Part shown: positions 1 through 64,000 of the stretch, piece after piece
Position numbering within the stretch: the first letter of the stretch is position 1
Layout: each line of letters starts with the position of its first letter
Program-made: the position numbers and the translations under genes
Notes under the pieces: model-generated
Databases searched by the model: none
The model's input: the letters and a program-made list of their open reading frames with translations, nothing else
Told to the model about the DNA's origin: nothing
DNA from: Pseudoalteromonas viridis
GTDB lineage: Bacteria; Pseudomonadota; Gammaproteobacteria; Enterobacterales; Alteromonadaceae
DNA: 64,000 nt
Assembly: GCF_017742995.1 (NCBI RefSeq)
Contig: NZ_CP072425.1
Span: 806,001 to 870,000 of the forward strand
Direction: 5' to 3'

Positions 1-27
1 TATCGCGCCAATCAAAAGTGTTTTCAT
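1..27 (-). CDS. 5' end of a gene leaving the window
   Basis: Only the first nine codons are present, reading M-K-T-L-L-I-G-A-I on the minus strand. The ATG at 27-25 is preceded by AAGGAAAG, a good ribosome binding site. A lysine followed by a hydrophobic run suggests the start of a signal peptide or membrane segment. Nothing more can be said about the product. Confidence 0.55.
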
Positions 28-404
28 TACGCTTTCCTTATGTAACAAAATTGCTAAAAAACACAGCGAGTTTAGTCTCCTTTGCTAATAGGGCAACCGA
101 CAAACACATGGAAATGATGTAACACAATGTTCTGCTGCACTTCTTAAGCAAAATTGCGCCTATCGCTTAGCCTAGTGATTAAACAGCATATTGATATATA
201 AGCTTAAGAAAACGCTTCAGTTCAGGCATCTGGCCAATGGCCATTCTGGGCTCAAAACGTTGATAGTGCGTAATCAACACATTCTGACCTTTGAAAGTGA
301 TAAAAATCGTCTTTGACAGGCGAGTTCCATAACACCATGGGGAAAGACAATTATTCAATTTAGAAGCTAATAAACATTGCCAGTGTATGAGCAGAAAAAT
401 CGAA
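28..404. other. Intergenic region without a convincing gene
   Basis: This stretch separates the partial gene at the left edge from the alkaline phosphatase terminator. The bases nearest the left gene should hold its promoter. A minus-strand reading frame of 85 codons (436-179) crosses it, but its first codons are formed by the phosphatase terminator hairpin, it has no ribosome binding site, and its product resembles no family I know. I see no RNA gene or repeat here. Confidence 0.4.
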
Positions 405-432
405 AACAAAAAAGCCACAGTTTGGCTGTGGC
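405..432 (-). terminator. Rho-independent terminator of the alkaline phosphatase gene
   Basis: On the minus strand the stem GCCACAG/CTGTGGC with a five-base loop is followed by TTTTTTGTTTT. It lies about 60 bases after the phosphatase stop codon, so it fits as that gene's terminator. Confidence 0.8.
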
Positions 433-492
433 CCAAATAAGATCGGCAGATCTTTTATGTTAGTTATTATGGATTATCCTTAAAAACCTGTC

Positions 493-2216
493 TTACTCAG
501 CCTCTGCCAGGCCCAGTGCTTTGATCATCTTAGTGCCGATGTCGACATGGTGTTGCAGTGTTGAGAACTGCTCAGTCACGCCAGCCGGACCAAACGCGTA
601 GACAGGAACAGGTGCTGCTGTGTGCGTACCTGTGCCCCACACTACGTTTTGCTGTTTCGCCACGATGCGACCAACTTTGGCTGTATAGTCTTCAGTGCCG
701 TACACATAGAAGTCAGAGAAGTCATCAAACTTAGGCAGCGGTACATTGTCGCTATTGAAGCCTTTAAATTCATTCATGCGAGCAGCTTCGTCAATGCTGA
801 CTTCATACGGCGTGTACATTTTGATGGCATCTTGCCAGTCCTGATCCGTTGAGTTGCTGAAGTTATAGTCGCCATTTACATGGCCAATCACATCGTAGAA
901 GGTGCCTTTTTGTTCGTACAGCGTATCCAGTAACTCAAGTCCACCAAAATTGAACTTAGGCTTGTATTGTTTGCCACGCATGCCGTCGCCCGGCAGGTCA
1001 ACAGCTTCTGGCTTGTTGTGGCTTGAGTAGCTGAAACCAAAGCTGCCGGTTTCGTGGTCAGCTGTTACAACAACCAAAGTGTCGGTACGCTCTTTTGCCC
1101 ACTCGTGGACTGCTTCTACCGCTTCGTCAAACTTCAGTAGCTCATTGAGCATCCAGCCAGCGTCGTTCGCGTGACCTGCCCAGTCAATCTGACCGCCTTC
1201 AATCATCAGGAAGAAGCCGTCTTCATCTTTAGACAGAATATCCAGCGCTTTCAGTGTCATGTCTTTTAAAGAAGGCTGAGTACAGCTGTTATCCGCTTTA
1301 CATGCTTTATAGGCAATCCCATCTGCCATACCTGACTTCGCAAACAAACCAAGAATTTTGTCACCTTTAAGTGCACTCAGTTGTGCATTGTCAAAGGCCA
1401 GCTCATAGCCATGCTGCTCTTTTGCTTCTACCACAACATTGCGCTCGTCATCTCGCTTTGAGTCTGAATATGACTTTTCAGGCATGCCCAGAGCAGCCAT
1501 TTTCTGTCTAACTTCAGCTGCTTTTTGTTTAATTTCTTCTGAGGCATCGTCGGCTTTCGCCGCTTTTAACACTTTAGGTAAAAAGGCACGCGCACCGCCA
1601 GAGAGCATGACATCGACCATGCCACTTTCCACCATTTCAACGGCAATTTCCGGCTCGTAAGAACGGTGAGGCTGGTGTGCCGCAAAGGCAGCCGGGGTAG
1701 CATGAGTCAGGCGCGTATCAGAGACCAGACCTGTCGCTTTGCCTGCTTTCTTCGCTTTCTCCAGAATGGTTTCAATCACATAACCTTTGTCATCCAGACC
1801 AATCATTTCAGAGCCTGCGGCTTTACCCGTTGCCAGCTGAGTTGCTGAACAGGCAGAGTCAACGACCAGCTTGCCATTTTCGCCATGCGGTGCGTTTAGT
1901 GATAAACCCAGATGACCACCGGCAGCAAGTTTAGACAGCGCGGTTTCATTGTTTTTATTGTTGTACGTAGAATTAGGTGCACGACGTGCATACTCTTCAA
2001 GTAAACCGACCTGCTGTGCGCCCATGCCGTCACCAATCATCAGGATAACATTCTTAACCTGAGTCACGGGCTCTGGTGCTACTTCCACCTCCTTGACGAC
2101 CTCTACTTCCTTAACAACTTCAACTTCTTTTACGACTTCTACCGTTTTGGTATCGTCATCATTACATGCGGTCAATAAGACGGCAGATACCGCCACTGCT
2201 AATAGCTTTTTTTCAT
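493..2216 (-). CDS. phoA: Alkaline phosphatase (PhoA family), lipoprotein, frameshifted near its start
   Basis: Hydrolyses phosphate monoesters outside the cytoplasm. Family hallmarks are visible: IGDGMG metal site near the N-terminus, DSACSATQ with the nucleophilic serine, a DWAGHAND metal motif, TADHETGSF, and a late THTAAPVPV histidine. The N-terminus has a lipobox (LLTAC) followed by about three VEVVKE repeats, a probable spacer that holds the enzyme off the membrane. The ATG at 2216-2214, preceded by AGGA, is the expected start, but the A7 run after it leads to a stop after five codons (M-K-K-S-Y). One extra A would give M-K-K-K-L-L-A-V-A-V and join the main frame. The open main frame alone would need a GTG at 2196 with no ribosome binding site. 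The shift may be real, a slippage site, or a sequencing error. Terminator follows at 405-432. Confidence 0.9.
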
Positions 2217-2314
2217 TGTAGTGTTCCTAAAACGTAATCATCTGAGCCGCGGCACAGTTTAGGGACACTTGATGACTATTTTATTTCAGCCGGATTACAC
2301 TTTGTGTTATTGCA

Positions 2315-3508
2315 CTATTGTTTTTTCATCAAAAAAGCACCAGCCAGATGACCACTCACCCCAAAGATAAAGATACTCAGTAAGACTGTGGCCGCCGTGA
2401 TCTTAGTGATCAGCAGGCTATGTGGCAGCTCAGAGCCCAACAGCATCAGGCTTAACACCACCGACGCCAGTCCTTTTGGCCCAAACCAGGCCAGTACCAT
2501 TCGCTCATACCAAGTCAGTCGGGTACCCAGTAACAGTAAGATCACCGGAAAGAAGCGGAACACAGCCACTGCCAGCAGGGCATAGGCCCACACCAGCCAG
2601 TCAAATGTTGTGAACAACAGCACAGTGGCGCAGATCCCGAAGATCACCCACAGAATATCAGCCGCCAGCTCGGCAATGTGCTCACTTTCTTCGATGAGTT
2701 TGTCCTTCAGGGCGTCGCGAAAACCATAGTCAAACAACAAGCCACTGATAAACACCGCGATAAAGCCGCTGCCGCCAGCTAATTGCGTAACGGAAAACAC
2801 CGCAATGGCAATCCCGATAAATAAAAACGGACTGCTCTTGGCGGCAAAAAAGTGATGACGATAAGTCAACTTTATCAGGTAAATGGCAGCAAAAGTTAAC
2901 ACTAATGCTACAATCAGTGCAAGGCCGACCTCCTGCAAAAAGAGCGCCCCCAGAGAGCGCTGCGCAGGCTGTTGGGTATACAGGCTGCTGCTTAGTAAAA
3001 ACAGAAAAACCGGCACACATAAACCATCGTTCAGGCCACTTTCCACATTAATGGCCTCGCGAAGCTTAGCCGGTACCTGCTTTTGCTGGATAAAGCTCTG
3101 ACATAAGGCCGCATCGGTGGGTGTCAGCATAATCGCCAGAATAAAACAGCTCAGCCAGGGCAAAGCCAACAGCGCATGTGCCCCAAGTGCAGCAAACCCC
3201 ATGGTTAATGGCAGCGCAAGTAACAGTAACAGCGGCAGTTGATAGGAGTGCAGCAGCACTCTGAGACGGGTTTTTGCCGCATCAGAGAACAAAAAAATGG
3301 CCAGGATCAATTCCACCAGCGGCAAGAACTCGCGCAGCGTCTCCAACCGTAGCGCCAGTGAATCCTGAAAATACCAACCCAGGGCACATCCAAACAGCAC
3401 AAACCACATCGGCCCGGTAAATTCCGCCCGCTGCAGCTGACGAATGGCAATGGAATATAAAAAAATGGCCAGCCCCAGCCAGGCCAGCACCAAATAGGTT
3501 TTTTCCAC
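2315..3508 (-). CDS. Cation/proton antiporter, CPA1 (NhaP) type
   Basis: A 397-aa, very hydrophobic protein with about 11-12 membrane segments, expected to exchange Na+ or K+ for H+ across the inner membrane. The sequence shows the CPA1 signatures TPTDAAL (about residue 128) and ESGLNDG (about residue 156), where the Asn-Asp pair binds the ion, and a late GPKGLASVVLS segment. It lacks the cytoplasmic tail of longer relatives. The start is GTG at 3508, chosen because AAGGAGG lies six bases upstream. The substrate ion cannot be told from sequence. It is transcribed in the same direction as the phosphatase gene 98 bases downstream, with no clear terminator between them. Confidence 0.85.
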   Translation of the reverse strand: MEKTYLVLAWLGLAIFLYSIAIRQLQRAEFTGPMWFVLFGCALGWYFQDSLALRLETLREFLPLVELILAIFLFSDAAKTRLRVLLHSYQLPLLLLLALPLTMGFAALGAHALLALPWLSCFILAIMLTPTDAALCQSFIQQKQVPAKLREAINVESGLNDGLCVPVFLFLLSSSLYTQQPAQRSLGALFLQEVGLALIVALVLTFAAIYLIKLTYRHHFFAAKSSPFLFIGIAIAVFSVTQLAGGSGFIAVFISGLLFDYGFRDALKDKLIEESEHIAELAADILWVIFGICATVLLFTTFDWLVWAYALLAVAVFRFFPVILLLLGTRLTWYERMVLAWFGPKGLASVVLSLMLLGSELPHSLLITKITAATVLLSIFIFGVSGHLAGAFLMKKQ

Positions 3509-3736
3509 TTAACGCCTCCTTGGCTTAGTTAAACAAAGACCACTTTATACTACGCTCGCAGTAGTAACAGAGCAAAGAAAATACCCGGACTGCTTGTGAT
3601 TGCATACGGGATAGCAACCCAGAGCGCAGGCGGATGGTATGCGGCACATGAAAAAGCTGCGATTAGCCCAGCTTATGCTGTTTTCTTGCGGTTAATTTTT
3701 GCTAGAATGGCGGCAAATTTTTTTGGAGAACCGTCA

Positions 3737-4657
3737 ATGGCAATGTATGTAGTGGGACACAAGATCCCAGACTCAGATTCAATTTGTGGTGCAATTGCAC
3801 TGGCTTACCTGAAGAACCAGATCGGTGAAGAAGCGATTCCAACGCGTTTGGGCGATGTTTCTCCCGAGACCCAGTTTATTCTGGAGCGCTTTGGCTTTGA
3901 AGCCCCGGAGCTCAAGCTTAGCTATGCCGGTGAAGAAGTCTATATCGTTGACCATACAGAGAAAACACAAGCGCCTGATGACATCGACGAAGCCACTGTT
4001 GTCGGAGTGGTTGACCACCACAAGCTTGGCGACCTGACTACCTCAACGCCGCTTGAGTGTTGGATCCGTCCGGTAGGGTGTAGCAATACCATCATCAAAA
4101 TGATGTACGATTTTTACGGTGTAGAAATCCCACAAGGGATTGCAGGCCTGATGATGTGTGCCATCCTGAGCGATACGGTGATCTTCAAATCACCAACTTG
4201 CACCACCGCAGACATTAAATGTGTAGAAGCGCTGGCTGAAATTGCAGGCATCGAAGACTTTAAAGCGCTGGGCATGGAAATGTTCAAAGTCAAATCCGCG
4301 GTTGAAGGCACACCGGCACGCGACCTGGTAATGCGTGACTTTAAAGACTTCAACATGAACGGCAACCTGGTTGGTATCGGCCAGCTGGAAGTGATCGACC
4401 TGTCTGTATTCGACGACATCAAAGCCGACTTGGAAGCCGACATTGCTAAGCTGAAAGAAGAAGGTGGCCGTCACTCAGTGTTGCTGCTGCTCACCGACAT
4501 CATGCAAGAAGGCTCTCAAATGCTGATCGCTTCTGACGACGAAAGCATTGTCGCCAAAGCCTATCAGGTTACCCCTGAAAATAGCCGAGTATGGCTGGAC
4601 GGCGTACTAAGCCGTAAAAAGCAGGTTGTTCCGCCACTGCAAGATGCATTCGCATAA
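3737..4657 (+). CDS. ppaC: Manganese-dependent inorganic pyrophosphatase (family II)
   Basis: Cytoplasmic enzyme hydrolysing pyrophosphate to two phosphates, which drives biosynthetic reactions forward. The 306-aa protein has the DHH-family layout: GHKIPDSDS at the N-terminus, VDHTE, the VDHHKLGD motif (about residue 92) and a C-terminal DHHA2 domain ending around SRKKQVVPPL, the substrate-binding region. The start at 3737 (M-A-M-Y-V-V-G-H) fits the usual family N-terminus and has GGAG about 8 bases upstream; longer readings from 3596 lack this. It ends against a bidirectional terminator. Confidence 0.93.
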   Translation: MAMYVVGHKIPDSDSICGAIALAYLKNQIGEEAIPTRLGDVSPETQFILERFGFEAPELKLSYAGEEVYIVDHTEKTQAPDDIDEATVVGVVDHHKLGDLTTSTPLECWIRPVGCSNTIIKMMYDFYGVEIPQGIAGLMMCAILSDTVIFKSPTCTTADIKCVEALAEIAGIEDFKALGMEMFKVKSAVEGTPARDLVMRDFKDFNMNGNLVGIGQLEVIDLSVFDDIKADLEADIAKLKEEGGRHSVLLLLTDIMQEGSQMLIASDDESIVAKAYQVTPENSRVWLDGVLSRKKQVVPPLQDAFA

Positions 4658-4677
4658 ACCTGGCTGATAAACCTCAG

Positions 4678-4707
4678 AAAAAGCCCTGCTCCTGTCAGGG
4701 CTTTTTT
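4678..4707. terminator. Bidirectional terminator between ppaC and a DMT exporter gene
   Basis: AAAAAGCCCTG and CAGGGCTTTTTT form a stem with a seven-base loop and have A and T tracts on both sides, so it can stop transcription from either of the two convergent genes. Confidence 0.85.
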
Positions 4708-4711
4708 GTTT

Positions 4712-5614
4712 TTAGCTACCCTGTAAAGCAGACGATGCATTCTCTTTCTTGTTATCACGTTTACCCTGATACTGGTAAACAAAAATGGCACACATGATGA
4801 TGCCCAGGCTAACCGGGAGCCGTGAGTCAAATACCTGATCGCTGATGAGATAAGATAATAGCACCCCCAAGGTTGGCACCAGATAATTACTGAATGAGGC
4901 AAAAGCCGGTCCTTTGCTCATGATCAGCTGCATAAACAAGATATACACGACCCCACCACAGAATACCCCGAGATAAACACTGGCTAGCACTGCTTCTGGT
5001 TTGAACTGTGCCACGTCCAGTGGCGAAAATAGCACAGCCAGAGGCAGTAACTGCACAGCAGAAATCGCAATCACATCACGGGCCACAACCACAGGGTGCA
5101 GATGTGCAAGCTTTCTGACCAGGATTAAACTCAGGGCAAAGCTCAGCGCCGCAATAAAAATTGCCGCAGCGCCCACAAATTGAGAGGTCGATTGCGTTTG
5201 CAGCTGGGGTAAAAATAAATACAACAAGCCGGCAAATCCAATCAGGCCACACACAACCCCTTTAGCGCTGAACTCACTGTCTTTGAGCAATAAGGGGGCA
5301 AGTAAGATCGTCAGCAGAGGATTCATGCCCGTAATGACCGCGGCATGTGCAGCTGCCGTTGTTTGCTGCCCCCAGGCCACGAGCAGAAATGGTAAAGTGG
5401 CTTCCAGCAAGCCAATGACAAACAACAAACGCCAGTGTCCGGGTTCACGCTTTAGACCCAGAAAATAACAGGCAACAATCAGTACCAGCGCACCGATACC
5501 AGCGCGCAACGCAGCTATCCACAGTGCCGGGATACTCTCCAGCGCAATGGCGTTAAAGATATACTGGGATCCCCATAGCAATCCGCACGCTATCAACATC
5601 ATTATAGACTTCAT
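4712..5614 (-). CDS. DMT-superfamily permease with two EamA domains
   Basis: A 300-aa inner-membrane protein with about ten transmembrane helices in two EamA repeats, the layout of drug/metabolite exporters. The N-terminal LLWGSQYIFNAIALE and the second-half GPAFASFSNYLVPTLGVLLS segments are typical. The substrate is unknown. The ATG at 5614 is preferred over the adjacent TTG because AAAGGAG lies six bases before it. The tail is charged (GKRDNKKE). It is 45 bases downstream of the oxidoreductase gene on the same strand, so the two may be cotranscribed. Confidence 0.85.
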   Translation of the reverse strand: MKSIMMLIACGLLWGSQYIFNAIALESIPALWIAALRAGIGALVLIVACYFLGLKREPGHWRLLFVIGLLEATLPFLLVAWGQQTTAAAHAAVITGMNPLLTILLAPLLLKDSEFSAKGVVCGLIGFAGLLYLFLPQLQTQSTSQFVGAAAIFIAALSFALSLILVRKLAHLHPVVVARDVIAISAVQLLPLAVLFSPLDVAQFKPEAVLASVYLGVFCGGVVYILFMQLIMSKGPAFASFSNYLVPTLGVLLSYLISDQVFDSRLPVSLGIIMCAIFVYQYQGKRDNKKENASSALQGS

Positions 5615-5659
5615 CAAACACTCCTTTTATTGGCTGGGGTACCCAACCAGGCTTGCACA

Positions 5660-6592
5660 TTATAAACGAATAACAATTTTACCCCGAACATGTTCCGTTT
5701 CTGAGCGAGCATGGGCTTGTGCGATTTGAGCAAAGGGCATTTCAACAATCTCGGGAAGTTTAATCTCGCCGCTGTCAATCAAGGTGCCGATGTGTGCAAG
5801 CTGATCACCATCTGGCATGACCAACACCCGTTCATGCGCAAAGCGATACCGGCTGGGTAACGCGTGCGTCTTCAGCGTTGAAATGTACAGGCCGGATGCG
5901 TTTAGCGCATCATATATCCCCGGCGCATCGTTATCGACAATATCAAACACCACATCAAACTGTCCCAACGCTTTCAGATAATCCGGTGTGCGATAGTCTG
6001 CCACCTGATCTGCGCCCAGCGCGCGCAGATAATCATGATTGGCAGCCGATGCTACCGCACTCACACGCGCCCCCTGACGCTTTGCAAATTGCACAGCGAA
6101 ACTACCAACTCCGCCACTGGCGCCATGGATCAAGACCTCTGTACCCGGCCCAATCTCTGCCAGCTGATGCATTGCCTGCCAGGCCGTAAGCGCAGTCAGC
6201 GGCACTGAGGCAGCCTCGGCAAAACTCAAAGAGCGCGGTTTTTTTGCCACCAGCGCGGCATTCACGCTGATGTATTGCGCATAAGCCCCGTCCCTGCTTA
6301 AATCACCAAAGGCGTAAACAGGGCTGCCAATCTGTAAGCCACTCACCTGCTTGCCCATTTGCACGACCCTTCCTGCCACATCCCAGCCTAAGATCAAAGG
6401 CAATTGATGCAGCCCCTCTGCTGCTAACCAGCCTTCCCGTACTTTCCAGTCAAGCGGATTAACACTGGTACAGACCACCTCAATCAAGACATCATCTTCC
6501 GCGACATAAGGTAATGGCACTTGCTCTTCAAGCAATACCTGCTGATTGCCGTAGGTATGAATTCGAAGGGCCTGCATTGTTGTACTGTTCAT
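5660..6592 (-). CDS. Zinc-independent medium-chain dehydrogenase/quinone oxidoreductase family protein
   Basis: A 310-aa cytoplasmic reductase of the medium-chain dehydrogenase superfamily, NADPH:quinone-reductase branch. The N-terminal GroES-like domain is followed by a Rossmann domain with GASGGVGSFAVQFAK (about residue 155), the dinucleotide-binding loop. Zinc-binding cysteines are not apparent. Enzymes of this group reduce quinones or activated alkenes; the substrate is unknown. The start has CAGGAG about eight bases upstream. It is divergent from the LuxR-type gene, with a 14-bp palindrome in between that may control it. Confidence 0.85.
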   Translation of the reverse strand: MNSTTMQALRIHTYGNQQVLLEEQVPLPYVAEDDVLIEVVCTSVNPLDWKVREGWLAAEGLHQLPLILGWDVAGRVVQMGKQVSGLQIGSPVYAFGDLSRDGAYAQYISVNAALVAKKPRSLSFAEAASVPLTALTAWQAMHQLAEIGPGTEVLIHGASGGVGSFAVQFAKRQGARVSAVASAANHDYLRALGADQVADYRTPDYLKALGQFDVVFDIVDNDAPGIYDALNASGLYISTLKTHALPSRYRFAHERVLVMPDGDQLAHIGTLIDSGEIKLPEIVEMPFAQIAQAHARSETEHVRGKIVIRL

Positions 6593-6658
6593 TGTTTTTA
6601 CTCCTGATTAGTTTGCATGCTTTAACCCCTGCTATGCTAGTGTCTTTACCCGGTTTTA

Positions 6659-6672
6659 CACCTGTACAGGTG
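6659..6672. promoter_or_regulatory. 14-bp perfect palindrome in a divergent promoter region
   Basis: CACCTGTACAGGTG is a perfect palindrome located 67 bases upstream of the oxidoreductase start and 207 bases before the LuxR-type gene. Its arms ACCTGT and ACAGGT equal the outer arms of the classical Vibrio fischeri lux box, but the eight-base centre of that box is missing. It could be an operator for the LuxR solo or for another dimeric regulator. This is inference from position and symmetry. Confidence 0.45.
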
Positions 6673-6879
6673 GTCAGGTCATGGCGCAGTGAAGCTTGAT
6701 AAGCCTGTTAAAGGGCTCGATATGCGCCAAAGCACACCAAACTAAAGAGGCGTCATACTCCCGCCTTTTTGCGCGCGACTATATTGAGAGAAATTAAGCT
6801 TCAAAAATAAACACTTGACTAACCATGTCCCCATAATAATATCGTTACTCATAATGGAAAATAACTGTGTTTCATTGCT

Positions 6880-7617
6880 ATGATCAACAAGGATAAATTG
6901 TTTCAGACACTGGATTTTATTGACCACTGCGTAAAATCAGATAATGACAGTCATTCAGTCCATCTGCTGTTTAGTAAACTGGATAAAATTATTCCCATCA
7001 AAAGCGCGATTTTAGCCATTGATATACACGAGCAGTTTCAACTTACCAGTCCCTCGCAACTATTTACCTACAATTTAAATAGTGAGTGGCAACAACTCTA
7101 CTTTCAGCGCAAGTTCTATCAACAAGATCCGGTCCTTAACGCAGCCTCACACAGCAGCCGGGTCATAGACTGGCAAAGCGCCTTTCAACTCTCTCCAGCC
7201 AAGCAGTCCTATTCCAGTGACTTTCAGCTGCTGTCTCAGAAATATGTGGGCAGTCACGGCCTGTCAGTTGTGGTCAATAATCACAGTGGCTCTACTTTGT
7301 TGTCGATTGCGACACAAGTTATACCGGACCAAAATGGTGAACAGCTCCTCTCATATATTGCGCCACATTTTCATGAGTTATTTTCACGTGATGGCGAAAA
7401 TACCCGGCGAAAAATGGGAATGCCGCAATTATCCGCTCGCGAGCTTGAAGTATTAAAATGGGCAAAGGAAGGCAAAGCCAATGGCGATATTGCGCTGATC
7501 CTCAGTATATCTGAGCGCACCATCAAGTTTCACTTATCGAATATATTTACCAAGCTCAATGTGATTAACCGTACTCAGGCCATCGCCAAAGCCATGCACT
7601 TTGGTATTATTCAGTAG
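6880..7617 (+). CDS. LuxR-family regulator with autoinducer-binding domain (LuxR solo)
   Basis: A 245-aa regulator. Residues to about 165 form an autoinducer-binding domain and residues from about 180 a GerE-type helix-turn-helix (LSARELEVLKWAKEGK...SERTIKFHLSNIFTKL). Counting from the motif, Trp and Tyr four residues apart, Asp-Pro nine residues later and a Trp 15 after the Asp match TraR W57, Y61, D70-P71 and W85, the acyl-homoserine-lactone contacts. All are kept, so it may really bind such a signal. No LuxI synthase gene is in the window, making it a solo. The upstream ribosome binding site is weak. Target genes are unknown; the divergent oxidoreductase is a candidate. Confidence 0.88.
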   Translation: MINKDKLFQTLDFIDHCVKSDNDSHSVHLLFSKLDKIIPIKSAILAIDIHEQFQLTSPSQLFTYNLNSEWQQLYFQRKFYQQDPVLNAASHSSRVIDWQSAFQLSPAKQSYSSDFQLLSQKYVGSHGLSVVVNNHSGSTLLSIATQVIPDQNGEQLLSYIAPHFHELFSRDGENTRRKMGMPQLSARELEVLKWAKEGKANGDIALILSISERTIKFHLSNIFTKLNVINRTQAIAKAMHFGIIQ

Positions 7618-7875
7618 CTTGAAATGAGACCCAGCAATAGCGTGCTATCTTAGTTATAACCTCTGAATAAAAAGCCAGTTTATAGCACGATACCAGCCGA
7701 TGATCCGAACGATAAAGAAGCTAAAACATACGGCTGTGCCGTTTCGTGCTTGCGGACAAGCGACAGAATAAATTCATCACGCCCAGGTATGTCGAGACAG
7801 TATGCGGATAAGCATCGAATTAGCGGTGAGCATCATTGGGGCCGTTTAGTGAGGCGCGATAAAAAACAGGCAATA

Positions 7876-7901
7876 AAAAACCCGGCCTGAGCCGGGTTTT
7901 T
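7876..7901. terminator. Terminator of the rpmB-rpmG operon
   Basis: CCCGGC-CTGA-GCCGGG flanked by A and T tracts works in both directions, so it can end rpmG on the minus strand and the LuxR-type gene on the plus strand. The rest of the region between the two genes, 7618 to 7875, shows no gene or RNA I can recognise. Confidence 0.9.
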
Positions 7902-7917
7902 CGAATCTAAAAGCGAA

Positions 7918-8073
7918 TTACTTGATTTTCGCTTCTTTGAAGATCACGTGCTTACGTACTTTAGGATCGTACTTTTTGATCTCCATTTTTTCAGGCATGT
8001 TACGCTTGTTCTTGTCGGTAGTGTAGAAATAACCAGTACCAGCAGTAGAAACTAGACGGATCTTATCACGCAT
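7918..8073 (-). CDS. rpmG: 50S ribosomal protein L33
   Basis: Encodes 51 aa, [20 protein letters not shown], a small basic protein of the large ribosomal subunit and a close match to the E. coli family in length. It lacks the CxxC pairs of zinc-binding L33 forms. It follows rpmB after 12 bases, the usual rpmB-rpmG operon, with a ribosome binding site AGGAGC before the ATG. The terminator follows directly. Confidence 0.95.
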
Positions 8074-8085
8074 GATTTAAGCTCC

Positions 8086-8322
8086 TTATACTTTTTCGCC
8101 GCGAGCACGGATATCAGTCAATACCGCGTCGATGCCTTTTTTATCGATGATACGCATACCTTTAGTAGTAGTGCGTAGAGTAACAAAGCGCTTTTCGCTT
8201 TCAACCCAGAAACGGTGCGTTTGCAGGTTAGGTAGGAAACGACGCTTAGTTGCGTTGCGCGCGTGTGAACGGTTGTTACCAACAACCGGGCGCTTACCTG
8301 TAACTTGACAGACTTTAGACAT
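8086..8322 (-). CDS. rpmB: 50S ribosomal protein L28
   Basis: A 78-aa ribosomal protein of the large subunit. The N-terminus [15 protein letters not shown] and the segment [15 protein letters not shown] are characteristic; length is the usual 78. The start is preceded by GGAGAT. It is the first gene of the rpmB-rpmG pair, so the operon promoter should lie in 8323-8600, which holds no other gene. Confidence 0.97.
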
Positions 8323-8600
8323 GTCTATATATCTCCAATAACTTCGCTCGAGCTTAACTTCCCCTTAGGCCTTCAAACTGCTTGCCCTGGGTAAAATCAA
8401 AGGGCGCTCTTTATACAGTATTTACAGGCAGAGTTCAAGGATCTGATGATATCCTAATCAGCTCATGGGTAAATTTGATAGCGGCCAATTATAATGATCC
8501 ATGGCCGCTTAGGAAAGTAAAAACTGCATTTAAATTAAACTATTTTTAATTTATGCTAGGAAAGCGCCCTGAAACACGCCATATCCGGGCCACCCCCCTG

Positions 8601-9275
8601 CTACAACAGCCCCCGTTGGGCAAATGAAAGGCAACAGCTGCCCGCCACAATTAAATGATCAAGTACCTGAATATCCACCAATGCGAGGGCACGCTGTAAT
8701 TTATTGGTGATCAGCTTGTCTGCTTCACTGGGTTCAGCCACCCCCGAAGGATGGTTGTGGGCAAAGATCAAGGCGGCCGCATTGTATTTCAGTGCCGCCT
8801 TCACCACTTCTCTGGGATACACACTGGCGGCATTGATAGTGCCCGAAAATAGCACTTCATCTCGGATCAGGCGATTCTGGTTATCTAAAAACAGCGCCAT
8901 AAACACCTCGTGATGCAAACCCTTGAGCTGAATTTTCAGATAGTCACTGACCGCCTGAGGCGAGCCAAACTGCGCATCGCGAACCATGTCTTCCAGCAAA
9001 TAGCGGCGGCTTAGCTCCAGTACCGCCTGCAACTGCACATACTTGGCTTCACCCACCCCTTTAAACTGACAAAACTCGCCGCACGACACATTCATCAAAG
9101 CCTGTAACGAGCCACTTTGCTCAATCAGCGACTGAGCCAGCTCTATGGCATTCATACCAGCCACCCCGGTACGTAAAAAAATTGCCAGTAGTTCGGCATC
9201 ACTGAGCGCACTGGCGCCACTGGTTAACAGGCGCTCTCTCGGGCGCTGTGCTTTGGGCATGGCCAATAATTGCAT
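8601..9275 (-). CDS. radC: RadC family JAMM/MPN-domain protein
   Basis: A 224-aa protein with an N-terminal helix-hairpin-helix region (LSDAELLAIFLRTG) and a C-terminal JAMM metalloprotease-like domain with the HNHPSG...SEAD zinc motif around residue 172. Once linked to DNA repair, its actual function is unclear. The start at 9275 (M-Q-L-L-A-M-P-K) is set by AAGGAGG eight bases upstream; an ATG 30 bases earlier has no such site. It is divergent from coaBC, the same arrangement as in E. coli. Confidence 0.93.
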   Translation of the reverse strand: MQLLAMPKAQRPRERLLTSGASALSDAELLAIFLRTGVAGMNAIELAQSLIEQSGSLQALMNVSCGEFCQFKGVGEAKYVQLQAVLELSRRYLLEDMVRDAQFGSPQAVSDYLKIQLKGLHHEVFMALFLDNQNRLIRDEVLFSGTINAASVYPREVVKAALKYNAAALIFAHNHPSGVAEPSEADKLITNKLQRALALVDIQVLDHLIVAGSCCLSFAQRGLL

Positions 9276-9405
9276 GTTTGCATCCTCCTTATGGGCATTC
9301 ATCACGTCACTGTGATTCTCTGAGTGTAGTCACCGGGCAGAATAATTCAAAACCCGGGGTAGGCTATGCTATCTTAGCGCTAGTTTTTATTTGCAGGGGC
9401 CGAGC

Positions 9406-10605
9406 ATGAGCCAAACACACAAGCGTATTCTTCTGGGGATCAGCGGTGGGATCGCCGCCTATAAATGTGCCGAACTGGTACGACGGTTAAAAGAGCAACA
9501 TTGTGAAGTCAAAGTGGTGATGACTGAATCGGCTAAGCAGTTTATTACCCCATTGACCATGCAGGCAGTATCGGGCGAGCCCGTTGCTGACTCTCTGCTC
9601 GACCCGGCTGCCGAAGCCGCCATGGGCCATATCGAGCTGGCAAAGTGGGCTGATCTGGTTTTAGTGGCTCCGGCCAGTAGCAATATCATCGCCAAGATGG
9701 CCGCCGGTATTGCCGATGATCTACTTACTACCTTATTGCTGGCAACGCCGGCCAAAGTGGCCATAGCGCCAGCCATGAATCAGCAAATGTATGCGCATCC
9801 GGCAACCCAGGCTAACCTCAGCACACTGGCAAACCGCAAAGTGGCAGTCTGGGGACCCGGTCAGGGCGAGCAGGCTTGTGGCGATGTGGGCAAAGGCCGC
9901 ATGTTGGAGCCGCATGAGCTGGTCGCATTGGCACTGGGTGCACTGACACCCGAAGCCCCGCTATTGGCTGGTAAAACCGTGACTATCAGCGCAGGCCCCA
10001 CGCGCGAAGCACTCGATCCGGTGCGCTATATCAGTAACCACAGCTCAGGTAAAATGGGTTACGCGCTGGCAGAAGCTGCGCTTGCACTGGGCGCTCATGT
10101 TCACCTTATCTCCGGCCCGGTCGCACTCACACCACCACCAGGTTGTGAAGTACATGCGGTGAGCAGTGCGCTCGATATGCATCAGGCGGCCATGAAATTA
10201 GCGCCTACTTCAGATGTTTTCATAGGCTGTGCGGCCGTGGCGGATTACCGCGCCGCAGACATCGCCGAACAAAAAATCAAAAAACAGGGCGAGGAGATGA
10301 CCCTGACGCTGGTGAAAAACCCGGATATCATCGCTGATGTTGCCGCGCTGACCGCGCAGCGCCCTTATACAGTGGGGTTTGCCGCTGAAACCCAGGATGT
10401 CGCGCAATATGCGCAAGGCAAATTGAAAAACAAAGGGTTAGATATGATCTGTGCTAACGATGTCAGTCAGGCCGGAATAGGCTTTAATGCCAATGATAAC
10501 GCGCTGACCCTGTTTTGGGGCAATGCGCAACAATCTTTACCCCTGGCAAGCAAGTCAGAGTTAGCGCTTACTGTCGTCAAAGCAATTGCCGGTAAACTTA
10601 ATTAA
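9406..10605 (+). CDS. coaBC: Bifunctional phosphopantothenoylcysteine decarboxylase/phosphopantothenate-cysteine ligase
   Basis: Catalyses two steps of coenzyme A synthesis: ligation of cysteine to phosphopantothenate and decarboxylation to phosphopantetheine. The N-terminal FMN-binding CoaC half (about residues 1-185) shows [11 protein letters not shown], the [11 protein letters not shown] segment with the active histidine, PAMNQQMY and a cysteine in [12 protein letters not shown]. The CoaB half shows [19 protein letters not shown] and [16 protein letters not shown]. The ATG at 9406 is chosen because AGGGG lies upstream and M-S-Q-T-H-K-R fits the family; an in-frame TTG at 9391 is less likely. 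Length 399 aa is normal. Confidence 0.95.
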
Positions 10606-10761
10606 GTTCATGTTAAAAGACTGGAAAGAAGCTGAATAAAGCATTAACATGGCCAGATAATTGAGTTTTGGGCTCCGCGGTTAGTCGTTCTGGTAGGCAT
10701 AACGACCAGCCAGCATGGAGCCCGCTCCTACTACAATAACGATAATGATAAAGGAAACCTC

Positions 10762-11352
10762 ATGCCAGCGACTAAACGCAGTAATCGCAAAGAGCAAATA
10801 CTTCAATCCCTTGCGCAGATGCTTGAAACCAGTCCAGGGCAGCGTATTACCACCGCCAAGCTGGCGACTGAAGTCGGCGTCTCTGAAGCCGCGCTGTATC
10901 GCCACTTTCCCAGTAAGGCACGGATGTTCGAAGGCCTGATTGAATTTATAGAAGATACCTTGCTGTCGCGCATCAATTTGATCCTGGAAAACGAAAAAGA
11001 AACGCAAAGCCGTATCTACAATATTCTGATGTTGTTACTGACCTTCTCAGAAAAGAATCCAGGGATCACCCGCATCCTGACCGGTGATGCACTACAGGGT
11101 GAGCAGGAGCGACTGCGCGAGCGTGTACAGGGTCTGTTTGAGAAACTCGAAACCCAGTTTAAACAGGTGCTGCGAGAGCGCAAACTGCGTGAAGGTAAGA
11201 CCTTTGCCAGCGATGAAGCTGCTTTAGCAAACTTTTTCCTCGCGTATGTTGAAGGTAAAATGAACCAGTTTGTACGCAGCGACTTTAAAGCCAAGCCAGC
11301 AGCCAACTTCGCCAGCCACTGGCAAGAGCTACAGCGTATCTGGCTGGCCTAG
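10762..11352 (+). CDS. slmA: Nucleoid occlusion factor SlmA (TetR family)
   Basis: A 196-aa TetR-fold DNA-binding protein that inhibits FtsZ assembly over the unsegregated nucleoid. The helix-turn-helix [29 protein letters not shown] lies near residues 27-57, and length equals the E. coli protein. AAGGAAAC precedes the ATG. In enterobacteria dut lies between coaBC and slmA; here the 156-base gap has no complete dut gene. After the stop, CAGGCGG/CCGCCTG (about 11373-11393) could be a weak terminator. Confidence 0.95.
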
Positions 11353-11492
11353 CCGGCTCGCAACCATAACAAGCAGGCGGGCCCGCTCCGCCTGACTTTA
11401 TCCAGTTTTTTCTAATACCCAACGCAGTACAGTTTAGTCTCTCAGATAAAAGTGTTACAAAGTTACAACTCCTATCAAACAAGAAACATATT

Positions 11493-14252
11493 ATGACGTT
11501 TGCCAAATCTTTACTCACGGCCGCCCTGTTTTGCACATCCGCCCTCGCCGCTAAACCCAGCCTGGAATTTAACGATGTATTTGACTTTAAATATGCCCAG
11601 GGTCGGGTCCTGTCAGAAGACGGACGCTTTGTTGCCCTGAGTGCTCGACCTTACCGGGGAGACAGCACAGGCCAGCTGTATAACCTCAGCACCCAGAAAT
11701 TAATAGCCAGTGTAGAGCGCGGCACCAAAGCCCAGCTCAATCGGGCCGCTAACTGGGCAGCCTTCACTCAGGTGCCGAGCCTGCTGACATCAGAAACCAC
11801 AGACAAAAAAGCCCGTAAAAAGCTCAAACGCGCTCTGGTTTTGGTGAACACACAAACGGGTGAACAGCGCACCTTTGAAGCCGTCAAGGATTATCAACTC
11901 AGCGACGATGGTCGCTGGTTGGCCTATCGCCAGGATGTTGAAGCCAGCAAATCAGACAAAGCCGAGAGCAAGGCTGACAGTGCAATTCCAGCCGATAAGA
12001 AAGACAAAGTATATCCACTGGTCATTGTAGATTTAACCTCTGACCAACAACATAAGTTTGAACAGGTTGGCCGTTACGCACTGAGCCCGGCGGAATATGG
12101 CGTGCTGATGAGCACGCAGAGTGAAGATGGCGCCGACAACCAAATTCAGTATTTTGATCTGAGTCGGGCACAGCTCAGTGTATTGATAGACGAACCTGGC
12201 GTGACCCTATCCACTATCGCCTGGCACCCCTACTCCTCTCTGGTGGCCTTTACGCAGGGCAATTATGTCAATAGCGATACACGCCGCCGCGACTACCAGG
12301 TACGTTTATGGGATGCCAAAGTAGACCGCTTTACCGACGTGGCACAACCACAGGGCTGGTATAGCGCGAAATCCGCAACACTAGGCTGGTCAGAACAAGG
12401 TGAACGACTGTATTTTGAGAACCGCCCGCGCCTTGCACCTAAGCCCGTCGAGAAAAAATACCAGGATCAGACATCTCTGACCGACCTGGATACCATTATG
12501 GCCCAGTCAGGTCTGAAGGTTTGGCATAACAACGATGAGCAGATCAAACCACGCGAGATCCACACCTGGGAAAAAACCAACCGGGATCGTAACTATCAGG
12601 CGGTCTATCATTTAGGCAGTGAACGCGTGGCTCAGCTCAGTGACGAAACGGCACGGGATCTGACCCTCAATCGTGAAGCCCGCTTCCTGCTGGCCAGCAA
12701 TGATCAGCCTTATCTGCACCAGATCATGTATAAAGGCTTCTACGCCGACTACTATGCCGTGCAGGTTGCAACGGGTGCACGCAGCTTTATCGTTAAAGAA
12801 GCACCGAATCGCCCCACGCTGTCGCCAACGGGTCAGCATGCCGCTTATTTCCTGAACGATCAGCTGTGGCTTAAAGATTTACATGCACAAAAAGAAACGG
12901 CCGTCAGTCAGGCCGTTCGCGACGCACTGTTTGCTGATGACCGTCACGATTACCCCGAGCCGAACCCGGGATACGGATTTGCGGGCTGGCAACGCGATGG
13001 CAGCACGCTGTATGCCTACAGTAAATTTGATATCTGGGCCTTTGATAGCCAAACCGCCCAAGCTAAACGCCTGACACAAGGTAAAGAAACCCAGACACAA
13101 TACCGAGTGATCAAACTGGATAAAGACTTTGTTGGTTTTGACGCGAATGATCAGGTATACCTGTCGGCACACAATCTGGCAAACAAGCAAACACATATAG
13201 CCAGGCTCAACCTGGCCACGGGCAAGCTCACCACCCTGACCTCAGGGGAAGCAAAATACAGCTTGCTGGAAAAAGCCAAACAGGCGGATACCCTGCTGTT
13301 TACCAGACAGAGCTACCATGAGTTTCCCGATCTGTGGCAAACCGACAGCGCCTTTAGCCAGCGCACCCGGATCACCAACCTGAACCCTCAGCTCAGCACC
13401 TTTGCCTGGGGACAGAAACCCGAGCTGGTGCAATATCAGGGGTACAATGGCGAGCCGTTGCAGGGCGTGCTGATCAAACCCGCCAACTATAAGCCAGGTA
13501 AAAAGGTGCCGGTGATCTTCTATTTCTATCGCTATATGAGCCAGCGCATGTATGATTTCCCGCACATGGTGCTGAGCCACAGACCGAATTTGCCGCTGTT
13601 TACCTCGAACGGTTATGCCATTTTCCTGCCCGACATTCGCTTTGAAATTGGTTACCCTGGGCGCTCATCAACGCAAACCCTGGTTAATGCCGCTCAGAAG
13701 CTGATTGACCTGGGCGTTGCCGATCCGGATAAGATAGGCCTTCAGGGGCACTCCTGGGCAGGTTATCAAAGTGCTTTTGCTGTCACCCAAACCGATATGT
13801 TTAAAGCGGTGGTATCCGGTGCGCCCGTATCGAATATGACCTCGGCCTATAGTGGTATTCGCCTGAAATCGGGTCTGGCACGTCAGTTCCAGTATGAGAC
13901 CGGACAAAGCCGGATTGGAAAATCACTCACCGAAGCGCCTGAGCTGTATATTGAAAACTCACCGGTATTCTATGCCGACAAGGTCAATACACCCATTCTG
14001 TTGATGTTTGGTGATAAAGATGGCGCGGTACCCTGGCAAGAAGGGATCCAGTACTATCTTGCACTGCGCCGTCACAACAAAGATGCCATCTTCTTACAGT
14101 ATGAAGGCGAACCGCATCACCTAAAGCAGTTCCCGAACCAGGTGGACTACGCTGTTCGCATGAAGGAATACTTTGACCATTACCTGATGGGTAAACCCGC
14201 AGCGAACTGGATCAAGTCCGGACTCCCTTATCGTAAAGAGCCCGAAAATTAA
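11493..14252 (+). CDS. Secreted S9-family (prolyl oligopeptidase) serine peptidase
   Basis: A 919-aa protein with a signal peptide ending near ALA-AKPSLEF, then a long beta-propeller-like region (about residues 30-620) and a C-terminal alpha/beta-hydrolase peptidase domain. The catalytic triad is visible: Ser in GLQGHSWAGYQ, Asp in FGDKDGAVPW and His in GEPHHLKQF. It probably cleaves oligopeptides in the periplasm or outside. An insertion rich in Lys, Ser and Asp (about residues 150-170) interrupts the propeller. The upstream ribosome binding site is weak. It stands alone between slmA and a terminator. Confidence 0.9.
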   Translation: MTFAKSLLTAALFCTSALAAKPSLEFNDVFDFKYAQGRVLSEDGRFVALSARPYRGDSTGQLYNLSTQKLIASVERGTKAQLNRAANWAAFTQVPSLLTSETTDKKARKKLKRALVLVNTQTGEQRTFEAVKDYQLSDDGRWLAYRQDVEASKSDKAESKADSAIPADKKDKVYPLVIVDLTSDQQHKFEQVGRYALSPAEYGVLMSTQSEDGADNQIQYFDLSRAQLSVLIDEPGVTLSTIAWHPYSSLVAFTQGNYVNSDTRRRDYQVRLWDAKVDRFTDVAQPQGWYSAKSATLGWSEQGERLYFENRPRLAPKPVEKKYQDQTSLTDLDTIMAQSGLKVWHNNDEQIKPREIHTWEKTNRDRNYQAVYHLGSERVAQLSDETARDLTLNREARFLLASNDQPYLHQIMYKGFYADYYAVQVATGARSFIVKEAPNRPTLSPTGQHAAYFLNDQLWLKDLHAQKETAVSQAVRDALFADDRHDYPEPNPGYGFAGWQRDGSTLYAYSKFDIWAFDSQTAQAKRLTQGKETQTQYRVIKLDKDFVGFDANDQVYLSAHNLANKQTHIARLNLATGKLTTLTSGEAKYSLLEKAKQADTLLFTRQSYHEFPDLWQTDSAFSQRTRITNLNPQLSTFAWGQKPELVQYQGYNGEPLQGVLIKPANYKPGKKVPVIFYFYRYMSQRMYDFPHMVLSHRPNLPLFTSNGYAIFLPDIRFEIGYPGRSSTQTLVNAAQKLIDLGVADPDKIGLQGHSWAGYQSAFAVTQTDMFKAVVSGAPVSNMTSAYSGIRLKSGLARQFQYETGQSRIGKSLTEAPELYIENSPVFYADKVNTPILLMFGDKDGAVPWQEGIQYYLALRRHNKDAIFLQYEGEPHHLKQFPNQVDYAVRMKEYFDHYLMGKPAANWIKSGLPYRKEPEN

Positions 14253-14256
14253 ATCC

Positions 14257-14285
14257 AAAAAAAGCCGCTATCCAGCGGCTTTTTC
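14257..14285. terminator. Bidirectional terminator between the S9 peptidase and ygiQ genes
   Basis: AGCCGCT-ATCC-AGCGGCT flanked by an A tract and a T tract serves two convergent genes, whose stop codons lie on either side. Confidence 0.88.
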
Positions 14286-14296
14286 TTTGCTCCGCG

Positions 14297-16486
14297 CTAG
14301 CGTTTAGCAGCGCGCCCTGCGGGTTTATTCTTCCCCACTCTGGGCTTGGTATTGGCCTGATTAAACTGGCCAAAACCACTGTGACGCGTCAGCGCTTTGC
14401 TGCCCGGCTTGCGTCGGGCAGTGCTCTTACCTTCGCTGCGCCCGGCTTCCGGCACCAGGCAATGTGGCCCGCGTCCAATCAGGTTTGCCTTACCCATTTT
14501 CTTCAGCGCTTCGCGGATCATCGGCCAGCCAGCCGGATCGTGATAACGCAAAATGGCTTTGTGCAGACGGCGTTGTTTGGCCCCCTTAGGGACCGCAACC
14601 ACTTCTTTGTTATTTTTGATGTTACGCAGCGAATTCATCTCGGTATGATAAATGGTGGTTGCGTTGGCCATCGGTGACGGATAGAAGTTCTGCACCTGAT
14701 CCAGCTTAAAGTCATGGGCTTTAAGCCACAGCGCCATATTGACCATGTCCTCATCCGTGGTGCCCGGATGCGCAGAGATGAAATAAGGGATCAGATACTG
14801 CTTTTTGCCCGCTTCTTTAGAGTATTTATCAAATAGCTCTTTGAACTTGTCATAGGTGCCCATGCCCGGCTTCATCATCTTGGACAATGGCCCATGCTCG
14901 GTATGCTCGGGCGCAATCTTAAGATAACCGCCAACATGATGAGTAACCAGCTCTTTGACATAGCGCGGATCTTCAATGGCCAGGTCGTAACGCACGCCCG
15001 ACGCAATCAGGATTTTTTTCACTCCTTCTACATCGCGCGCCTTGCGATACAGCTCAATGGTTGGCGTATGGTCTGTGTCCATATGCTTACAAATATCCGG
15101 ATACACGCACGACAGGCGACGACAGGTACTCTCCGCTTTTTTACTCTTACAGCGCAGCTTGTACATGTTGGCCGTCGGGCCGCCCAGGTCGGAAATCACG
15201 CCGGTAAATCCCGGTACTTTATCGCGGATCTGTTCAATCTCATCAATGATCGACTGCTCAGAGCGGCTCTGAATAATGCGCCCTTCGTGCTCTGTGATTG
15301 AGCAGAAACTGCACCCGCCAAAACAGCCCCGCATGATGTTCACGGATGTTTTGATCATGTCATAGGCCGGGATTTTTTCATCGCCATAGCTGGGGTGCGG
15401 CACACGCTGATAAGGCAAGCCAAAAACTTCGTCCATCTCATCGGTTTCCAGCGGAAAGGCGGGAGGATTGACCCATACGCTACGATCGCCATGACGCTGA
15501 AACAGCGCACGCGCACAGCCCGGGTTAGTTTCCTGATGCAAAATCCGTGACGCATGGGCATACAAAGGTTTGTTTACACTCACCTGCTCGTAAGCCGGCA
15601 GCTTCACATAGACTTTTTCCCAGGGTTTCAGTTTTGGAGGTTGCACCACAATAGGCTGGGCCTGGGTTGCATCTTTTGCCTGCTCGGCCTGTACAAACTC
15701 CGACTTACTACAGCCAACATCGTCGGCTCCATAAGGATTAGGGATAGGATCAATTTTGCCAATTTTATCTATGGCGGTTGAATCACTACCACGCCATTCT
15801 GGTAACGGCTCCTTGCGGATCACAGCGGTGCCGCGCACGTCCTGTATGGTATCAATGGACTCGCCATTGGCGATGCGGTGCGCCACTTCAACCAACGGGC
15901 GTTCGGCATTCCCGTAAATCAGCAAGTCTGCTTTGGCATCGAAAATGATGCTGCGACGTACTTTTTCCTGCCAGTAATCATAATGCGCGATACGACGTAA
16001 GCTGGCTTCGATACCACCGATCACCAGTGGCACCTCTTTGTAGGCCTCACGACAACGCTGGCTGTACACTACCACGGCGCGATCCGGGCGCTTACCACCC
16101 ACATTGCCGGGCGTATAGGCGTCATCGTGACGAATGCGTTTTTCCGCGGTATAGCGGTTGATCATGGAATCCATATTGCCGGCCGTCACGCCGAAAAACA
16201 GGTTCGGCTTACCCAGGCTCATAAAGGCGTCTTTGCTCGACCAGTCTGGTTGCGCGATGATCCCAACTCGAAAACCTTGCGCCTCTAACACCCGGCCTAT
16301 GACTGCCATCCCAAAGCTGGGGTGGTCGACATAAGCATCTCCCGTGACTATGATGATGTCACAGCTATCCCAGCCCAGCGCATCCATTTCGGCGCGGCTG
16401 GTCGGCAAAAAAGGGGCTGGACCATAACATTCGGCCCAATACTTGGGATAAGAAAAAAGCGGGCGCTCGGCCTGTAACGCATTCAT
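14297..16486 (-). CDS. YgiQ family radical SAM protein
   Basis: A 729-aa iron-sulfur enzyme of unknown reaction. It has an N-terminal B12-binding-like segment ([15 protein letters not shown]...GFRVGII) and a radical SAM core with the cluster motif CFGGCSFCS (CxxxCxxC, about residue 393). The C-terminus is basic (RRKPGSKAL...PAGRAAKR), as in relatives. The tail suggests nucleic-acid contact, but no substrate is known to me. It is followed by a terminator and preceded by only 63 bases to the next gene on the same strand. Confidence 0.9.
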
Positions 16487-16549
16487 GATGACGGCTCAAT
16501 GCTGAAAAAAGAAGCGGATTATACTAAAAAGCGTGATGGCTTCCCAGCC

Positions 16550-18742
16550 CTAGCTTTTTAAATAGGCCAGTAAATCGGCCTCGGCCATGGGCTTGGCAAA
16601 GAAAAATCCTTGTACTTCATCACACCCCAGGGCACGTAAAATATCTGCCTGCTCCTGCGTCTCAACCCCCTCAGCAATGGTTTTAAGCCCAAGGTGGCGG
16701 CCTAAAGAGATCACCAGCTCAGCAATGGCGCCGGAATCTTCATGGGGGATCCCTTTAACAAACGCGCGGTCTATTTTAAGCCTGGCCAGAGGTAGCTTTT
16801 GTAAATAGCTCAATGAAGAGAAGCCAGTGCCAAAATCATCGATGGCTACTTCAACACCAAAGGATTTTAGTTCACTGAGGGTGTGTACTACGGTATTGAT
16901 TTCGTCCATCACCACGCTTTCAGTGACTTCCAGTTCAATCTTCTGTGGCTCAACATCGTGATCCAGAATGGTTTGTTTGACCTGCTGAGCGTAATTAGAC
17001 ACCTTAAACTGCGGCACAGACACGTTCACGGCGACACTGATGTCATGACCCAGCGAGCTCAGTTGCTTTTGCATCACACAGGCCTGCTCCAGCACCCACT
17101 GGCCGATTTCCACAATCAAACCGGCGTCTTCTGCCAGTGGCACAAACACCGCTGGCGAAATGTAGTCACCCTTTCCGGTTGGCCACCTGAGCAGAGCCTC
17201 ACAACCAATCACGGCATTAGACTCAGACTGCAAACACAGCTGCGGCTGATACCAGACTTCCAGCTTGCCCTGTTCAAAGTCTTGCCGAAGCTGGCGAATA
17301 AGGCCCAGTCGCCAGGCCATTTTCTCTTCTAGATCTGAGCTATACCAGTTCAGTGTTTGGCGCGCCTGTTTTGCCTGATTCAGGGCAATGTAGGCCAGTT
17401 TCAACGTTTCCAGCCCTTGCGATGAAAAGTCGCTCTGGCAGCACACGCCGATATGAAAGTGCATAGTCAGTACATGCTCACCAACCTGATAAGGCACGGT
17501 GAGCGCATCTAAAAACAGGGTTTCATCAAAACTTTGCTTTGGCAGCAAGACCCCGAATACATCCGCCCCGATACGTGACAGTAGCTCGCCTTGCGGACAC
17601 TCCTGTTGCAGGCGCTCTTTCACCGCCAACAGCAGCAAATTACCCACTTCCTGACCTAAGCCGTTGTTGATATCCGAAAACTGCGCAATATCAATCAGCA
17701 CAAACACCAGACTATCTTGCCCAGACTTATAATATTGCGCTATCTGATCAACAAAGTTGGCCCGGTTTGGTAATCGGGTCAGGGCATCTTTATAGGCAAC
17801 ATCGCGCAGCTCGTTGATCAGTTTTATGTTATCCAGACCGACACTGACGTTGGTCAAAAAGATTTCCGCAAATTGCATCTGCGCCGCATTAGGTGGCTCT
17901 GCCACTTCCAGATAAATGGCTGCACGACGGTTTTTGCCCTGCAGTAAAAAGGTCACATCGTGATCAGTTTGCTGATGGGCATCCATATCAAAGCAGTTTT
18001 GTACCTGCATGATCACCCGGCCATTGTCGATTTGCTCCAACCCCTGGCCAATGTGGGTTAAGTAAGGCTCTGTGCCACCAAACACCAGCACCTTAGCATC
18101 TTTCTCAATTGCGCCAGCAACCAGGCCATGGGGTTCGGAGCCAAGAATTTTAGCCAGCTGATTGACCACAGACAAACCAAAAGACGGCATATCTGTGTGG
18201 CCTAAAATGGCATTGGAGGCTTCGAGGATGTTGGTCAGTGCCAGGCTTTGTTGTTCAAGTTCGCAGATCTGTTGATAAGAGCGAATGGCAGTCAGTAAAG
18301 AGGTGACCAGCTTACCGCGGGTCAGCTCAGTTTTCATTTTATAGTCATTGATGTCGTATTCGCGAATGACTTTTTCTTCCGGCGCATAGCCTGGCTGCCC
18401 GGTGCGCAAAATGATCCGCACGGCGTAATTGCCAAATTCATCCCGCACTTTCTTTACAACGGACAGGCCCGCGTCATCGCTTTCCATCACCACATCGAGC
18501 AACAGGATGCAAATTTCGGGATGTTGAGACAACACCTCCAGTGCTTCTTTACCTGAATAAGCATGATGAAATTTGAGCGCACGCCCCCAGAACTCAACCC
18601 CGGACAGGGCCAACTTAGTAACCGAGTGGATCTCCGGATCATCGTCCACAACCAGTACATCCCAATACGCGCTGACTGTTTCTTGTGAGTCATGCGTTGA
18701 GTCTTGATCCGCAAACAAAAACTCTTCTTGTTCTGACGCCAT
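16550..18742 (-). CDS. Response regulator with DUF3369, degenerate GGDEF and EAL domains
   Basis: A 730-aa cyclic-di-GMP signalling protein. Domains in order: a receiver domain (VLVVDDDPEIH, phosphoacceptor Asp in ILLLDVVME), a DUF3369 sensor-like region (about 160-310), a GGDEF domain whose signature reads RIGADVF instead of GGDEF and so is probably not a cyclase, and an EAL domain with CEALLRW, LEVTES, DDFGTGFSS, KIDRAFV and AEGVET all present, so phosphodiesterase activity is likely. The start at 18742 is chosen because AAGG lies six bases before it; the ATG one codon earlier is also possible. No partner kinase is adjacent. Confidence 0.9.
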   Translation of the reverse strand: MASEQEEFLFADQDSTHDSQETVSAYWDVLVVDDDPEIHSVTKLALSGVEFWGRALKFHHAYSGKEALEVLSQHPEICILLLDVVMESDDAGLSVVKKVRDEFGNYAVRIILRTGQPGYAPEEKVIREYDINDYKMKTELTRGKLVTSLLTAIRSYQQICELEQQSLALTNILEASNAILGHTDMPSFGLSVVNQLAKILGSEPHGLVAGAIEKDAKVLVFGGTEPYLTHIGQGLEQIDNGRVIMQVQNCFDMDAHQQTDHDVTFLLQGKNRRAAIYLEVAEPPNAAQMQFAEIFLTNVSVGLDNIKLINELRDVAYKDALTRLPNRANFVDQIAQYYKSGQDSLVFVLIDIAQFSDINNGLGQEVGNLLLLAVKERLQQECPQGELLSRIGADVFGVLLPKQSFDETLFLDALTVPYQVGEHVLTMHFHIGVCCQSDFSSQGLETLKLAYIALNQAKQARQTLNWYSSDLEEKMAWRLGLIRQLRQDFEQGKLEVWYQPQLCLQSESNAVIGCEALLRWPTGKGDYISPAVFVPLAEDAGLIVEIGQWVLEQACVMQKQLSSLGHDISVAVNVSVPQFKVSNYAQQVKQTILDHDVEPQKIELEVTESVVMDEINTVVHTLSELKSFGVEVAIDDFGTGFSSLSYLQKLPLARLKIDRAFVKGIPHEDSGAIAELVISLGRHLGLKTIAEGVETQEQADILRALGCDEVQGFFFAKPMAEADLLAYLKS

Positions 18743-18926
18743 CATCAACCTTATGTTCAACTACTTAGTTTCTGCCCACATGACATATTTGCCTATGTGT
18801 TATCTTATAAATTATGATAGGTTTTTACTATCAAGATCCATACCCGTTAACACTCAAGTAATATTATAGTCGATGTTCAACAACTTGTGCTCGTTAACTA
18901 AATAATATAGCGGCTCTTAGCAGGTT

Positions 18927-19457
18927 ATGACAGCATCAATTTTTCGGGCTTTAACGTTCAGCATTGTTTTGATATTCGGCCTGATTGTGGCCACCGCTTT
19001 GCTTCCCTCTGAGTATCAGGCCCACACAGCGCAGCGGGTAGCTAATCATGACCTGACAGTCTTACAAAAGTATTTAAATGCCGAACACTGGCAAGAACTA
19101 TTGACGCCCCAACCAGATCTGCAGCTGGTGTTTTTGACTCAGGCTGAGCACGTAGGCGGCTATGGTGAATTGGCCCATCCCTGGGGGTTGGCAGAGGTGA
19201 CAGTGCTGAGCCTCGAACCACAGCGCGTAGCCATTCAACTGCGATTCAATGCTGAGCATGCCGCACTTATCGAGCTTTTGCTACAACCCCAGGCCGATAC
19301 CTTATTGGTCCAGTTCAGTGTCAGAGGGGAAAACCACACGCCTTTGGTGGGCGGACTGTATGCCCGCTTTGCGGCTTACTATATAGAACAACAACTAAAA
19401 ATGATGCTGAACCAGTTGTCCAGCCAGTTAAAATTACACACACAGGGAGTGGTATGA
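18927..19457 (+). CDS. Membrane-anchored hypothetical protein
   Basis: A 176-aa protein with one N-terminal transmembrane segment (about residues 5-25) and a soluble domain with alternating hydrophobic strands and helices. The boundary LLPSEYQAHTAQRV resembles membrane-anchored SRPBCC (START-like) proteins, but I cannot confirm that family. Its last codons overlap the next gene (ATGA), so the two are translationally coupled and may work together. Function unknown. Confidence 0.75.
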   Translation: MTASIFRALTFSIVLIFGLIVATALLPSEYQAHTAQRVANHDLTVLQKYLNAEHWQELLTPQPDLQLVFLTQAEHVGGYGELAHPWGLAEVTVLSLEPQRVAIQLRFNAEHAALIELLLQPQADTLLVQFSVRGENHTPLVGGLYARFAAYYIEQQLKMMLNQLSSQLKLHTQGVV

Positions 19458-20335
19458 CAATAAAAAATGCCCAGGCACGCTCCAGTTTAGCGCTTCTTAT
19501 CGAAGAGAAACTGGGCTATGCCATGATCAAACAACCAAAAGCGGTCATACAATCGGAAGATCGACGCTTTGCGCAGACCCCTAACCCGAATCAAAATCAA
19601 TTTATTGTGCGCAGCGAACATGGGGTACTCAAAAGAGCACTGAAACGCAATCAATTGCAGCGTATTGCCCAGCAGCGCAATATCGAATCGATTATGGGGA
19701 TGTCACTGACGTTATGCCCCGATGTCACCAGTCGGGGTCGCCCCGATCCGGACTGGCTGGAGCACTTTATCGCCCTGGCCGAGGACATTGCCAACAGTGC
19801 CATGCAAAAGCTCTGGGCTAAAATTTTAGTTGGTGAGTCGATCGCACCGGGCACCTTTTCAATCAAAAGCCTGCAAACGCTAAAACAAATGACGCAAAAA
19901 GAGGCCGATGCGCTGCAGCGCTGTGCATCCTTGTGCGGCTATCTTGAAAAAGAAGACAGCTATCTTATTTTGCTGGGATTTTATAAAAAGCCATCGCTGT
20001 TCGATTTACTTCGAAAAGGGGCGAAAGAATCACTGAATCTGGCGCAGGCCGGATTGAGCTTTCCGCATATTCTGACCCTGATGGACATCAATCTAATTTA
20101 TCGCCAGGAGATTGAATCAGCCAACCTGCAAAAAGGGCAGTCGCTGACACTGGCCTATCAGGGTAAACACCTGTCTATTGAAGCCAACAGCAACGATCTG
20201 GTCCTGAGCTATTACAAGCTGACACAAACCGGTGATGAACTGAAAAAACTGATTAATACGCCTGTGAACAAGACCTACAGACAACTCTTAGGAAAAGCAT
20301 TCGAAGAAGAATTTACCCTGACCTGGGAATCATGA
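19454..20335 (+). CDS. TIGR03899 family protein
   Basis: A 293-aa cytoplasmic protein recognised by the segment WAKILVGESIAPGTFSIKSLQTLKQMT (about residues 120-147, given here by its key parts WAKIL, GTFSIK and LQTL), typical of TIGR03899, a family of Vibrio, Shewanella and relatives without known function. It overlaps the upstream membrane protein gene by four bases, indicating coupling. No catalytic motif is apparent. Confidence 0.8.
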   Translation: MTIKNAQARSSLALLIEEKLGYAMIKQPKAVIQSEDRRFAQTPNPNQNQFIVRSEHGVLKRALKRNQLQRIAQQRNIESIMGMSLTLCPDVTSRGRPDPDWLEHFIALAEDIANSAMQKLWAKILVGESIAPGTFSIKSLQTLKQMTQKEADALQRCASLCGYLEKEDSYLILLGFYKKPSLFDLLRKGAKESLNLAQAGLSFPHILTLMDINLIYRQEIESANLQKGQSLTLAYQGKHLSIEANSNDLVLSYYKLTQTGDELKKLINTPVNKTYRQLLGKAFEEEFTLTWES

Positions 20336-20391
20336 GGGAGAAGGAATGTACCAAAGCGATACTTTGCTACATTCCAGCTAAACAGCCAGGT

Positions 20392-21153
20392 TTAAAAATG
20401 AACCTGCACGCCTGCGAACGGACCCGATGCATCTAAATCGGTAGTGATATCATCAACATCGTCCAGCTCAACTACCATAGAGCGATACCCCGCGCGAACT
20501 GCCACATCCACGGCCATATTATCGATAAACTCCCAGGCAACACCAATCTGGAAGTCCTGGATTTTACTGTCATCAATGGCCAGTAAGCTGCCTTCGGCGA
20601 ACACACTCAAGCCGGTCAGTGGTAAGCCTACTTCGCCTCTGAGGTAACCCAATGGGATAAAGCCTGAAAAGTCGACCGTTTCAGTGGTTGATTCACCATT
20701 GGCAAAACCGGTAACACTGATATCGCCGTCAAAGTGTTTGGCATTCAGACCGAAATCAAACGACACCAGATCGTTGTCGAACAGCTCATAATACAGGATG
20801 TAATCCATGTGGTTCAGATCACCAACTGTATTCACAGTACCGCCCACGGTGAAGCTTTTGTCACCGAAGTCGAAAGTTTCATTCAGTACTGCTGAACCTT
20901 CCAGTTTTAACTCGGTATACTTGAGCTTGACGTTAGGTACTAATGGCACCGGGTGCTCGAGCGCAGCATAGAAGCTCGAGAAGTTTTTATCAGCAAAGTC
21001 AAAGTCTTGCTGATTACCCTTGTTCGCAAAGCTACCTTCTGGCTCTGCGCCCCACGCTTCACCACCTAAATATAAGCCTAACAGGGTATCTGCTTGAGCT
21101 GCAGGTGCAAGGCAGGCCAGAGATAAGGCCGCCGCTAAACAGTACTTTTTCAT
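20392..21153 (-). CDS. TIGR04219 family outer membrane beta-barrel protein
   Basis: A 253-aa protein with a clear signal peptide cut after AQA-DTLLG. The mature part has GLYLGGEAWG at its start, regular amphipathic strands and a terminal phenylalanine (VQVHF), the usual mark of outer-membrane barrels. It belongs to TIGR04219, whose role is unknown. It begins four bases after the DUF2333 gene's stop codon, so the two are probably one transcript. Confidence 0.85.
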   Translation of the reverse strand: MKKYCLAAALSLACLAPAAQADTLLGLYLGGEAWGAEPEGSFANKGNQQDFDFADKNFSSFYAALEHPVPLVPNVKLKYTELKLEGSAVLNETFDFGDKSFTVGGTVNTVGDLNHMDYILYYELFDNDLVSFDFGLNAKHFDGDISVTGFANGESTTETVDFSGFIPLGYLRGEVGLPLTGLSVFAEGSLLAIDDSKIQDFQIGVAWEFIDNMAVDVAVRAGYRSMVVELDDVDDITTDLDASGPFAGVQVHF

Positions 21154-21157
21154 TTAT

Positions 21158-22156
21158 TTATCCTTGCGCTAAAAGTTCACTGAGTTCAATAAGAGCCGCA
21201 TTGGCCCGGGAAATATAGTTCGCCATCACCAGTGAGTGATTGGCGACCAATCCAAAACCACTACCATTTAAAATCATCGGGCTCCACACGGTTTCCTGTG
21301 TGGCTTCTAGTTCCCGGATGATCTGCTGCAGGCTCACTTTTGCATTTTTCTTCTCGAGCACATCCGCAAAGTCGTATTCTACCGCTCTTAAAAAGTGTAA
21401 CAGAGCCCAGGTGGCACCACGGGACTCATAAAATACATCATCGATCTTCCACCACGACGTTTTCACCTCATGGTGATTGGCGGCAGAGGTTGCCTGATTC
21501 GCTGCGCTGTCGCCAGCCAAGTCGGTGTTCAGCCTGTCCTGGCCGACACTGGCGCTCAGCCGCTGGCTTAAGCTACCCAGGCGTTTTTCGGCCTCTTTTA
21601 GCCAACCTCTGAGGTTATCTGCCCGGGCGTAAAATTGACTGCCCTGATCGGCGGGATTAGAAATTTGCAGCAGATAATCATTCAGATGCGCAATACCGGT
21701 GCGATACTCGCCCTCGGCGCTGGGCCATAACCAGGCCGTTGAGCTGATATTAAACTGCGGCTGGGCTTTTTTCAGGCTCGGGTGCTCGGTTGATTGCGAC
21801 TGAGACCGACTAAAGTCCTTGCGCATAGACAAGGCCATGTCACGCACCATTTCCAGCGCGCCATATTCCCAGGCTGGCATATTGTCCATGATCACACTCG
21901 GTGGTAAGACATCGTTAGATAAATAACCGCCCGGTTTATCAAGTAAGGTTTGCGATACGGTAATAAGCGTGTGGGTAGTGACGTAGCCAGTCACCAGCTG
22001 GGTGTTAGTCTGCTCGGCGTGGCGTTTCGCACTGCCTACCACATCAAATTGCTCAGGCTCCGCACTCCAGTAAATTGCCAGGCCATAACCGAGCAACAGG
22101 ATTGCCGCCAGTGCGGCCCAGACTTTACCCATATGACTGTGTGTTTTGTGATCCAT
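21158..22156 (-). CDS. DUF2333 family membrane-anchored protein
   Basis: A 332-aa protein with one N-terminal transmembrane helix (about residues 12-30) and a large helical domain on the outer face. Segments such as GGYLSNDVLPPS and MPAWEYGALEMVRD match DUF2333. Function unknown. The ATG at 22156 follows AGGAG by five bases, which sets the start. It lies eight bases after the copper chaperone gene and just before the barrel gene, suggesting a three-gene operon for envelope proteins. Confidence 0.85.
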   Translation of the reverse strand: MDHKTHSHMGKVWAALAAILLLGYGLAIYWSAEPEQFDVVGSAKRHAEQTNTQLVTGYVTTHTLITVSQTLLDKPGGYLSNDVLPPSVIMDNMPAWEYGALEMVRDMALSMRKDFSRSQSQSTEHPSLKKAQPQFNISSTAWLWPSAEGEYRTGIAHLNDYLLQISNPADQGSQFYARADNLRGWLKEAEKRLGSLSQRLSASVGQDRLNTDLAGDSAANQATSAANHHEVKTSWWKIDDVFYESRGATWALLHFLRAVEYDFADVLEKKNAKVSLQQIIRELEATQETVWSPMILNGSGFGLVANHSLVMANYISRANAALIELSELLAQG

Positions 22157-22164
22157 CAAGACTC

Positions 22165-22674
22165 CTAGTGATGCTGATGTCCATTTTTCGCGTTATCCAT
22201 CTGCGCCTTTAGTGACACCACTTCAATCAACCCATAGACGCGATTGCCATCAGCAAAATATAGTGTAAGTTTACGATTTTCGCCCACTTTTAATGGTTTT
22301 GTCGGCTCAAAGGCCATCAGATGGTAGCCGCCGGGCTTAAATTCAACCTGGCTATCTGGCGCTATCTCAAGTTTGTCTATCTTTTGCATGCGCATCATGC
22401 CATTGACATGAGTGTGTTCGTGGATCTCAACTCGCCCTAACCCTTCTATCTCGGCCTTAACTAAGGTCATAGCCTGCAAGCTGGCATTGGCCAGGGTAAA
22501 ATAGCCAGCGGTCGAGCTGGCCGTAGGCAGAAAATCCCGCAGCCTGGCGTGCATCAACTGCACAGAACCCGGTTCAGCGTGGGCGTGATGCGCCGCCTCG
22601 TGGGTATGATCCGGATGTGCCTGTGACACCCAGGGCAATGAACACAGTATAAAGAAGGCTAAATTTTTGATCAT
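22165..22674 (-). CDS. Periplasmic copper chaperone, PCu(A)C family
   Basis: A 169-aa exported protein with a signal peptide ending near SQA-HPDH. It has the copper site HEHTHVNGMMRM followed by GGYHLMAF, the H(M)-x-M-x-HxM pattern that binds Cu(I) for delivery to cytochrome oxidase. Both ends are His-rich (HPDHTHEAAHHAHAE and NGHQHH), which may add metal-binding capacity. It leads the putative operon with DUF2333 and the barrel gene. A dyad lies 18 bases upstream. Confidence 0.88.
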   Translation of the reverse strand: MIKNLAFFILCSLPWVSQAHPDHTHEAAHHAHAEPGSVQLMHARLRDFLPTASSTAGYFTLANASLQAMTLVKAEIEGLGRVEIHEHTHVNGMMRMQKIDKLEIAPDSQVEFKPGGYHLMAFEPTKPLKVGENRKLTLYFADGNRVYGLIEVVSLKAQMDNAKNGHQHH

Positions 22675-22692
22675 AAGCGCTTTCCTTGTTGA

Positions 22693-22712
22693 GTATAGTC
22701 CATTGACTATAC
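22693..22712. promoter_or_regulatory. Dyad overlapping the likely promoter of the copper chaperone gene
   Basis: GTATAGTC and GACTATAC, separated by CATT, form a perfect eight-base inverted repeat. On the minus strand it contains TATACT, a good -10 element, so a regulator bound here would act directly on RNA polymerase. It does not clearly match a CueR-type site. The regulator is unknown. Confidence 0.5.
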
Positions 22713-22802
22713 CACATTAGCCTTAGTTTAACGCGCTTTCATCACCATTTCTTTACAGCCTGCTGCTGCGTTCAATCAGCACATAACGCTAAAACAGGCG
22801 CC

Positions 22803-23126
22803 TTAACAAAGCGCCTGTTTATCACTCACCAACCAGCCAATCGCGACCAAAAATAACAACGGAATGGCAATCAGTACCGAGTTAAACAGCAGTGCTAATA
22901 CTAGCCCAATGAGCACTACTAACATGACGCCGAGCAACCCTATGCTCAGCAGAGCCAATAAAGCAAAAACGGCGATCATAGCCACAAACAGGCTCAGCAT
23001 TTCGATCCCAACCCAGCTTACATCCAGGACCACCTCTGGGACACTGAACCAGGCCAGTGGCGATGACACCCAAGATAAAGCGGATAGCACCACTAAGCCA
23101 ATCAGTAAGATAAATGCCGCTTTCAT
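22803..23126 (-). CDS. Small hydrophobic membrane protein in the psp operon
   Basis: A 107-aa protein with about three transmembrane segments and almost no soluble part. It follows pspC after nine bases, so it is the third gene of the pspA-pspC operon. It is not PspB, which carries a cytoplasmic leucine-zipper region and precedes PspC in E. coli. I do not recognise the family; its position suggests a membrane role in the phage-shock response. Confidence 0.7.
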   Translation of the reverse strand: MKAAFILLIGLVVLSALSWVSSPLAWFSVPEVVLDVSWVGIEMLSLFVAMIAVFALLALLSIGLLGVMLVVLIGLVLALLFNSVLIAIPLLFLVAIGWLVSDKQALC

Positions 23127-23135
23127 ATTGCCTCC

Positions 23136-23342
23136 TCAGGTGCGCTCCGAGAGCACAATCCAGGCGATAAAGTACGCCATCAATACCAATACCGGTGCTT
23201 TAAGTGCCAGTAAGACGGTGATCACACGGACCAGCCAGGTTGGCATATCCAGCCTGTTTGCGACATTGGCACACACCCCCGCCACTTTTTTGCGCGGTTG
23301 CTGCGGGCGTGTCGTACTGTAATAAGTATCATGTTCTGTCAT
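23136..23342 (-). CDS. pspC: PspC-domain membrane protein
   Basis: A 68-aa protein with the PspC core KKVAGVCANVANRLDMPTWLVRV followed by one transmembrane helix. It is much shorter than E. coli PspC (119 aa) and lacks its C-terminal regulatory part. The ATG at 23342 follows GGAG; a longer reading has no ribosome binding site. It lies between pspA and a small membrane protein gene, all on the minus strand, and probably senses or relays inner-membrane stress. Confidence 0.85.
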   Translation of the reverse strand: MTEHDTYYSTTRPQQPRKKVAGVCANVANRLDMPTWLVRVITVLLALKAPVLVLMAYFIAWIVLSERT

Positions 23343-23401
23343 CAGATCTCTCCTCACTATAACTATCTTGCGGGGCCTCTGGGCACCGATATTGCCCACA
23401 C

Positions 23402-24067
23402 CTAAGCGGGTTGTGTTTTTTGTTTCAGCTCGGCCAGCGCTTTATCCACTTGCTCTTCGCGTGCCAGTGTCTCCAGCGCCTGCCATTGCGCTTGTTCTTT
23501 ACTGACCAGTTCATAACTGTCAACTTCGGCTTCGACTCGCTCAACCTTACGTTCAAGGTGCTCAAAGCGACTTAAGGCCTCTTCAATCGACTGCTGACTT
23601 GCCACACTGCGCGCTTTCAGCTGGGTGGTGGCTGTGTGTTCACGGCGCGCCAGCTGCGCTTCTTTATGGCGTAGCTGATTGAGCTTGTCCGCCAGGGTTT
23701 GCGCATCCTGCTCCAACTTGTCGTAAGCCTGCTGTAACTGCGCCGCCTCTTCTTCAATATGCTGCTGGGCTTGCTGACATGCTTGCTTTTCCAGCAACGC
23801 AGCGCGGGCCAGATCTTCGCGGTCTTTTTGCAGCGCGTACTCTGCCTGCTGTTGCCATTGCTCGGCTTTTTTAGCCAGCGTCTGATTGCGGCGCGCCAGC
23901 GCTTTTTGCTCACAGATCACCTGCACCACAGTACTGCGACATTCACTGAGCGCATCCTCAAGCTGAGTCACAATCTGACGCTGGTTCTTTTTCGGATCAT
24001 CCGCTTTATCGAGCAACGCATTAAACTCGGCTTTGATTAAATCTTCGATTCGGTCGATTAAGGCCAT
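23402..24067 (-). CDS. pspA: Phage shock protein A (PspA/IM30 family)
   Basis: A 221-aa coiled-coil protein that binds damaged inner membrane and limits proton leak. The start ALIDRIEDLIKAEFNALLDKADDPKK is the family's amphipathic N-terminus, and the rest is heptad-rich with many Gln, Glu and Ala. The ATG at 24067 follows AAGGAG by seven bases. It heads the operon with pspC and a small membrane protein. A sigma-54-like promoter lies about 40 bases upstream, as for the E. coli psp operon, but no pspF or pspB is nearby. A second PspA homologue is at 50493-51182. Confidence 0.92.
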   Translation of the reverse strand: MALIDRIEDLIKAEFNALLDKADDPKKNQRQIVTQLEDALSECRSTVVQVICEQKALARRNQTLAKKAEQWQQQAEYALQKDREDLARAALLEKQACQQAQQHIEEEAAQLQQAYDKLEQDAQTLADKLNQLRHKEAQLARREHTATTQLKARSVASQQSIEEALSRFEHLERKVERVEAEVDSYELVSKEQAQWQALETLAREEQVDKALAELKQKTQPA

Positions 24068-24104
24068 GACAGGCTCCTTGAGTAAGCTAATGTTGATTAA
24101 CTCA

Positions 24105-24123
24105 CTCCAAGGTTTATGCCAAA
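24105..24123 (-). promoter_or_regulatory. Sigma-54-like promoter of pspA
   Basis: On the minus strand TTGGCATAAACCTTGGA matches the -24/-12 class: GG, ten bases, then GG in place of the usual GC. It lies about 40 bases before the pspA start codon, leaving a leader of roughly 28 bases. The E. coli psp operon is known to use sigma-54 with PspF. Confidence 0.55.
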
Positions 24124-24198
24124 ACACATTTATGATTAAAAATCAGTTTCTTAGGTTAAAAATAGGTGTATTGAGAAGAAGAATATGGAAGGGGTTGT

Positions 24199-24231
24199 GG
24201 TCAAAAAAGCATATAATTAGCTTTTTTGACC
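24199..24231 (-). terminator. Hairpin between dusA and pspA
   Basis: GGTCAAAAAAGC and GCTTTTTTGACC are a perfect 12-base inverted repeat with a nine-base AT-rich loop, 11 bases after the dusA stop codon. It probably ends dusA transcription, though no T run follows the stem; being upstream of a sigma-54-like promoter it could alternatively be an activator site. Confidence 0.5.
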
Positions 24232-24241
24232 AAAATCAGAA

Positions 24242-25255
24242 CTACAGTTCTGGTACAAAGCTCAACGCTTTTTCCATCACGCTGATATCGGCGCTTTTAC
24301 CATGGCCATTTTCCGACAAATGACGACGGAAACCTCGGGCACCCGGCTGGTTTTGGAAAATCCCCAGCATATGGCGAGCGATATGCCAAAAGTTCGCGCC
24401 CTTAGACATTTCAGCCTCAATGTAGTCGTACATGCTTCGGACAACCTGATGCCGGGTCTGGGTAAACGCCGGGGCACCATACAGGGCACTGTCAACCTCA
24501 GAGAGCATAAACGGATTACTGTAGGCCTCTCGACCTATCATCACGCCATCCAGGTGTGCCAGATGATGCTGACATTCCTCAATGGTTTTAACACCGCCGT
24601 TAATACTGATATGAAGGTCTGAATAGTCCTGCTTGAGCTTATAGACACGAGGGTAATCCAGCGGAGGAATTTCGCGGTTTTCCTTAGGACTCAGGCCCTG
24701 CAACCAGGCCTTGCGGGCATGAATGATAAAGTCATCACAACCTACGGCTTTTGAGGCTTCAATCAGCCGGGTCAGGAATTCATAAGAATCCTGCTCATCA
24801 ATCCCGATCCGCGTTTTCACCGTCACCGGAATAGAGACTTCGCTTTTCATCGCTGCGACACACTCAGCCACCAGCTCAGGTTCAGCCATCAGACACGCAC
24901 CAAAGCGACCATTTTGCACCCGATCCGACGGACAACCCACGTTGAGGTTCACTTCGTTATAGCCGTATTGCTCAGCGCGCTTTGCACATTCGGCCAGGGC
25001 TTTGGGGTCTGATCCGCCAAGCTGCAATGCCACCGGCATTTCGTGCTCACCAAAATGCAGATAATCGCCCTTACCGAAGATAATCGCGCCAGTGGTGATC
25101 ATCTCAGTGTAAAGCACCGCGTGCTGAGTCAACTTACGGTGAAAAGTCCGGCAATGGCGATCAGTCCAGTCCAGCATCGGCGCAACGGAAAAGCGACGAA
25201 ACGCCGGGTTGCTTGTGTCTAGCGGGCTTGCGCCTGAATTATCTGTGTTTGTCAT
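24242..25255 (-). CDS. dusA: tRNA-dihydrouridine(20/20a) synthase DusA
   Basis: A 337-aa FMN-dependent enzyme that reduces uridine 20/20a in the D-loop of tRNAs. The N-terminal [14 protein letters not shown], the [10 protein letters not shown] segment with the catalytic cysteine (about residue 109), the [17 protein letters not shown] tRNA-binding motif and [12 protein letters not shown] are all present. The start has AGAGGT upstream. The gene's 5' end is a known attachment site of some integrative elements, but none is seen here. Upstream lies a tandem 81-bp repeat. Confidence 0.95.
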
Positions 25256-25353
25256 ACTACCTCTGAACGCTCAAATTAACAGCTCGAAACTGCCAACAAG
25301 ACTAATATCAAACTACATGCTGGCCCGTCTGTCGCAAATAGTGGGTCGCGAGT

Positions 25354-25515
25354 GGCCATCAAAATAACTAGGGGGAGAATTATACACGCTGTTGTAATGA
25401 GTTTCATCCAACGTTGACAGGAGATGGAGTAAGCGGCCATCAAAATAACTAAGGGGAGAATTATACACGCTGTTGTGATGAGTTTCATCCAGCGTTGACA
25501 GGAGGTGGAGTAAGC
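25354..25515. repeat. Tandem duplication of an 81-bp unit
   Basis: Two adjacent copies (25354-25434 and 25435-25515) start with GGCCATCAAAATAACTA and end with TGGAGTAAGC; they differ at only about five positions. The array fills the space between galE and dusA. Because the unit is 27 codons long, a minus-strand frame stays open through it and encodes a repeated hydrophobic peptide, but I consider that accidental. Function unknown. Confidence 0.85.
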
Positions 25516-25534
25516 GGCCACGCCGGGCCGCTTA
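25511..25534 (-). terminator. Hairpin after galE
   Basis: TAAGCGGCC and GGCCGCTTA form a perfect nine-base stem with a six-base loop, seven bases beyond the galE stop codon. No T run follows on the minus strand, so termination is uncertain. It overlaps the end of the second 81-bp repeat copy. Confidence 0.4.
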
Positions 25535-25541
25535 TTGAGGG

Positions 25542-26558
25542 TTAACCTTCATACCCGTTCGGGTTTTGGCTTTGCCAGCGCCAGGTGTCCTGCATCATCT
25601 CATCGATGCCACGCTCTGCTTGCCAGCCCAGCTCATTCAGGGCTTTTTCGGGGGCGGCGTAACATGCGGCAATGTCGCCATCGCGTCGCGGTTTTATTTC
25701 GTAATTGATTGGCTTGCCTGCGGCTTTTTCAAAGGCTTTGACCATGTCCATTACCGAGTAGCCATTGCCTGTGCCGAGGTTATAGACATGCGCGCCAGGT
25801 TGTGCAGCAATTTTGTTCAACGCTTTTAGATGACCAATGGCCAGGTCAACAACATGAATATAGTCTCGTACACCGGTACCATCATGGGTGTCATAGTCGT
25901 TGCCAAACACGCCCAGCTTTTCTAGTTTACCCACCGCAACCTGTGCAATATAAGGCAGCAGATTATTTGGAATACCATTGGGGTCTTCGCCTATCTGGCC
26001 TGAGATATGTGCACCAACCGGATTAAAGTAACGCAAAATCGCAAACGCCCAGCGCGCATCTGATTTAGCCAGGTCTTGCAGGATCATCTCCACCATCAGT
26101 TTAGAGGTGCCGTACGGGTTTGTTGTGCCACCCACAGGGAACTCCTCACGGATCGGTAAACTGGCGGGGTCGCCATAAACGGTTGCAGAAGAGCTAAACA
26201 CCAACTGAAATACACCGGCATCGCGCATCGCATCGAGTAACGTCAGCGTGCCCTGCACATTGTTTTGATAATACTCGACTGGCTTTTGTACTGACTCGCC
26301 GACCGCCTTTAATCCGGCAAAGTGGATCACCTGCTCTATCTGATGTTTAGCAAAAACCCCGTCGAGAAATGCTTTGTCGCAAATATCACCCTGATAAAAG
26401 GTCGCAGCGCGACCTGTCAGCGACTCTATGCGCTGCAAAGATTGCTGCGAGGCGTTACTCAAGTTATCGACAACAACCACATCCTTGCCTTCATTTAGCA
26501 ACTCCAGCACAGTATGCGAACCAATATACCCGGCACCACCGGTAACTAAGACGGTCAT
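25542..26558 (-). CDS. galE: UDP-glucose 4-epimerase
   Basis: A 338-aa NAD-dependent short-chain dehydrogenase that interconverts UDP-glucose and UDP-galactose for galactose use and surface polysaccharides. It starts with the NAD motif [12 protein letters not shown]; the Ser-x-x-Tyr-x-x-x-Lys set appears as SSSATVYG and YGTSK. The ATG at 26558 is set by AGGA eight bases upstream and gives exactly the E. coli length. No other galactose gene is adjacent. Confidence 0.95.
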
Positions 26559-26644
26559 AGTACTTTTCCTAAAAATATCACTGTGTTCATTGTAAACGAT
26601 CACATCGGATGTGTCAGTGCTTTGCCGATAATGCACGCGCCTGT

Positions 26645-27508
26645 TTAGACTTGCTCACACACAAACACCAGTCGCCGCCCTTGCTTACTCAGACGCGAAA
26701 TCGTCCCGGGACAATAGGCCGACAGATTGCGCCATAATTGCACTTTATTTGGGTTGTCCAGCCGACGGGTATAAATACGACCATCAATGGCATAGGCAAG
26801 GGTGTTGTCATCAAACCAAGTGTAATATTGCACGCGATTTGGCAGCGCAAAGTGTTGTGTTACCAGCTGTGTTTTCGCATTGAAACTGGCAAACCACTGC
26901 TGGCCTTGGGTGGTATATGTGAAGCTGTAAATTGCCCGCGCAGGATTATAGGCCAGTGTCCGGCCGATATCACTGGCCACGACTTTAGGTAAATGTCCTT
27001 TTAAATCGGTGAATTGCAAAGTGTGTGGCGCGCCAAGAATAAACATTACCAGCTGTTCTTCTTCGCCCCAGGCGTGGTAACCCACAGGGGCAATATGCTC
27101 AAACAGTCGCCTCGGAGAGTGTGCGTCTGAAAATGGATAAAACCACAATTTTTGCGCGCCATCGGCTTCAACGACCACCGCAGAGAGCCCGTCATCATAG
27201 GGATATAGAGTAGGTGAATATTCAGACACCGGAGTATTGGTGAGATTACGGGTCTCTTGAGTGGTAAAATCATAAAAAAACAGGTCGGTTTGGGCCCCTT
27301 CGGGACTTTGAACCTGCTGCGTAAAATAGACGCCATTGTCGACAACCAAAGGCTGGTTGTGGTAGCCATTCGCTCCACTAATCGGTTTGACCGAGAGCGC
27401 ACCGGCGTGTTCTTCCGCCAGCCACAGCTGGGAGGCTGGCATCGCATTGAGGGCGCCCGTTACGCCCCATAGCAACCCGGTTACGATGATCTTTTTCAGC
27501 AATGTCAT
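26645..27508 (-). CDS. Exported beta-propeller-like protein of unknown function
   Basis: A 287-aa protein with a signal peptide (residues 1-22, ending LNA-MPAS). The rest has repeated strand patterns such as [14 protein letters not shown] and [18 protein letters not shown], like TolB/WD40 propeller blades. It probably folds as a small periplasmic propeller. No catalytic motif is visible. It is 86 bases upstream of galE on the same strand; a functional link is not evident. Confidence 0.7.
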
Positions 27509-27678
27509 TATGTTATATCCCTTGTTTTTTGCACTATGATACCGGGCGAGCGCAAGAACTCAATCACTGGCTCACAAGTCGCCGCGAAATGCCTTGCGAA
27601 TTTTCCCTTATCGAGTAACATCGAAAGGTGTTAATCAGAGGTTACGCTCAGGTCAGTTGAGCCAGGTAAGGGGACATA

Positions 27679-28578
27679 ATGTCTGCAAAGCATCCAATCA
27701 TAGCGATAACGGGCAGTTCTGGTGCCGGAACCACCACCACCACAGCCGCAATTAAGCACATCTTTCGCAGCCTGGACGCCAAAGCTGAGTTTGTCGAAGG
27801 CGACAGCTTTCACCGTTATACTCGCCCGGAAATGGACAAGTTAAAACGCGAGGCCCTGCAAGAAGGTAAACACCTGAGCTATTTTGGTCAGGAAGCCAAT
27901 GATTTTGCCGCACTCGAAGCCCTGTTTGAAAGCTATGGCCGCACCGGCACCGGCCAGGTTCGACGCTACCTGCATACCTTTGATGATGCTGTGCCTTACA
28001 ACCAGTTACCCGGTACCTTCACACCTTATCAGGAACTGGACAGCAACAGCGACATGCTGTTTTATGAAGGCCTGCACGGCGGCATAGTGACCGAAGAGCA
28101 TGATGTGGCTCATCATGTCGACTTGCTGATTGGTATGGTGCCCATCATCAACCTGGAGTGGATCCAAAAACTGATCCGCGACACCCACGAGCGGGGTCAT
28201 TCCCGCGAAGCCGTTATGACCTCAATTGTGCGCAGTATGGATGACTACATAAACCATATCACGCCTCAGTTCTCACGCACGCATATTAACTTTCAGCGTG
28301 TTCCTACAGTCGATACTTCTAACCCCTTTAGCGCCAAAGATATCCCCTCGCTGGATGAAAGCTTTGTGGTGATCCGCTTTCGCGACATCAAAGATGTCGA
28401 CTTCCCCTATTATTTGCAGATGATCCAGGGCAGCTTTATGTCGCGCGTGAACACTTTGGTTGTCCCGGGTGGTAAAATGGGCCTGGCGATGGAGCTGGTG
28501 TTAACGCCGCTTATCAAAGACTTACTTACCAAGAAGCGGGCACTGGAACAAATCGTACCGCTCGATTTACCCGTTTAA
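27679..28578 (+). CDS. Phosphoribulokinase-like kinase
   Basis: A 299-aa P-loop kinase of the phosphoribulokinase/uridine kinase family. The ATP loop GSSGAGTTT is at residues 12-20, followed by EGDSFHRYTR and LFYEGLHGG, typical of the bacterial proteobacterial PRK. In autotrophs this enzyme makes ribulose 1,5-bisphosphate, but no RuBisCO is near and heterotrophic relatives (E. coli PrkB) also carry it with unclear function. It is divergent from the propeller gene and upstream of yjjX. Confidence 0.88.
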   Translation: MSAKHPIIAITGSSGAGTTTTTAAIKHIFRSLDAKAEFVEGDSFHRYTRPEMDKLKREALQEGKHLSYFGQEANDFAALEALFESYGRTGTGQVRRYLHTFDDAVPYNQLPGTFTPYQELDSNSDMLFYEGLHGGIVTEEHDVAHHVDLLIGMVPIINLEWIQKLIRDTHERGHSREAVMTSIVRSMDDYINHITPQFSRTHINFQRVPTVDTSNPFSAKDIPSLDESFVVIRFRDIKDVDFPYYLQMIQGSFMSRVNTLVVPGGKMGLAMELVLTPLIKDLLTKKRALEQIVPLDLPV

Positions 28579-28652
28579 CGCTCGGTTACACTTCACCGCT
28601 TGCGAGCTGCCCGGCGAAGCCGTTACACTAGCGCTTTTTCAGGGCATCGCAT

Positions 28653-29186
28653 ATGGCAGTTATTAAGGTACTCGTCGGGTCAAAGAACCCGGTTAAGATC
28701 AATGCCGCAAGGCAGATATTCACGCAATATTTTCCAGACAGTGACATCCAGTGTGAAGGCTTAGATGCGCCAAGCGGGGTTGCCAGCCAACCGCTGGGCG
28801 AAGCTGACACACTGCAGGGCGCTCAAAACCGCGTGCAATACCTGGTTGACGATCACACAGCCGACTATTACTGTGCAATGGAAGGCGGTGCCCATCAGTT
28901 TGCTTATGGCCCCGCTACTTTTGCGTTTGTGGTCATCTCCAATGGTCAGCATGAGAGCATTGGCCGCAGTGCCAACCTGCCGTTGCCACAACGGATTTAT
29001 GATGCGCTGCTGGCGGGAGAAGAGCTGGGTCACGTGATGGACCGCCTGTTCAATACCGACAATATAAAACAAAAAGGGGGCGCGATAGGTTTGCTGACCA
29101 ATCATCTGGCAACCCGGGAAAGTGCCTATACCCAGGCCCTGTTGCTTGCCATGGCCCCTTTTAACCATCCAGAGCTGTACGCATGA
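28653..29186 (+). CDS. yjjX: Inosine/xanthosine triphosphatase
   Basis: A 177-aa house-cleaning enzyme that hydrolyses ITP and XTP, keeping damaged purines out of nucleic acids. The start VLVGSKNPVKINAARQ and the AMEGGAHQF segment are typical of YjjX. It overlaps yjjG by four bases (ATGA), so two nucleotide-clearing enzymes are made together. Confidence 0.92.
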   Translation: MAVIKVLVGSKNPVKINAARQIFTQYFPDSDIQCEGLDAPSGVASQPLGEADTLQGAQNRVQYLVDDHTADYYCAMEGGAHQFAYGPATFAFVVISNGQHESIGRSANLPLPQRIYDALLAGEELGHVMDRLFNTDNIKQKGGAIGLLTNHLATRESAYTQALLLAMAPFNHPELYA

Positions 29187-29878
29187 AATATACCCATATT
29201 CTCTTTGACGCCGATGAAACCCTGTTCAGTTTCAATGCCTTTTTAGGCCTGAAGGCCCTGTTCGCCCGATATAATGTCGAGTTTAGCGAAGCAGATAACG
29301 CCGAATACCAACGCATCAACAAACCTCTGTGGGTGCAGTATCAGAACGGTGAAATTGATGCAAAAACCCTGCAGATCACCCGCTTTGCATTTTGGTCTGA
29401 GCGCCTCAATGTACCCGCAGAAACCCTCAACCTCGGGTTTCTGGATGCCATGGCCGAGCTCTGCAACCCACTGCCTGGTGCAGCTGAGTTATTACATGCT
29501 TTACAGGGCAAAGCGACTCTGGCCATCATCACCAATGGATTTACCGCCTTGCAGGAGAAACGCCTGGCACACACCGGATTCAAAGATTATTTTCACAGTA
29601 TTGTGATTTCTGAACAGGTGGGTGTGGCTAAACCCGATCCCCGCGTCTTTGAGCACGCGCTGTCATTGCTGGGCAATCCAGACAAGTCTCAGGTACTGAT
29701 GGTCGGTGATACACCCGCCAGTGATGTACTCGGTGCCAATCGGTTTGGTATCGACAGCTGCTGGTTACGTCACCCGGGTGCCGAGTGCCCGCCTGAAATC
29801 AAACCAACTTATACGGTCGATAATCTGACGCAACTCAAGGCGTTACTGCTGGATTCAGAAACACTAAAGGCAAGCTAA
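29183..29878 (+). CDS. yjjG: Pyrimidine 5'-nucleotidase YjjG (HAD family)
   Basis: A 231-aa haloacid-dehalogenase-fold phosphatase that dephosphorylates noncanonical pyrimidine nucleotides. HAD motifs are visible: DADETLFSF with the nucleophilic Asp, ITNGFT, the Lys of VGVAKPDPRVF and GDTPASDVLGA. It is translationally coupled to yjjX and ends in a terminator whose stem contains its stop codon. Confidence 0.92.
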   Translation: MKYTHILFDADETLFSFNAFLGLKALFARYNVEFSEADNAEYQRINKPLWVQYQNGEIDAKTLQITRFAFWSERLNVPAETLNLGFLDAMAELCNPLPGAAELLHALQGKATLAIITNGFTALQEKRLAHTGFKDYFHSIVISEQVGVAKPDPRVFEHALSLLGNPDKSQVLMVGDTPASDVLGANRFGIDSCWLRHPGAECPPEIKPTYTVDNLTQLKALLLDSETLKAS

Positions 29879-29890
29879 GCTTGCCTTTTT
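29866..29890. terminator. Terminator after yjjG
   Basis: AAAGGCAAGC-TAA-GCTTGCCTTT followed by T residues forms a tight hairpin; the three loop bases are the yjjG stop codon. It may also serve rlmB on the other strand. Confidence 0.85.
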
Positions 29891-29912
29891 CATCTCACAG
29901 AGTGCCAAGCGG

Positions 29913-30653
29913 TTACTGATTATTTCGCTGGCGTAATACTTCAAATAAGCAAATCCCGGTGGCCACCGAGACGTTCAGACTGGATACCGTGCCCACCATC
30001 GGGATTTTCACCAGTACATCACAATGTTCGCGCGTCAGACGACGCATACCGTCGCCTTCTGCCCCCATCACAATGGCGATTGGGCCGCTCAGGCTGGCAT
30101 CAAACAGCTCAGTGTCGGTTTCACCTGCGGTGCCAACCACCCAGACACCGGCTTCTTTAATGTCTCTTAGTGTTCGTGCCAGATTAGTCACCTGGATAAG
30201 TGGAACGGTTTCCGCCGCACCACAGGCCACTTTACGGGCCGTGCCGTTGAGCTTGGCCGATTTGTCTTTGGGCACGATTAAAGCGTGCGCACCGGCGGCA
30301 TCCGCACTACGCAGGCAGGCGCCAAGGTTGTGTGGATCCGTCACCCCATCGAGCACCAAAAAGAAAGGGGTAGACTCTCGGGCTAAGATCTCATCCAGAT
30401 CACGCTCGTTGAGTACTCTGGCCGCTTTAACATTGGCAATGATCCCCTGATGCTGCTCACCATTGGCTTTATTGTCCAGCGCCTTGCGCTGCATAAACTG
30501 CACAGAAATGCCAAACTTACGCGCCTCATTGACGACGGCATTAAGACGTTTGTCGTCTCGTCCTTTGAGCGCATAGATCTCTAAAAAGCGCTCAGGGGTA
30601 GTGGATAAAATGGCTTCAATGGAATGGAAACCAAAAATTAATTCATTACTCAA
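29913..30653 (-). CDS. rlmB: 23S rRNA (guanosine(2251)-2'-O)-methyltransferase
   Basis: A 246-aa SpoU-class methyltransferase acting on G2251 in the peptidyl-transferase region. Motifs: [21 protein letters not shown] (motif 1 region with the key Asn and Arg), VMGAEGDGM and [21 protein letters not shown], which build the knotted SAM site. It lies three bases downstream of rnr, the usual rnr-rlmB operon. Confidence 0.95.
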
Positions 30654-30656
30654 GGT

Positions 30657-33143
30657 TTAAGCTCCCGCACTTGGTTTGTTTCTTTTACGCGCGTTTTTGC
30701 CAGGCCGTTTTGCCTTGGCTTTCTTTGCACTTTTCTTGGCTTTTTTCTTGCCGCTCAGTGTCCCTGCCTGCTTGGCTTTTTTGGCGCTGCCTTTGGGCGT
30801 GGTCTTCTTACCCTTTTTCGGCTTTTTGCCTTCGCTGTTGGCCGATTTCGCGTCTTTATCGGCTTTGCTGTCTTTGCCTGGGATCTTGCCGTCTTTCAGC
30901 TGCGCGCGGACACTGCTGGGGGCACCGCCAGTTGCCGCTTTACGGCGTCGTCTGGCATAGCGGTCCGGCACGGCTTCTTCTGCCAGCGCCAGATTAATGC
31001 GTCGCTCATCCAGGCTGACGGAGTTCACCACGACGCTCAACTTGTCACCCAGTCTGAATACGCTGCGGCTGTGCTCGCCTATCAGGCAATGCTTGGCACC
31101 ATCAAAGTGGAAATATTCATGGCCCAAGTTGCTGACATGGATCAAGCCGTCAATTTGCAGTTCATCGAGCCTGACAAACAAACCGAAATTAGTAACCGAT
31201 GAGATCACCCCGGTAAATTCATCACCCACGTGATCTTGCATAAACTCACACTTCAGCCAGTCCGCCACTTCGCGAGTGGCATCGTCGGCGCGGCGCTCTG
31301 TCATAGAGCACTGCTCGCCGAGCTGATTGGCTTCGTCACTTTCGTAAACATAAGCCCCAGACACCTGCTGCCCTTGCTGGGCTAAAATGCCCTTAATCGC
31401 ACGGTGTACCACCAAATCCGGATAACGTCGAATAGGCGAGGTAAAATGCGCATAGGCTTTTAAGGCCAGGCCATAGTGGCCGATGTTGTCGGGCTGATAG
31501 ACAGCCTGTTTCATCGAGCGCAGCAGCATGGTCTGGATCAGTTCAAGCTCTGGCCGCTCGCCCAGACCGGCCAGGGCTTCGGTGATCTCCAGCGGTGTGG
31601 GCTCGTGGCCCAGTGTGCTTTCAATACCCAAATCTTGCAGGAATAACCTGAACTGACTGAGTTTTTCCGGATCCGGCTGGTCATGTACCCGGTACAGCGC
31701 ACTGGCTTCGTGTTTTTCCAGTAAACGCGCTGCCGACACATTGGCCAGGATCATACATTCTTCGATCAGCTTATGTGCATCGTTACGTACCACAGGCACA
31801 ATGGATTCGATCTTGCGATGGGCATTGAACACAAAACGGGTTTCGAGGGTTTCAAACTCGATGGCGCCGCGAGCCTGACGCTCAGATTTCAGCGCCATAT
31901 ACATCTGATGTAACTCGCTGATGTGCGGGTAAAGTTCGCGATATTGCTCGCGCAAAACTTCATCGCCCTGCAACATGGCGTGGACCTTAGTGTAGGTCAG
32001 ACGGGCATGAGAATTCATCACCGCTTCGTAAAAACGATAGCCCGACAGACGCCCCGCTTCGGACACCGTCATTTCGGCCACCATACACAGGCGATCGACC
32101 TGTGGGTTTAACGAACACAGGCCATTTGATAAGACCTTGGGCAGCATTGGCACCACCTGCTCAGGGAAATAGACCGAGTTCCCCCGCGAGATGGCTTCTT
32201 TATCCAGCGCACTGCCTTTTGGCACATAATGAGAGACGTCCGCAATGGCAACCCATAAACGCCAGCCACCGGACTTTTTGCGCTCACAGTAAACCGCGTC
32301 ATCAAAGTCCCGGGCGTCTTCCCCGTCTATGGTCAGCAATGGCAGCGCACGTAAATCAACCCGCCCCTGTTTATCCGGCTCGGCAACAAACTCGCCGTGT
32401 TCTGCGACCTGATCCAGTACCGCCTGAGGCCACTCATAAGGGATTTCATGGTTGCGCAACGCTACTTCAATTTCCATCCCCGGCGCCATGTGATCGCCCA
32501 GTACTTCGGTGACCTTGCCCACAGCATTCATTTGCTTGCTGGGGCTTTGGGTGATCTCCACCTGTACCATTTGGTTATGGCGTGCACCATTTTCGCTGCC
32601 GGGTAAGATGATAATGTCCTGAGTGAGACGCGGATCTTCCGGCACCACCACAGCCATACCGTGCTCCACAAAAAAGCGCCCGACCAGCGGTGCCCGTTCT
32701 TTTTCGAGCACCCGTACGATACGCGCGTCTACTTTGCCACCTGAGCCACGAGAACCGGCTTTCGCCAGCACCCAATCGCCGTGCAGCACTCTGTCCATCT
32801 GATACTTAGTGATAAACCAGTCTTTGGCTTCCCCTTCAACCTCCAAAAAGCCAAAGCCATCACGGTGCCCAATCACCCGGCCCTTTACCAGGCCATCGTC
32901 GGTTGGGATCACGTAACACTTAAACTTGTTGAAAAACAGCTGGCCATCACGCTCCATCGCTCTGAGTCGGCGCTTGAAGGCTATCTGCCGGTCATCTTCA
33001 AAAACTTTGAGGTCCTGACATAACTGGCTGAAATTGTTTTTGTTATTGCTTTTTTGTATGTGGTCAAGAATGAACTCACGGCTGGGTACCGGGTTTTCGT
33101 ATTTTTCTTGTTCTCGGCTGAGATAGGGATCCTGTTTAGACAT
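30657..33143 (-). CDS. rnr: Ribonuclease R
   Basis: An 828-aa 3'-5' exoribonuclease that degrades structured RNA and acts in rRNA quality control. Order: N-terminal winged-helix region, cold-shock domains, the RNB catalytic domain with DGEDARDFDDAVYCE (about residues 273-287) holding the metal-binding aspartates, an S1 domain (GVISSVTNFGLFVRL), and a tail of about 85 residues very rich in Lys and Ala, typical of RNase R. It is cotranscribed with rlmB. Confidence 0.96.
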   Translation of the reverse strand: MSKQDPYLSREQEKYENPVPSREFILDHIQKSNNKNNFSQLCQDLKVFEDDRQIAFKRRLRAMERDGQLFFNKFKCYVIPTDDGLVKGRVIGHRDGFGFLEVEGEAKDWFITKYQMDRVLHGDWVLAKAGSRGSGGKVDARIVRVLEKERAPLVGRFFVEHGMAVVVPEDPRLTQDIIILPGSENGARHNQMVQVEITQSPSKQMNAVGKVTEVLGDHMAPGMEIEVALRNHEIPYEWPQAVLDQVAEHGEFVAEPDKQGRVDLRALPLLTIDGEDARDFDDAVYCERKKSGGWRLWVAIADVSHYVPKGSALDKEAISRGNSVYFPEQVVPMLPKVLSNGLCSLNPQVDRLCMVAEMTVSEAGRLSGYRFYEAVMNSHARLTYTKVHAMLQGDEVLREQYRELYPHISELHQMYMALKSERQARGAIEFETLETRFVFNAHRKIESIVPVVRNDAHKLIEECMILANVSAARLLEKHEASALYRVHDQPDPEKLSQFRLFLQDLGIESTLGHEPTPLEITEALAGLGERPELELIQTMLLRSMKQAVYQPDNIGHYGLALKAYAHFTSPIRRYPDLVVHRAIKGILAQQGQQVSGAYVYESDEANQLGEQCSMTERRADDATREVADWLKCEFMQDHVGDEFTGVISSVTNFGLFVRLDELQIDGLIHVSNLGHEYFHFDGAKHCLIGEHSRSVFRLGDKLSVVVNSVSLDERRINLALAEEAVPDRYARRRRKAATGGAPSSVRAQLKDGKIPGKDSKADKDAKSANSEGKKPKKGKKTTPKGSAKKAKQAGTLSGKKKAKKSAKKAKAKRPGKNARKRNKPSAGA

Positions 33144-33227
33144 TCACTGAGTATGTAGAGAAGTTATACCTGTATTCTAACTCAAATCCTGCCAATGGCC
33201 CACCTAACCTTGCGCTTTTTCAGGCAC

Positions 33228-35390
33228 TCAGGCGTTCAGACGCTGATGACAGGATTGCAGTGCCGAGGCACTTTGCTTGGCAAACTGATGCAAGGCAGAC
33301 CAGTCTATGTCGCGCTCCTGCGCTGCACGACGTCGGGTCTGATGCAGTGCCTGGCGTAAGGCATATAACCCCAGCTGCTCCACTTCATGCTCCAGTTGCA
33401 ACAATTTTTCACGCAGCGATTCGTCGGCCTGAATATCGGCCAGACCACGTAACTGAGCAAATTCATAATCCAGTCGATCACTGAGATACATTAAGCGCGA
33501 GGAAAAGTCGGAACGCTCGGATGACTCGCTTAACTGGCGCTCAACAAAGGTCAGATCCACATAGGCGGCTTCGGTTGCCGCCAGGCCGCTGTTGTTCTGC
33601 TGTACTATGCTTTCGAATACCTGGCGCAACGCAGTAATACGCAAGGGCTTTTCCAGACAAGTGTAAATACCCGCCTGCTGATAGGCCTGACGTGCTTGCT
33701 GATCAACGTCGCCAGTAAGCGCCACCACTACGGGAGGATGTGCCAATCTCAAGTCTGCAAAACGCGATTGATACCATTCTAAACCATGACCATCCGGTAA
33801 GTGCATATCCAGCAGCAGCACGTCAAACTGGCTTTCTGTGAGCTGCTGCTCCGCTGCGGCCAGAGTTTCAACCATCTGATAACCCAGGCCCAAAGTATCG
33901 AGATAGCCGCGCACCACCTCGCGATTCAGATGATTATCTTCAATCACTAACACAGACATATCGCCCAGCGTCGTTGGTCTGCTTTCGGGCATTTCGCTTT
34001 GCTCGCTCCGCTGCGAATTAACCTGCATCTCAAAGAAAAACTCACTGCCCTGACCGGGGACGCTTTCGACCTCCAGGTCGACGCCCATGTTTTCCAGCAA
34101 TTGCTTACATAAGGCCAGGCCCACCCCGGCGCTATCGGCAATGGCACGCGGCGCACCAAAGGTGACAAAGGGCTCAAATACCTTTTGCTGCTGCGCGCGG
34201 CTCAGCCCGACCCCGGTATCTTTAACGGCGATACGCAGCTGATGCCGATTCGGGTTCAGCGCATAACCAAAGACAACTAATTCTACCTCACCGCGCTCAG
34301 TGTACTTAATCGCGTTGGATAAAAGGTTTTTGATCACCAGAGTAAAGGGGTCTTTGTCTATCATGACCTGTAAATTGGCATCTATGCCTTGCATGGTCAG
34401 CGACAACTTTAGCTGCTTTTTCTCGGCCAGTGGCCTGAAAAAGGTCATTTGCTCTTTCAGGTGACTGGCGAGGTTAACCGGTTCAATAATGGTATTGGGC
34501 ACAGCACCACGTGCCTGCAACAAGATTTGATTAGCCAGGTCGGACATCGACATGGCGGTGGCAATAATCACATCACAAAACTGTCCGTGCTGCTGTGGCT
34601 CACGCGGGGCCCGTTTCAGTAACTCTGCGTGACCAACAATGGCATTTAACGGGGTTCTGAGTTCGTGACTGAGCAATGTAAGCGAGCGCTCTTTATGCTG
34701 CGCGGCCAGCTCGGCCCGATGGCGCAATTCATGGAGCTCTTTTTCACGCCGTCCGCTACACAACAAGCACAAAGAAAAACACAAGATCAAAGGCATCACG
34801 ATGACAGACACGGAAAAGAACTGATTAACCCAGTTATTGGTGATCAGGCTATCGTGCTGAGTGTAATGATGCAGCATCGCCAGGCGCACCGTAAATACGA
34901 TAAACAGACAAACACAGGCCGTCGCAAAGGCCCAGTGTGCCGGCGAAAAGCTCTGCCACTGGCGTCGCTGGCCCAGCCATAAAGCGCGCAGACATAAAAT
35001 CATACTCAGCGCCCACCCCAGATAATTTAAAATCACCCTGGCGATAAAATTGGCATCAAAGTAGGTGTAGTACAGATAACCCGGGAAAAATACGCCCGCC
35101 AGTAATACCCAGGGCCAAGTCAGCTTTGGCACCGAAAAAAATTGCTCACTACCTCGGCTTAAACAATACAGACCAATAAAGATCAGGCTATTAGAAATAA
35201 AGATGGTCCAGGTCACGGACAGCGAAAAGGAGGCGATGAAAATACAGCCAAGCGCAGTACAAACAGAAAAACCAGCCCATAACCGGGTTCCGAGCAGGCG
35301 ACGATGAATAAACCAATTGACCAGCATAAACAGTGCACACACGCACGACGTCAAAGCCAGGATCTGTAAAAGTTGTTTCGGGTCGCCCAT
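33228..35390 (-). CDS. Hybrid sensor histidine kinase/response regulator
   Basis: A 720-aa membrane protein. The N-terminal 215 residues hold about seven transmembrane segments with short loops, so the sensed signal may lie in the membrane. Then come HisKA with LSHELRTPLNAIVGH (phospho-His about residue 238), an ATPase domain (NLLSNAIKYTERG, DTGVGLS, GVGLALCKQL) and a receiver domain (VLVIEDNHLNREVV, Asp in LLLDMHLPDG). The last 110 residues are helical and could be a degenerate Hpt domain. No partner regulator is adjacent; the signal is unknown. Confidence 0.9.
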   Translation of the reverse strand: MGDPKQLLQILALTSCVCALFMLVNWFIHRRLLGTRLWAGFSVCTALGCIFIASFSLSVTWTIFISNSLIFIGLYCLSRGSEQFFSVPKLTWPWVLLAGVFFPGYLYYTYFDANFIARVILNYLGWALSMILCLRALWLGQRRQWQSFSPAHWAFATACVCLFIVFTVRLAMLHHYTQHDSLITNNWVNQFFSVSVIVMPLILCFSLCLLCSGRREKELHELRHRAELAAQHKERSLTLLSHELRTPLNAIVGHAELLKRAPREPQQHGQFCDVIIATAMSMSDLANQILLQARGAVPNTIIEPVNLASHLKEQMTFFRPLAEKKQLKLSLTMQGIDANLQVMIDKDPFTLVIKNLLSNAIKYTERGEVELVVFGYALNPNRHQLRIAVKDTGVGLSRAQQQKVFEPFVTFGAPRAIADSAGVGLALCKQLLENMGVDLEVESVPGQGSEFFFEMQVNSQRSEQSEMPESRPTTLGDMSVLVIEDNHLNREVVRGYLDTLGLGYQMVETLAAAEQQLTESQFDVLLLDMHLPDGHGLEWYQSRFADLRLAHPPVVVALTGDVDQQARQAYQQAGIYTCLEKPLRITALRQVFESIVQQNNSGLAATEAAYVDLTFVERQLSESSERSDFSSRLMYLSDRLDYEFAQLRGLADIQADESLREKLLQLEHEVEQLGLYALRQALHQTRRRAAQERDIDWSALHQFAKQSASALQSCHQRLNA

Positions 35391-35637
35391 ACTTCATCAA
35401 ACATCGTCAAAACGAACTACTAGTATAGTATTAATTTTGTCCGCTCTGGAAGCAAAATCTAATCCATCTGACATTACACGGCATTACACCTCATGCTTTT
35501 ATCTTAAAAAGGGGCTCGCCAGCTCAGGCCTGCTTATCCGAATGGATGGATAAGCCATCACTGCCTGGCGTCTATCATAATACTTTAGCAACCCACAGTT
35601 ACCGTGATAAGCTAATGAAAAACAAGCCGAGTTCGCC

Positions 35638-36501
35638 ATGCGCCCGGAACAATCCTCTCTCGTAAATTTACATTTGGCTGTGCTGCTGTTTGGCGGTACC
35701 GCGTTATTCTCCAAGCTCATTTCCCTGTCTGCGCTCGATATCACGGTCTATCGTACTGCCATTGCTTTTGTCACCTTAGCCTGTATTTTGAAATTCAAAG
35801 GCAGTGCATTCAAACTCAACGCCCGCAAAGACTATGGCGTGGTATTGGTACTGGGTGTCTGCGTTGGGCTGCACTGGGTGACCTATTTTGCCGCCATGCA
35901 AATGGCCGGTATCGCCGTGGGCGTGATCGCGTTTTTCACCTACCCGGTGATCACTGTACTACTTGAGCCGCTGTTTTTTCACAGCCGCTTAAAGCGCAAA
36001 GATGTCTTTACAGCGCTCGTCGTGATGATTGGCATTTATTTACTGGTGCCCACCAGCGATCCGGGCAATCAAATTACTCTGGGCATACTGACCGGGGTGT
36101 TTTCTGGTGCCTTATTTGCGCTCAGAAACTTGCTGCAAAAGAAGCTGTTTTCCGGCTATGGCGGGCCGCACACCATGTTTTATCAAACTCTGATAGCCAG
36201 CCTGATGCTCTGCGCTTTTGTTGAGGTGCCACCGGCTGAATTAAGTACTGAAAACCTCGTTCTTATCGTCCTGGCAGGCTGTGTGTTTACGGCCATTCCG
36301 CACGCTTTATTTGCGTCCAGTTTACGTTACTTATCAGCCACTACCGCGGGACTGATTTCTTGCTTGCAGCCCTTGTACGCAACTGTATTGGCTTATATGC
36401 TGTTGGCAGAAACCATAACTCTCACCACCCTGGCAGGGGGCGTCCTGGTTGTCAGTGCAGCCTGCTATGAAACGTGGTCGATCACAAGGAATAAGCTATG
36501 A
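35638..36501 (+). CDS. DMT-superfamily permease (EamA)
   Basis: A 287-aa inner-membrane protein with about ten transmembrane helices and two EamA domains (LHLAVLLFGGTALFSK at the start, a second repeat from about residue 150). Likely a metabolite exporter with unknown substrate. It overlaps the downstream glycerophosphodiesterase gene by four bases, suggesting coupled expression. It is unrelated in detail to the DMT exporter at 4712-5614. Confidence 0.85.
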   Translation: MRPEQSSLVNLHLAVLLFGGTALFSKLISLSALDITVYRTAIAFVTLACILKFKGSAFKLNARKDYGVVLVLGVCVGLHWVTYFAAMQMAGIAVGVIAFFTYPVITVLLEPLFFHSRLKRKDVFTALVVMIGIYLLVPTSDPGNQITLGILTGVFSGALFALRNLLQKKLFSGYGGPHTMFYQTLIASLMLCAFVEVPPAELSTENLVLIVLAGCVFTAIPHALFASSLRYLSATTAGLISCLQPLYATVLAYMLLAETITLTTLAGGVLVVSAACYETWSITRNKL

Positions 36502-37220
36502 TCCAGGTTTATGCACACCGAGGTGCCAGTGGCAACTATCCGGAAAACTCACTCAGCGCAATTAAAGCGGCACTGGAGGTGGGAGTCGATGGCATAGAAC
36601 TCGATGTACAAAGTTGTCTGGATGATTATGCCATTATTCACGATACCTGGCTGGATCGCACCACCAACGGCCGGGGCAAAGTCAATGAAACCACGCGAGC
36701 GGCGCTGTCCCAGCTTAAGCTCAGTAACAACGAAGCTGTACCAACGTTGCAACAGGTGCTCGATACCATAGGTCAGCAAACGACGATTAACCTGGAACTT
36801 AAACATACCTTCAGCCTGGACAAATTTGTTGCAACCATAGAAGACAATGTGCAGCGCGGCATCATTGCCAGACACCAACTGCTGCTGTCTTCTTTTGATC
36901 ACCACCAGCTATTGTGGCTTAAGCAAAAGCTCCCCTGGGTAAGGATCGGTGCACTCACAGCCTCTATTCCGCTCACCTTTGCCCAATTTGCCCAACAGCT
37001 CCATGCCGAAAGTATCCATATGGACAAGAACTTCATTAACCATGAATTTGTTCAGGATGCCAAGCAGCGCGGCCTTAAAGTTCTGGCTTATACCGTCGAT
37101 AAGGCAAAAGACATTGAATTAATGTTAGATTATGGGGTAGACGGCATATTCAGTAACTATCCCTGTTACGCCAAAATGGTGGTGCAGCAACAGCTAAACC
37201 AGGCCTCAGCGGCAAAGTAA
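36498..37220 (+). CDS. Glycerophosphodiester phosphodiesterase, cytoplasmic (UgpQ-like)
   Basis: A 240-aa TIM-barrel enzyme that cleaves glycerophosphodiesters to glycerol-3-phosphate and an alcohol. Active-site motifs HRGASGNYPENS, ELDVQ and HDTWLDRTTNGRG are all visible near the N-terminus, and ELKH follows at about residue 98. There is no signal peptide, so it acts on internal phospholipid breakdown products. It is coupled to the upstream permease gene. Confidence 0.9.
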   Translation: MIQVYAHRGASGNYPENSLSAIKAALEVGVDGIELDVQSCLDDYAIIHDTWLDRTTNGRGKVNETTRAALSQLKLSNNEAVPTLQQVLDTIGQQTTINLELKHTFSLDKFVATIEDNVQRGIIARHQLLLSSFDHHQLLWLKQKLPWVRIGALTASIPLTFAQFAQQLHAESIHMDKNFINHEFVQDAKQRGLKVLAYTVDKAKDIELMLDYGVDGIFSNYPCYAKMVVQQQLNQASAAK

Positions 37221-37340
37221 GCAGGCAAAACGCGCTGAGGATTATGCCGCTGATTAAAATAAATTGCTTAACCTGTAAACAGTTGCACCTGCCAGGTTTA
37301 CTCTATACTGTATGCTAAACGGCACAGTGAAGAGCCTAAT

Positions 37341-38558
37341 ATGAGTTTGTACATGCGCATCTATAATTTGATCGAAGAATCTTTGTTCTTCACCCTGACC
37401 CGCAAGATTTTTGGTAATCTGGGGTTTTTATTAGTTTTTCAAATCATTACCTTACTGTGGCTACACAGTGAGCTGGCCGAACAAAATGGTTCAACCGGCA
37501 TATTCTGGTTGCTGGCCCTGGTGTCGGTGGGTGCCTTTATTTTTACCTTCTTTTATATGCGTTACCTGATCGTGCGCCCCGTAAAGGCCATGCGGGACAC
37601 GTTGGAGCAAATTAACCGCCAGGATGGCGACCTCGACGCCAGGTTACCGCAATTCACCTATGATGAATTTCGCGACCTCAGTGAGCAATACAATACCTTT
37701 ACTCAACACCTCAGCGAACTTCTGGCTGCCACCTACCAAAGCGCAGAAGCGGCGAATCGCAGTAACCAGCAAGTTACTGACTCGATGAAACAAACCGCTT
37801 TACTGGGTGGCCAGCAAATCGATCAGGGCGATACCATTATCGCCGCCAGCGATCAGGTCACGCACAGTTTGCAAAGCATAGTGCACAACACGGATCAGGT
37901 TTATCAGGCCAATACGGAAAGTCTGCACTTTGTACGTGGCTCGTCACAGTCACTGGCGACGCTGGTGAAAGAAGTGCAGCAAATTACCCATCTGCTCGGC
38001 AGCTTTTCTTCTACCGTGGCCGGTCTAAAAGAAAACAGTGAAAACATCCGCAGTATTTTGAAAATGGTCGAAGAATTTTCCGATCAAACCAACCTGCTCG
38101 CGCTCAATGCCGCCATCGAAGCGGCGCGGGCTGGAGAAGCTGGCCGGGGCTTTGCTGTGGTCGCGGATGAGGTGCGTAATCTGTCGGTTAAGGTGAACGA
38201 CGCCACCCGCCAGATCAGTGACTTTATTAACCAAATGGATGTGCTGGTCGGTGAAACTCATCAGGAGTCTGAACAACTGATCGATCATTCAAGCTCTGCC
38301 GAGCAAGCCATTCGTACTACGTCGCAGGGCTTTGCCGATATGTCTGAGGATTTTGAACGCAATCAGTCACAGCTCGAAGAGATTGTCAGCGCCGTGCATC
38401 AGCTCGAGTCCACTCAGCAGCACACGCACCAGTCAGTACAACGCATTGTTGAGCTGGGGCAATCGGCCAAAGCGCAGATTGATACTGCTCTGGCGGACTG
38501 TCAGGATGCACAGCAGCGCTCAACCAGAACACAGCAAGAGCTTAAGCGTTTTGTATAG
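37341..38558 (+). CDS. Methyl-accepting chemotaxis protein without a periplasmic sensor domain
   Basis: A 405-aa chemoreceptor. Two transmembrane helices (about residues 24-42 and 53-75) are joined by a loop of only about ten residues, so there is no periplasmic ligand domain. A HAMP-like segment ([14 protein letters not shown]) follows and then the signalling coiled coil, with the conserved tip [22 protein letters not shown] near residues 245-266 (key parts quoted). It may sense membrane or cytoplasmic conditions through its helices. It stands alone; no other chemotaxis gene is nearby. Confidence 0.9.
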
Positions 38559-38592
38559 GGCCTGCAAAGGCCCCTAACTACTCACACTTGCC

Positions 38593-39591
38593 CTATGCCC
38601 TGTCAACATCAAACGCGATAACCTCTTTGAGCTGGGTTTTACCAGTCGCCAACATGACCAGGCGATCGACGCCCAGCGCCACCCCGGCACACGCAGGCAG
38701 ACCTTGCGCCAGCGCCGCTAAAAAGCGTGGGTCTTTTGCCACAGGTGCCAGTCCCATTGCTGCACGCAGCACGTTATCTTCATCAAAACGCGCGCTCTGC
38801 TCAACCTCATCTGTTAACTCATTGAAGCCATTGGCCAGCTCCATACCACGGTAATAGAGCTCAAACCGTCCTGCCACTCTGGGGTCCTCGGCGTTGAGCT
38901 GGGCCAGCGCGGCCTGAGAGGCCGGAAAATGATAAACAAAGCACGGCGCCTGCAGACCAATTAAAGGCTCAATCTCCATACAGAACAGCAATTGCAGTAG
39001 CGTATCGCGGTGTTGCTCCTGCTCTGCAATATGACCATGGCCGCGCAGCGATGCTAGCTGTCTCAATTCATCCATAGACGCGCTCAGCGGATCCAGGCCC
39101 AGATGGGTGATAAAGGCCTGCTGATAACTCAGTGACTCGGCTTCAGGGCAGCCCAGAATCGCCTGCATTAAATCGTTCACTTCCGCCATCAGCGCAAATT
39201 CATCAAACCCGGGCCGATACCACTCCAGCATGGTGAACTCGGGGTTGTGATGCCGGCCTGACTCTTCATTACGAAACGCTTTACCAATCTGGTAAATCGC
39301 ACCACTGCCGGCAGCTAGCAGCCGCTTCATAGCAAATTCCGGTGAGGTTTGCAGATACAAAGGCGTACCGCTGGCATGACCCGGTCCGACAAATGTGGTT
39401 GAAAAGGTGGCAAGATGAACGTCCGTCACTGAGGCCTGGGCCAGACTCGGAGTTTCGACTTCAAGGACTTCGCGTGCGGTAAAAAAAGCACGAATTTTAG
39501 CAAGGATGGCGGCACGCTGACGCAGGGTATCGATACTGGCACTCGGTGCCCAAACAATATCAGACGCCCCACCAGATGCATAATGACTCAT
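38593..39591 (-). CDS. epmA: EF-P--(R)-beta-lysine ligase
   Basis: A 332-aa paralogue of the lysyl-tRNA synthetase catalytic core that attaches (R)-beta-lysine to EF-P. Class II synthetase motifs are seen: [39 protein letters not shown] and [12 protein letters not shown]. It lacks the anticodon-binding domain. The ATG at 39591 has GGAG six bases upstream. It follows efp on the minus strand after a terminator-like hairpin, so its expression may depend on read-through. Confidence 0.94.
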
Positions 39592-39603
39592 AATAACTCC
39601 AGA

Positions 39604-39633
39604 CAAAAAAATCCCGGTCAGGACCGGGATTTA
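39604..39633 (-). terminator. Terminator or attenuator between efp and epmA
   Basis: AATCCCGGTC and GACCGGGATT form a ten-base stem with a short loop, followed on the minus strand by seven T residues. It ends 13 bases before the epmA start, so it would set a high efp to epmA ratio. Confidence 0.85.
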
Positions 39634-39696
39634 CAAGTGACTTGTTAATGCAGGCTCACTAAATAACAAAGCGAGATAGCAACAAAGCGCACTGGC

Positions 39697-40263
39697 TTAC
39701 TTAACACGGCTCACGTATTCGCCGCTGCGCGTATCTACTTTGATCACTTCACCGATTTGTACGAACAAAGGAACACGTACCACAGCGCCTGTGCTCAGCG
39801 TCGCAGGTTTACCACCGGTGCCTGCTGTATCGCCTTTCAGACCAGGATCTGTTTCAGTGATCTCCAGCTCAACGAAGTTAGGCGGCGTCACAGCAATTGG
39901 ACTGCCGTTCCACAATGTGATGGTACACACATCGTTTTCAACCAACCACTTCACGCTATCGCCCAGCGCTTTTTCATCTGCCGCGATTTGCTCGAAGGTT
40001 TCGTTGTTCATAAAGTGCCAGAACTCACCATCTGTGTACAGATAAGCCAGATCGGTGTCCATGACGTCTGCACCTTCAACCGATTCACCAGACTTAAAAG
40101 TTTTCTCTAAAACTTTACCTGAGATCAGCTTACGGATCTTAACGCGGTTAAACGCCTGGCCCTTACCGGGCTTGACCACTTCATTTTCCAGGATGGAGCA
40201 AGGCTCTCCATCGATCATAATTTTTAGGCCGCCCTTGAATTCGTTGGTGCTATAATTCGCCAT
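39697..40263 (-). CDS. efp: Translation elongation factor P
   Basis: A 188-aa tRNA-mimicking factor that relieves ribosome stalling at polyproline. The KOW-like N-domain contains the loop KPGKGQAF; by count the modified lysine is residue 34, as in E. coli, which fits EpmA/EpmB-type beta-lysylation. The start has AGAGGAT upstream. epmA lies downstream and epmB is divergent 41 bases away, so the substrate and both main modification enzymes form one locus. Confidence 0.97.
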
Positions 40264-40304
40264 CGTATCCTCTAATCTTTGTATTTCGAGTAATAAACCC
40301 GCTA

Positions 40305-41324
40305 ATGATACAAATAAATGAAGTAAATTTGCATACTAACTGGCAAAAAGAATTGGCGAATGTGGTCACCAGTGCAGATGAGCTGCTCAAACTGGTGGGC
40401 CTGGAGGGCCACTTCAGTGAACAAGATCTGGCCGCTAAGCGATTGTTTCCGCTCAGAGTTCCACGTCCCTTTATCGCAAAAATGCGTTATGGAGATGCCC
40501 GGGATCCCTTGCTGCTTCAGGTGCTGCCTCAGCATCAGGAATTCTTAGCCAAAGCCGGTTTTCACAAAGATCCCCTCGACGAACAGCAGGCAGCGCTGCC
40601 CGGATTGCTGCACAAGTACCGCTCCCGCGTACTGCTGATGCTAAAAACCGGCTGCGCTGTGAACTGCCGTTATTGTTTTCGTCGTCACTTTCCTTATCAG
40701 GATAACCAGCTCAATAAACGCTCTTTACAGGCCGTATTCGACTATCTGAACACCCACCCTGAGATCAATGAAGTGATTTTAAGTGGCGGCGATCCTCTGA
40801 TGGCCAAAGATGATATGCTGGCCTGGCTGCTTGAACACCTCGATGAAATCCCTCACCTGACACGCCTGAGAATTCACACCCGCTTACCTGTGGTGATCCC
40901 GGCCCGGGTCACGGACAACTTATGCGAAGCGCTCAGCAGTAGCCGGCTAAAACCGGTTCTGGTAAATCACATTAATCATGCCAATGAAATCGATATACAC
41001 TTTACTGCGGCGATGCAAAAGCTAAAACGTGCGGGCGTGATGCTGTTAAATCAGGCGGTATTGCTCAAAGGAATTAATGATAGCCTGGCGGCTCAACAGG
41101 CGCTGAGTGAAGCCTTGTTTGACGCTGATATACTGCCGTATTACCTGCACTTGCTAGATAAAGTGGAAGGAGCGAGTCATTTTGACGTTGCAGAACAAGA
41201 GGCAATTGCGCTGATGCATGGGCTACTGGATGCCTTGCCCGGCTTTTTGGTGCCTAAGCTGGTCAGAGAAATCGGCGGCCAACCTAGTAAGACGCCGATT
41301 GATTTGGGACTGAGCCTGGCCTGA
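40305..41324 (+). CDS. epmB: EF-P beta-lysylation protein, lysine 2,3-aminomutase EpmB
   Basis: A 339-aa radical SAM enzyme that converts (S)-alpha-lysine to (R)-beta-lysine for EF-P modification. The cluster motif [15 protein letters not shown] (CxxxCxxC) is at about residue 119, followed by LSGGDPL and a C-terminal PLP-binding region. It is divergent from efp. EpmC, the hydroxylase of the pathway, is not in the window. Confidence 0.95.
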
Positions 41325-41378
41325 TACTACACACAAGCCAAGACTTGCGAATTCAGGTTAGGCACAGCATATCAATGC

Positions 41379-41576
41379 CTACACGTAGACATTGATATTA
41401 TTGCCCATAGTGGCCGTGGTTGACTTTGCTGGAGCTGAATTTCCAGCAGACTCAATTAAGGCCAGGGCGGCTTGTCCATCTGCTTTTTGCTGTTTTTTGG
41501 CTAGCTGCGCGCTCATTACTTCGCCGCTTTGCCCTGTCCCAGACATAGCAGGTAGGTTACTTCCGGATATATTCAT
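41379..41576 (-). CDS. Small hypothetical protein, possibly motility-related
   Basis: A 65-aa protein starting M-N-I-S-G-S-N-L-P and ending G-N-N-I-N-V-Y-V, with a central helix rich in Ala, Gln and Lys. The layout loosely recalls the YjfB-like putative motility proteins, but I cannot confirm it. The start at 41576 gives the most natural N-terminus; an in-frame earlier ATG at 41654 would overlap the divergent neighbour. The ribosome binding site is weak. Confidence 0.55.
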   Translation of the reverse strand: MNISGSNLPAMSGTGQSGEVMSAQLAKKQQKADGQAALALIESAGNSAPAKSTTATMGNNINVYV

Positions 41577-41648
41577 AAGCTTATACCTGACAAGATTGAT
41601 GGATCCAAGTACAATATCGGCCGGTTCCCGTAAGTCTTTAGGAAAAAT

Positions 41649-41942
41649 ATGCAAGCCGTTATCGAAAAGCTGAACGAAAATCTAAAACTTGTTTACCGTC
41701 AAGCACTTGATGCCGATAAAAAATTAGACGAGCTGCAGCAACAAGGTCACGGAAAATTCCAGGCACTATTTGCCCAAGACGCCGGTTTTGATTTTGCAGC
41801 CAAACGCTTCAAGCCTTATGTGCTGGATGTCGCCGCTGATGTCGAAGCACTCAGCCAGTCAGAGCAATTAGACGAAGCGAAACTTAAAAAAGCGGTTTTT
41901 AAGCTGCAGCAGCTCATCCAGTTACTCGCCACATTTAAGTAG
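41649..41942 (+). CDS. Small helical protein, distantly PriC-like
   Basis: A 97-aa, mostly helical, charged protein (LNENLKLVYRQALDADKKLDELQQQG at the start; LKKAVFKLQQLIQLLATFK at the end). The segment FAAKRFKPYVLDVAADVEAL loosely resembles the N-terminal domain of primosomal protein PriC, but the basic C-terminal half of PriC is missing. The assignment is weak. AGGAAAAAT precedes the ATG. It is divergent from the small gene to its left. Confidence 0.6.
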   Translation: MQAVIEKLNENLKLVYRQALDADKKLDELQQQGHGKFQALFAQDAGFDFAAKRFKPYVLDVAADVEALSQSEQLDEAKLKKAVFKLQQLIQLLATFK

Positions 41943-41990
41943 GGCGCAACAAAACCACTGGCCGGGTGAGCCAACCCGGCGATGGTGCAA

Positions 41991-42476
41991 TTACCCTTTC
42001 ACTTTATCAGCGATTTCTTCTTTATACCAAGTACTCAACAGCCGTTTATCATAATAAAACTCACTGTCTCGCCCGGTTCTCACCCGGTCCATAAACGACA
42101 GATCTTTGAGCACCTTCTCCTGCGCCTGCGCCACAACCGCACCACTGTTGTCGGTGAGCGTGTAACTGATTTTCAGACGCGGAAAGAAAATAGGCTTAAC
42201 GATCCGGATGTCGTGCATGTTAAAGCGTACATCACCAGCCAGGTCTATATCATCAAAGGTAATATTAAGCTGATAACCCTCGGGTGCCTCTGTCATCAAC
42301 TTATTCAGGTGCTTTTCAAGCTGCGCGGCCACCCGTTTGTGGTAACCCGCTTTACTTTCATTGGCCGGCACCACATCGCGATAATCATTAAAATCGCGCC
42401 AGGTAACATTGGCTTCACCGGCCTGTGCAGCCAATGGACTCAGGCAAAGCAACGCTATTGCATGTAAAAGTTTCAT
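41991..42476 (-). CDS. DUF3016 family exported protein
   Basis: A 161-aa protein with a signal peptide cut after AQA-GEANVTW. The mature part (WRDFNDYRDVVPANESKAGYHKRV) matches DUF3016, a family of periplasmic proteins of unknown role found in Shewanella and relatives. The ATG at 42476 is set by GAGGAG upstream. It sits alone after the RND pump gene. Confidence 0.85.
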   Translation of the reverse strand: MKLLHAIALLCLSPLAAQAGEANVTWRDFNDYRDVVPANESKAGYHKRVAAQLEKHLNKLMTEAPEGYQLNITFDDIDLAGDVRFNMHDIRIVKPIFFPRLKISYTLTDNSGAVVAQAQEKVLKDLSFMDRVRTGRDSEFYYDKRLLSTWYKEEIADKVKG

Positions 42477-42632
42477 GGTGTTCTCCTCACGATTGCCAAC
42501 CCATCTGTGGTCAATATTAGCTATCAACCCATAAATACTGTGCATTTTTTGCTAAACACGCAATGAAAGGTAACATTTAACGACAATTTGATACCAATCC
42601 ACTGACTTCGGTGGATTGGTATCAGTCATGTG

Positions 42633-45600
42633 TTACGACTTCACCGAAATGCGATACAGCAACGCATATAAGACGGGCACAACGCCTAATGTCAGTATAG
42701 TTGAAAACAACAGGCCACCCATAATCGCCAAAGCCATGGGTTCCCACATTTCTCCCCCACCCAGATAGAGCGGCACCAGTCCCAGCACTGTGGTTGCGGT
42801 CGTAAGCAGAATAGGCCGCATGCGCTGCTGAGCGGCCTGAATAATGGCCAGTACAGCATCGTCGCCCTGCTCCAGTTCGTATTTAATCCGCTCCAGTAAC
42901 ACAATGGCGTTGTTAATCACGATACCCGCCAGTGAGATGATCCCCAGTAAGGTCATAAAGCCAAAAAATGACTGCCCGACCAGCAAACCGGCAACCACAC
43001 CGATAAAGCCCAGTGGCACCGTGGTCAGGACAATGGCCGATTTGCGCAGTGAATTAAACTGACCAACCAGCAGGATCACAATAATGAAGATGGCAATGGG
43101 CATTTTCTCGGCGATAGACTGATTGGCTTTGCCAGAAGACTCAGCCTCGCCGCCAAGCTCATAACTGTAGCCAAAGGGCCAGGTTTTTTGTTGCTCCTCA
43201 AGCCAGGGCTTAAGCTTAGAAAAGCCTTCATCGGCGGTGATACCATCCAACTGAGCGCCCACCGTCACGGATTTGAGACGGTCTCGCCTGAGGATCTGCG
43301 CGTTTTCCCACACCACTTCAATATCCGCCACCTGCTTCAGTGGCACCGATTTACCCGAAGCCTGTGAATACACCACCATGGCTTCTAGCTTACCAATATC
43401 CTGTCTGTCGGCGGCCACCGAGCGCAGGGTAACCGGAATAAGCTCATCACCCTCGCGGTACTGAGTTAATTCCAGCCCGCTCAACCCGGTTTGCAAAGAA
43501 CTGGCAATGTCTTTGCTTGATACGCCGGCGCGGCGCGCACGGGTCTGGTTAATTTTGATCTGCAGCTTCTTAATTGGTAAGCCCCAGTCATCACTCACCG
43601 CTTTCAATCCCGGCGTATTGCGCATTTGGGCTTTGAGTTGATTGACCAGCCCAGTCAGCACATCAATATCGCTGCCAGTTAAACGTACCTCAACGGGGTT
43701 GTCTATCGGTGAGCCATTTTCGATTTTTCGTTGCTTAATCAGTAAGTCGGGATGGCGCTGTAGCGCATAGGTCTCAATTTTTGCCATCAGTTCATCGATA
43801 TGACGATAGGAGGTGGTCGACACTATCATCAAAGCATAGTTTGAACTGGTCGGCTCCGGAGTATGCGTCAGCAAGAATCTGGGTCCTCCATTGCCCACAT
43901 AAGTGACCCAATTGGTGACGCCTTTGTCACGCGACTCGTTGACCGTTAAATCACGCTGTAAAAAGGCTTCCATATCCTTAACCATGGCCTCGGTGGCACT
44001 CAGGCGCGTGCCAACCGGCAGCTCCAGCTCAACCTTAAAGTAATCCCGGTCCGAGGGCGGGAAAAACAGCTTAGGCACCAGCTGTAAGCCCTGTAAAGCC
44101 AGGAAAAACATCAACACGCACCCGGCAAGAGTCAGCCAGCGGTGCTTGATAAGCCCCATCAGAATGTTTTTATAAACCAGATACACGCCTGCATCGTAGT
44201 TAGCAGCCTCAGATTTTACCCGGGTGAATAGCACACACAGCATAGGGATCATGGTCATTGCCAGTAACCAGGAACACAACAAGGTGATGGTCACAACCTT
44301 AAACAAAGAGGCGGTGTATTCCCCGGTGGCGGATTCTGCCAGGAAGATAGGCAGAAATGCCGCACCTGTGGTCAGCGATGACACCAGCAGCGGCACTTTC
44401 AGTTCATCCGCGGACTCCACGGCGGCATCAACCGCCGACTTGCCACGCTCCATCTGCACCATAATGCTTTCCGACATCACAATGCCGTTATCCACCAGCA
44501 TGCCCAGTGCAATGATCAGTGCCGCCAGAGAGATCTGATCTATGCTAATGTCAAAAAACGACATCGCCAGTATGCCAAACACCATACTCATGGGGATCAG
44601 GCTGGCCACAATCAAACCGGTTCGCAGCCCTAAGCTAAATAGCATCACGAGGGTCACCACCAGCACCGCCTGAACCAGGTTAGAGACAAAATCATCTACC
44701 TTTTGCTCAACCTCTCGGGGCAAAAAGGACAGTAACTCAAAGTCCACACCAATCGGATATACAGACTCCAGATAATGTATGGCATCGATCACCTGTTCAC
44801 CCAGTAACAGGTTATTGCCCCCCTGGCGCATAGAAATGGCGATCGTCATGCCGCGCTCATCCGCAACTCGCACCTTTACTTTGGCCGGATCCACATAATC
44901 ACGGTACACCCTGGCAATATCACTGAGCAGGATCACCTGCTCTGAGCCGGCAATATTAATGATGGTGCCGGCAATGTCTTCCACCGATTCAAAATTACCA
45001 CTTGGCTCCAGCGCCAGTGTTTCATCTTCAATAAAAATGGAGCCACCCGGGTTAACAATATTGCGCGCGGCCAGCTGATCTTTGAGTTGCCCCGGCGAAA
45101 TGCCCAGAGATGCCAGCTTGGCATTTTCAAACTCAATAAAAACACGCTGTTCCTGCGCACCAAAGATCTCCACTTTGGCCGCTTCTGGCAGCCTGAGTAA
45201 CTCATCTCTGACCTGCTCGGCCACTTCTTCCATTTCGCGGTAGGTATAGCCCTCGGCAGTCAGCCCGATAACGACGCCAAACACATCGCCAAACTCGTCA
45301 TTGACTATGGGCTTTTGCGCATCGCTGGGCAGGTCGCTTTCCACGGTTTCAATCTTACGGCGCAGGTTATCCCAGATGGGCCGCATTTCTTTGTAGCTTT
45401 CTTTAATATTGACACTGACGATTGAGACTCCGGTTTTCGAGGTGCTTTTCACAAAATCCAGTTCCGGAATTTGTTGTACGACCTTTTCAATTTTGTCCGT
45501 GACCAGCTCTTCAACTCGTTGCGGGCTCGCGCCGGGAAAGTAAGTCACAACCTGTGCCGTTCTGATGATAAATCCCGGGTCGTAATCCTTGGGCATCTTG

Positions 45601-45689
45601 TTAAACGCCACGATGCCGAAAAACAGCAAGGCAAAAATCAAAACCCAGGTGGTGCGATTATTCTCTAATGCAATTCGGGTGATGTTCAC
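42633..45689 (-). CDS. RND-family efflux transporter permease
   Basis: A 1018-aa inner-membrane pump with the classic two-fold arrangement of twelve transmembrane helices and two large periplasmic loops. The start NITRIALENNRTTWVL, the proton-relay helix IALGMLVDNGIVMSE and the C-terminal LAGIVINNAIVLLE are visible. The relay has Asp-Asn where AcrB has Asp-Asp, a common variant. It exports drugs or other toxic compounds with the adaptor encoded just upstream (four-base overlap). No TolC-like channel or local regulator gene is present. Confidence 0.93.
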   Translation of the reverse strand: MNITRIALENNRTTWVLIFALLFFGIVAFNKMPKDYDPGFIIRTAQVVTYFPGASPQRVEELVTDKIEKVVQQIPELDFVKSTSKTGVSIVSVNIKESYKEMRPIWDNLRRKIETVESDLPSDAQKPIVNDEFGDVFGVVIGLTAEGYTYREMEEVAEQVRDELLRLPEAAKVEIFGAQEQRVFIEFENAKLASLGISPGQLKDQLAARNIVNPGGSIFIEDETLALEPSGNFESVEDIAGTIINIAGSEQVILLSDIARVYRDYVDPAKVKVRVADERGMTIAISMRQGGNNLLLGEQVIDAIHYLESVYPIGVDFELLSFLPREVEQKVDDFVSNLVQAVLVVTLVMLFSLGLRTGLIVASLIPMSMVFGILAMSFFDISIDQISLAALIIALGMLVDNGIVMSESIMVQMERGKSAVDAAVESADELKVPLLVSSLTTGAAFLPIFLAESATGEYTASLFKVVTITLLCSWLLAMTMIPMLCVLFTRVKSEAANYDAGVYLVYKNILMGLIKHRWLTLAGCVLMFFLALQGLQLVPKLFFPPSDRDYFKVELELPVGTRLSATEAMVKDMEAFLQRDLTVNESRDKGVTNWVTYVGNGGPRFLLTHTPEPTSSNYALMIVSTTSYRHIDELMAKIETYALQRHPDLLIKQRKIENGSPIDNPVEVRLTGSDIDVLTGLVNQLKAQMRNTPGLKAVSDDWGLPIKKLQIKINQTRARRAGVSSKDIASSLQTGLSGLELTQYREGDELIPVTLRSVAADRQDIGKLEAMVVYSQASGKSVPLKQVADIEVVWENAQILRRDRLKSVTVGAQLDGITADEGFSKLKPWLEEQQKTWPFGYSYELGGEAESSGKANQSIAEKMPIAIFIIVILLVGQFNSLRKSAIVLTTVPLGFIGVVAGLLVGQSFFGFMTLLGIISLAGIVINNAIVLLERIKYELEQGDDAVLAIIQAAQQRMRPILLTTATTVLGLVPLYLGGGEMWEPMALAIMGGLLFSTILTLGVVPVLYALLYRISVKS

Positions 45690-46750
45690 TCACGACCTCC
45701 CTGGAATTTCACAACCTGCTCTGCAGTCACTTTGCTCATGCCTGCCGTGACCACGTGCGTGCCAGCCGTCACCCCGGAGAGCACCGGGAACCCGAGCGAA
45801 GACACCTCTCCTATTTGTACCGGCGTTTTCTCTATTTTACCTTTACCGTCACCAATTGATGTCACCGTCCATACGAAGTGGCCTTTATCATCTTTCAGCA
45901 CCGCAGACAAAGGCAGGTAAAGACGAGACTGAGCTTCACTGGGCGCACTGGCCATCACTTTGGCGGTCATGCCCGGTAAAATGTTGTAACCCGGAGGAGG
46001 CAACATACCCAGCGTCACCTCATAGGTTTTTGTGACTTCGTCGGCCTGGGTGCTTACCTCGACAAATTCGAGTTCAAAGCGCTTGCCTTCAATTGCGGCA
46101 AACTCCGCAAACACCTGTTTTGGCGTGTCTTTACTAACGTGGATCATCAAGCTTTCCGGCACATTCACTTTCAGGTTAATGTGCTCTATGTCTTGCAAGG
46201 TTGCCACCACTTGTTTAGCCTGCACCTCTTCGAATTGCTCAACATGCGTGCGTGCCACAATCCCCGAAAAAGAAGCCCTCAGCTGCGTATAATCAAGGTT
46301 GTTTCTGGCATTGGCTAACTTGGTTTTGGCACTGGCAAACTGCGACTTAAGCAAGTCATAATCCGACTGACTGATGGTGCCGGTGACGATCAGCTGCTTG
46401 CCCCGCTCAAAGTCGGCTTCGGCTTTTTCAAACGCCGCTTGGGCTTCTTCCAGTGCCAGCTTGTAATCGGTGTCATCGATTTTTGCAATCACATCCCCTT
46501 TGCTAACCTCCTGACCTTGTTTCACATTCAGGTGGGTCAGTTCGCCGGAGACTTTAAACGACAGATCCGCGGTGCTGGCTGCATCGACCACAGCCGGAAA
46601 CTCCTGCAGCGGTCCAAAATTATTCACGCTGAGTTCAATGGTTCTGACCGGTCTTAATTGGGGGGCTTTCTCGGCTGACGTCTGTGGCTCAGAGCACGCA
46701 GACAAAACAGTCGCCATAACGACTAACAGGAAGGAGTGCTTTATTATCAT
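45686..46750 (-). CDS. Periplasmic adaptor subunit of the RND efflux pump (MFP family)
   Basis: A 354-aa lipoprotein: signal peptide with lipobox VLSAC-SEPQ. The lipoyl half-motifs (LSFKVSGELTHLNVKQGQEVSKGD) flank an alpha-helical hairpin (about residues 95-150), then a beta-barrel domain. It links the inner-membrane pump to an outer-membrane channel. Its stop overlaps the pump start by four bases. The 297 bases upstream (46751-47047) hold no gene I can see. Confidence 0.92.
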   Translation of the reverse strand: MIIKHSFLLVVMATVLSACSEPQTSAEKAPQLRPVRTIELSVNNFGPLQEFPAVVDAASTADLSFKVSGELTHLNVKQGQEVSKGDVIAKIDDTDYKLALEEAQAAFEKAEADFERGKQLIVTGTISQSDYDLLKSQFASAKTKLANARNNLDYTQLRASFSGIVARTHVEQFEEVQAKQVVATLQDIEHINLKVNVPESLMIHVSKDTPKQVFAEFAAIEGKRFELEFVEVSTQADEVTKTYEVTLGMLPPPGYNILPGMTAKVMASAPSEAQSRLYLPLSAVLKDDKGHFVWTVTSIGDGKGKIEKTPVQIGEVSSLGFPVLSGVTAGTHVVTAGMSKVTAEQVVKFQGGRE

Positions 46751-47007
46751 AAGTGATCACCGCTGTATGGTTTTTAATTTACTGGTTATTGTGTCTGCAC
46801 TGAATACTTCAATTGTACGCAAGAGACTGATCTAACATCTAAAATGACGTATTCACATAAGCAATTTAAAGCTCCTTTAAAAATAGCAGCCTTTTGCGGG
46901 TATGTGGCAACAAATGCCAGGAATAGTTCCGCCGATCAGATCTTTATGGTTAATCACAACATAAAAGCAGTGGTACTGCCTTCACCACTGCTGCAAGTTC
47001 AAACTTA

Positions 47008-47036
47008 GAGCGCATTCGCCACACCTGAATGCGCTC
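47008..47036 (-). terminator. Hairpin after the amine oxidase gene
   Basis: GAGCGCATTC and GAATGCGCTC make a perfect ten-base stem with a nine-base loop, 11 bases beyond the stop codon. The following T content is modest, so it is a probable but not ideal terminator. Confidence 0.6.
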
Positions 47037-47047
47037 AGGTATCGCGG

Positions 47048-48958
47048 TTAAACCCCTTCCACTATCAGGCGCGTATCAGGCAGACAAGATAAATGCGGGA
47101 TCGCCATTTGTGGGCACTCCATCCGGGTCAGAGCATTAAGCGCCGCGGCAATGGCGCCTTCCTGCCAGCCGGGTAAAGAAGACAGCTGATCGCCCACAAT
47201 AAAGAAATTAGGCTGAGTTTCACTGCCATCTGTTGCTTTGACTGCGCTTCCCTGTGCCAGCATATTGAAATGATGCACCGCCTGATCGCCCACCACGTGC
47301 CACTGCGCCCAACCGCCTTTAATGTAGGGCATATTTTGCCAGGCGATCGCCAGGCCATGTTCCAGACCGTTGCCAAACGCCTGACCAAATAACTTAGCCC
47401 CTTCCCGCGCTTTGTCCAGACGCGCCTGCACTGGCAGCTTGCCCCACTCATAGGCAATTTCAGAGAAATTATAGGCCCCGGTGAGCACACCTTTTTGGTC
47501 ATGGTAGGCGGTGGAGGGATACCAGATCTGGGTGATGTCGTTGTCCGTCCAGGAAATACCGCCGAAAATGGGCACCACGCCAATTTCAGAATCTGGCACA
47601 CTCAGAACATCCACATCAGCACTGTCATCATGGACTTCCTGAACTTGGCTACCCTGCCACAAGTAACGGTCTGCCTGCCAGCCTACCTTGGTAGTACAGG
47701 CCAGGAACTTCGCCTTATAGCCACCATGATCATCAACAAACTGAGACTGATACACGGCCTGCAATGCTGATTTAAAATCGCTGTTGAGGCCGACCTGGCT
47801 GTTCGGGTCCTGCAGCGTCTCTGACAAGATCTCTTTTAAGAAAGGAATGGCCAGATTACAAAAGCAATAATCAGCATACATAACATCCAGGTCCTCGGTG
47901 CCCAGTTTCGCAATGGAGATTGCGAACTGCTGGCGCGATGCATCCCAGTCAATGTGTTTTACCGGGCTGTTGAGTAAGATGGTGCCGCCCAGCTCAGCAA
48001 CATGCTGCGCAAACGCGTGTTGTACCTGATCCATGCCACCAACAGGCTGGAACAAAGTCGCCTGCCAGAGAAAATCTACAGGCTGATAAAAGCGGGTTTT
48101 ATCCCAAAATTCCGACGCCAGCAGGCTGTCGAAGCTCAGAGGCTCTGCAATTGTCCCTGCATCTACGCCGGGCAGCTCAGTGTAACCTGCCCGCGAGCGA
48201 CCATTCTCCAGTCCATCTTCACCGGCCGTTACAACGTACTTGCCAACATTGGGACCGCTGGGTACCAGCTCACCGAAGCTGATCATTAACTCTTTAAGTT
48301 GCTCGGCGCGACTTTGTACATCCCGATCCGTCACACCACATTCTGTGGTTTTGATCAGCTGCTCTGCATTCTCAAACACCATCTGAGCAAGCCAGCCCCG
48401 GGTATTGTGGTCTAAACGACGGTACACCAGCGGTAACCCAGCAAAACCATCTGACATCTGTACCAGGTTGGACTCACTGTTCATCACATACACTTCAACA
48501 TCCACACTGAACTGCTTCAGGTATGACAGCAGGCGTTTATGACTCGAAGGAATACGGCCCGGGCCCGCATTCAAATACGGTTCGGCATCCCCTTGTGGCC
48601 GGTCAAAGCGCACCACCTGAGGCTGACCAGGCTTAGAATCAAATAAATCGCTGTCGACATCTTCAATCAAGGTGTCGCCGGTGCGCAGGCTCAGGCAGCG
48701 CCCCCCGGTGCGGTTTTGCGCTTCAAGCACCGTGACTTCCATCCCCGACTGCTGCGCTAACAACTCATAGGCCGCCGTCAGGCCGGACACACCGGCCCCG
48801 ATGATCACGGCCTTTTTGCCCTGGTATTTGTTCTTGGTCAGAGTGACGGGTCCCGGTGTAACTTTGAGTTGCTGATTAGTTGCATGATCCAGTGCGGCGT
48901 GGGCCCGGGCTTTGGGGTGCTGCTGAAAAAAGCGTGCGCGTGATTGGTGTTCTGCCAT
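47048..48958 (-). CDS. Flavin-dependent amine/L-amino-acid oxidase
   Basis: A 636-aa FAD enzyme. The dinucleotide motif KKAVIIGAGVSGLTAAYELL and VLEAQNRTGGR are near residues 50-90, and the C-terminal FAD contact is FFIVGDQLSSLPGWQEGAI. The overall size and the NAGPGRIPSSHKRLL segment recall the L-amino-acid oxidase/tryptophan monooxygenase group, which makes keto acids or amides; oxidases of this type in Pseudoalteromonas release hydrogen peroxide with antibacterial effect. There is no signal peptide. The ATG at 48958 follows AAGGAG by six bases. Substrate unproven. Confidence 0.82.
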   Translation of the reverse strand: MAEHQSRARFFQQHPKARAHAALDHATNQQLKVTPGPVTLTKNKYQGKKAVIIGAGVSGLTAAYELLAQQSGMEVTVLEAQNRTGGRCLSLRTGDTLIEDVDSDLFDSKPGQPQVVRFDRPQGDAEPYLNAGPGRIPSSHKRLLSYLKQFSVDVEVYVMNSESNLVQMSDGFAGLPLVYRRLDHNTRGWLAQMVFENAEQLIKTTECGVTDRDVQSRAEQLKELMISFGELVPSGPNVGKYVVTAGEDGLENGRSRAGYTELPGVDAGTIAEPLSFDSLLASEFWDKTRFYQPVDFLWQATLFQPVGGMDQVQHAFAQHVAELGGTILLNSPVKHIDWDASRQQFAISIAKLGTEDLDVMYADYCFCNLAIPFLKEILSETLQDPNSQVGLNSDFKSALQAVYQSQFVDDHGGYKAKFLACTTKVGWQADRYLWQGSQVQEVHDDSADVDVLSVPDSEIGVVPIFGGISWTDNDITQIWYPSTAYHDQKGVLTGAYNFSEIAYEWGKLPVQARLDKAREGAKLFGQAFGNGLEHGLAIAWQNMPYIKGGWAQWHVVGDQAVHHFNMLAQGSAVKATDGSETQPNFFIVGDQLSSLPGWQEGAIAAALNALTRMECPQMAIPHLSCLPDTRLIVEGV

Positions 48959-49460
48959 GAGTTGCTCCTTAAAAACACCGCCTCCATGCCAGCTCATAGC
49001 TTGCTATAACACGATAGTCAGAGCCGGCCTGGTGGTTTGGAAAATAATTAATCCCTACTACCTGCAGACTCCAGTAAGGTTGACGACCTGTGTCATAGAC
49101 TTAATTAAACGATAAGCCCAACTGCGATACGCGGCTTAGTAACTCTAGTCCAGTCTGCCCAGCTTTGCCTGCTGCTCAGGCAAATATCTATACAGGCGGA
49201 TTGGTAGGGCATCATGCTGGCGCGTTGCGGAAAATTGAGCGGCATTCGCGCAAACTTGGCGCCTGATAAAACGCAGATTTTTGCTATGGTGGTGAGTCTG
49301 CTCAGGAAAATCGGAGTGAGCTTGGATAGCAGACAAGCCCGCTTTGCTGTGAGTGGAGCGGTCCTGCCGTTTGTCGGTGTGGTGCTATGTGCTCTGGTAG
49401 CAGCTTTTCAAAGGGCCATCAAACCACTGGCTTGAGATATCCGGTTCAGGCGCGCATCAG
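48959..49460. other. 500-base region without a recognised gene
   Basis: It lies upstream of the amine oxidase gene and downstream of the 108-aa gene, both on the minus strand. Short frames exist on both strands (63 codons at 49336-49145, 73 codons at 49214-49435), but they overlap each other, have no good ribosome binding site and resemble nothing I know. The oxidase promoter should be at the left end. Confidence 0.4.
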
Positions 49461-49787
49461 CTAAGAGCCCTGCGCGTCTGTGTAGCGGTTGATCAATAAA
49501 CTGGCTACCTGCTGCTTAACCGCGCGCTTGTCGGTGGGGTCAACACCAAAGCGTTGCGCCAGCAGGGCAATTTCTTCGTCTGTCAGATTGAATGACAAAC
49601 GTTGTCGGGTTTTTTTCGATTTGACTTCTAAATCGAGGATTTTGCGGATCATATCTGACGGCGTTAACTCTTCGTCTATGGCCTGTTTTTTCAGGCTTTT
49701 CTGCACTTCTGTGGTTAGGTCAAACGCCATTTGAGTCGCCCGCAGCGCCCGCTCCTGTCGCTGCCATTTCGCCTGTTTATCGGTCAC
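49461..49787 (-). CDS. 108-aa charged hypothetical protein at the end of the PspA module
   Basis: A basic, helical, cytoplasmic protein (QAKWQRQERALRATQMAFDLTTEVQKSLKKQ; key parts only) with two helical segments like LTPSDMIRKILDLEV that could be a ribbon-helix-helix-type or other small DNA-binding fold; this is uncertain. Its start overlaps the end of the DUF4178-like gene by four bases, so it belongs to the same operon. Confidence 0.65.
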   Translation of the reverse strand: MTDKQAKWQRQERALRATQMAFDLTTEVQKSLKKQAIDEELTPSDMIRKILDLEVKSKKTRQRLSFNLTDEEIALLAQRFGVDPTDKRAVKQQVASLLINRYTDAQGS

Positions 49788-50422
49788 GAGCCGGCTCCGG
49801 GAAACAAGTCGACAATATCACTCAGCGGTCGCGTCAGCGTTAAAGACACTTCCGTCTCTCCGCCGTCCCAGACTTCAATATTAATACTGTGCTTTTCATC
49901 GGGTGAAACCAGCTCAATCACCTCGCACACTTCCCCGCTTTCATCCTGATATCGCGGTAATGTGCGTCCGCGGTAATCCTGCTCATGGTAATAAGCAACA
50001 TACGGCGCTTCACTTTGCTGGTAACTCTGCCCCAAAAAGCGCTCGAACTCAGCAGGCTTTGCCTGTGTTTCAATCTGGGTCAGGGATTCTTCATCGAAGA
50101 TCCGGGCAAACTCGTCCAGGGTAAAAATGGCGTCCACATCATCGCGCTGAATTTTCACTGAGAAGTTCGCAAACTCTTCGCCGTCGTCCTGCTCAATCTG
50201 TAAAAACACCACCTTGCCCGATTCAGACTCCAGCACAAATTCATATTCAGCACTGCGCTGGTATTGATAGGTTTGCACCGCGACCACTTTCAGGGTCTGA
50301 CCTTTTAACCAGTCTGGATAAGCAAACGAATCAATCACACTCAGCATATCACCTACGCGTAAATCACGGGCATGATTGAGCTGGCGCTCTGGCGCTTTCT
50401 TAGATTTAAAAAAACCAAACAT
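49784..50422 (-). CDS. DUF4178-like protein of the PspA/DUF350 module
   Basis: A 212-aa soluble protein. An N-terminal FGFFKSKKAPERQ tail is followed by LRVGDMLSVID and a strand-rich domain (GQTLKVVAVQTYQYQRSAEYEFVLES; key parts) of the DUF4178 kind. It occupies the slot of YjfK (DUF2491) in the E. coli yjfI-M cluster. DUF4178 is known beside DUF350 and spermidine-synthase-like genes in other bacteria. Function unknown. A strong hairpin separates it from the pspA-like gene upstream, so its level may be reduced or independently set. Confidence 0.65.
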   Translation of the reverse strand: MFGFFKSKKAPERQLNHARDLRVGDMLSVIDSFAYPDWLKGQTLKVVAVQTYQYQRSAEYEFVLESESGKVVFLQIEQDDGEEFANFSVKIQRDDVDAIFTLDEFARIFDEESLTQIETQAKPAEFERFLGQSYQQSEAPYVAYYHEQDYRGRTLPRYQDESGEVCEVIELVSPDEKHSINIEVWDGGETEVSLTLTRPLSDIVDLFPGAGS

Positions 50423-50450
50423 AACTCACCTTTCATCAATTAGAGCAGGC

Positions 50451-50477
50451 AAAAAAGGAGGCCAGGCCTCCTTTTTT
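50451..50477 (-). terminator. Strong palindromic terminator inside the module
   Basis: AAAAAAGGAGGC-CAG-GCCTCCTTTTTT is a perfect 12-base stem with a three-base loop, between the pspA-like gene and the DUF4178-like gene. It looks like a rho-independent terminator that works on both strands. Confidence 0.85.
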
Positions 50478-50492
50478 AAAAAACAAACTCGG

Positions 50493-51182
50493 TTATTTAG
50501 CTTGTTTTGCCTTAATGCGATCCAGAATGTCATTGCTCTTTTGCGTTGTACCAATGCCCGCTTCAGCCATTTTTGCTTTCAGATCGGCACCGCTTTCAGC
50601 CGCTTCCAGCTCTTTGGCGGCAGCCAGCTGGTCTTGTCTGTCCAGCTGACGCTGCTTAATGCGCTCCAGTGACTGACGTGCGTTGACCATAGACGATTCG
50701 TTAGTGTTCAGTGTACTGTTAACCGCCATTGTGGCCTTTTGCACGCTTTCGGTGGTTTTCACCATGGTCAGTTGACGCTGATTTTCTTTAATCGACTTTT
50801 CAGCGTCTTTCACTTGCTGCTTAAGCAAAATAACGTGCTTGGTAAAGCCGTTAAGCACTTGCTGATGCTCTTCTTTCTCAGTTTCGAACTCACCAATTTT
50901 TTCCGCAATTTCAACCGCCAGCGCTTCGTTGCCCTGTTGCAATGCCTGACCTGCATACTCTTCATGCTCGGCAATGCTCTCGTCCAGTGCTGCCAGTTTG
51001 CGTTTGGTTTGCATTTCTTTCGCCATCACTTCAGTCAGGCTCTTTTTCGCTTTCGCCAGGGCATTTTTTGCGTCGGCAATTTCCTGCTCAAAAATACGGA
51101 TGCCATTGGCATCAACAATCGACTCACCCACTTCACGGGCACCGCCACGCACAGCAGTAAATAATTTTTTTAAAATACTCAT
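50493..51182 (-). CDS. yjfJ: PspA/IM30 family protein, YjfJ-type
   Basis: A 229-aa coiled-coil ESCRT-III-like protein. N-terminus SILKKLFTAVRGGAREVGESI, long helices, and a C-terminal LKAKMAEAGIG...SNDILDRIKAKQ segment that matches E. coli YjfJ more than PspA proper. It presumably binds membranes under stress. It lies 15 bases after the DUF2170 gene (YjfI), the same order as in E. coli. It is a paralogue of the psp-operon pspA at 23402-24067. Confidence 0.88.
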   Translation of the reverse strand: MSILKKLFTAVRGGAREVGESIVDANGIRIFEQEIADAKNALAKAKKSLTEVMAKEMQTKRKLAALDESIAEHEEYAGQALQQGNEALAVEIAEKIGEFETEKEEHQQVLNGFTKHVILLKQQVKDAEKSIKENQRQLTMVKTTESVQKATMAVNSTLNTNESSMVNARQSLERIKQRQLDRQDQLAAAKELEAAESGADLKAKMAEAGIGTTQKSNDILDRIKAKQAK

Positions 51183-51197
51183 CTCACTTCTCCACTA

Positions 51198-51611
51198 TTA
51201 ATCTTTTAAGTACACAGTCACAGCATCCAGCGCTTCGATGGCATTGTCTGCCAGCGTGACCAGTTCGTGCGTTATCTCATCGATGGAGGAGGAAACAGCC
51301 AGCGCGCCAAAGATGGCGTACTGTTCATCAATTTTAGCAAACGCACTCAACGGGATCGGCACATTGAGTTTTAACAATGCTTCGTTTAACTCATTCAATA
51401 ACTCAGGCTTCACTTCATTCTCGTTGAACAGATAACTGATACACACCAGTTGCTCTTCTGTCTGAGTTACAAAGATCGGTAATTCGTCATTTCCCTCTAC
51501 AATCACTTGTAATACATCCTGCTCACCCTCATTGGAGATCAGAAAGGATTCGAAGTTAGCACCTTCTGTTTCAAACGATGCCAATTTGATTGATAACTCA
51601 TTTAATTCCAT
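51198..51611 (-). CDS. yjfI: DUF2170 family protein (YjfI)
   Basis: A 137-aa acidic soluble protein (pattern LPIFVTQTEEQLVCISYLFNENEV and NVPIPLSAFAKIDEQYAIFGAL; key parts) matching DUF2170. Function unknown, but it always seems to accompany YjfJ-like PspA. It is the first gene after the twin dyad at 51631-51681, so it probably starts a regulated transcript with the pspA-like gene. Confidence 0.82.
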   Translation of the reverse strand: MELNELSIKLASFETEGANFESFLISNEGEQDVLQVIVEGNDELPIFVTQTEEQLVCISYLFNENEVKPELLNELNEALLKLNVPIPLSAFAKIDEQYAIFGALAVSSSIDEITHELVTLADNAIEALDAVTVYLKD

Positions 51612-51630
51612 CTTTCTTTACCTTTTGGTT

Positions 51631-51681
51631 TTGACATATTATGTCTGAGTTAAGATTTGCATGTGCGACATAATATGTCAA
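51631..51681 (-). promoter_or_regulatory. Twin dyad operator before yjfI-yjfJ
   Basis: GACATATTATGTC (51633-51645) and GACATAATATGTC (51667-51679) are two copies of the dyad GACATAnTATGTC, with centres 34 bases apart. Including TTG/CAA flanks, the pair is also a perfect 15-base inverted repeat. On the minus strand the distal copy contains TTGACA, a possible -35 box. The site lies 20-70 bases before the DUF2170 start codon. It is probably bound by a dimeric repressor or activator; none is encoded nearby. Confidence 0.7.
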
Positions 51682-51691
51682 CACTGTTGCG

Positions 51692-53428
51692 TTAATTTTT
51701 ATATAGCTCATCTTCGGTTTGCCATGCCTGACGGTAATAATCGTACAGTACACCTGAGCCTAACCGGTTGACCTCAATCTCTTTATTCTTGTCGAAAAAG
51801 CGGTTAGGAAAGACAAAAGAAGACAGTAAATAGTTTTTACTGATCCAGTTACTCGCCACCGGCAGCCCCTCAGCGGATGCAATTCTGGCGCTGGCAGGTT
51901 GGCCGGTACGCGTCGCTATGGTCCATCCCCACTGACCAAAGGATGGAATATTTTGCTGATACTGCTCAACGTGGGCAAAGCCCGCCTGCTTGACAGTTTT
52001 TGCAATACTGATAAAGGCGCTTTTAGCATGATAGGGCGAGGTTGACTGGATAGCCAATGCACCATCTGGTGCCAGTAATTGTCTGACATGATTATAAAAA
52101 TAATCACTGTACAATTTATTCAGATCCGGATGGTTAGGATCAGGCAGGTCAATGATGATGGTATCGAATTGCAGACCACGGTCCAGCATGCGCTCAACTT
52201 CTAAAAAGGCATCTGCGACTATCACCTCTGCCCTTGGGTCGTTCAGCGCGTTGTGATTCAGCTGCACTAGTTTAGTTGTGATCTCCGGGCGCGCCTCAAA
52301 CCCTTGCCCCTGTAAACCAAACAGCGACAATAGCTGGCCGTCCAGGTCAATCAAAGTAGCGCTTTGCACCGGCCACTTAAGCACGTCGCGCAATGCCAGT
52401 CCATCTCCGCCACCGATGATCAGCACCCTGTCGTGCCGGTTTGATGCCAGCATAGGTGGATACACCAGCATAGTGTGATAGATTTGCTCATCCGCCGATG
52501 AGAACTGTAAGCGGCCATTTAAAAATAAATCGTGAATGGGCGTGGCCTGCGTGCGACTGAGCCGCTCGGTGATCACCACATGCTGGTACTTGGTCGATTC
52601 AGAGTAAATGACCTTGTCTTTATACAGCACATTGCTGAGATCTTTCATCCAGCCACTGCCGTGCACCAAAATGACGGCAAATACCCCTAATAACAGGATG
52701 TGGCAGGCCAGCAGGAGTTTGGCAAAGCGCACATAGCTAAAATAGCGCCATAAGAAGATCAGCCCGGCAACGATATTGAATAAAGCCGTCCAGGCTGCGG
52801 CCTGCATAATCGGCAAAGCCAGCATGATCATCACCCAAATAGCTGCCCCGACACCGGCGCCAATGTAGTCAGCCCCATAAATAGTGCCGGCATTATTCTC
52901 CAGAAAGCGGCCATAGACCTGCTGGCGAATACGGGCAATTAGGGGGATCTCCATGCCAATCAGGATCCCCAAAATAAGCCCGAATATATAGGGCAAAAAC
53001 CGGGCGAAGTCCTGTAGCTGCTGAAACGGCATGCCGTCGAGCAGGCTGTCTGGGGGCAGATTGTAGTGGCTGGATAAGGTGTGCGGTAAGGTGTAGGTCA
53101 GCGCGATGATACTGGCGATGATCAAAATACTGCTCATGCCCAGCAGTGCAATCACGCTTTCCAGCCAGGCAAAGGCCGTAAAGGGATCCTTAAACCAGCG
53201 CGCCAGAAACGCGCCGATCCCCATGGCCACTATCATAGTGCCTATCATGGCATAAATGGCGCTTTCCACTGAGCCAAGCACTCGCCCGGCATAGTGAGAA
53301 AGTAAATACTCGTAGATCAGGCCACAGCCAGCCAGAATGGCCATCACGCCGATCAGTAAAACATCGTGACCCAGCAGCGATAAACTGCCGGTCACTTTTG
53401 GCTGATTAGGGGGAACAGACACACTCAA
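51692..53428 (-). CDS. Membrane-embedded spermidine-synthase-like protein
   Basis: A 578-aa protein. The first ~230 residues have six or seven transmembrane helices; the C-terminal part is a Rossmann domain like spermidine synthases, with IIGGGDGLALRDVL, LIDLDGQLL and the catalytic-type DLPDPNHPDLNKLYSDYFY. Such enzymes transfer an aminopropyl group from decarboxylated S-adenosylmethionine to a polyamine; here the acceptor is unknown and could be membrane-bound. It lies three bases after the double DUF350 gene. No S-adenosylmethionine decarboxylase gene is in the window. Confidence 0.85.
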   Translation of the reverse strand: MSVSVPPNQPKVTGSLSLLGHDVLLIGVMAILAGCGLIYEYLLSHYAGRVLGSVESAIYAMIGTMIVAMGIGAFLARWFKDPFTAFAWLESVIALLGMSSILIIASIIALTYTLPHTLSSHYNLPPDSLLDGMPFQQLQDFARFLPYIFGLILGILIGMEIPLIARIRQQVYGRFLENNAGTIYGADYIGAGVGAAIWVMIMLALPIMQAAAWTALFNIVAGLIFLWRYFSYVRFAKLLLACHILLLGVFAVILVHGSGWMKDLSNVLYKDKVIYSESTKYQHVVITERLSRTQATPIHDLFLNGRLQFSSADEQIYHTMLVYPPMLASNRHDRVLIIGGGDGLALRDVLKWPVQSATLIDLDGQLLSLFGLQGQGFEARPEITTKLVQLNHNALNDPRAEVIVADAFLEVERMLDRGLQFDTIIIDLPDPNHPDLNKLYSDYFYNHVRQLLAPDGALAIQSTSPYHAKSAFISIAKTVKQAGFAHVEQYQQNIPSFGQWGWTIATRTGQPASARIASAEGLPVASNWISKNYLLSSFVFPNRFFDKNKEIEVNRLGSGVLYDYYRQAWQTEDELYKN

Positions 53429-53431
53429 GAA

Positions 53432-54331
53432 TTATGCACCTAACAGGGTTGCCATCGTCACGCCCACGGCAAACGACACCGCCGCAGAAATGGTCGCCAC
53501 ACCAATGTTTTTCTGCCGATTGACCTCATCAGAAATGTCGGTGCCCGCGAGAATGACTTTGATCATAACCAGGTGCAACAAAGTAAATAACACAATGCTG
53601 CCCAGCGCCGCTACACTCCAGTAGATTAAACTGCTGGTCATGTTATCGGCCACATAAGGTGCCAGGCCGGAAGCCGCTGTCAGGGCCAGTGCCGCACCAA
53701 TCAGGAACCCAGCATAACGAATACCCACAGCCACATTGTTATCTAAAATAGCCTGCTGCAAACAGTCGCCGTTACGATTGGTCCGCTTGAACAACTGTAC
53801 CCGGTACTGGCTCACCAGCAACATACAGATATTGCCGATAACAAAGGCAATGGCAACAATCGGCAGGCCATACCAGCCCTCGGTCAGCACCCAGAGTAAC
53901 GCCGAGCGGATCACAATCGCGACACTGACCACATGGCCAAAGTCAATTAATGCCGAGGTAATGTTGCCCTTAATGATTTCACTGTGTAGGTCTACTTTGC
54001 GCAGCGCAACTTTGTCCTGAAAAAAATGACCCAGCTTGATCAGCACAATGCCCACCACACCATAGCCCGCCATTTGCAGTGCTTCCTGAGTCAGCGTGCT
54101 GGCAAAAGCGCCACTGGTGATCCCGGTCAGTACAATGGCCAGGCCGGTGAGGCCGCCAGCAAAGCTCAGGCCAAAGGCAAAGTTGTCTCTTTCGGTAATT
54201 TCGTCATTGGCGTGCAGGTTAGACACCCACCCTTTGATATATTTTAAACTCACAAACAGGGCAATGATGACCGCCATATCGATGAGAAGTGCCTGTAATG
54301 TCCAGACGGTTAATCCGTTAAATTGATACAT
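53432..54331 (-). CDS. Double DUF350 membrane protein
   Basis: A 299-aa inner-membrane protein with about eight helices built from two DUF350 repeats (residues 20-145 and 155-295). E. coli YjfL of the analogous cluster has a single repeat of about 130 aa. Polar spots such as NFAFGLSFAGGLTGL and DNNVAVGIRYAGFLIG recur in the same place of each repeat. Function unknown. It sits between the lipoprotein gene and the membrane spermidine-synthase-like gene, three bases from the latter. Confidence 0.85.
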   Translation of the reverse strand: MYQFNGLTVWTLQALLIDMAVIIALFVSLKYIKGWVSNLHANDEITERDNFAFGLSFAGGLTGLAIVLTGITSGAFASTLTQEALQMAGYGVVGIVLIKLGHFFQDKVALRKVDLHSEIIKGNITSALIDFGHVVSVAIVIRSALLWVLTEGWYGLPIVAIAFVIGNICMLLVSQYRVQLFKRTNRNGDCLQQAILDNNVAVGIRYAGFLIGAALALTAASGLAPYVADNMTSSLIYWSVAALGSIVLFTLLHLVMIKVILAGTDISDEVNRQKNIGVATISAAVSFAVGVTMATLLGA

Positions 54332-54355
54332 GTTTAAACTCCGCTATCTGATGCG

Positions 54356-55300
54356 CTACTTGCCCCGGCTCACGCCGCGAGAGGTCCGGTTTGAACTATT
54401 GCGAATTGAGCCCGAGCTCGATTTGGCTCTCGAGTAGCTGCTTCGCGATATTGACGATGGGGTATGACTGGCCCGACTTAAGCCGGATGCGCCTGCCTTT
54501 CTTTTTGCATACGGACTGGTAAATTGTCGGCCCTGGCGCTGGTAAGACTGTCGGGTACGTTGCTCGATGGCATTCTGGCGCTTATAACCCTGATAGCTGG
54601 TATAGCGCTTGCGTCCATAATCGCTGTAGTAGCTGTATTTGCGGCGCTTGCTCCAACTGCTATATTCGATGTCCCCAACCAGATCGCCCAGCATCCGGTA
54701 CATGCCATACCACATCCAGAAGCTGGTGCCATTGGAGTTGGTCTGCCATTCGCCATAGTTGGCATTGCCAACCAGCTGGTTACCGAGTGCAGGTTGGCCA
54801 TTATTGGCCGCCTGCTCAGCCGACTGACTGACCGCCCCAACCCGGGCCAGCGTGCCGTTAGACATATCGGCCAACACATTGATGGGATCGGTCAGCGCGT
54901 CATTGAATAAACTCACAGAAGCGGCCTCTTTGAGGAGCACCGCTTGTTCAATGATGTCATCACTGTTCATACCTGGCTGAGGCGACTTTAATGCCTGATA
55001 GCGGCTCAGCAGACTTTGATATAACGGGCCATTACTGGTTGCATCCTGTGCTATCAGCTGAGCAATATTACTTAGTTGCGGGTTTTGTTGGCTCAGTACA
55101 TTGGCGTACTCAGTTAAGAGGTTTGCATTGCGCACCTGGTTTTTATCCAGGGCATCGCCCAATGCGTTAATGGCTCGGGAGGCATCCTGCTGCGTGTGGG
55201 CAATGGTCTGCTGTATGCGCTCTTCTTTCGATTCACACCCCAGCATTAATACCATGACACAGAGCAGACTTATCAGTTTCCAAACTTTAAAATCGGACAT
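54356..55300 (-). CDS. Lipoprotein with an Arg/Ser/Tyr-rich tail
   Basis: A 314-aa protein with a lipobox (VLMLGC-ESKE), a helical middle (about 25-165), a short Trp/Tyr-rich segment (SFWMWYGMYRML) and a tail of about 95 residues rich in Arg, Ser, Tyr and Gln with no predicted fold. E. coli YjfM, in the same kind of cluster, is also a lipoprotein with a Ser/Arg/Gly-rich end, though I see no clear sequence match. It is 24 bases upstream of the DUF350 gene. Confidence 0.75.
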   Translation of the reverse strand: MSDFKVWKLISLLCVMVLMLGCESKEERIQQTIAHTQQDASRAINALGDALDKNQVRNANLLTEYANVLSQQNPQLSNIAQLIAQDATSNGPLYQSLLSRYQALKSPQPGMNSDDIIEQAVLLKEAASVSLFNDALTDPINVLADMSNGTLARVGAVSQSAEQAANNGQPALGNQLVGNANYGEWQTNSNGTSFWMWYGMYRMLGDLVGDIEYSSWSKRRKYSYYSDYGRKRYTSYQGYKRQNAIEQRTRQSYQRQGRQFTSPYAKRKAGASGLSRASHTPSSISRSSYSRAKSSSGSIRNSSNRTSRGVSRGK

Positions 55301-55570
55301 TCATTGTCACCTAGTCTACCTTGCTACAAATTGAGGTTTTCTATTCTACATAATTGCGATGGATAACCAAGCAACATTCATAGGCGCTTGCGGTAATTTT
55401 CACAACGCATCACTGACCACGATAATCGCTCACTTAAAACGGCTTTGGCAAAGACATTCACACTTAAAATCGTGGCCAAAGCAGCATGCATGTTATTTAA
55501 TATCAGCGTGTTATGTGGCATCAGCCGCATTACTGTGAAGTCCACGCGGCTGACTCGAATTGGCAAGGCG

Positions 55571-56353
55571 TTAACAGTTGTCTTCAAGCAGCTCGAAGAT
55601 CAAGTCTTCCAGCTCTTCAAGGTTATCTTCATCGACCACCAGGCGGGCTTTTGACTCATCCAGGTCGAGTGCTTCGGCAAAGAAGCCACGCAGGCCACGG
55701 GCCTTACGGTCAATCTCAAAGATCACTTCAAGCTGTTCTCCACGGTTGAAAAACACCAGCTCAACCTCATCAAAGCGACCATGGAACTCACCGGCAATAG
55801 TTTTAAACTCTAATTCCTGGATAAAAGGCAAACGCGAAAAAGACGCTTCTTCTATCCCCTCACAATCGGACTCATACAGTTTAAAGCCCAGCTCTTCCAT
55901 CGCATCAATCACAGCCTGCTGTAAATCGGTAGGCACCACCCGAATGTAGTCGCGATCTGACTTATCCAGTGCCATATCGATATCCAGGTTGGTGGCAATC
56001 CAGGTTTGCGACTCACCCACCGTGATCGGCGTTTCCAAATCTAAATCGAATGCAAAAGGAATATGTTTTTCATCACCGGGCTCAATGGTAAAACGCTCAT
56101 TGATGCGAAACTTGGCCAGCGTGTGCTGCTTAGTGATAGTTTCCGACTCACCTTCACTGTTTTCTCTTTCAACGATATAGGTACACATCACTTTAAGATC
56201 GATTTTGTTGATCTCCTGTGCAACCTTGCCACCATTGATTTTGACGGTGCCGGAAATTTCTTCACCGGGTGCAAATTGATGATAATCTAACAGTGTGTCT
56301 ACTTTTGCTGCGCCAATACCCACCGCGCCAAGTGCTTTTTTGAAAAAAGACAT
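55571..56353 (-). CDS. Sporulation-control protein Spo0M-like (arrestin-fold) protein
   Basis: A 260-aa soluble protein of the SpoOM family (FFKKALGAVGIGAAKVDTLLDYHQFAPGEEISGTV; key parts), expected to have an arrestin-like beta-sandwich fold. Despite its name it occurs in non-sporulating bacteria. The C-terminus is very acidic (NLEELEDLIFELLEDNC). The ATG at 56353 is chosen because AAGG is six bases upstream; the ATG two codons earlier has none. It starts the module but is 270 bases from the lipoprotein gene. Confidence 0.85.
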   Translation of the reverse strand: MSFFKKALGAVGIGAAKVDTLLDYHQFAPGEEISGTVKINGGKVAQEINKIDLKVMCTYIVERENSEGESETITKQHTLAKFRINERFTIEPGDEKHIPFAFDLDLETPITVGESQTWIATNLDIDMALDKSDRDYIRVVPTDLQQAVIDAMEELGFKLYESDCEGIEEASFSRLPFIQELEFKTIAGEFHGRFDEVELVFFNRGEQLEVIFEIDRKARGLRGFFAEALDLDESKARLVVDEDNLEELEDLIFELLEDNC

Positions 56354-56852
56354 AGTCATCCTTATTGATTTTGCCTCCCTCTATCAGTGAGGGGTTTCGG
56401 CGTCGATTATAAAAAACAATGTAAACTGGTCAACCGACATTTTATTTCAGAATTTTGACTGTAAAATCAGTCACTCTTATCACAATCATCAATTTCTATT
56501 TCGTTCATACTTCAGCCGTAAAATCAGATGAATTTATCGGCTATTAAGGTGAGAAATAAACATCACACTGTTCTTTTACACCTCGAATATAAATTAATTT
56601 ATATACGCGTTATTTCGATTAAATCTATTTATACCCAATGAAGCAGAGATATCGCACATTCAGAATCTGTATTGTCTCTAGTGCCTATCTACCAGAGCAG
56701 GATCAAAGTCTTCACCAAGGCTCGCTCACTTCTGTGACACACACCTTTTAAATACAACCCTTCTCGCTTCAACCTAAAATTTACAGACATGACATGGCTT
56801 TACATTGATATATACGGCTTCTATAGACGCAAAGCTACGCGTTTATTTTCAG
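56354..56852. other. AT-rich intergenic region
   Basis: About 500 bases between spo0M-like and an orphan gene, both on the minus strand. It is visibly AT-rich and holds no frame of interest, RNA gene or strong repeat. Promoter elements for the spo0M-like gene should lie at its left end. Confidence 0.4.
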
Positions 56853-57380
56853 CTATGCATAAAGATTGACGTATCCTGGCGTTGCTGCGACTAGCTGCTC
56901 ATAGTTGTCCGGGTGAGCGAGTCCTTTGCTGCCCCACTGAGTAGCCATTTTGAATAAAGTTGACTGTTGATCGCGCAGCGCGACAATCTCTTGTAAGATC
57001 TCTTTGGAGGACTTTCCCGTGCGCTCACCTTCACTGATGATTGCCAGTTCCTGAGTATGATATTGCTCTGCCTCAATCTCAAAATGCTCAACTGCTCTGC
57101 CGATACGGCCATGCATTTCATCTTGATTAGCCGCATTGACAATATCGCTCATTCTGAACATGGCCACGGGCGGTCCATATTTTTTTATTGCATCAACAGA
57201 GCCAGCTAATTGTTCCTCCGTGGCTGAGTTTATGTATTTGACGTAACTTTCTCGGTTATCTGATTCGGGTGCAGAGCCGCCACTTTGTACTTGTGAGCCA
57301 GGCGTGCGTTCAGTCGCGTCCACACTCGGATTGCTCACTTTGTGGGCATAGCTCGGTGCCGTGTAACCAGTGATATACAT
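56853..57380 (-). CDS. Orphan protein of 175 aa
   Basis: Begins M-Y-I-T-G-Y-T-A-P with a disordered region of about 45 residues rich in Ser, Pro, Gly and Glu, then a helical domain (about 50-150) with VAMFRMSDIVNAANQDEMHGRI. No signal peptide and no family I recognise. A ribosome binding site AGGGAATTGTTATG (GAGGG) precedes the start. It is divergent from a second orphan gene of similar layout at 57728. Confidence 0.6.
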   Translation of the reverse strand: MYITGYTAPSYAHKVSNPSVDATERTPGSQVQSGGSAPESDNRESYVKYINSATEEQLAGSVDAIKKYGPPVAMFRMSDIVNAANQDEMHGRIGRAVEHFEIEAEQYHTQELAIISEGERTGKSSKEILQEIVALRDQQSTLFKMATQWGSKGLAHPDNYEQLVAATPGYVNLYA

Positions 57381-57727
57381 AACAATTCCCTCTTACTTAT
57401 TAGCTTAGACTTAGCCTATACTTTCAACCTCCTTGCCGTTTCAGGCAATCGATTGCCACTTGACTATCAATACTGCAATCAATAAGTGCCAAAGCCATAA
57501 CAGACTCGATATATAAGCAATTTATAAACCAGGTAGCTGCTCGATTTAGTACAAATAACGACACTGTCGCAGTGCTTAAATAACGCATCTGCCTTTGCAC
57601 ATTAACCCTGTGCCAACTATCAAGCTAACCAGCGACTGTCTATTTTTTGATGCTTTGGTTGAATATACTCAAGAGAATACTTACTGTGTCGATAACAAAA
57701 GAAGATTGAAGCATACAAGGAAAAAGT
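57381..57727. other. Divergent promoter region between two orphan genes
   Basis: About 350 bases that must hold promoters for both genes. It is AT-rich, and I see no strong dyad. A short plus-strand frame at 57595-57831 ends inside the next gene and is not credible. Confidence 0.4.
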
Positions 57728-58450
57728 ATGAAAATTGGCACGCAAGGGGGTGGCTTGATCCAGCCAACCACGGCTCCCGCTCAAAAGACGCAAACGTCAT
57801 CGCAAAGCAATCACACCGAACAGTCAAATGACAAAGGGTTAATTGCAGACGTTTATCATAAAAACTTAGGCAAAGATCCTGCCCCCACTTACGCGCGACC
57901 CGTTTCAATATCCTCAAACGAGGTCGAGGTCACAAAAACGGTGGATGAGGCGTTAGATGATATCGCACTTGCAACCGTTCACCTGTACACACCCAGCGGC
58001 GCGCTCTCTCAGTCGGTGGAACGCATGACAAAGCAATTCGACCAGATTATGTCTGAACTCAATGCGCAACTGCCACAGCTGGCAAACAAACACTGGGGCA
58101 TTTCTGTTACCGAGTCTGGCGAGTTGCAAGTGACGGGCACTTTGACGGACGACGAGCAGACAGTGGTCGAGCAAAAACTAAATGAAAACGATGAGTTTGT
58201 TAGCGCAGCGAATGAGTTTAAATCCAGCTATTTAAAGTATATGGATATGGAAGTTCGCGGCTGGGCTCAGTACGATGTTAACGCGGAAAATTTTTCGCAG
58301 ATCTTTGATCTAAAAGCTATGCTGGACAGCTCAAAGAGCGATGACAACTTTAAAAGTGCCTGGGGATATGAAAGTAACTGGATGAAGTTACAAGATAATA
58401 TTACTCAGCAACTGAGTCGTAAGGCCCACAACTTTGCCGCCTCTGAATAA
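57728..58450 (+). CDS. Orphan protein of 240 aa
   Basis: Starts M-K-I-G-T-Q-G-G-G with AAGGAAAAAG upstream. The first ~55 residues are disordered and rich in Gln, Ser and Thr; the rest is helical and acidic, with SQSVERMTKQFDQIMSELNAQLPQL and a Gly-Glu-Leu-Gln-Val strand pair. The layout (disordered start, no signal peptide, soluble helical body) matches the divergent neighbour. I do not recognise the family. It is convergent with groEL's downstream exon. Confidence 0.65.
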   Translation: MKIGTQGGGLIQPTTAPAQKTQTSSQSNHTEQSNDKGLIADVYHKNLGKDPAPTYARPVSISSNEVEVTKTVDEALDDIALATVHLYTPSGALSQSVERMTKQFDQIMSELNAQLPQLANKHWGISVTESGELQVTGTLTDDEQTVVEQKLNENDEFVSAANEFKSSYLKYMDMEVRGWAQYDVNAENFSQIFDLKAMLDSSKSDDNFKSAWGYESNWMKLQDNITQQLSRKAHNFAASE

Positions 58451-58522
58451 GGCGCTTGTAAACGCCAAAATCGGGGTTATTAAGCCCTCACAAGCTTGCC
58501 AATTTTACGCTACCTGAAATGT

Positions 58523-58548
58523 AAAAACCCGGCCAAAGCCGGGTTTTT
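58523..58548 (-). terminator. groEL terminator, beyond the intron
   Basis: CCCGGC-CAAA-GCCGGG flanked by A5 and T5 is a strong terminator on either strand. On the minus strand it lies 29 bases past the intron end, where the groEL terminator would be if the intron were removed. Confidence 0.88.
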
Positions 58549-58617
58549 CAAAGCGTTAAGTGCTTAGGGGGTTGATGTCGGGTAAGGAGCAGCCATTGCT
58601 GGCTACCCCTCCCCTAA

Positions 58618-58651
58618 GAACCGTACGTGCGAGTTTCCCCGCATACGGCTC
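58618..58651 (-). ncRNA. Group II intron domain V
   Basis: A 34-base hairpin beginning GAGCCGTATGCG and ending GCACGTACGGTTC, with a GGAAAC-type tetraloop region. It is the catalytic core helix of group II introns. Domain VI follows (58577-58614) with the probable branch-point A in CTTACCCGAC. Confidence 0.92.
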
Positions 58652-58690
58652 AAGCCTTTATAAGTCAGTACCTGAGTACAGACCAGCGAC

Positions 58691-59113
58691 TTACTTCCTA
58701 TCAATTACATCAATGTACTCAAATGCTTCATGGTCTAATTTGGTCTTCCCGTAAAGGTCTTTCCTCATGGCAACTACAATGTTACCTACCGCTTTTTTAC
58801 CTTTCACAGGATCTGGTGTACCTCCCTCTCTTACCAAAGAAACCATATGATTGATCGCTTCGATAACTTCATCAGAACAGTAAAGCCACGCTTTGTATTG
58901 TTCTTCAAAGAATTCTCTCTTAGTTTTAGAGTTTGCGGTCTGACCAACAAATCCTTGAAGTTTAACAAGTAGCTTAGAATACTGCTCTTCCTTATGCTTC
59001 AGAGCAGCTTCGCCTTTCTTCGATTCTACAGCGTAGTAGTATGTTAACGCTGAACCGAGTATCAAGGTGAAGACTGGTACTAAAGTTTTAATGATTACAG
59101 TTACATACTCCAT
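58691..59113 (-). CDS. Intron passenger: membrane-anchored coiled-coil protein
   Basis: A 140-aa protein: one N-terminal transmembrane helix (about residues 7-27), a charged coiled-coil stretch (AALKHKEEQYSKLLVKLQGF) and a helical domain (YKAWLYCSDEVIEAINHMVSLV...VGNIVVAMRKDLYG). AAGGAAGG just before the ATG is a good ribosome binding site, so it looks like a real gene. It lies 59 bases after the maturase stop and 39 bases before domain V, therefore inside intron domain IV. Not related to intron proteins. Function unknown; similar short membrane proteins occur in variable islands. Confidence 0.78.
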   Translation of the reverse strand: MEYVTVIIKTLVPVFTLILGSALTYYYAVESKKGEAALKHKEEQYSKLLVKLQGFVGQTANSKTKREFFEEQYKAWLYCSDEVIEAINHMVSLVREGGTPDPVKGKKAVGNIVVAMRKDLYGKTKLDHEAFEYIDVIDRK

Positions 59114-59172
59114 TGACCTTCCTTACTGATAACTTGAATTGCCAAACAACTACCAAACAATATCAAATATAA

Positions 59173-60828
59173 TCAACCACTATGCAATTGCCTATGACAA
59201 TTGGGATGCAACAACACTAAATTACTTAGCTCATCCGAACCGCCTTTTACCTTTTCCACAATATGATGGATATTCCATCCTGTTTCTTTGGTAATATTCT
59301 GGCGGCACAGTGGACAGCGATGCTGCTGCCTGAGCCATAGCGTTAGCACTTTACGTTGACCTTGCATTGAATCACGCCAAGCTCGCTCAAGGCGCTGCTC
59401 GAAATATGTTTCAAATGCTAAGTCATACGGATTAGCGTCCGCTTTGATCTTAGTGTGTCGCTTTATCACGGTGTCATTGGTGTATATCAATCGCTTATCA
59501 AAACCGTCGATTGTTATACCGGAAAATGTCCAGTTGCGTTTGCCCACAGATTTAAAGTACTTAGACTTAATCCAGCGCTTACGCCTGTTGGCATGACGCC
59601 TTCGACACCATTGCCACAACATCTTCCAAACCCGATAGTCCACATAATTAAAGGTTTCTTTCGCAACCACATGTCGATGATAGTTAGCCCAACCCCTTAA
59701 CACCGGATTGAGTTGTGCTATCAACATACTGGCAGTCACTGTTTTGTTACCCGTCACTATGCTTTTCACTTTATGAAGCAAATTACGCAAGTTCTTTCGG
59801 CTTGGCTTAATTAAAAGCTTACCTTGGTACTTTCGTAAGTTTTGCCCCAAGAAGTCAAACCCGTCTTCTATATGCGTGATCACCGTTTTTTCCGGCGATA
59901 ACTGTAACCCTCGTTCAGCCATAAAGGCTGTTACGAGAGGTTTAACTTCATCTTCTAGAAGCTCTTTCGAGATCCCAGTAATGATGAAGTCATCAGCGTA
60001 TCGCACGAAGTTGACCTTGGTCTTGTAGCTGGCTTTGGTATTTTTCTTCCCAAAATGAGATTCAAGCAACCCTTCCAGCCCATCAAGTGCCAAATTAGCC
60101 AACACCGGAGAGATAATCCCTCCTTGTGGTGTGCCCGCTTCCGTCGGATTTAATTTACCGGATTCCATAAACCCCGCTTTTAGCCATTTTCTGAGTACTT
60201 GTTTATCCAATGGGACATTGGCAAGTAGCCAGTCATGACTGATGTTATCGAAACACCCTTTAATATCCCCTTCTAACACCCATTTAGCAGAATGCTTGCG
60301 ACTGAGATTCACAAAACATTGCTCAATCGCATCTGCTGTAGAGCGCATCGGGCGAAAGCCATAGCTATTCCTATCTGCGGTGGTTTCCGATACAGGCTCT
60401 AGTGCCAGCAGGTATAACGCCTGCATGGCTCTGTCGAGCATGGTCGGTATCCCAAGCGGTCGACGCTTGCCGTTCGCTTTTGGAATATAAACCCGCCTCA
60501 ACGGTTTGGGCTTATAGCCCTTACGCGTTAATCGAAATAGCGCCAGCCATTTACTTTCAGGTGTACTCCATAACTCCCCATCGACACCGGCAGTCCGTTT
60601 GCCTCGATTTTCAGTTACCCGTTTAACCGCCAAAGCCTTGGCAGAAAACGAGCGCACCAACATGCGTTGCAGAGCTTTCACCTTGCGCCACTGTTGTTGC
60701 TTTGTCGCCTTTGCGATCCGTACTTGTAGCCCTCTCACCTTTTGCTCAATTGAATACCAATCAATGGTATGCCAGCTGTGCGCCTGATGGGAGAACGCAG
60801 GTACATGGAACATACATTCCGCACTCAT
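59173..60828 (-). CDS. ltrA: Group II intron reverse transcriptase/maturase with HNH endonuclease
   Basis: A 551-aa intron-encoded protein. Reverse transcriptase blocks at about 100-330: [49 protein letters not shown] and the catalytic VRYADDF. A maturase domain X follows ([15 protein letters not shown]), then a C-terminal HNH nuclease with [29 protein letters not shown] (key parts). It splices the intron and copies it into new targets. AAAGGAG nine bases before the ATG. All key residues are intact, so the intron is probably active. Confidence 0.96.
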
Positions 60829-61098
60829 CTTGCTTTTCTCCTTTAACTAAAAAGTGTCAGGAAATCAGCAATTCACTTCCCTTGCGGGAAGCAAAATGCT
60901 TCCCGACAAGTTCAGTGATTGACGGCTTTACACGTCTTCACACAATTAAAGACCAGTTGAAAGTCTGCACTGTTTCCAGTTAGGGCAAAGTTTGAACCCC
61001 TATCCAACCCATTACAGATTGGCATTCGCTTTTTTCAACCTCCTGTATCCACTTAATCATCAGCTCACCTTGCGGCTCACCTGCCCGAGCCTTAAGCT

Positions 61099-61203
61099 AT
61101 GTAGGGCGATTAATTGGACTTACCGAGTTCCATTGTAATTACAAGAACAACTTAGGCTCTGTCTGTCCACCGGTGACTCAACGACGACGTATTTCCAGAT
61201 GTA
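61099..61203 (-). other. Candidate exon-binding sites of the intron
   Basis: TACATC at 61203-61198 is perfectly complementary to the last six bases of the groEL exon, GATGTA (IBS1). GTCGTC at 61188-61183 can pair with GGCGGC just upstream (IBS2) using two G-U pairs. TACAT at 61103-61099 is an alternative IBS1 partner lying in the usual order after the EBS2 candidate. Which one is the true EBS1 needs a structure model. Confidence 0.45.
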
Positions 61204-61730
61204 AAAGAAATAGCCAGTCACATACCTTTTGGTTTGAGCGTATCAGCAATATTTCGCTCATTGCGGTTGACGGTGTTTATCAACAGTTCACATACGTTAG
61301 CCCTATTGCCCAGCCTAGCCTTCAGCCCGTGCATTGCTCACAGACTATGCCATCCTCACGGATTAAGGCATTGTTTTCACAGAAGTACATTGTCAGAAAG
61401 CTTCACACACATCCGTTACCAGATATGCATTATTCCTAGGCTACTGTTAGTCGCATAACAGGTCTCACTACCAAATAATATTGGTGAGAAAATAATTACA
61501 ACAGCTTACGTCTATAGAACGCTCGCAGTCAGAACTAAAATCAAAATTGTGAAACCATCGCCAAAGCGATGACCAACGTGACAATACGGTTATCAATAAC
61601 ACAATATACAAACACGCCTAAAAAGGACTTACTAAGATATTGAGAGAGTGATAACGCTATGAGCCTGAAACAAACTCAACGTATTGCTTAATCATTAGTG
61701 TGGCTTTCACCCACTAAGGAAAGAATGGAA

Positions 61731-61859
61731 TTAGCAACAAGGTTGCTAAATAAAGCCAATCCAGATATAAATTGACTGAAAAGTTCCAATCGTTGAACGA
61801 TTGCGCAGTGCATTCACTTAGTGAATGTTCTGGCATCGTTACACATTTCGATGCCAGAA
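61731..61859 (-). repeat. Cluster of four perfect hairpins in intron domain I
   Basis: Four separate inverted repeats follow one another: TTAGCAAC/GTTGCTAA (61731-61749), CAATCGTT/AACGATTG (61787-61803), CATTCAC/GTGAATG (61811-61827) and an 11-base stem TTCTGGCATCG/CGATGCCAGAA (61828-61859). They are probably peripheral stems of domain I and may explain its length. Confidence 0.7.
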
Positions 61860-61957
61860 TACTGACTACTATTTTTGCAGGAAGGTGGAAGCGAGTAAGT
61901 TAATACTCGCTTACGGTGTAGCCTGCTAGGTTAGCGACCTATACGACTCTCGTCGCA

Positions 61958-63956
<1,999 letters not shown>

Positions 63957-64000
63957 GTGTGTAGTTCTCCTAACAGTTTCTGAACAATGACAGAATACAT

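Follow-up and report, generated by a model that had tools for sequence, protein, structure and literature searches.

The end of the groEL gene of Pseudoalteromonas viridis raises the question of how a group II intron comes to occupy a stop codon within an essential operon, and why it carries a second gene beside that for its own protein. The locus lies on the reverse strand of the window, by which we mean the whole 64,000-nucleotide stretch of DNA that was analyzed. Its first gene is an ORF that we take to be groES, from its own sequence and its place before groEL. The features around the groEL end are as follows.

63669..63956, minus strand: groES, the operon gene upstream of groEL (ORF of 95 aa)
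61958..63607, minus strand: groEL (Pfam Cpn60_TCP1), its last codon TA/G cut by the intron and exon 1 ending at 61959
58577..61958, minus strand: group II intron of 3,382 nt, GTGCG...CCCGAC (sequence, Rfam, empty sites in relatives)
58523..58576, minus strand: 3′ exon starting ATCAACC, with the groEL terminator at 58523-58548 (sequence; same flank in the empty site L246)

The groEL 3′ end reads ...GGCGGCATGATGTA, after which the intron opens with GTGCGACGAG at 61958; it closes with CCCGAC at 58577, and the bases that follow are ATCAACCCCC. Both group II ends, a 5′ GTGCG of the GUGYG type and a 3′ CCCGAC, are present and were confirmed by exact empty sites. The initial annotation had placed the intron within the groEL stop codon, and its boundaries proved right to the base (TA/GTGCG...CCCGAC/ATC). 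It had also proposed that presumed splicing joins TA to ATCAA and so forms TAA, and that unspliced RNA still stops at TAG, and both statements hold in the sequence. The terminator it had named at 58523-58548 is readable as CCCGGC TTTG GCCGGG TTTTT, though a simple terminator scan did not list it, probably because A/T flanks lengthen the stem.

Within the intron, we could recognize both RNA elements and a protein gene.

61463..61950, minus strand: large 5′ insertion from the 5′ end to domain I, ~490 nt (distance to the RF02012 match; varies between introns)
61319..61462, minus strand: part of domain I (Rfam RF02012, 104 bits, E 8.5e-21)
58577..58653, minus strand: domains V and VI (Rfam RF00029, 68 bits against a cutoff of 40, E 3e-11)
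61959..61964, minus strand: IBS1 (GATGTA), the end of exon 1, complementary to EBS1
61198..61203, minus strand: EBS1 (TACATC), complementary to IBS1
59173..60828, minus strand: intron-encoded protein of 551 aa, a reverse transcriptase, maturase and HNH endonuclease (RVT_N, RVT_1, GIIM and HNH domains)

Domain V is present, with its catalytic core GAGCCGT kept here and invariant in 24 of 24 aligned introns, and the RF00029 match stops precisely at the intron end. Between 61958 and the RF02012 match lie 496 nt, a large 5′ insertion of the kind used to recognize the Azotobacter-type groEL intron; identity in this region is low between the window and the related locus L171. The protein gene is flanked by the matches to domain I and to domain V, as in a domain IV placement. 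The maturase, earlier called intact, is indeed so, with YADD and all four domains, and this protein is the sole full-length copy in the host genome.

Intron-less sites, which the initial annotation had suggested seeking in related strains, were found within the genus. In a survey of Pseudoalteromonas, groEL was matched in 60 of 60 genomes and 30 loci were read, comprising 23 uninterrupted loci, 5 with an intron, and 2 unmatched by the search pattern. The nearest empty site (L246), where the groEL stretch is 96% identical, reads TA/ATCAGCCCCTTAAGCACTTAACGCTTTGAAAAACCCGGC, against ATCAACCCCCTAAGCACTTAACGCTTTGAAAAACCCGGC in the window. A class-wide search using one exact, strict junction pattern returned the window alone (1 of 369).

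We assembled 48 distinct full-length introns, namely that of the window and relatives at 65-97% identity. The groEL stop is the location of 45 of these, in hosts that include Pseudoalteromonas, Shewanella, Vibrio, Halomonas, and Alcanivorax, so that the lineage specialized for this site, first suspected from one chromosome, is borne out and extends well past it. Two of the 3 introns outside groEL follow the identical 14 nt, GGCGGCATGATGTA, and the EBS1 motif recurs in 45 of the 48. In a scan of GTDB genomes, groEL was upstream in 17 of the 80 loci listed, which are exactly the 17 closest (67-88%), and in 0 of the 63 others; these figures cover the listed loci, the other searches are samples, and none of the counts is exhaustive. 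A protein-spanning copy was detected in 13 of 227 Vibrio genomes (two with one internal stop), in each case after groEL. On the maturase tree, the groEL copies fall inside one supported set of 49 rows, alongside 3 ectopic copies and 2 others (L051 and L052) with neither groEL nor a second-gene slot. The groEL label has to change 5 times on this tree, and supported branches force at least 3 of these changes. As the set includes ectopic and other copies, the groEL copies fall short of demonstrated strict monophyly.

The first base of a group II intron is normally near-invariant. Here, it was A in 5 of 5 introns that follow an exon ending in TG and in 1 of 43 that follow an exon ending in TA, and an A after TG retains a stop in the unspliced mRNA. 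The association rests on 4 changes; the independent pairs number four, of which 3 are in agreement and 1 shows no difference (sign test p 0.25), and they are too few to test. We regard the A after TG as a sign of possible selection on the unspliced-mRNA stop, statistically unsecured against kinship.

A further property of the lineage is a slot of at least 200 nt between the maturase gene and domain V, which was found in 46 of 48 lineage introns vs 2 of 63 outside relatives. In the window, it holds a second, conserved ORF, which the initial annotation had left unmentioned; it lies on the sense strand of the intron, past the maturase stop and ahead of domain V.

58691..59113, minus strand: cargo gene encoding a helical protein of 140 aa whose N-terminal helix is long, with a purine-rich AAGGAAGG ahead of the ATG (ORF list, homologues, AlphaFold)
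58652..58692, minus strand: hairpin closing the cargo slot, immediately ahead of domain V (covariation)

In the closing hairpin, changes on both sides were seen in 5 of 7 inner-helix pairs and in 0 of 4 outer pairs. Two lineage introns, L043 and L049, have no cargo, which shows that the intron does not require one.

The 140-aa cargo family has 338 homologues, some of them outside introns, as on a Leptospira plasmid. Judged from sequence, the gene is under purifying selection; against its counterpart in L042, pS is 0.91 and pN is 0.18. AlphaFold predicts helices (pLDDT 84.8), and the long N-terminal one is a probable membrane anchor. A search of the fold against the PDB at E 0.001 gave no match, a sequence search gave nothing convincing (best E 0.24), and comparison with the PADLOC families, PDC-S16 included, gave 0 matches. 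A search of 223 Vibrio genomes gave one weak match, and a search of 295 genomes from the order gave the window's own copy plus one at 34%. An origin in phages was considered and rejected, as phage records were unmatched and IMG/VR held no confirmed relative; a plasmid origin was likewise set aside, the sole plasmid matches being 15 Leptospira records at ~51-53% identity.

Across the lineage, the slots hold unrelated small genes, including DUF2188, ea8.5-like, and DUF1508 genes among others, and their ORFs group into nine families of several members and 17 singletons that show no detectable likeness. In 32 of 46 slots, a sense ORF reached at least 70 aa, compared with 4 in antisense and a shuffled mean of 2.2 (maximum 5). 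Nine of the 46 lack a sense ORF of 50 aa; ORF-less slots have other shared elements, and it is possible that some slots hold RNA elements. Rfam detected the intron's own domains alone in seven loci with ORF-poor slots and nothing at E 1 in two slots, and two slot elements searched among plasmids were absent there. For the DUF2188 cargo, dN/dS was 0.09-0.24 in the 13 of 36 pairs that were unsaturated. We also counted LexA-type boxes, CTGT(N8)ACAG, in the slots (4 observed vs 0.3 shuffled), an excess that was dropped because one box coincides with the closing hairpin and near-duplicate loci account for two more.

Where two introns have maturases of at least 95% identity, their cargo differs, in 7 of 7 such pairs, though in 3 of these the cargo on one side is a singleton ORF, and "different" there means that likeness is not detectable. 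Between the window and L171, DNA identity per 60-column stretch is 90-100% in the maturase, 15-48% in the slot, and 98% directly after it. Each of the 9 DUF2188 cargos requires a separate change on the maturase tree. Three loci contain more than one copy of intron parts or cargo: L232 has two introns in tandem within a single groEL, with two proteins and two copies of domain V; L178 contains an additional 5′ end and an additional domain I, with no second protein of the maturase family in the stretch; and L180 retains a relic of a maturase 3′ end between two cargos.

Taken together, these sequence comparisons make it probable that the intron belongs to a mobile group II lineage specialized for the groEL stop and carrying exchangeable small genes. 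EBS1-IBS1 pairing would let the intron RNA recognize the conserved groEL end, where the RT/HNH protein would copy the intron in by retrohoming. The first intron base completes a stop codon, so that GroEL is correct from spliced or unspliced RNA, and splicing would give back TAA. The lineage appears to have evolved a slot behind the maturase gene, shut by the hairpin ahead of domain V, whose passengers would be one or more small genes or possibly RNA elements. Cargo may be swapped through the conserved flanks, which are the maturase 3′ end to the left and, to the right, the hairpin with domains V-VI. The probable occasion is an encounter of two introns within a single groEL, as the tandem copies suggest. 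Recombination through these flanks accounts for exchange, not for first capture. Homing together with DNA transfer between bacteria would spread the cargo, which may be expressed as part of the groESL transcript, with promoters of its own as a further possibility, phage defense being one candidate benefit to the cell. A wider proposal, which we put at somewhat below even likelihood, is that a single near-universal, cost-free docking site, the groEL stop, moves a fast-turning pool of accessory genes between bacteria, some of them candidate anti-phage genes, and perhaps structured RNAs as well, with swaps between introns in the same groEL.

Other explanations of the second ORF fare less well. 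It might be a chance or decaying passenger of an ordinary Azotobacter-type groEL-stop intron, as the two cargo-free members and the slots without a sense ORF of 50 aa could suggest; against this stand the purifying selection in comparable cargo families, the excess of long sense ORFs over shuffled sequence, the many homologues of the window's cargo, and a slot nearly confined to this lineage, and we consider such a passenger very unlikely. That the ORFs are the intron's own helpers, co-factors of splicing or mobility rather than host cargo, would agree with their sense orientation within the intron. So many unrelated families and singletons, the ORF-less slots with other shared elements, the empty members, and the occurrence of the 140-aa family outside introns make this highly improbable.

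Integron cassette arrays in gammaproteobacteria also hold small, unrelated, swappable genes, and the slot genes resemble them, which could mean that an integrase had put gene cassettes into the intron. In 57 slots, attC core motifs occurred at the shuffled level (GTTRRRY 33 vs 36.7, RYYYAAC 23 vs 20.7); the last stop lies just 33-61 nt ahead of domain V in 32 of 47 ORF-bearing slots, which leaves little space for attC; and the covarying hairpin is an element of the intron. Cassette insertion is hardly credible on these counts. A proposal compatible with a cargo-carrying intron is that most cargos guard the host against phages, a benefit that would drive the spread of the intron. Nine DUF2188 cargos among 48 scanned ORFs match PADLOC PDC-S16 (best 3.4e-41), and cargo ORFs match 13 PHROG families at E 0.01. 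PDC-S16 is a candidate for which a literature search found no paper naming it, and the remaining 39 ORFs scanned, among them that of the window, matched no PADLOC family; we regard a predominantly defensive slot as possible but rather unlikely. The groEL-stop lineage with exchangeable cargo thus remains our preferred reading.

According to PMC4424553, bacterial group II introns lie mostly outside housekeeping genes, with cyanobacteria and the CL and ML lineages as exceptions; the present lineage inhabits an essential operon, where its presence has no apparent cost, and it carries genes there. Since its relatives occupy this site in many other bacteria, and nearly all that were examined have a stretch of small, often swapped genes, the intron resembles a natural gene-delivery vehicle at a harmless address. 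If this is true, it would represent a new kind of accessory-gene vehicle, a source of putative defense genes, and a natural model for domain IV payloads.

In Azotobacter, a group II intron at the 3′ end of groEL has reportedly been described by Ferat et al. 2003, Adamidi et al. 2003, and Michel et al. 2007. Our literature search returned no title on cargo genes in natural groEL introns, though these three papers may mention them, and we rate the exchangeable second gene as a more novel feature than the groEL-stop position. The Azotobacter intron shares the groEL 3′ end insertion, the large 5′ insertion, and the reverse-transcriptase intron protein; PMC4465626 notes that the position of the A. 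chroococcum copy does not coincide exactly with the stop codon. The present lineage differs in occurring in many genera, in a first base matched to stop type, and in its exchangeable second gene. CL1 (IIB1) introns (PMC4028801) resemble it in a 5′ insertion of hundreds of nucleotides (here ~490), GTGCGAC...CCCGAC ends, and an HNH-bearing protein; judged by published description, our 5′ insertion fits the CL1 subset named there. Unlike the present lineage, 61 of 63 other relatives of this protein have a gene that runs (almost) straight into domain V. Integron cassettes likewise form a pool of small interchangeable genes, whereas these slots show no attC enrichment. LAGLIDADG-encoding group II introns (PMC13190283, PMC4424553) show a similar modular gain of foreign protein genes, but there mobility endonucleases replace the RT, whereas here diverse genes lie beside an intact RT. 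Targetrons with cargo genes (PMC3898094, PMC8524655) also deliver a foreign gene to a chosen site by means of a group II intron; those are engineered, whereas the present lineage appears natural and recurrent.

On the minus strand of the window, groES and groEL are followed by a group II intron, which the initial annotation had placed within the groEL stop codon and credited with an intact maturase. Both readings held: the ends at 61958 and 58577 are exact, Rfam matches part of domain I and domains V-VI, and the intron protein is intact.

Features of the groEL intron in the window
61959-61964: IBS1 GATGTA, the exon-side pairing motif, complementary to EBS1
61958 to 58577, minus strand: group II intron as read from the sequence, 5' end GTGCGACGAG, 3' end CCCGAC
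61462-61319, minus strand: part of domain I (Rfam, far above cutoff)
61198-61203: EBS1 TACATC, the intron-side pairing motif, complementary to IBS1
59173-60828, minus strand: intron protein with domains RVT_N, RVT_1, GIIM and HNH
58691-59113, minus strand: cargo ORF of 140 aa behind the maturase stop, with purine-rich AAGGAAGG before its ATG
58653-58577, minus strand: domains V-VI (Rfam, far above cutoff), whose last base coincides with the proposed 3' splice site

The intron protein has no other full-length copy in the 5.55-Mb genome. Directly before the intron, groEL ends in GGCGGCATGATGTA, and the 3' exon starts ATCAACC, so that joining the exons would restore TAA, as originally proposed. 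Intron-less sites are common in related strains. Among 60 matched Pseudoalteromonas genomes, 30 groEL loci were read: 23 had no intron at the site, 5 had one, and 2 did not fit the search pattern. The sequence flanking the nearest empty site is almost the same as in the window.

A scan of GTDB genomes used 31 aligned intron proteins as its query, and the best 80 of 591 relatives were kept. Within these 80, groEL lay upstream in the stretch of 17, which were the closest ones (67-88% identity) and came from Pseudoalteromonas, Colwellia, a Pseudomonadales MAG, Marinobacterium, Oceanobacter, Halomonas, Glaciecola, Nitrincola, Alcanivorax, Photobacterium, and Vibrio; groEL was in the stretch of none of the remaining 63 (54-63% identity). 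In whole-genome searches, a full-length close copy turned up in 7 of the 108 genomes from the window's genus and in 14 of 295 in a sample of its family that partly overlaps with this genus. Vibrio had such copies in 13 of 227 genomes, two of them interrupted by one internal stop, and Shewanella in 2 of 117. Once duplicates were removed, 48 full-length introns remained: that of the window plus relatives with 65-97% identity. The groEL stop is the insertion site in 45 of them, which, with the 17 closest relatives, bears out the suggestion of a lineage specialized for this 3' end. Two of the three ectopic introns (L173, L179, and L180) are preceded by the identical 14-nt GGCGGCATGATGTA and the third by GGCGTCAAGAAGTA; the target therefore seems to be recognized by sequence. 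The EBS1 motif recurs in 45/48 lineage introns.

A FastTree phylogeny of 150 proteins joined 44 groEL rows, the three ectopic rows, and loci L051 and L052 in one set with support of 99, yet these last two are neither at groEL nor equipped with a slot between maturase stop and domain V. Inside this set the groEL label needs five changes, at least three forced by supported branches. A single ancestral groEL specialization with later losses is the simplest reading, though not a proven one. Seven further loci (L190, L192, L193, L194, L195, L198, and L199) have an intact groEL end with a 3' intron relic downstream, comprising the last maturase codons, slot, hairpin, and domain V. An ORF from the family of small hydrophobic-tail proteins survives in relics L190, L192, L198, and L199, in shorter form in the first two, and in L198 the bases behind the relic repeat those behind groEL.

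The 3' exon begins with A in all 46 introns that have no other intron behind them (42 matched by script; L235, L238, L240, and L242 read by eye from the script's output), and predicted splicing of the groEL copies therefore yields TAA or TGA; in two tandem copies, the next base is the G of another intron. Where the exon ends in TA, the first intron base is G in 42 of 43 introns and A in one, a class made up of truncated L243 and 42 of the 48 full-length introns, among them the ectopic ones; L232b, behind another intron, was unclassed. Where the exon ends in TG, the first base is A in 5/5. Unspliced RNA would thus still stop, as had been claimed, while G after TG would turn TGA into TGG and allow read-through into the intron. 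The association is strong when uncorrected for kinship (Fisher p 3.5e-6). Each trait changes four times on the tree, and the four independent pairs, too few for the sign test (p 0.25), show the traits together in three and no difference in one. The first base of group II introns is nearly invariant. We take the pattern as a sign that unspliced groEL mRNA is under selection to retain a stop, at the cost of that base (A for G).

The 140-aa ORF of the window is followed by a hairpin and then domain V. Across 24 introns, 93.4% of hairpin cells were paired, compared with 84.3% after shuffling and no more than 55.5% after sliding, and 29 cells changed on both sides versus 8.3 shuffled. Two-sided changes affected 5 of 11 pairs, all in the inner helix, a level reached by 31/500 shuffles; covariation thus supports the predicted hairpin. 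The slot is at least 200 nt long in 46 of the 48 lineage introns (exceptions L043 and L049), and among the 63 outside relatives, 61 have the maturase stop at most 75 nt from domain V. In the other two, the Piscinibacter introns L084 and L086, the maturase is separated from domain V by a small ORF, similar in both, at about 9623-9886, perhaps an independent slot. Sense ORFs of at least 70 aa occur in 32 of the 46 slots and antisense ones in 4 (shuffled mean 2.2, maximum 5); in nine slots no sense ORF reaches 50 aa.

Some slots lacking a called ORF share other elements. One of roughly 300 nt is common to L036 (9627-9960), L232a (L232:4648-4990), and part of L182 (4990-5345). It is possibly structured, with two-sided changes in 16 of 69 predicted pairs and a weak covariation term, from three sequences only; it has no Rfam match, and the L232 copy no plasmid match. 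A different element is common to L044 (9627-9990), L238 (4630-4985), and part of L240 (4636-5000); its L044 copy matched nothing in Rfam, and its L238 copy no plasmid. In L035 and L178, some 130 nt at the slot start are 81% identical and the ORFs behind differ, as if an upstream region had been reused; the L035 copy contains the palindrome ATACAGTACTGTAT. LexA-box-like palindromes in the slots of L040, L194/L195, and L240 are too few to judge.

ORF calling in 57 slots, relics included, gave 56 cargo ORFs, which formed nine families of 2-9 members and 17 singletons. Domain scans covered 48 of these, leaving out eight short or duplicate ORFs. Pfam identified nine DUF2188, five lambda ea8.5, and four DUF1508 proteins, one NarE below its cutoff, and two further marginal matches. 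All nine DUF2188 ORFs match the PADLOC phage-defense candidate PDC-S16 (best E 8e-33 to 3.4e-41), and no other scanned cargo ORF matched PADLOC; phage defense is only a candidate cargo function, judged less likely than not. A small-protein family with a C-terminal hydrophobic stretch has eight members, and the ORFs in two Shewanella slots look alike by eye. The window's 140-aa family has 338 homologs at E 0.001; members are found in the L042 slot (67% identical) and, outside introns, on Leptospira plasmids. On one of these, lcp2 (L294), the homolog at 3947-4369 is immediately followed by a gene pair annotated as AbrB/MazE-mazF. Purifying selection on several families is indicated by substitution patterns where measurable: dN/dS was 0.09-0.24 in 13 of 36 DUF2188 pairs, the others being saturated at synonymous sites, and 0.25-0.36 in three ea8.5-like pairs; the 140-aa cargos of the window and L042 gave pS 0.91 and pN 0.18. 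The hydrophobic-tail family was too divergent for an estimate.

Cargo differs even between introns with nearly identical maturases. Those of the window and L171 are 97% identical. Compared in stretches of 60 columns, the DNA of these two introns is 90-100% identical across the maturase gene, drops to 15-48% between roughly its stop codon and the hairpin, and returns to 98% in the stretch that follows. Among 32 introns with assigned cargo (L034, L042, L048, and L050 left out because of duplicate row ids), all seven maturase pairs at least 95% identical differ in cargo, three of them involving a singleton ORF. A cargo family is common to 49/496 pairs, at 0-17% per identity bin with no clear trend, and the nine DUF2188 occurrences amount to nine changes on the maturase tree. 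In L232, one groEL contains a tandem of two complete introns. In L178, the first intron is followed by another intron start and another domain I, with no second protein of the intron-protein family in the stretch. In L180, a maturase 3'-end piece (80% identical over 159 nt) lies between two cargos, the scar expected if two introns recombined via common flanks. The large 5' insertion (window 61463-61950) also diverges strongly between the window and L171, and because their maturases are near-identical, it may likewise be exchanged.

The sequences themselves show the intron's position and ribozyme parts, its intact protein, its preference for the target, the preserved stop, and the slot, as well as purifying selection on several cargo families and fast exchange. 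In the mechanism we propose, the intron would splice out of the groEL transcript and spread by retrohoming, its cargo would be co-transcribed with groESL and swapped by recombination between introns resident together, and the host would benefit from the cargo.

Bacterial introns lie mostly outside housekeeping genes, with exceptions, and LAGLIDADG proteins are an alternative to RT ORFs, according to PMC4424553. Our literature searches listed no account of natural groEL introns that carry cargo, and we therefore take the cargo-carrying lineage to be what is new. The intron itself is of an already known kind. It shares its position at the groEL end with the Azotobacter intron, which two species carry near the 3' end of groEL, in A. 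chroococcum not precisely at the stop codon (PMC4465626), and its large 5' insertion with a subset of CL1 (IIB1) introns (PMC4028801).
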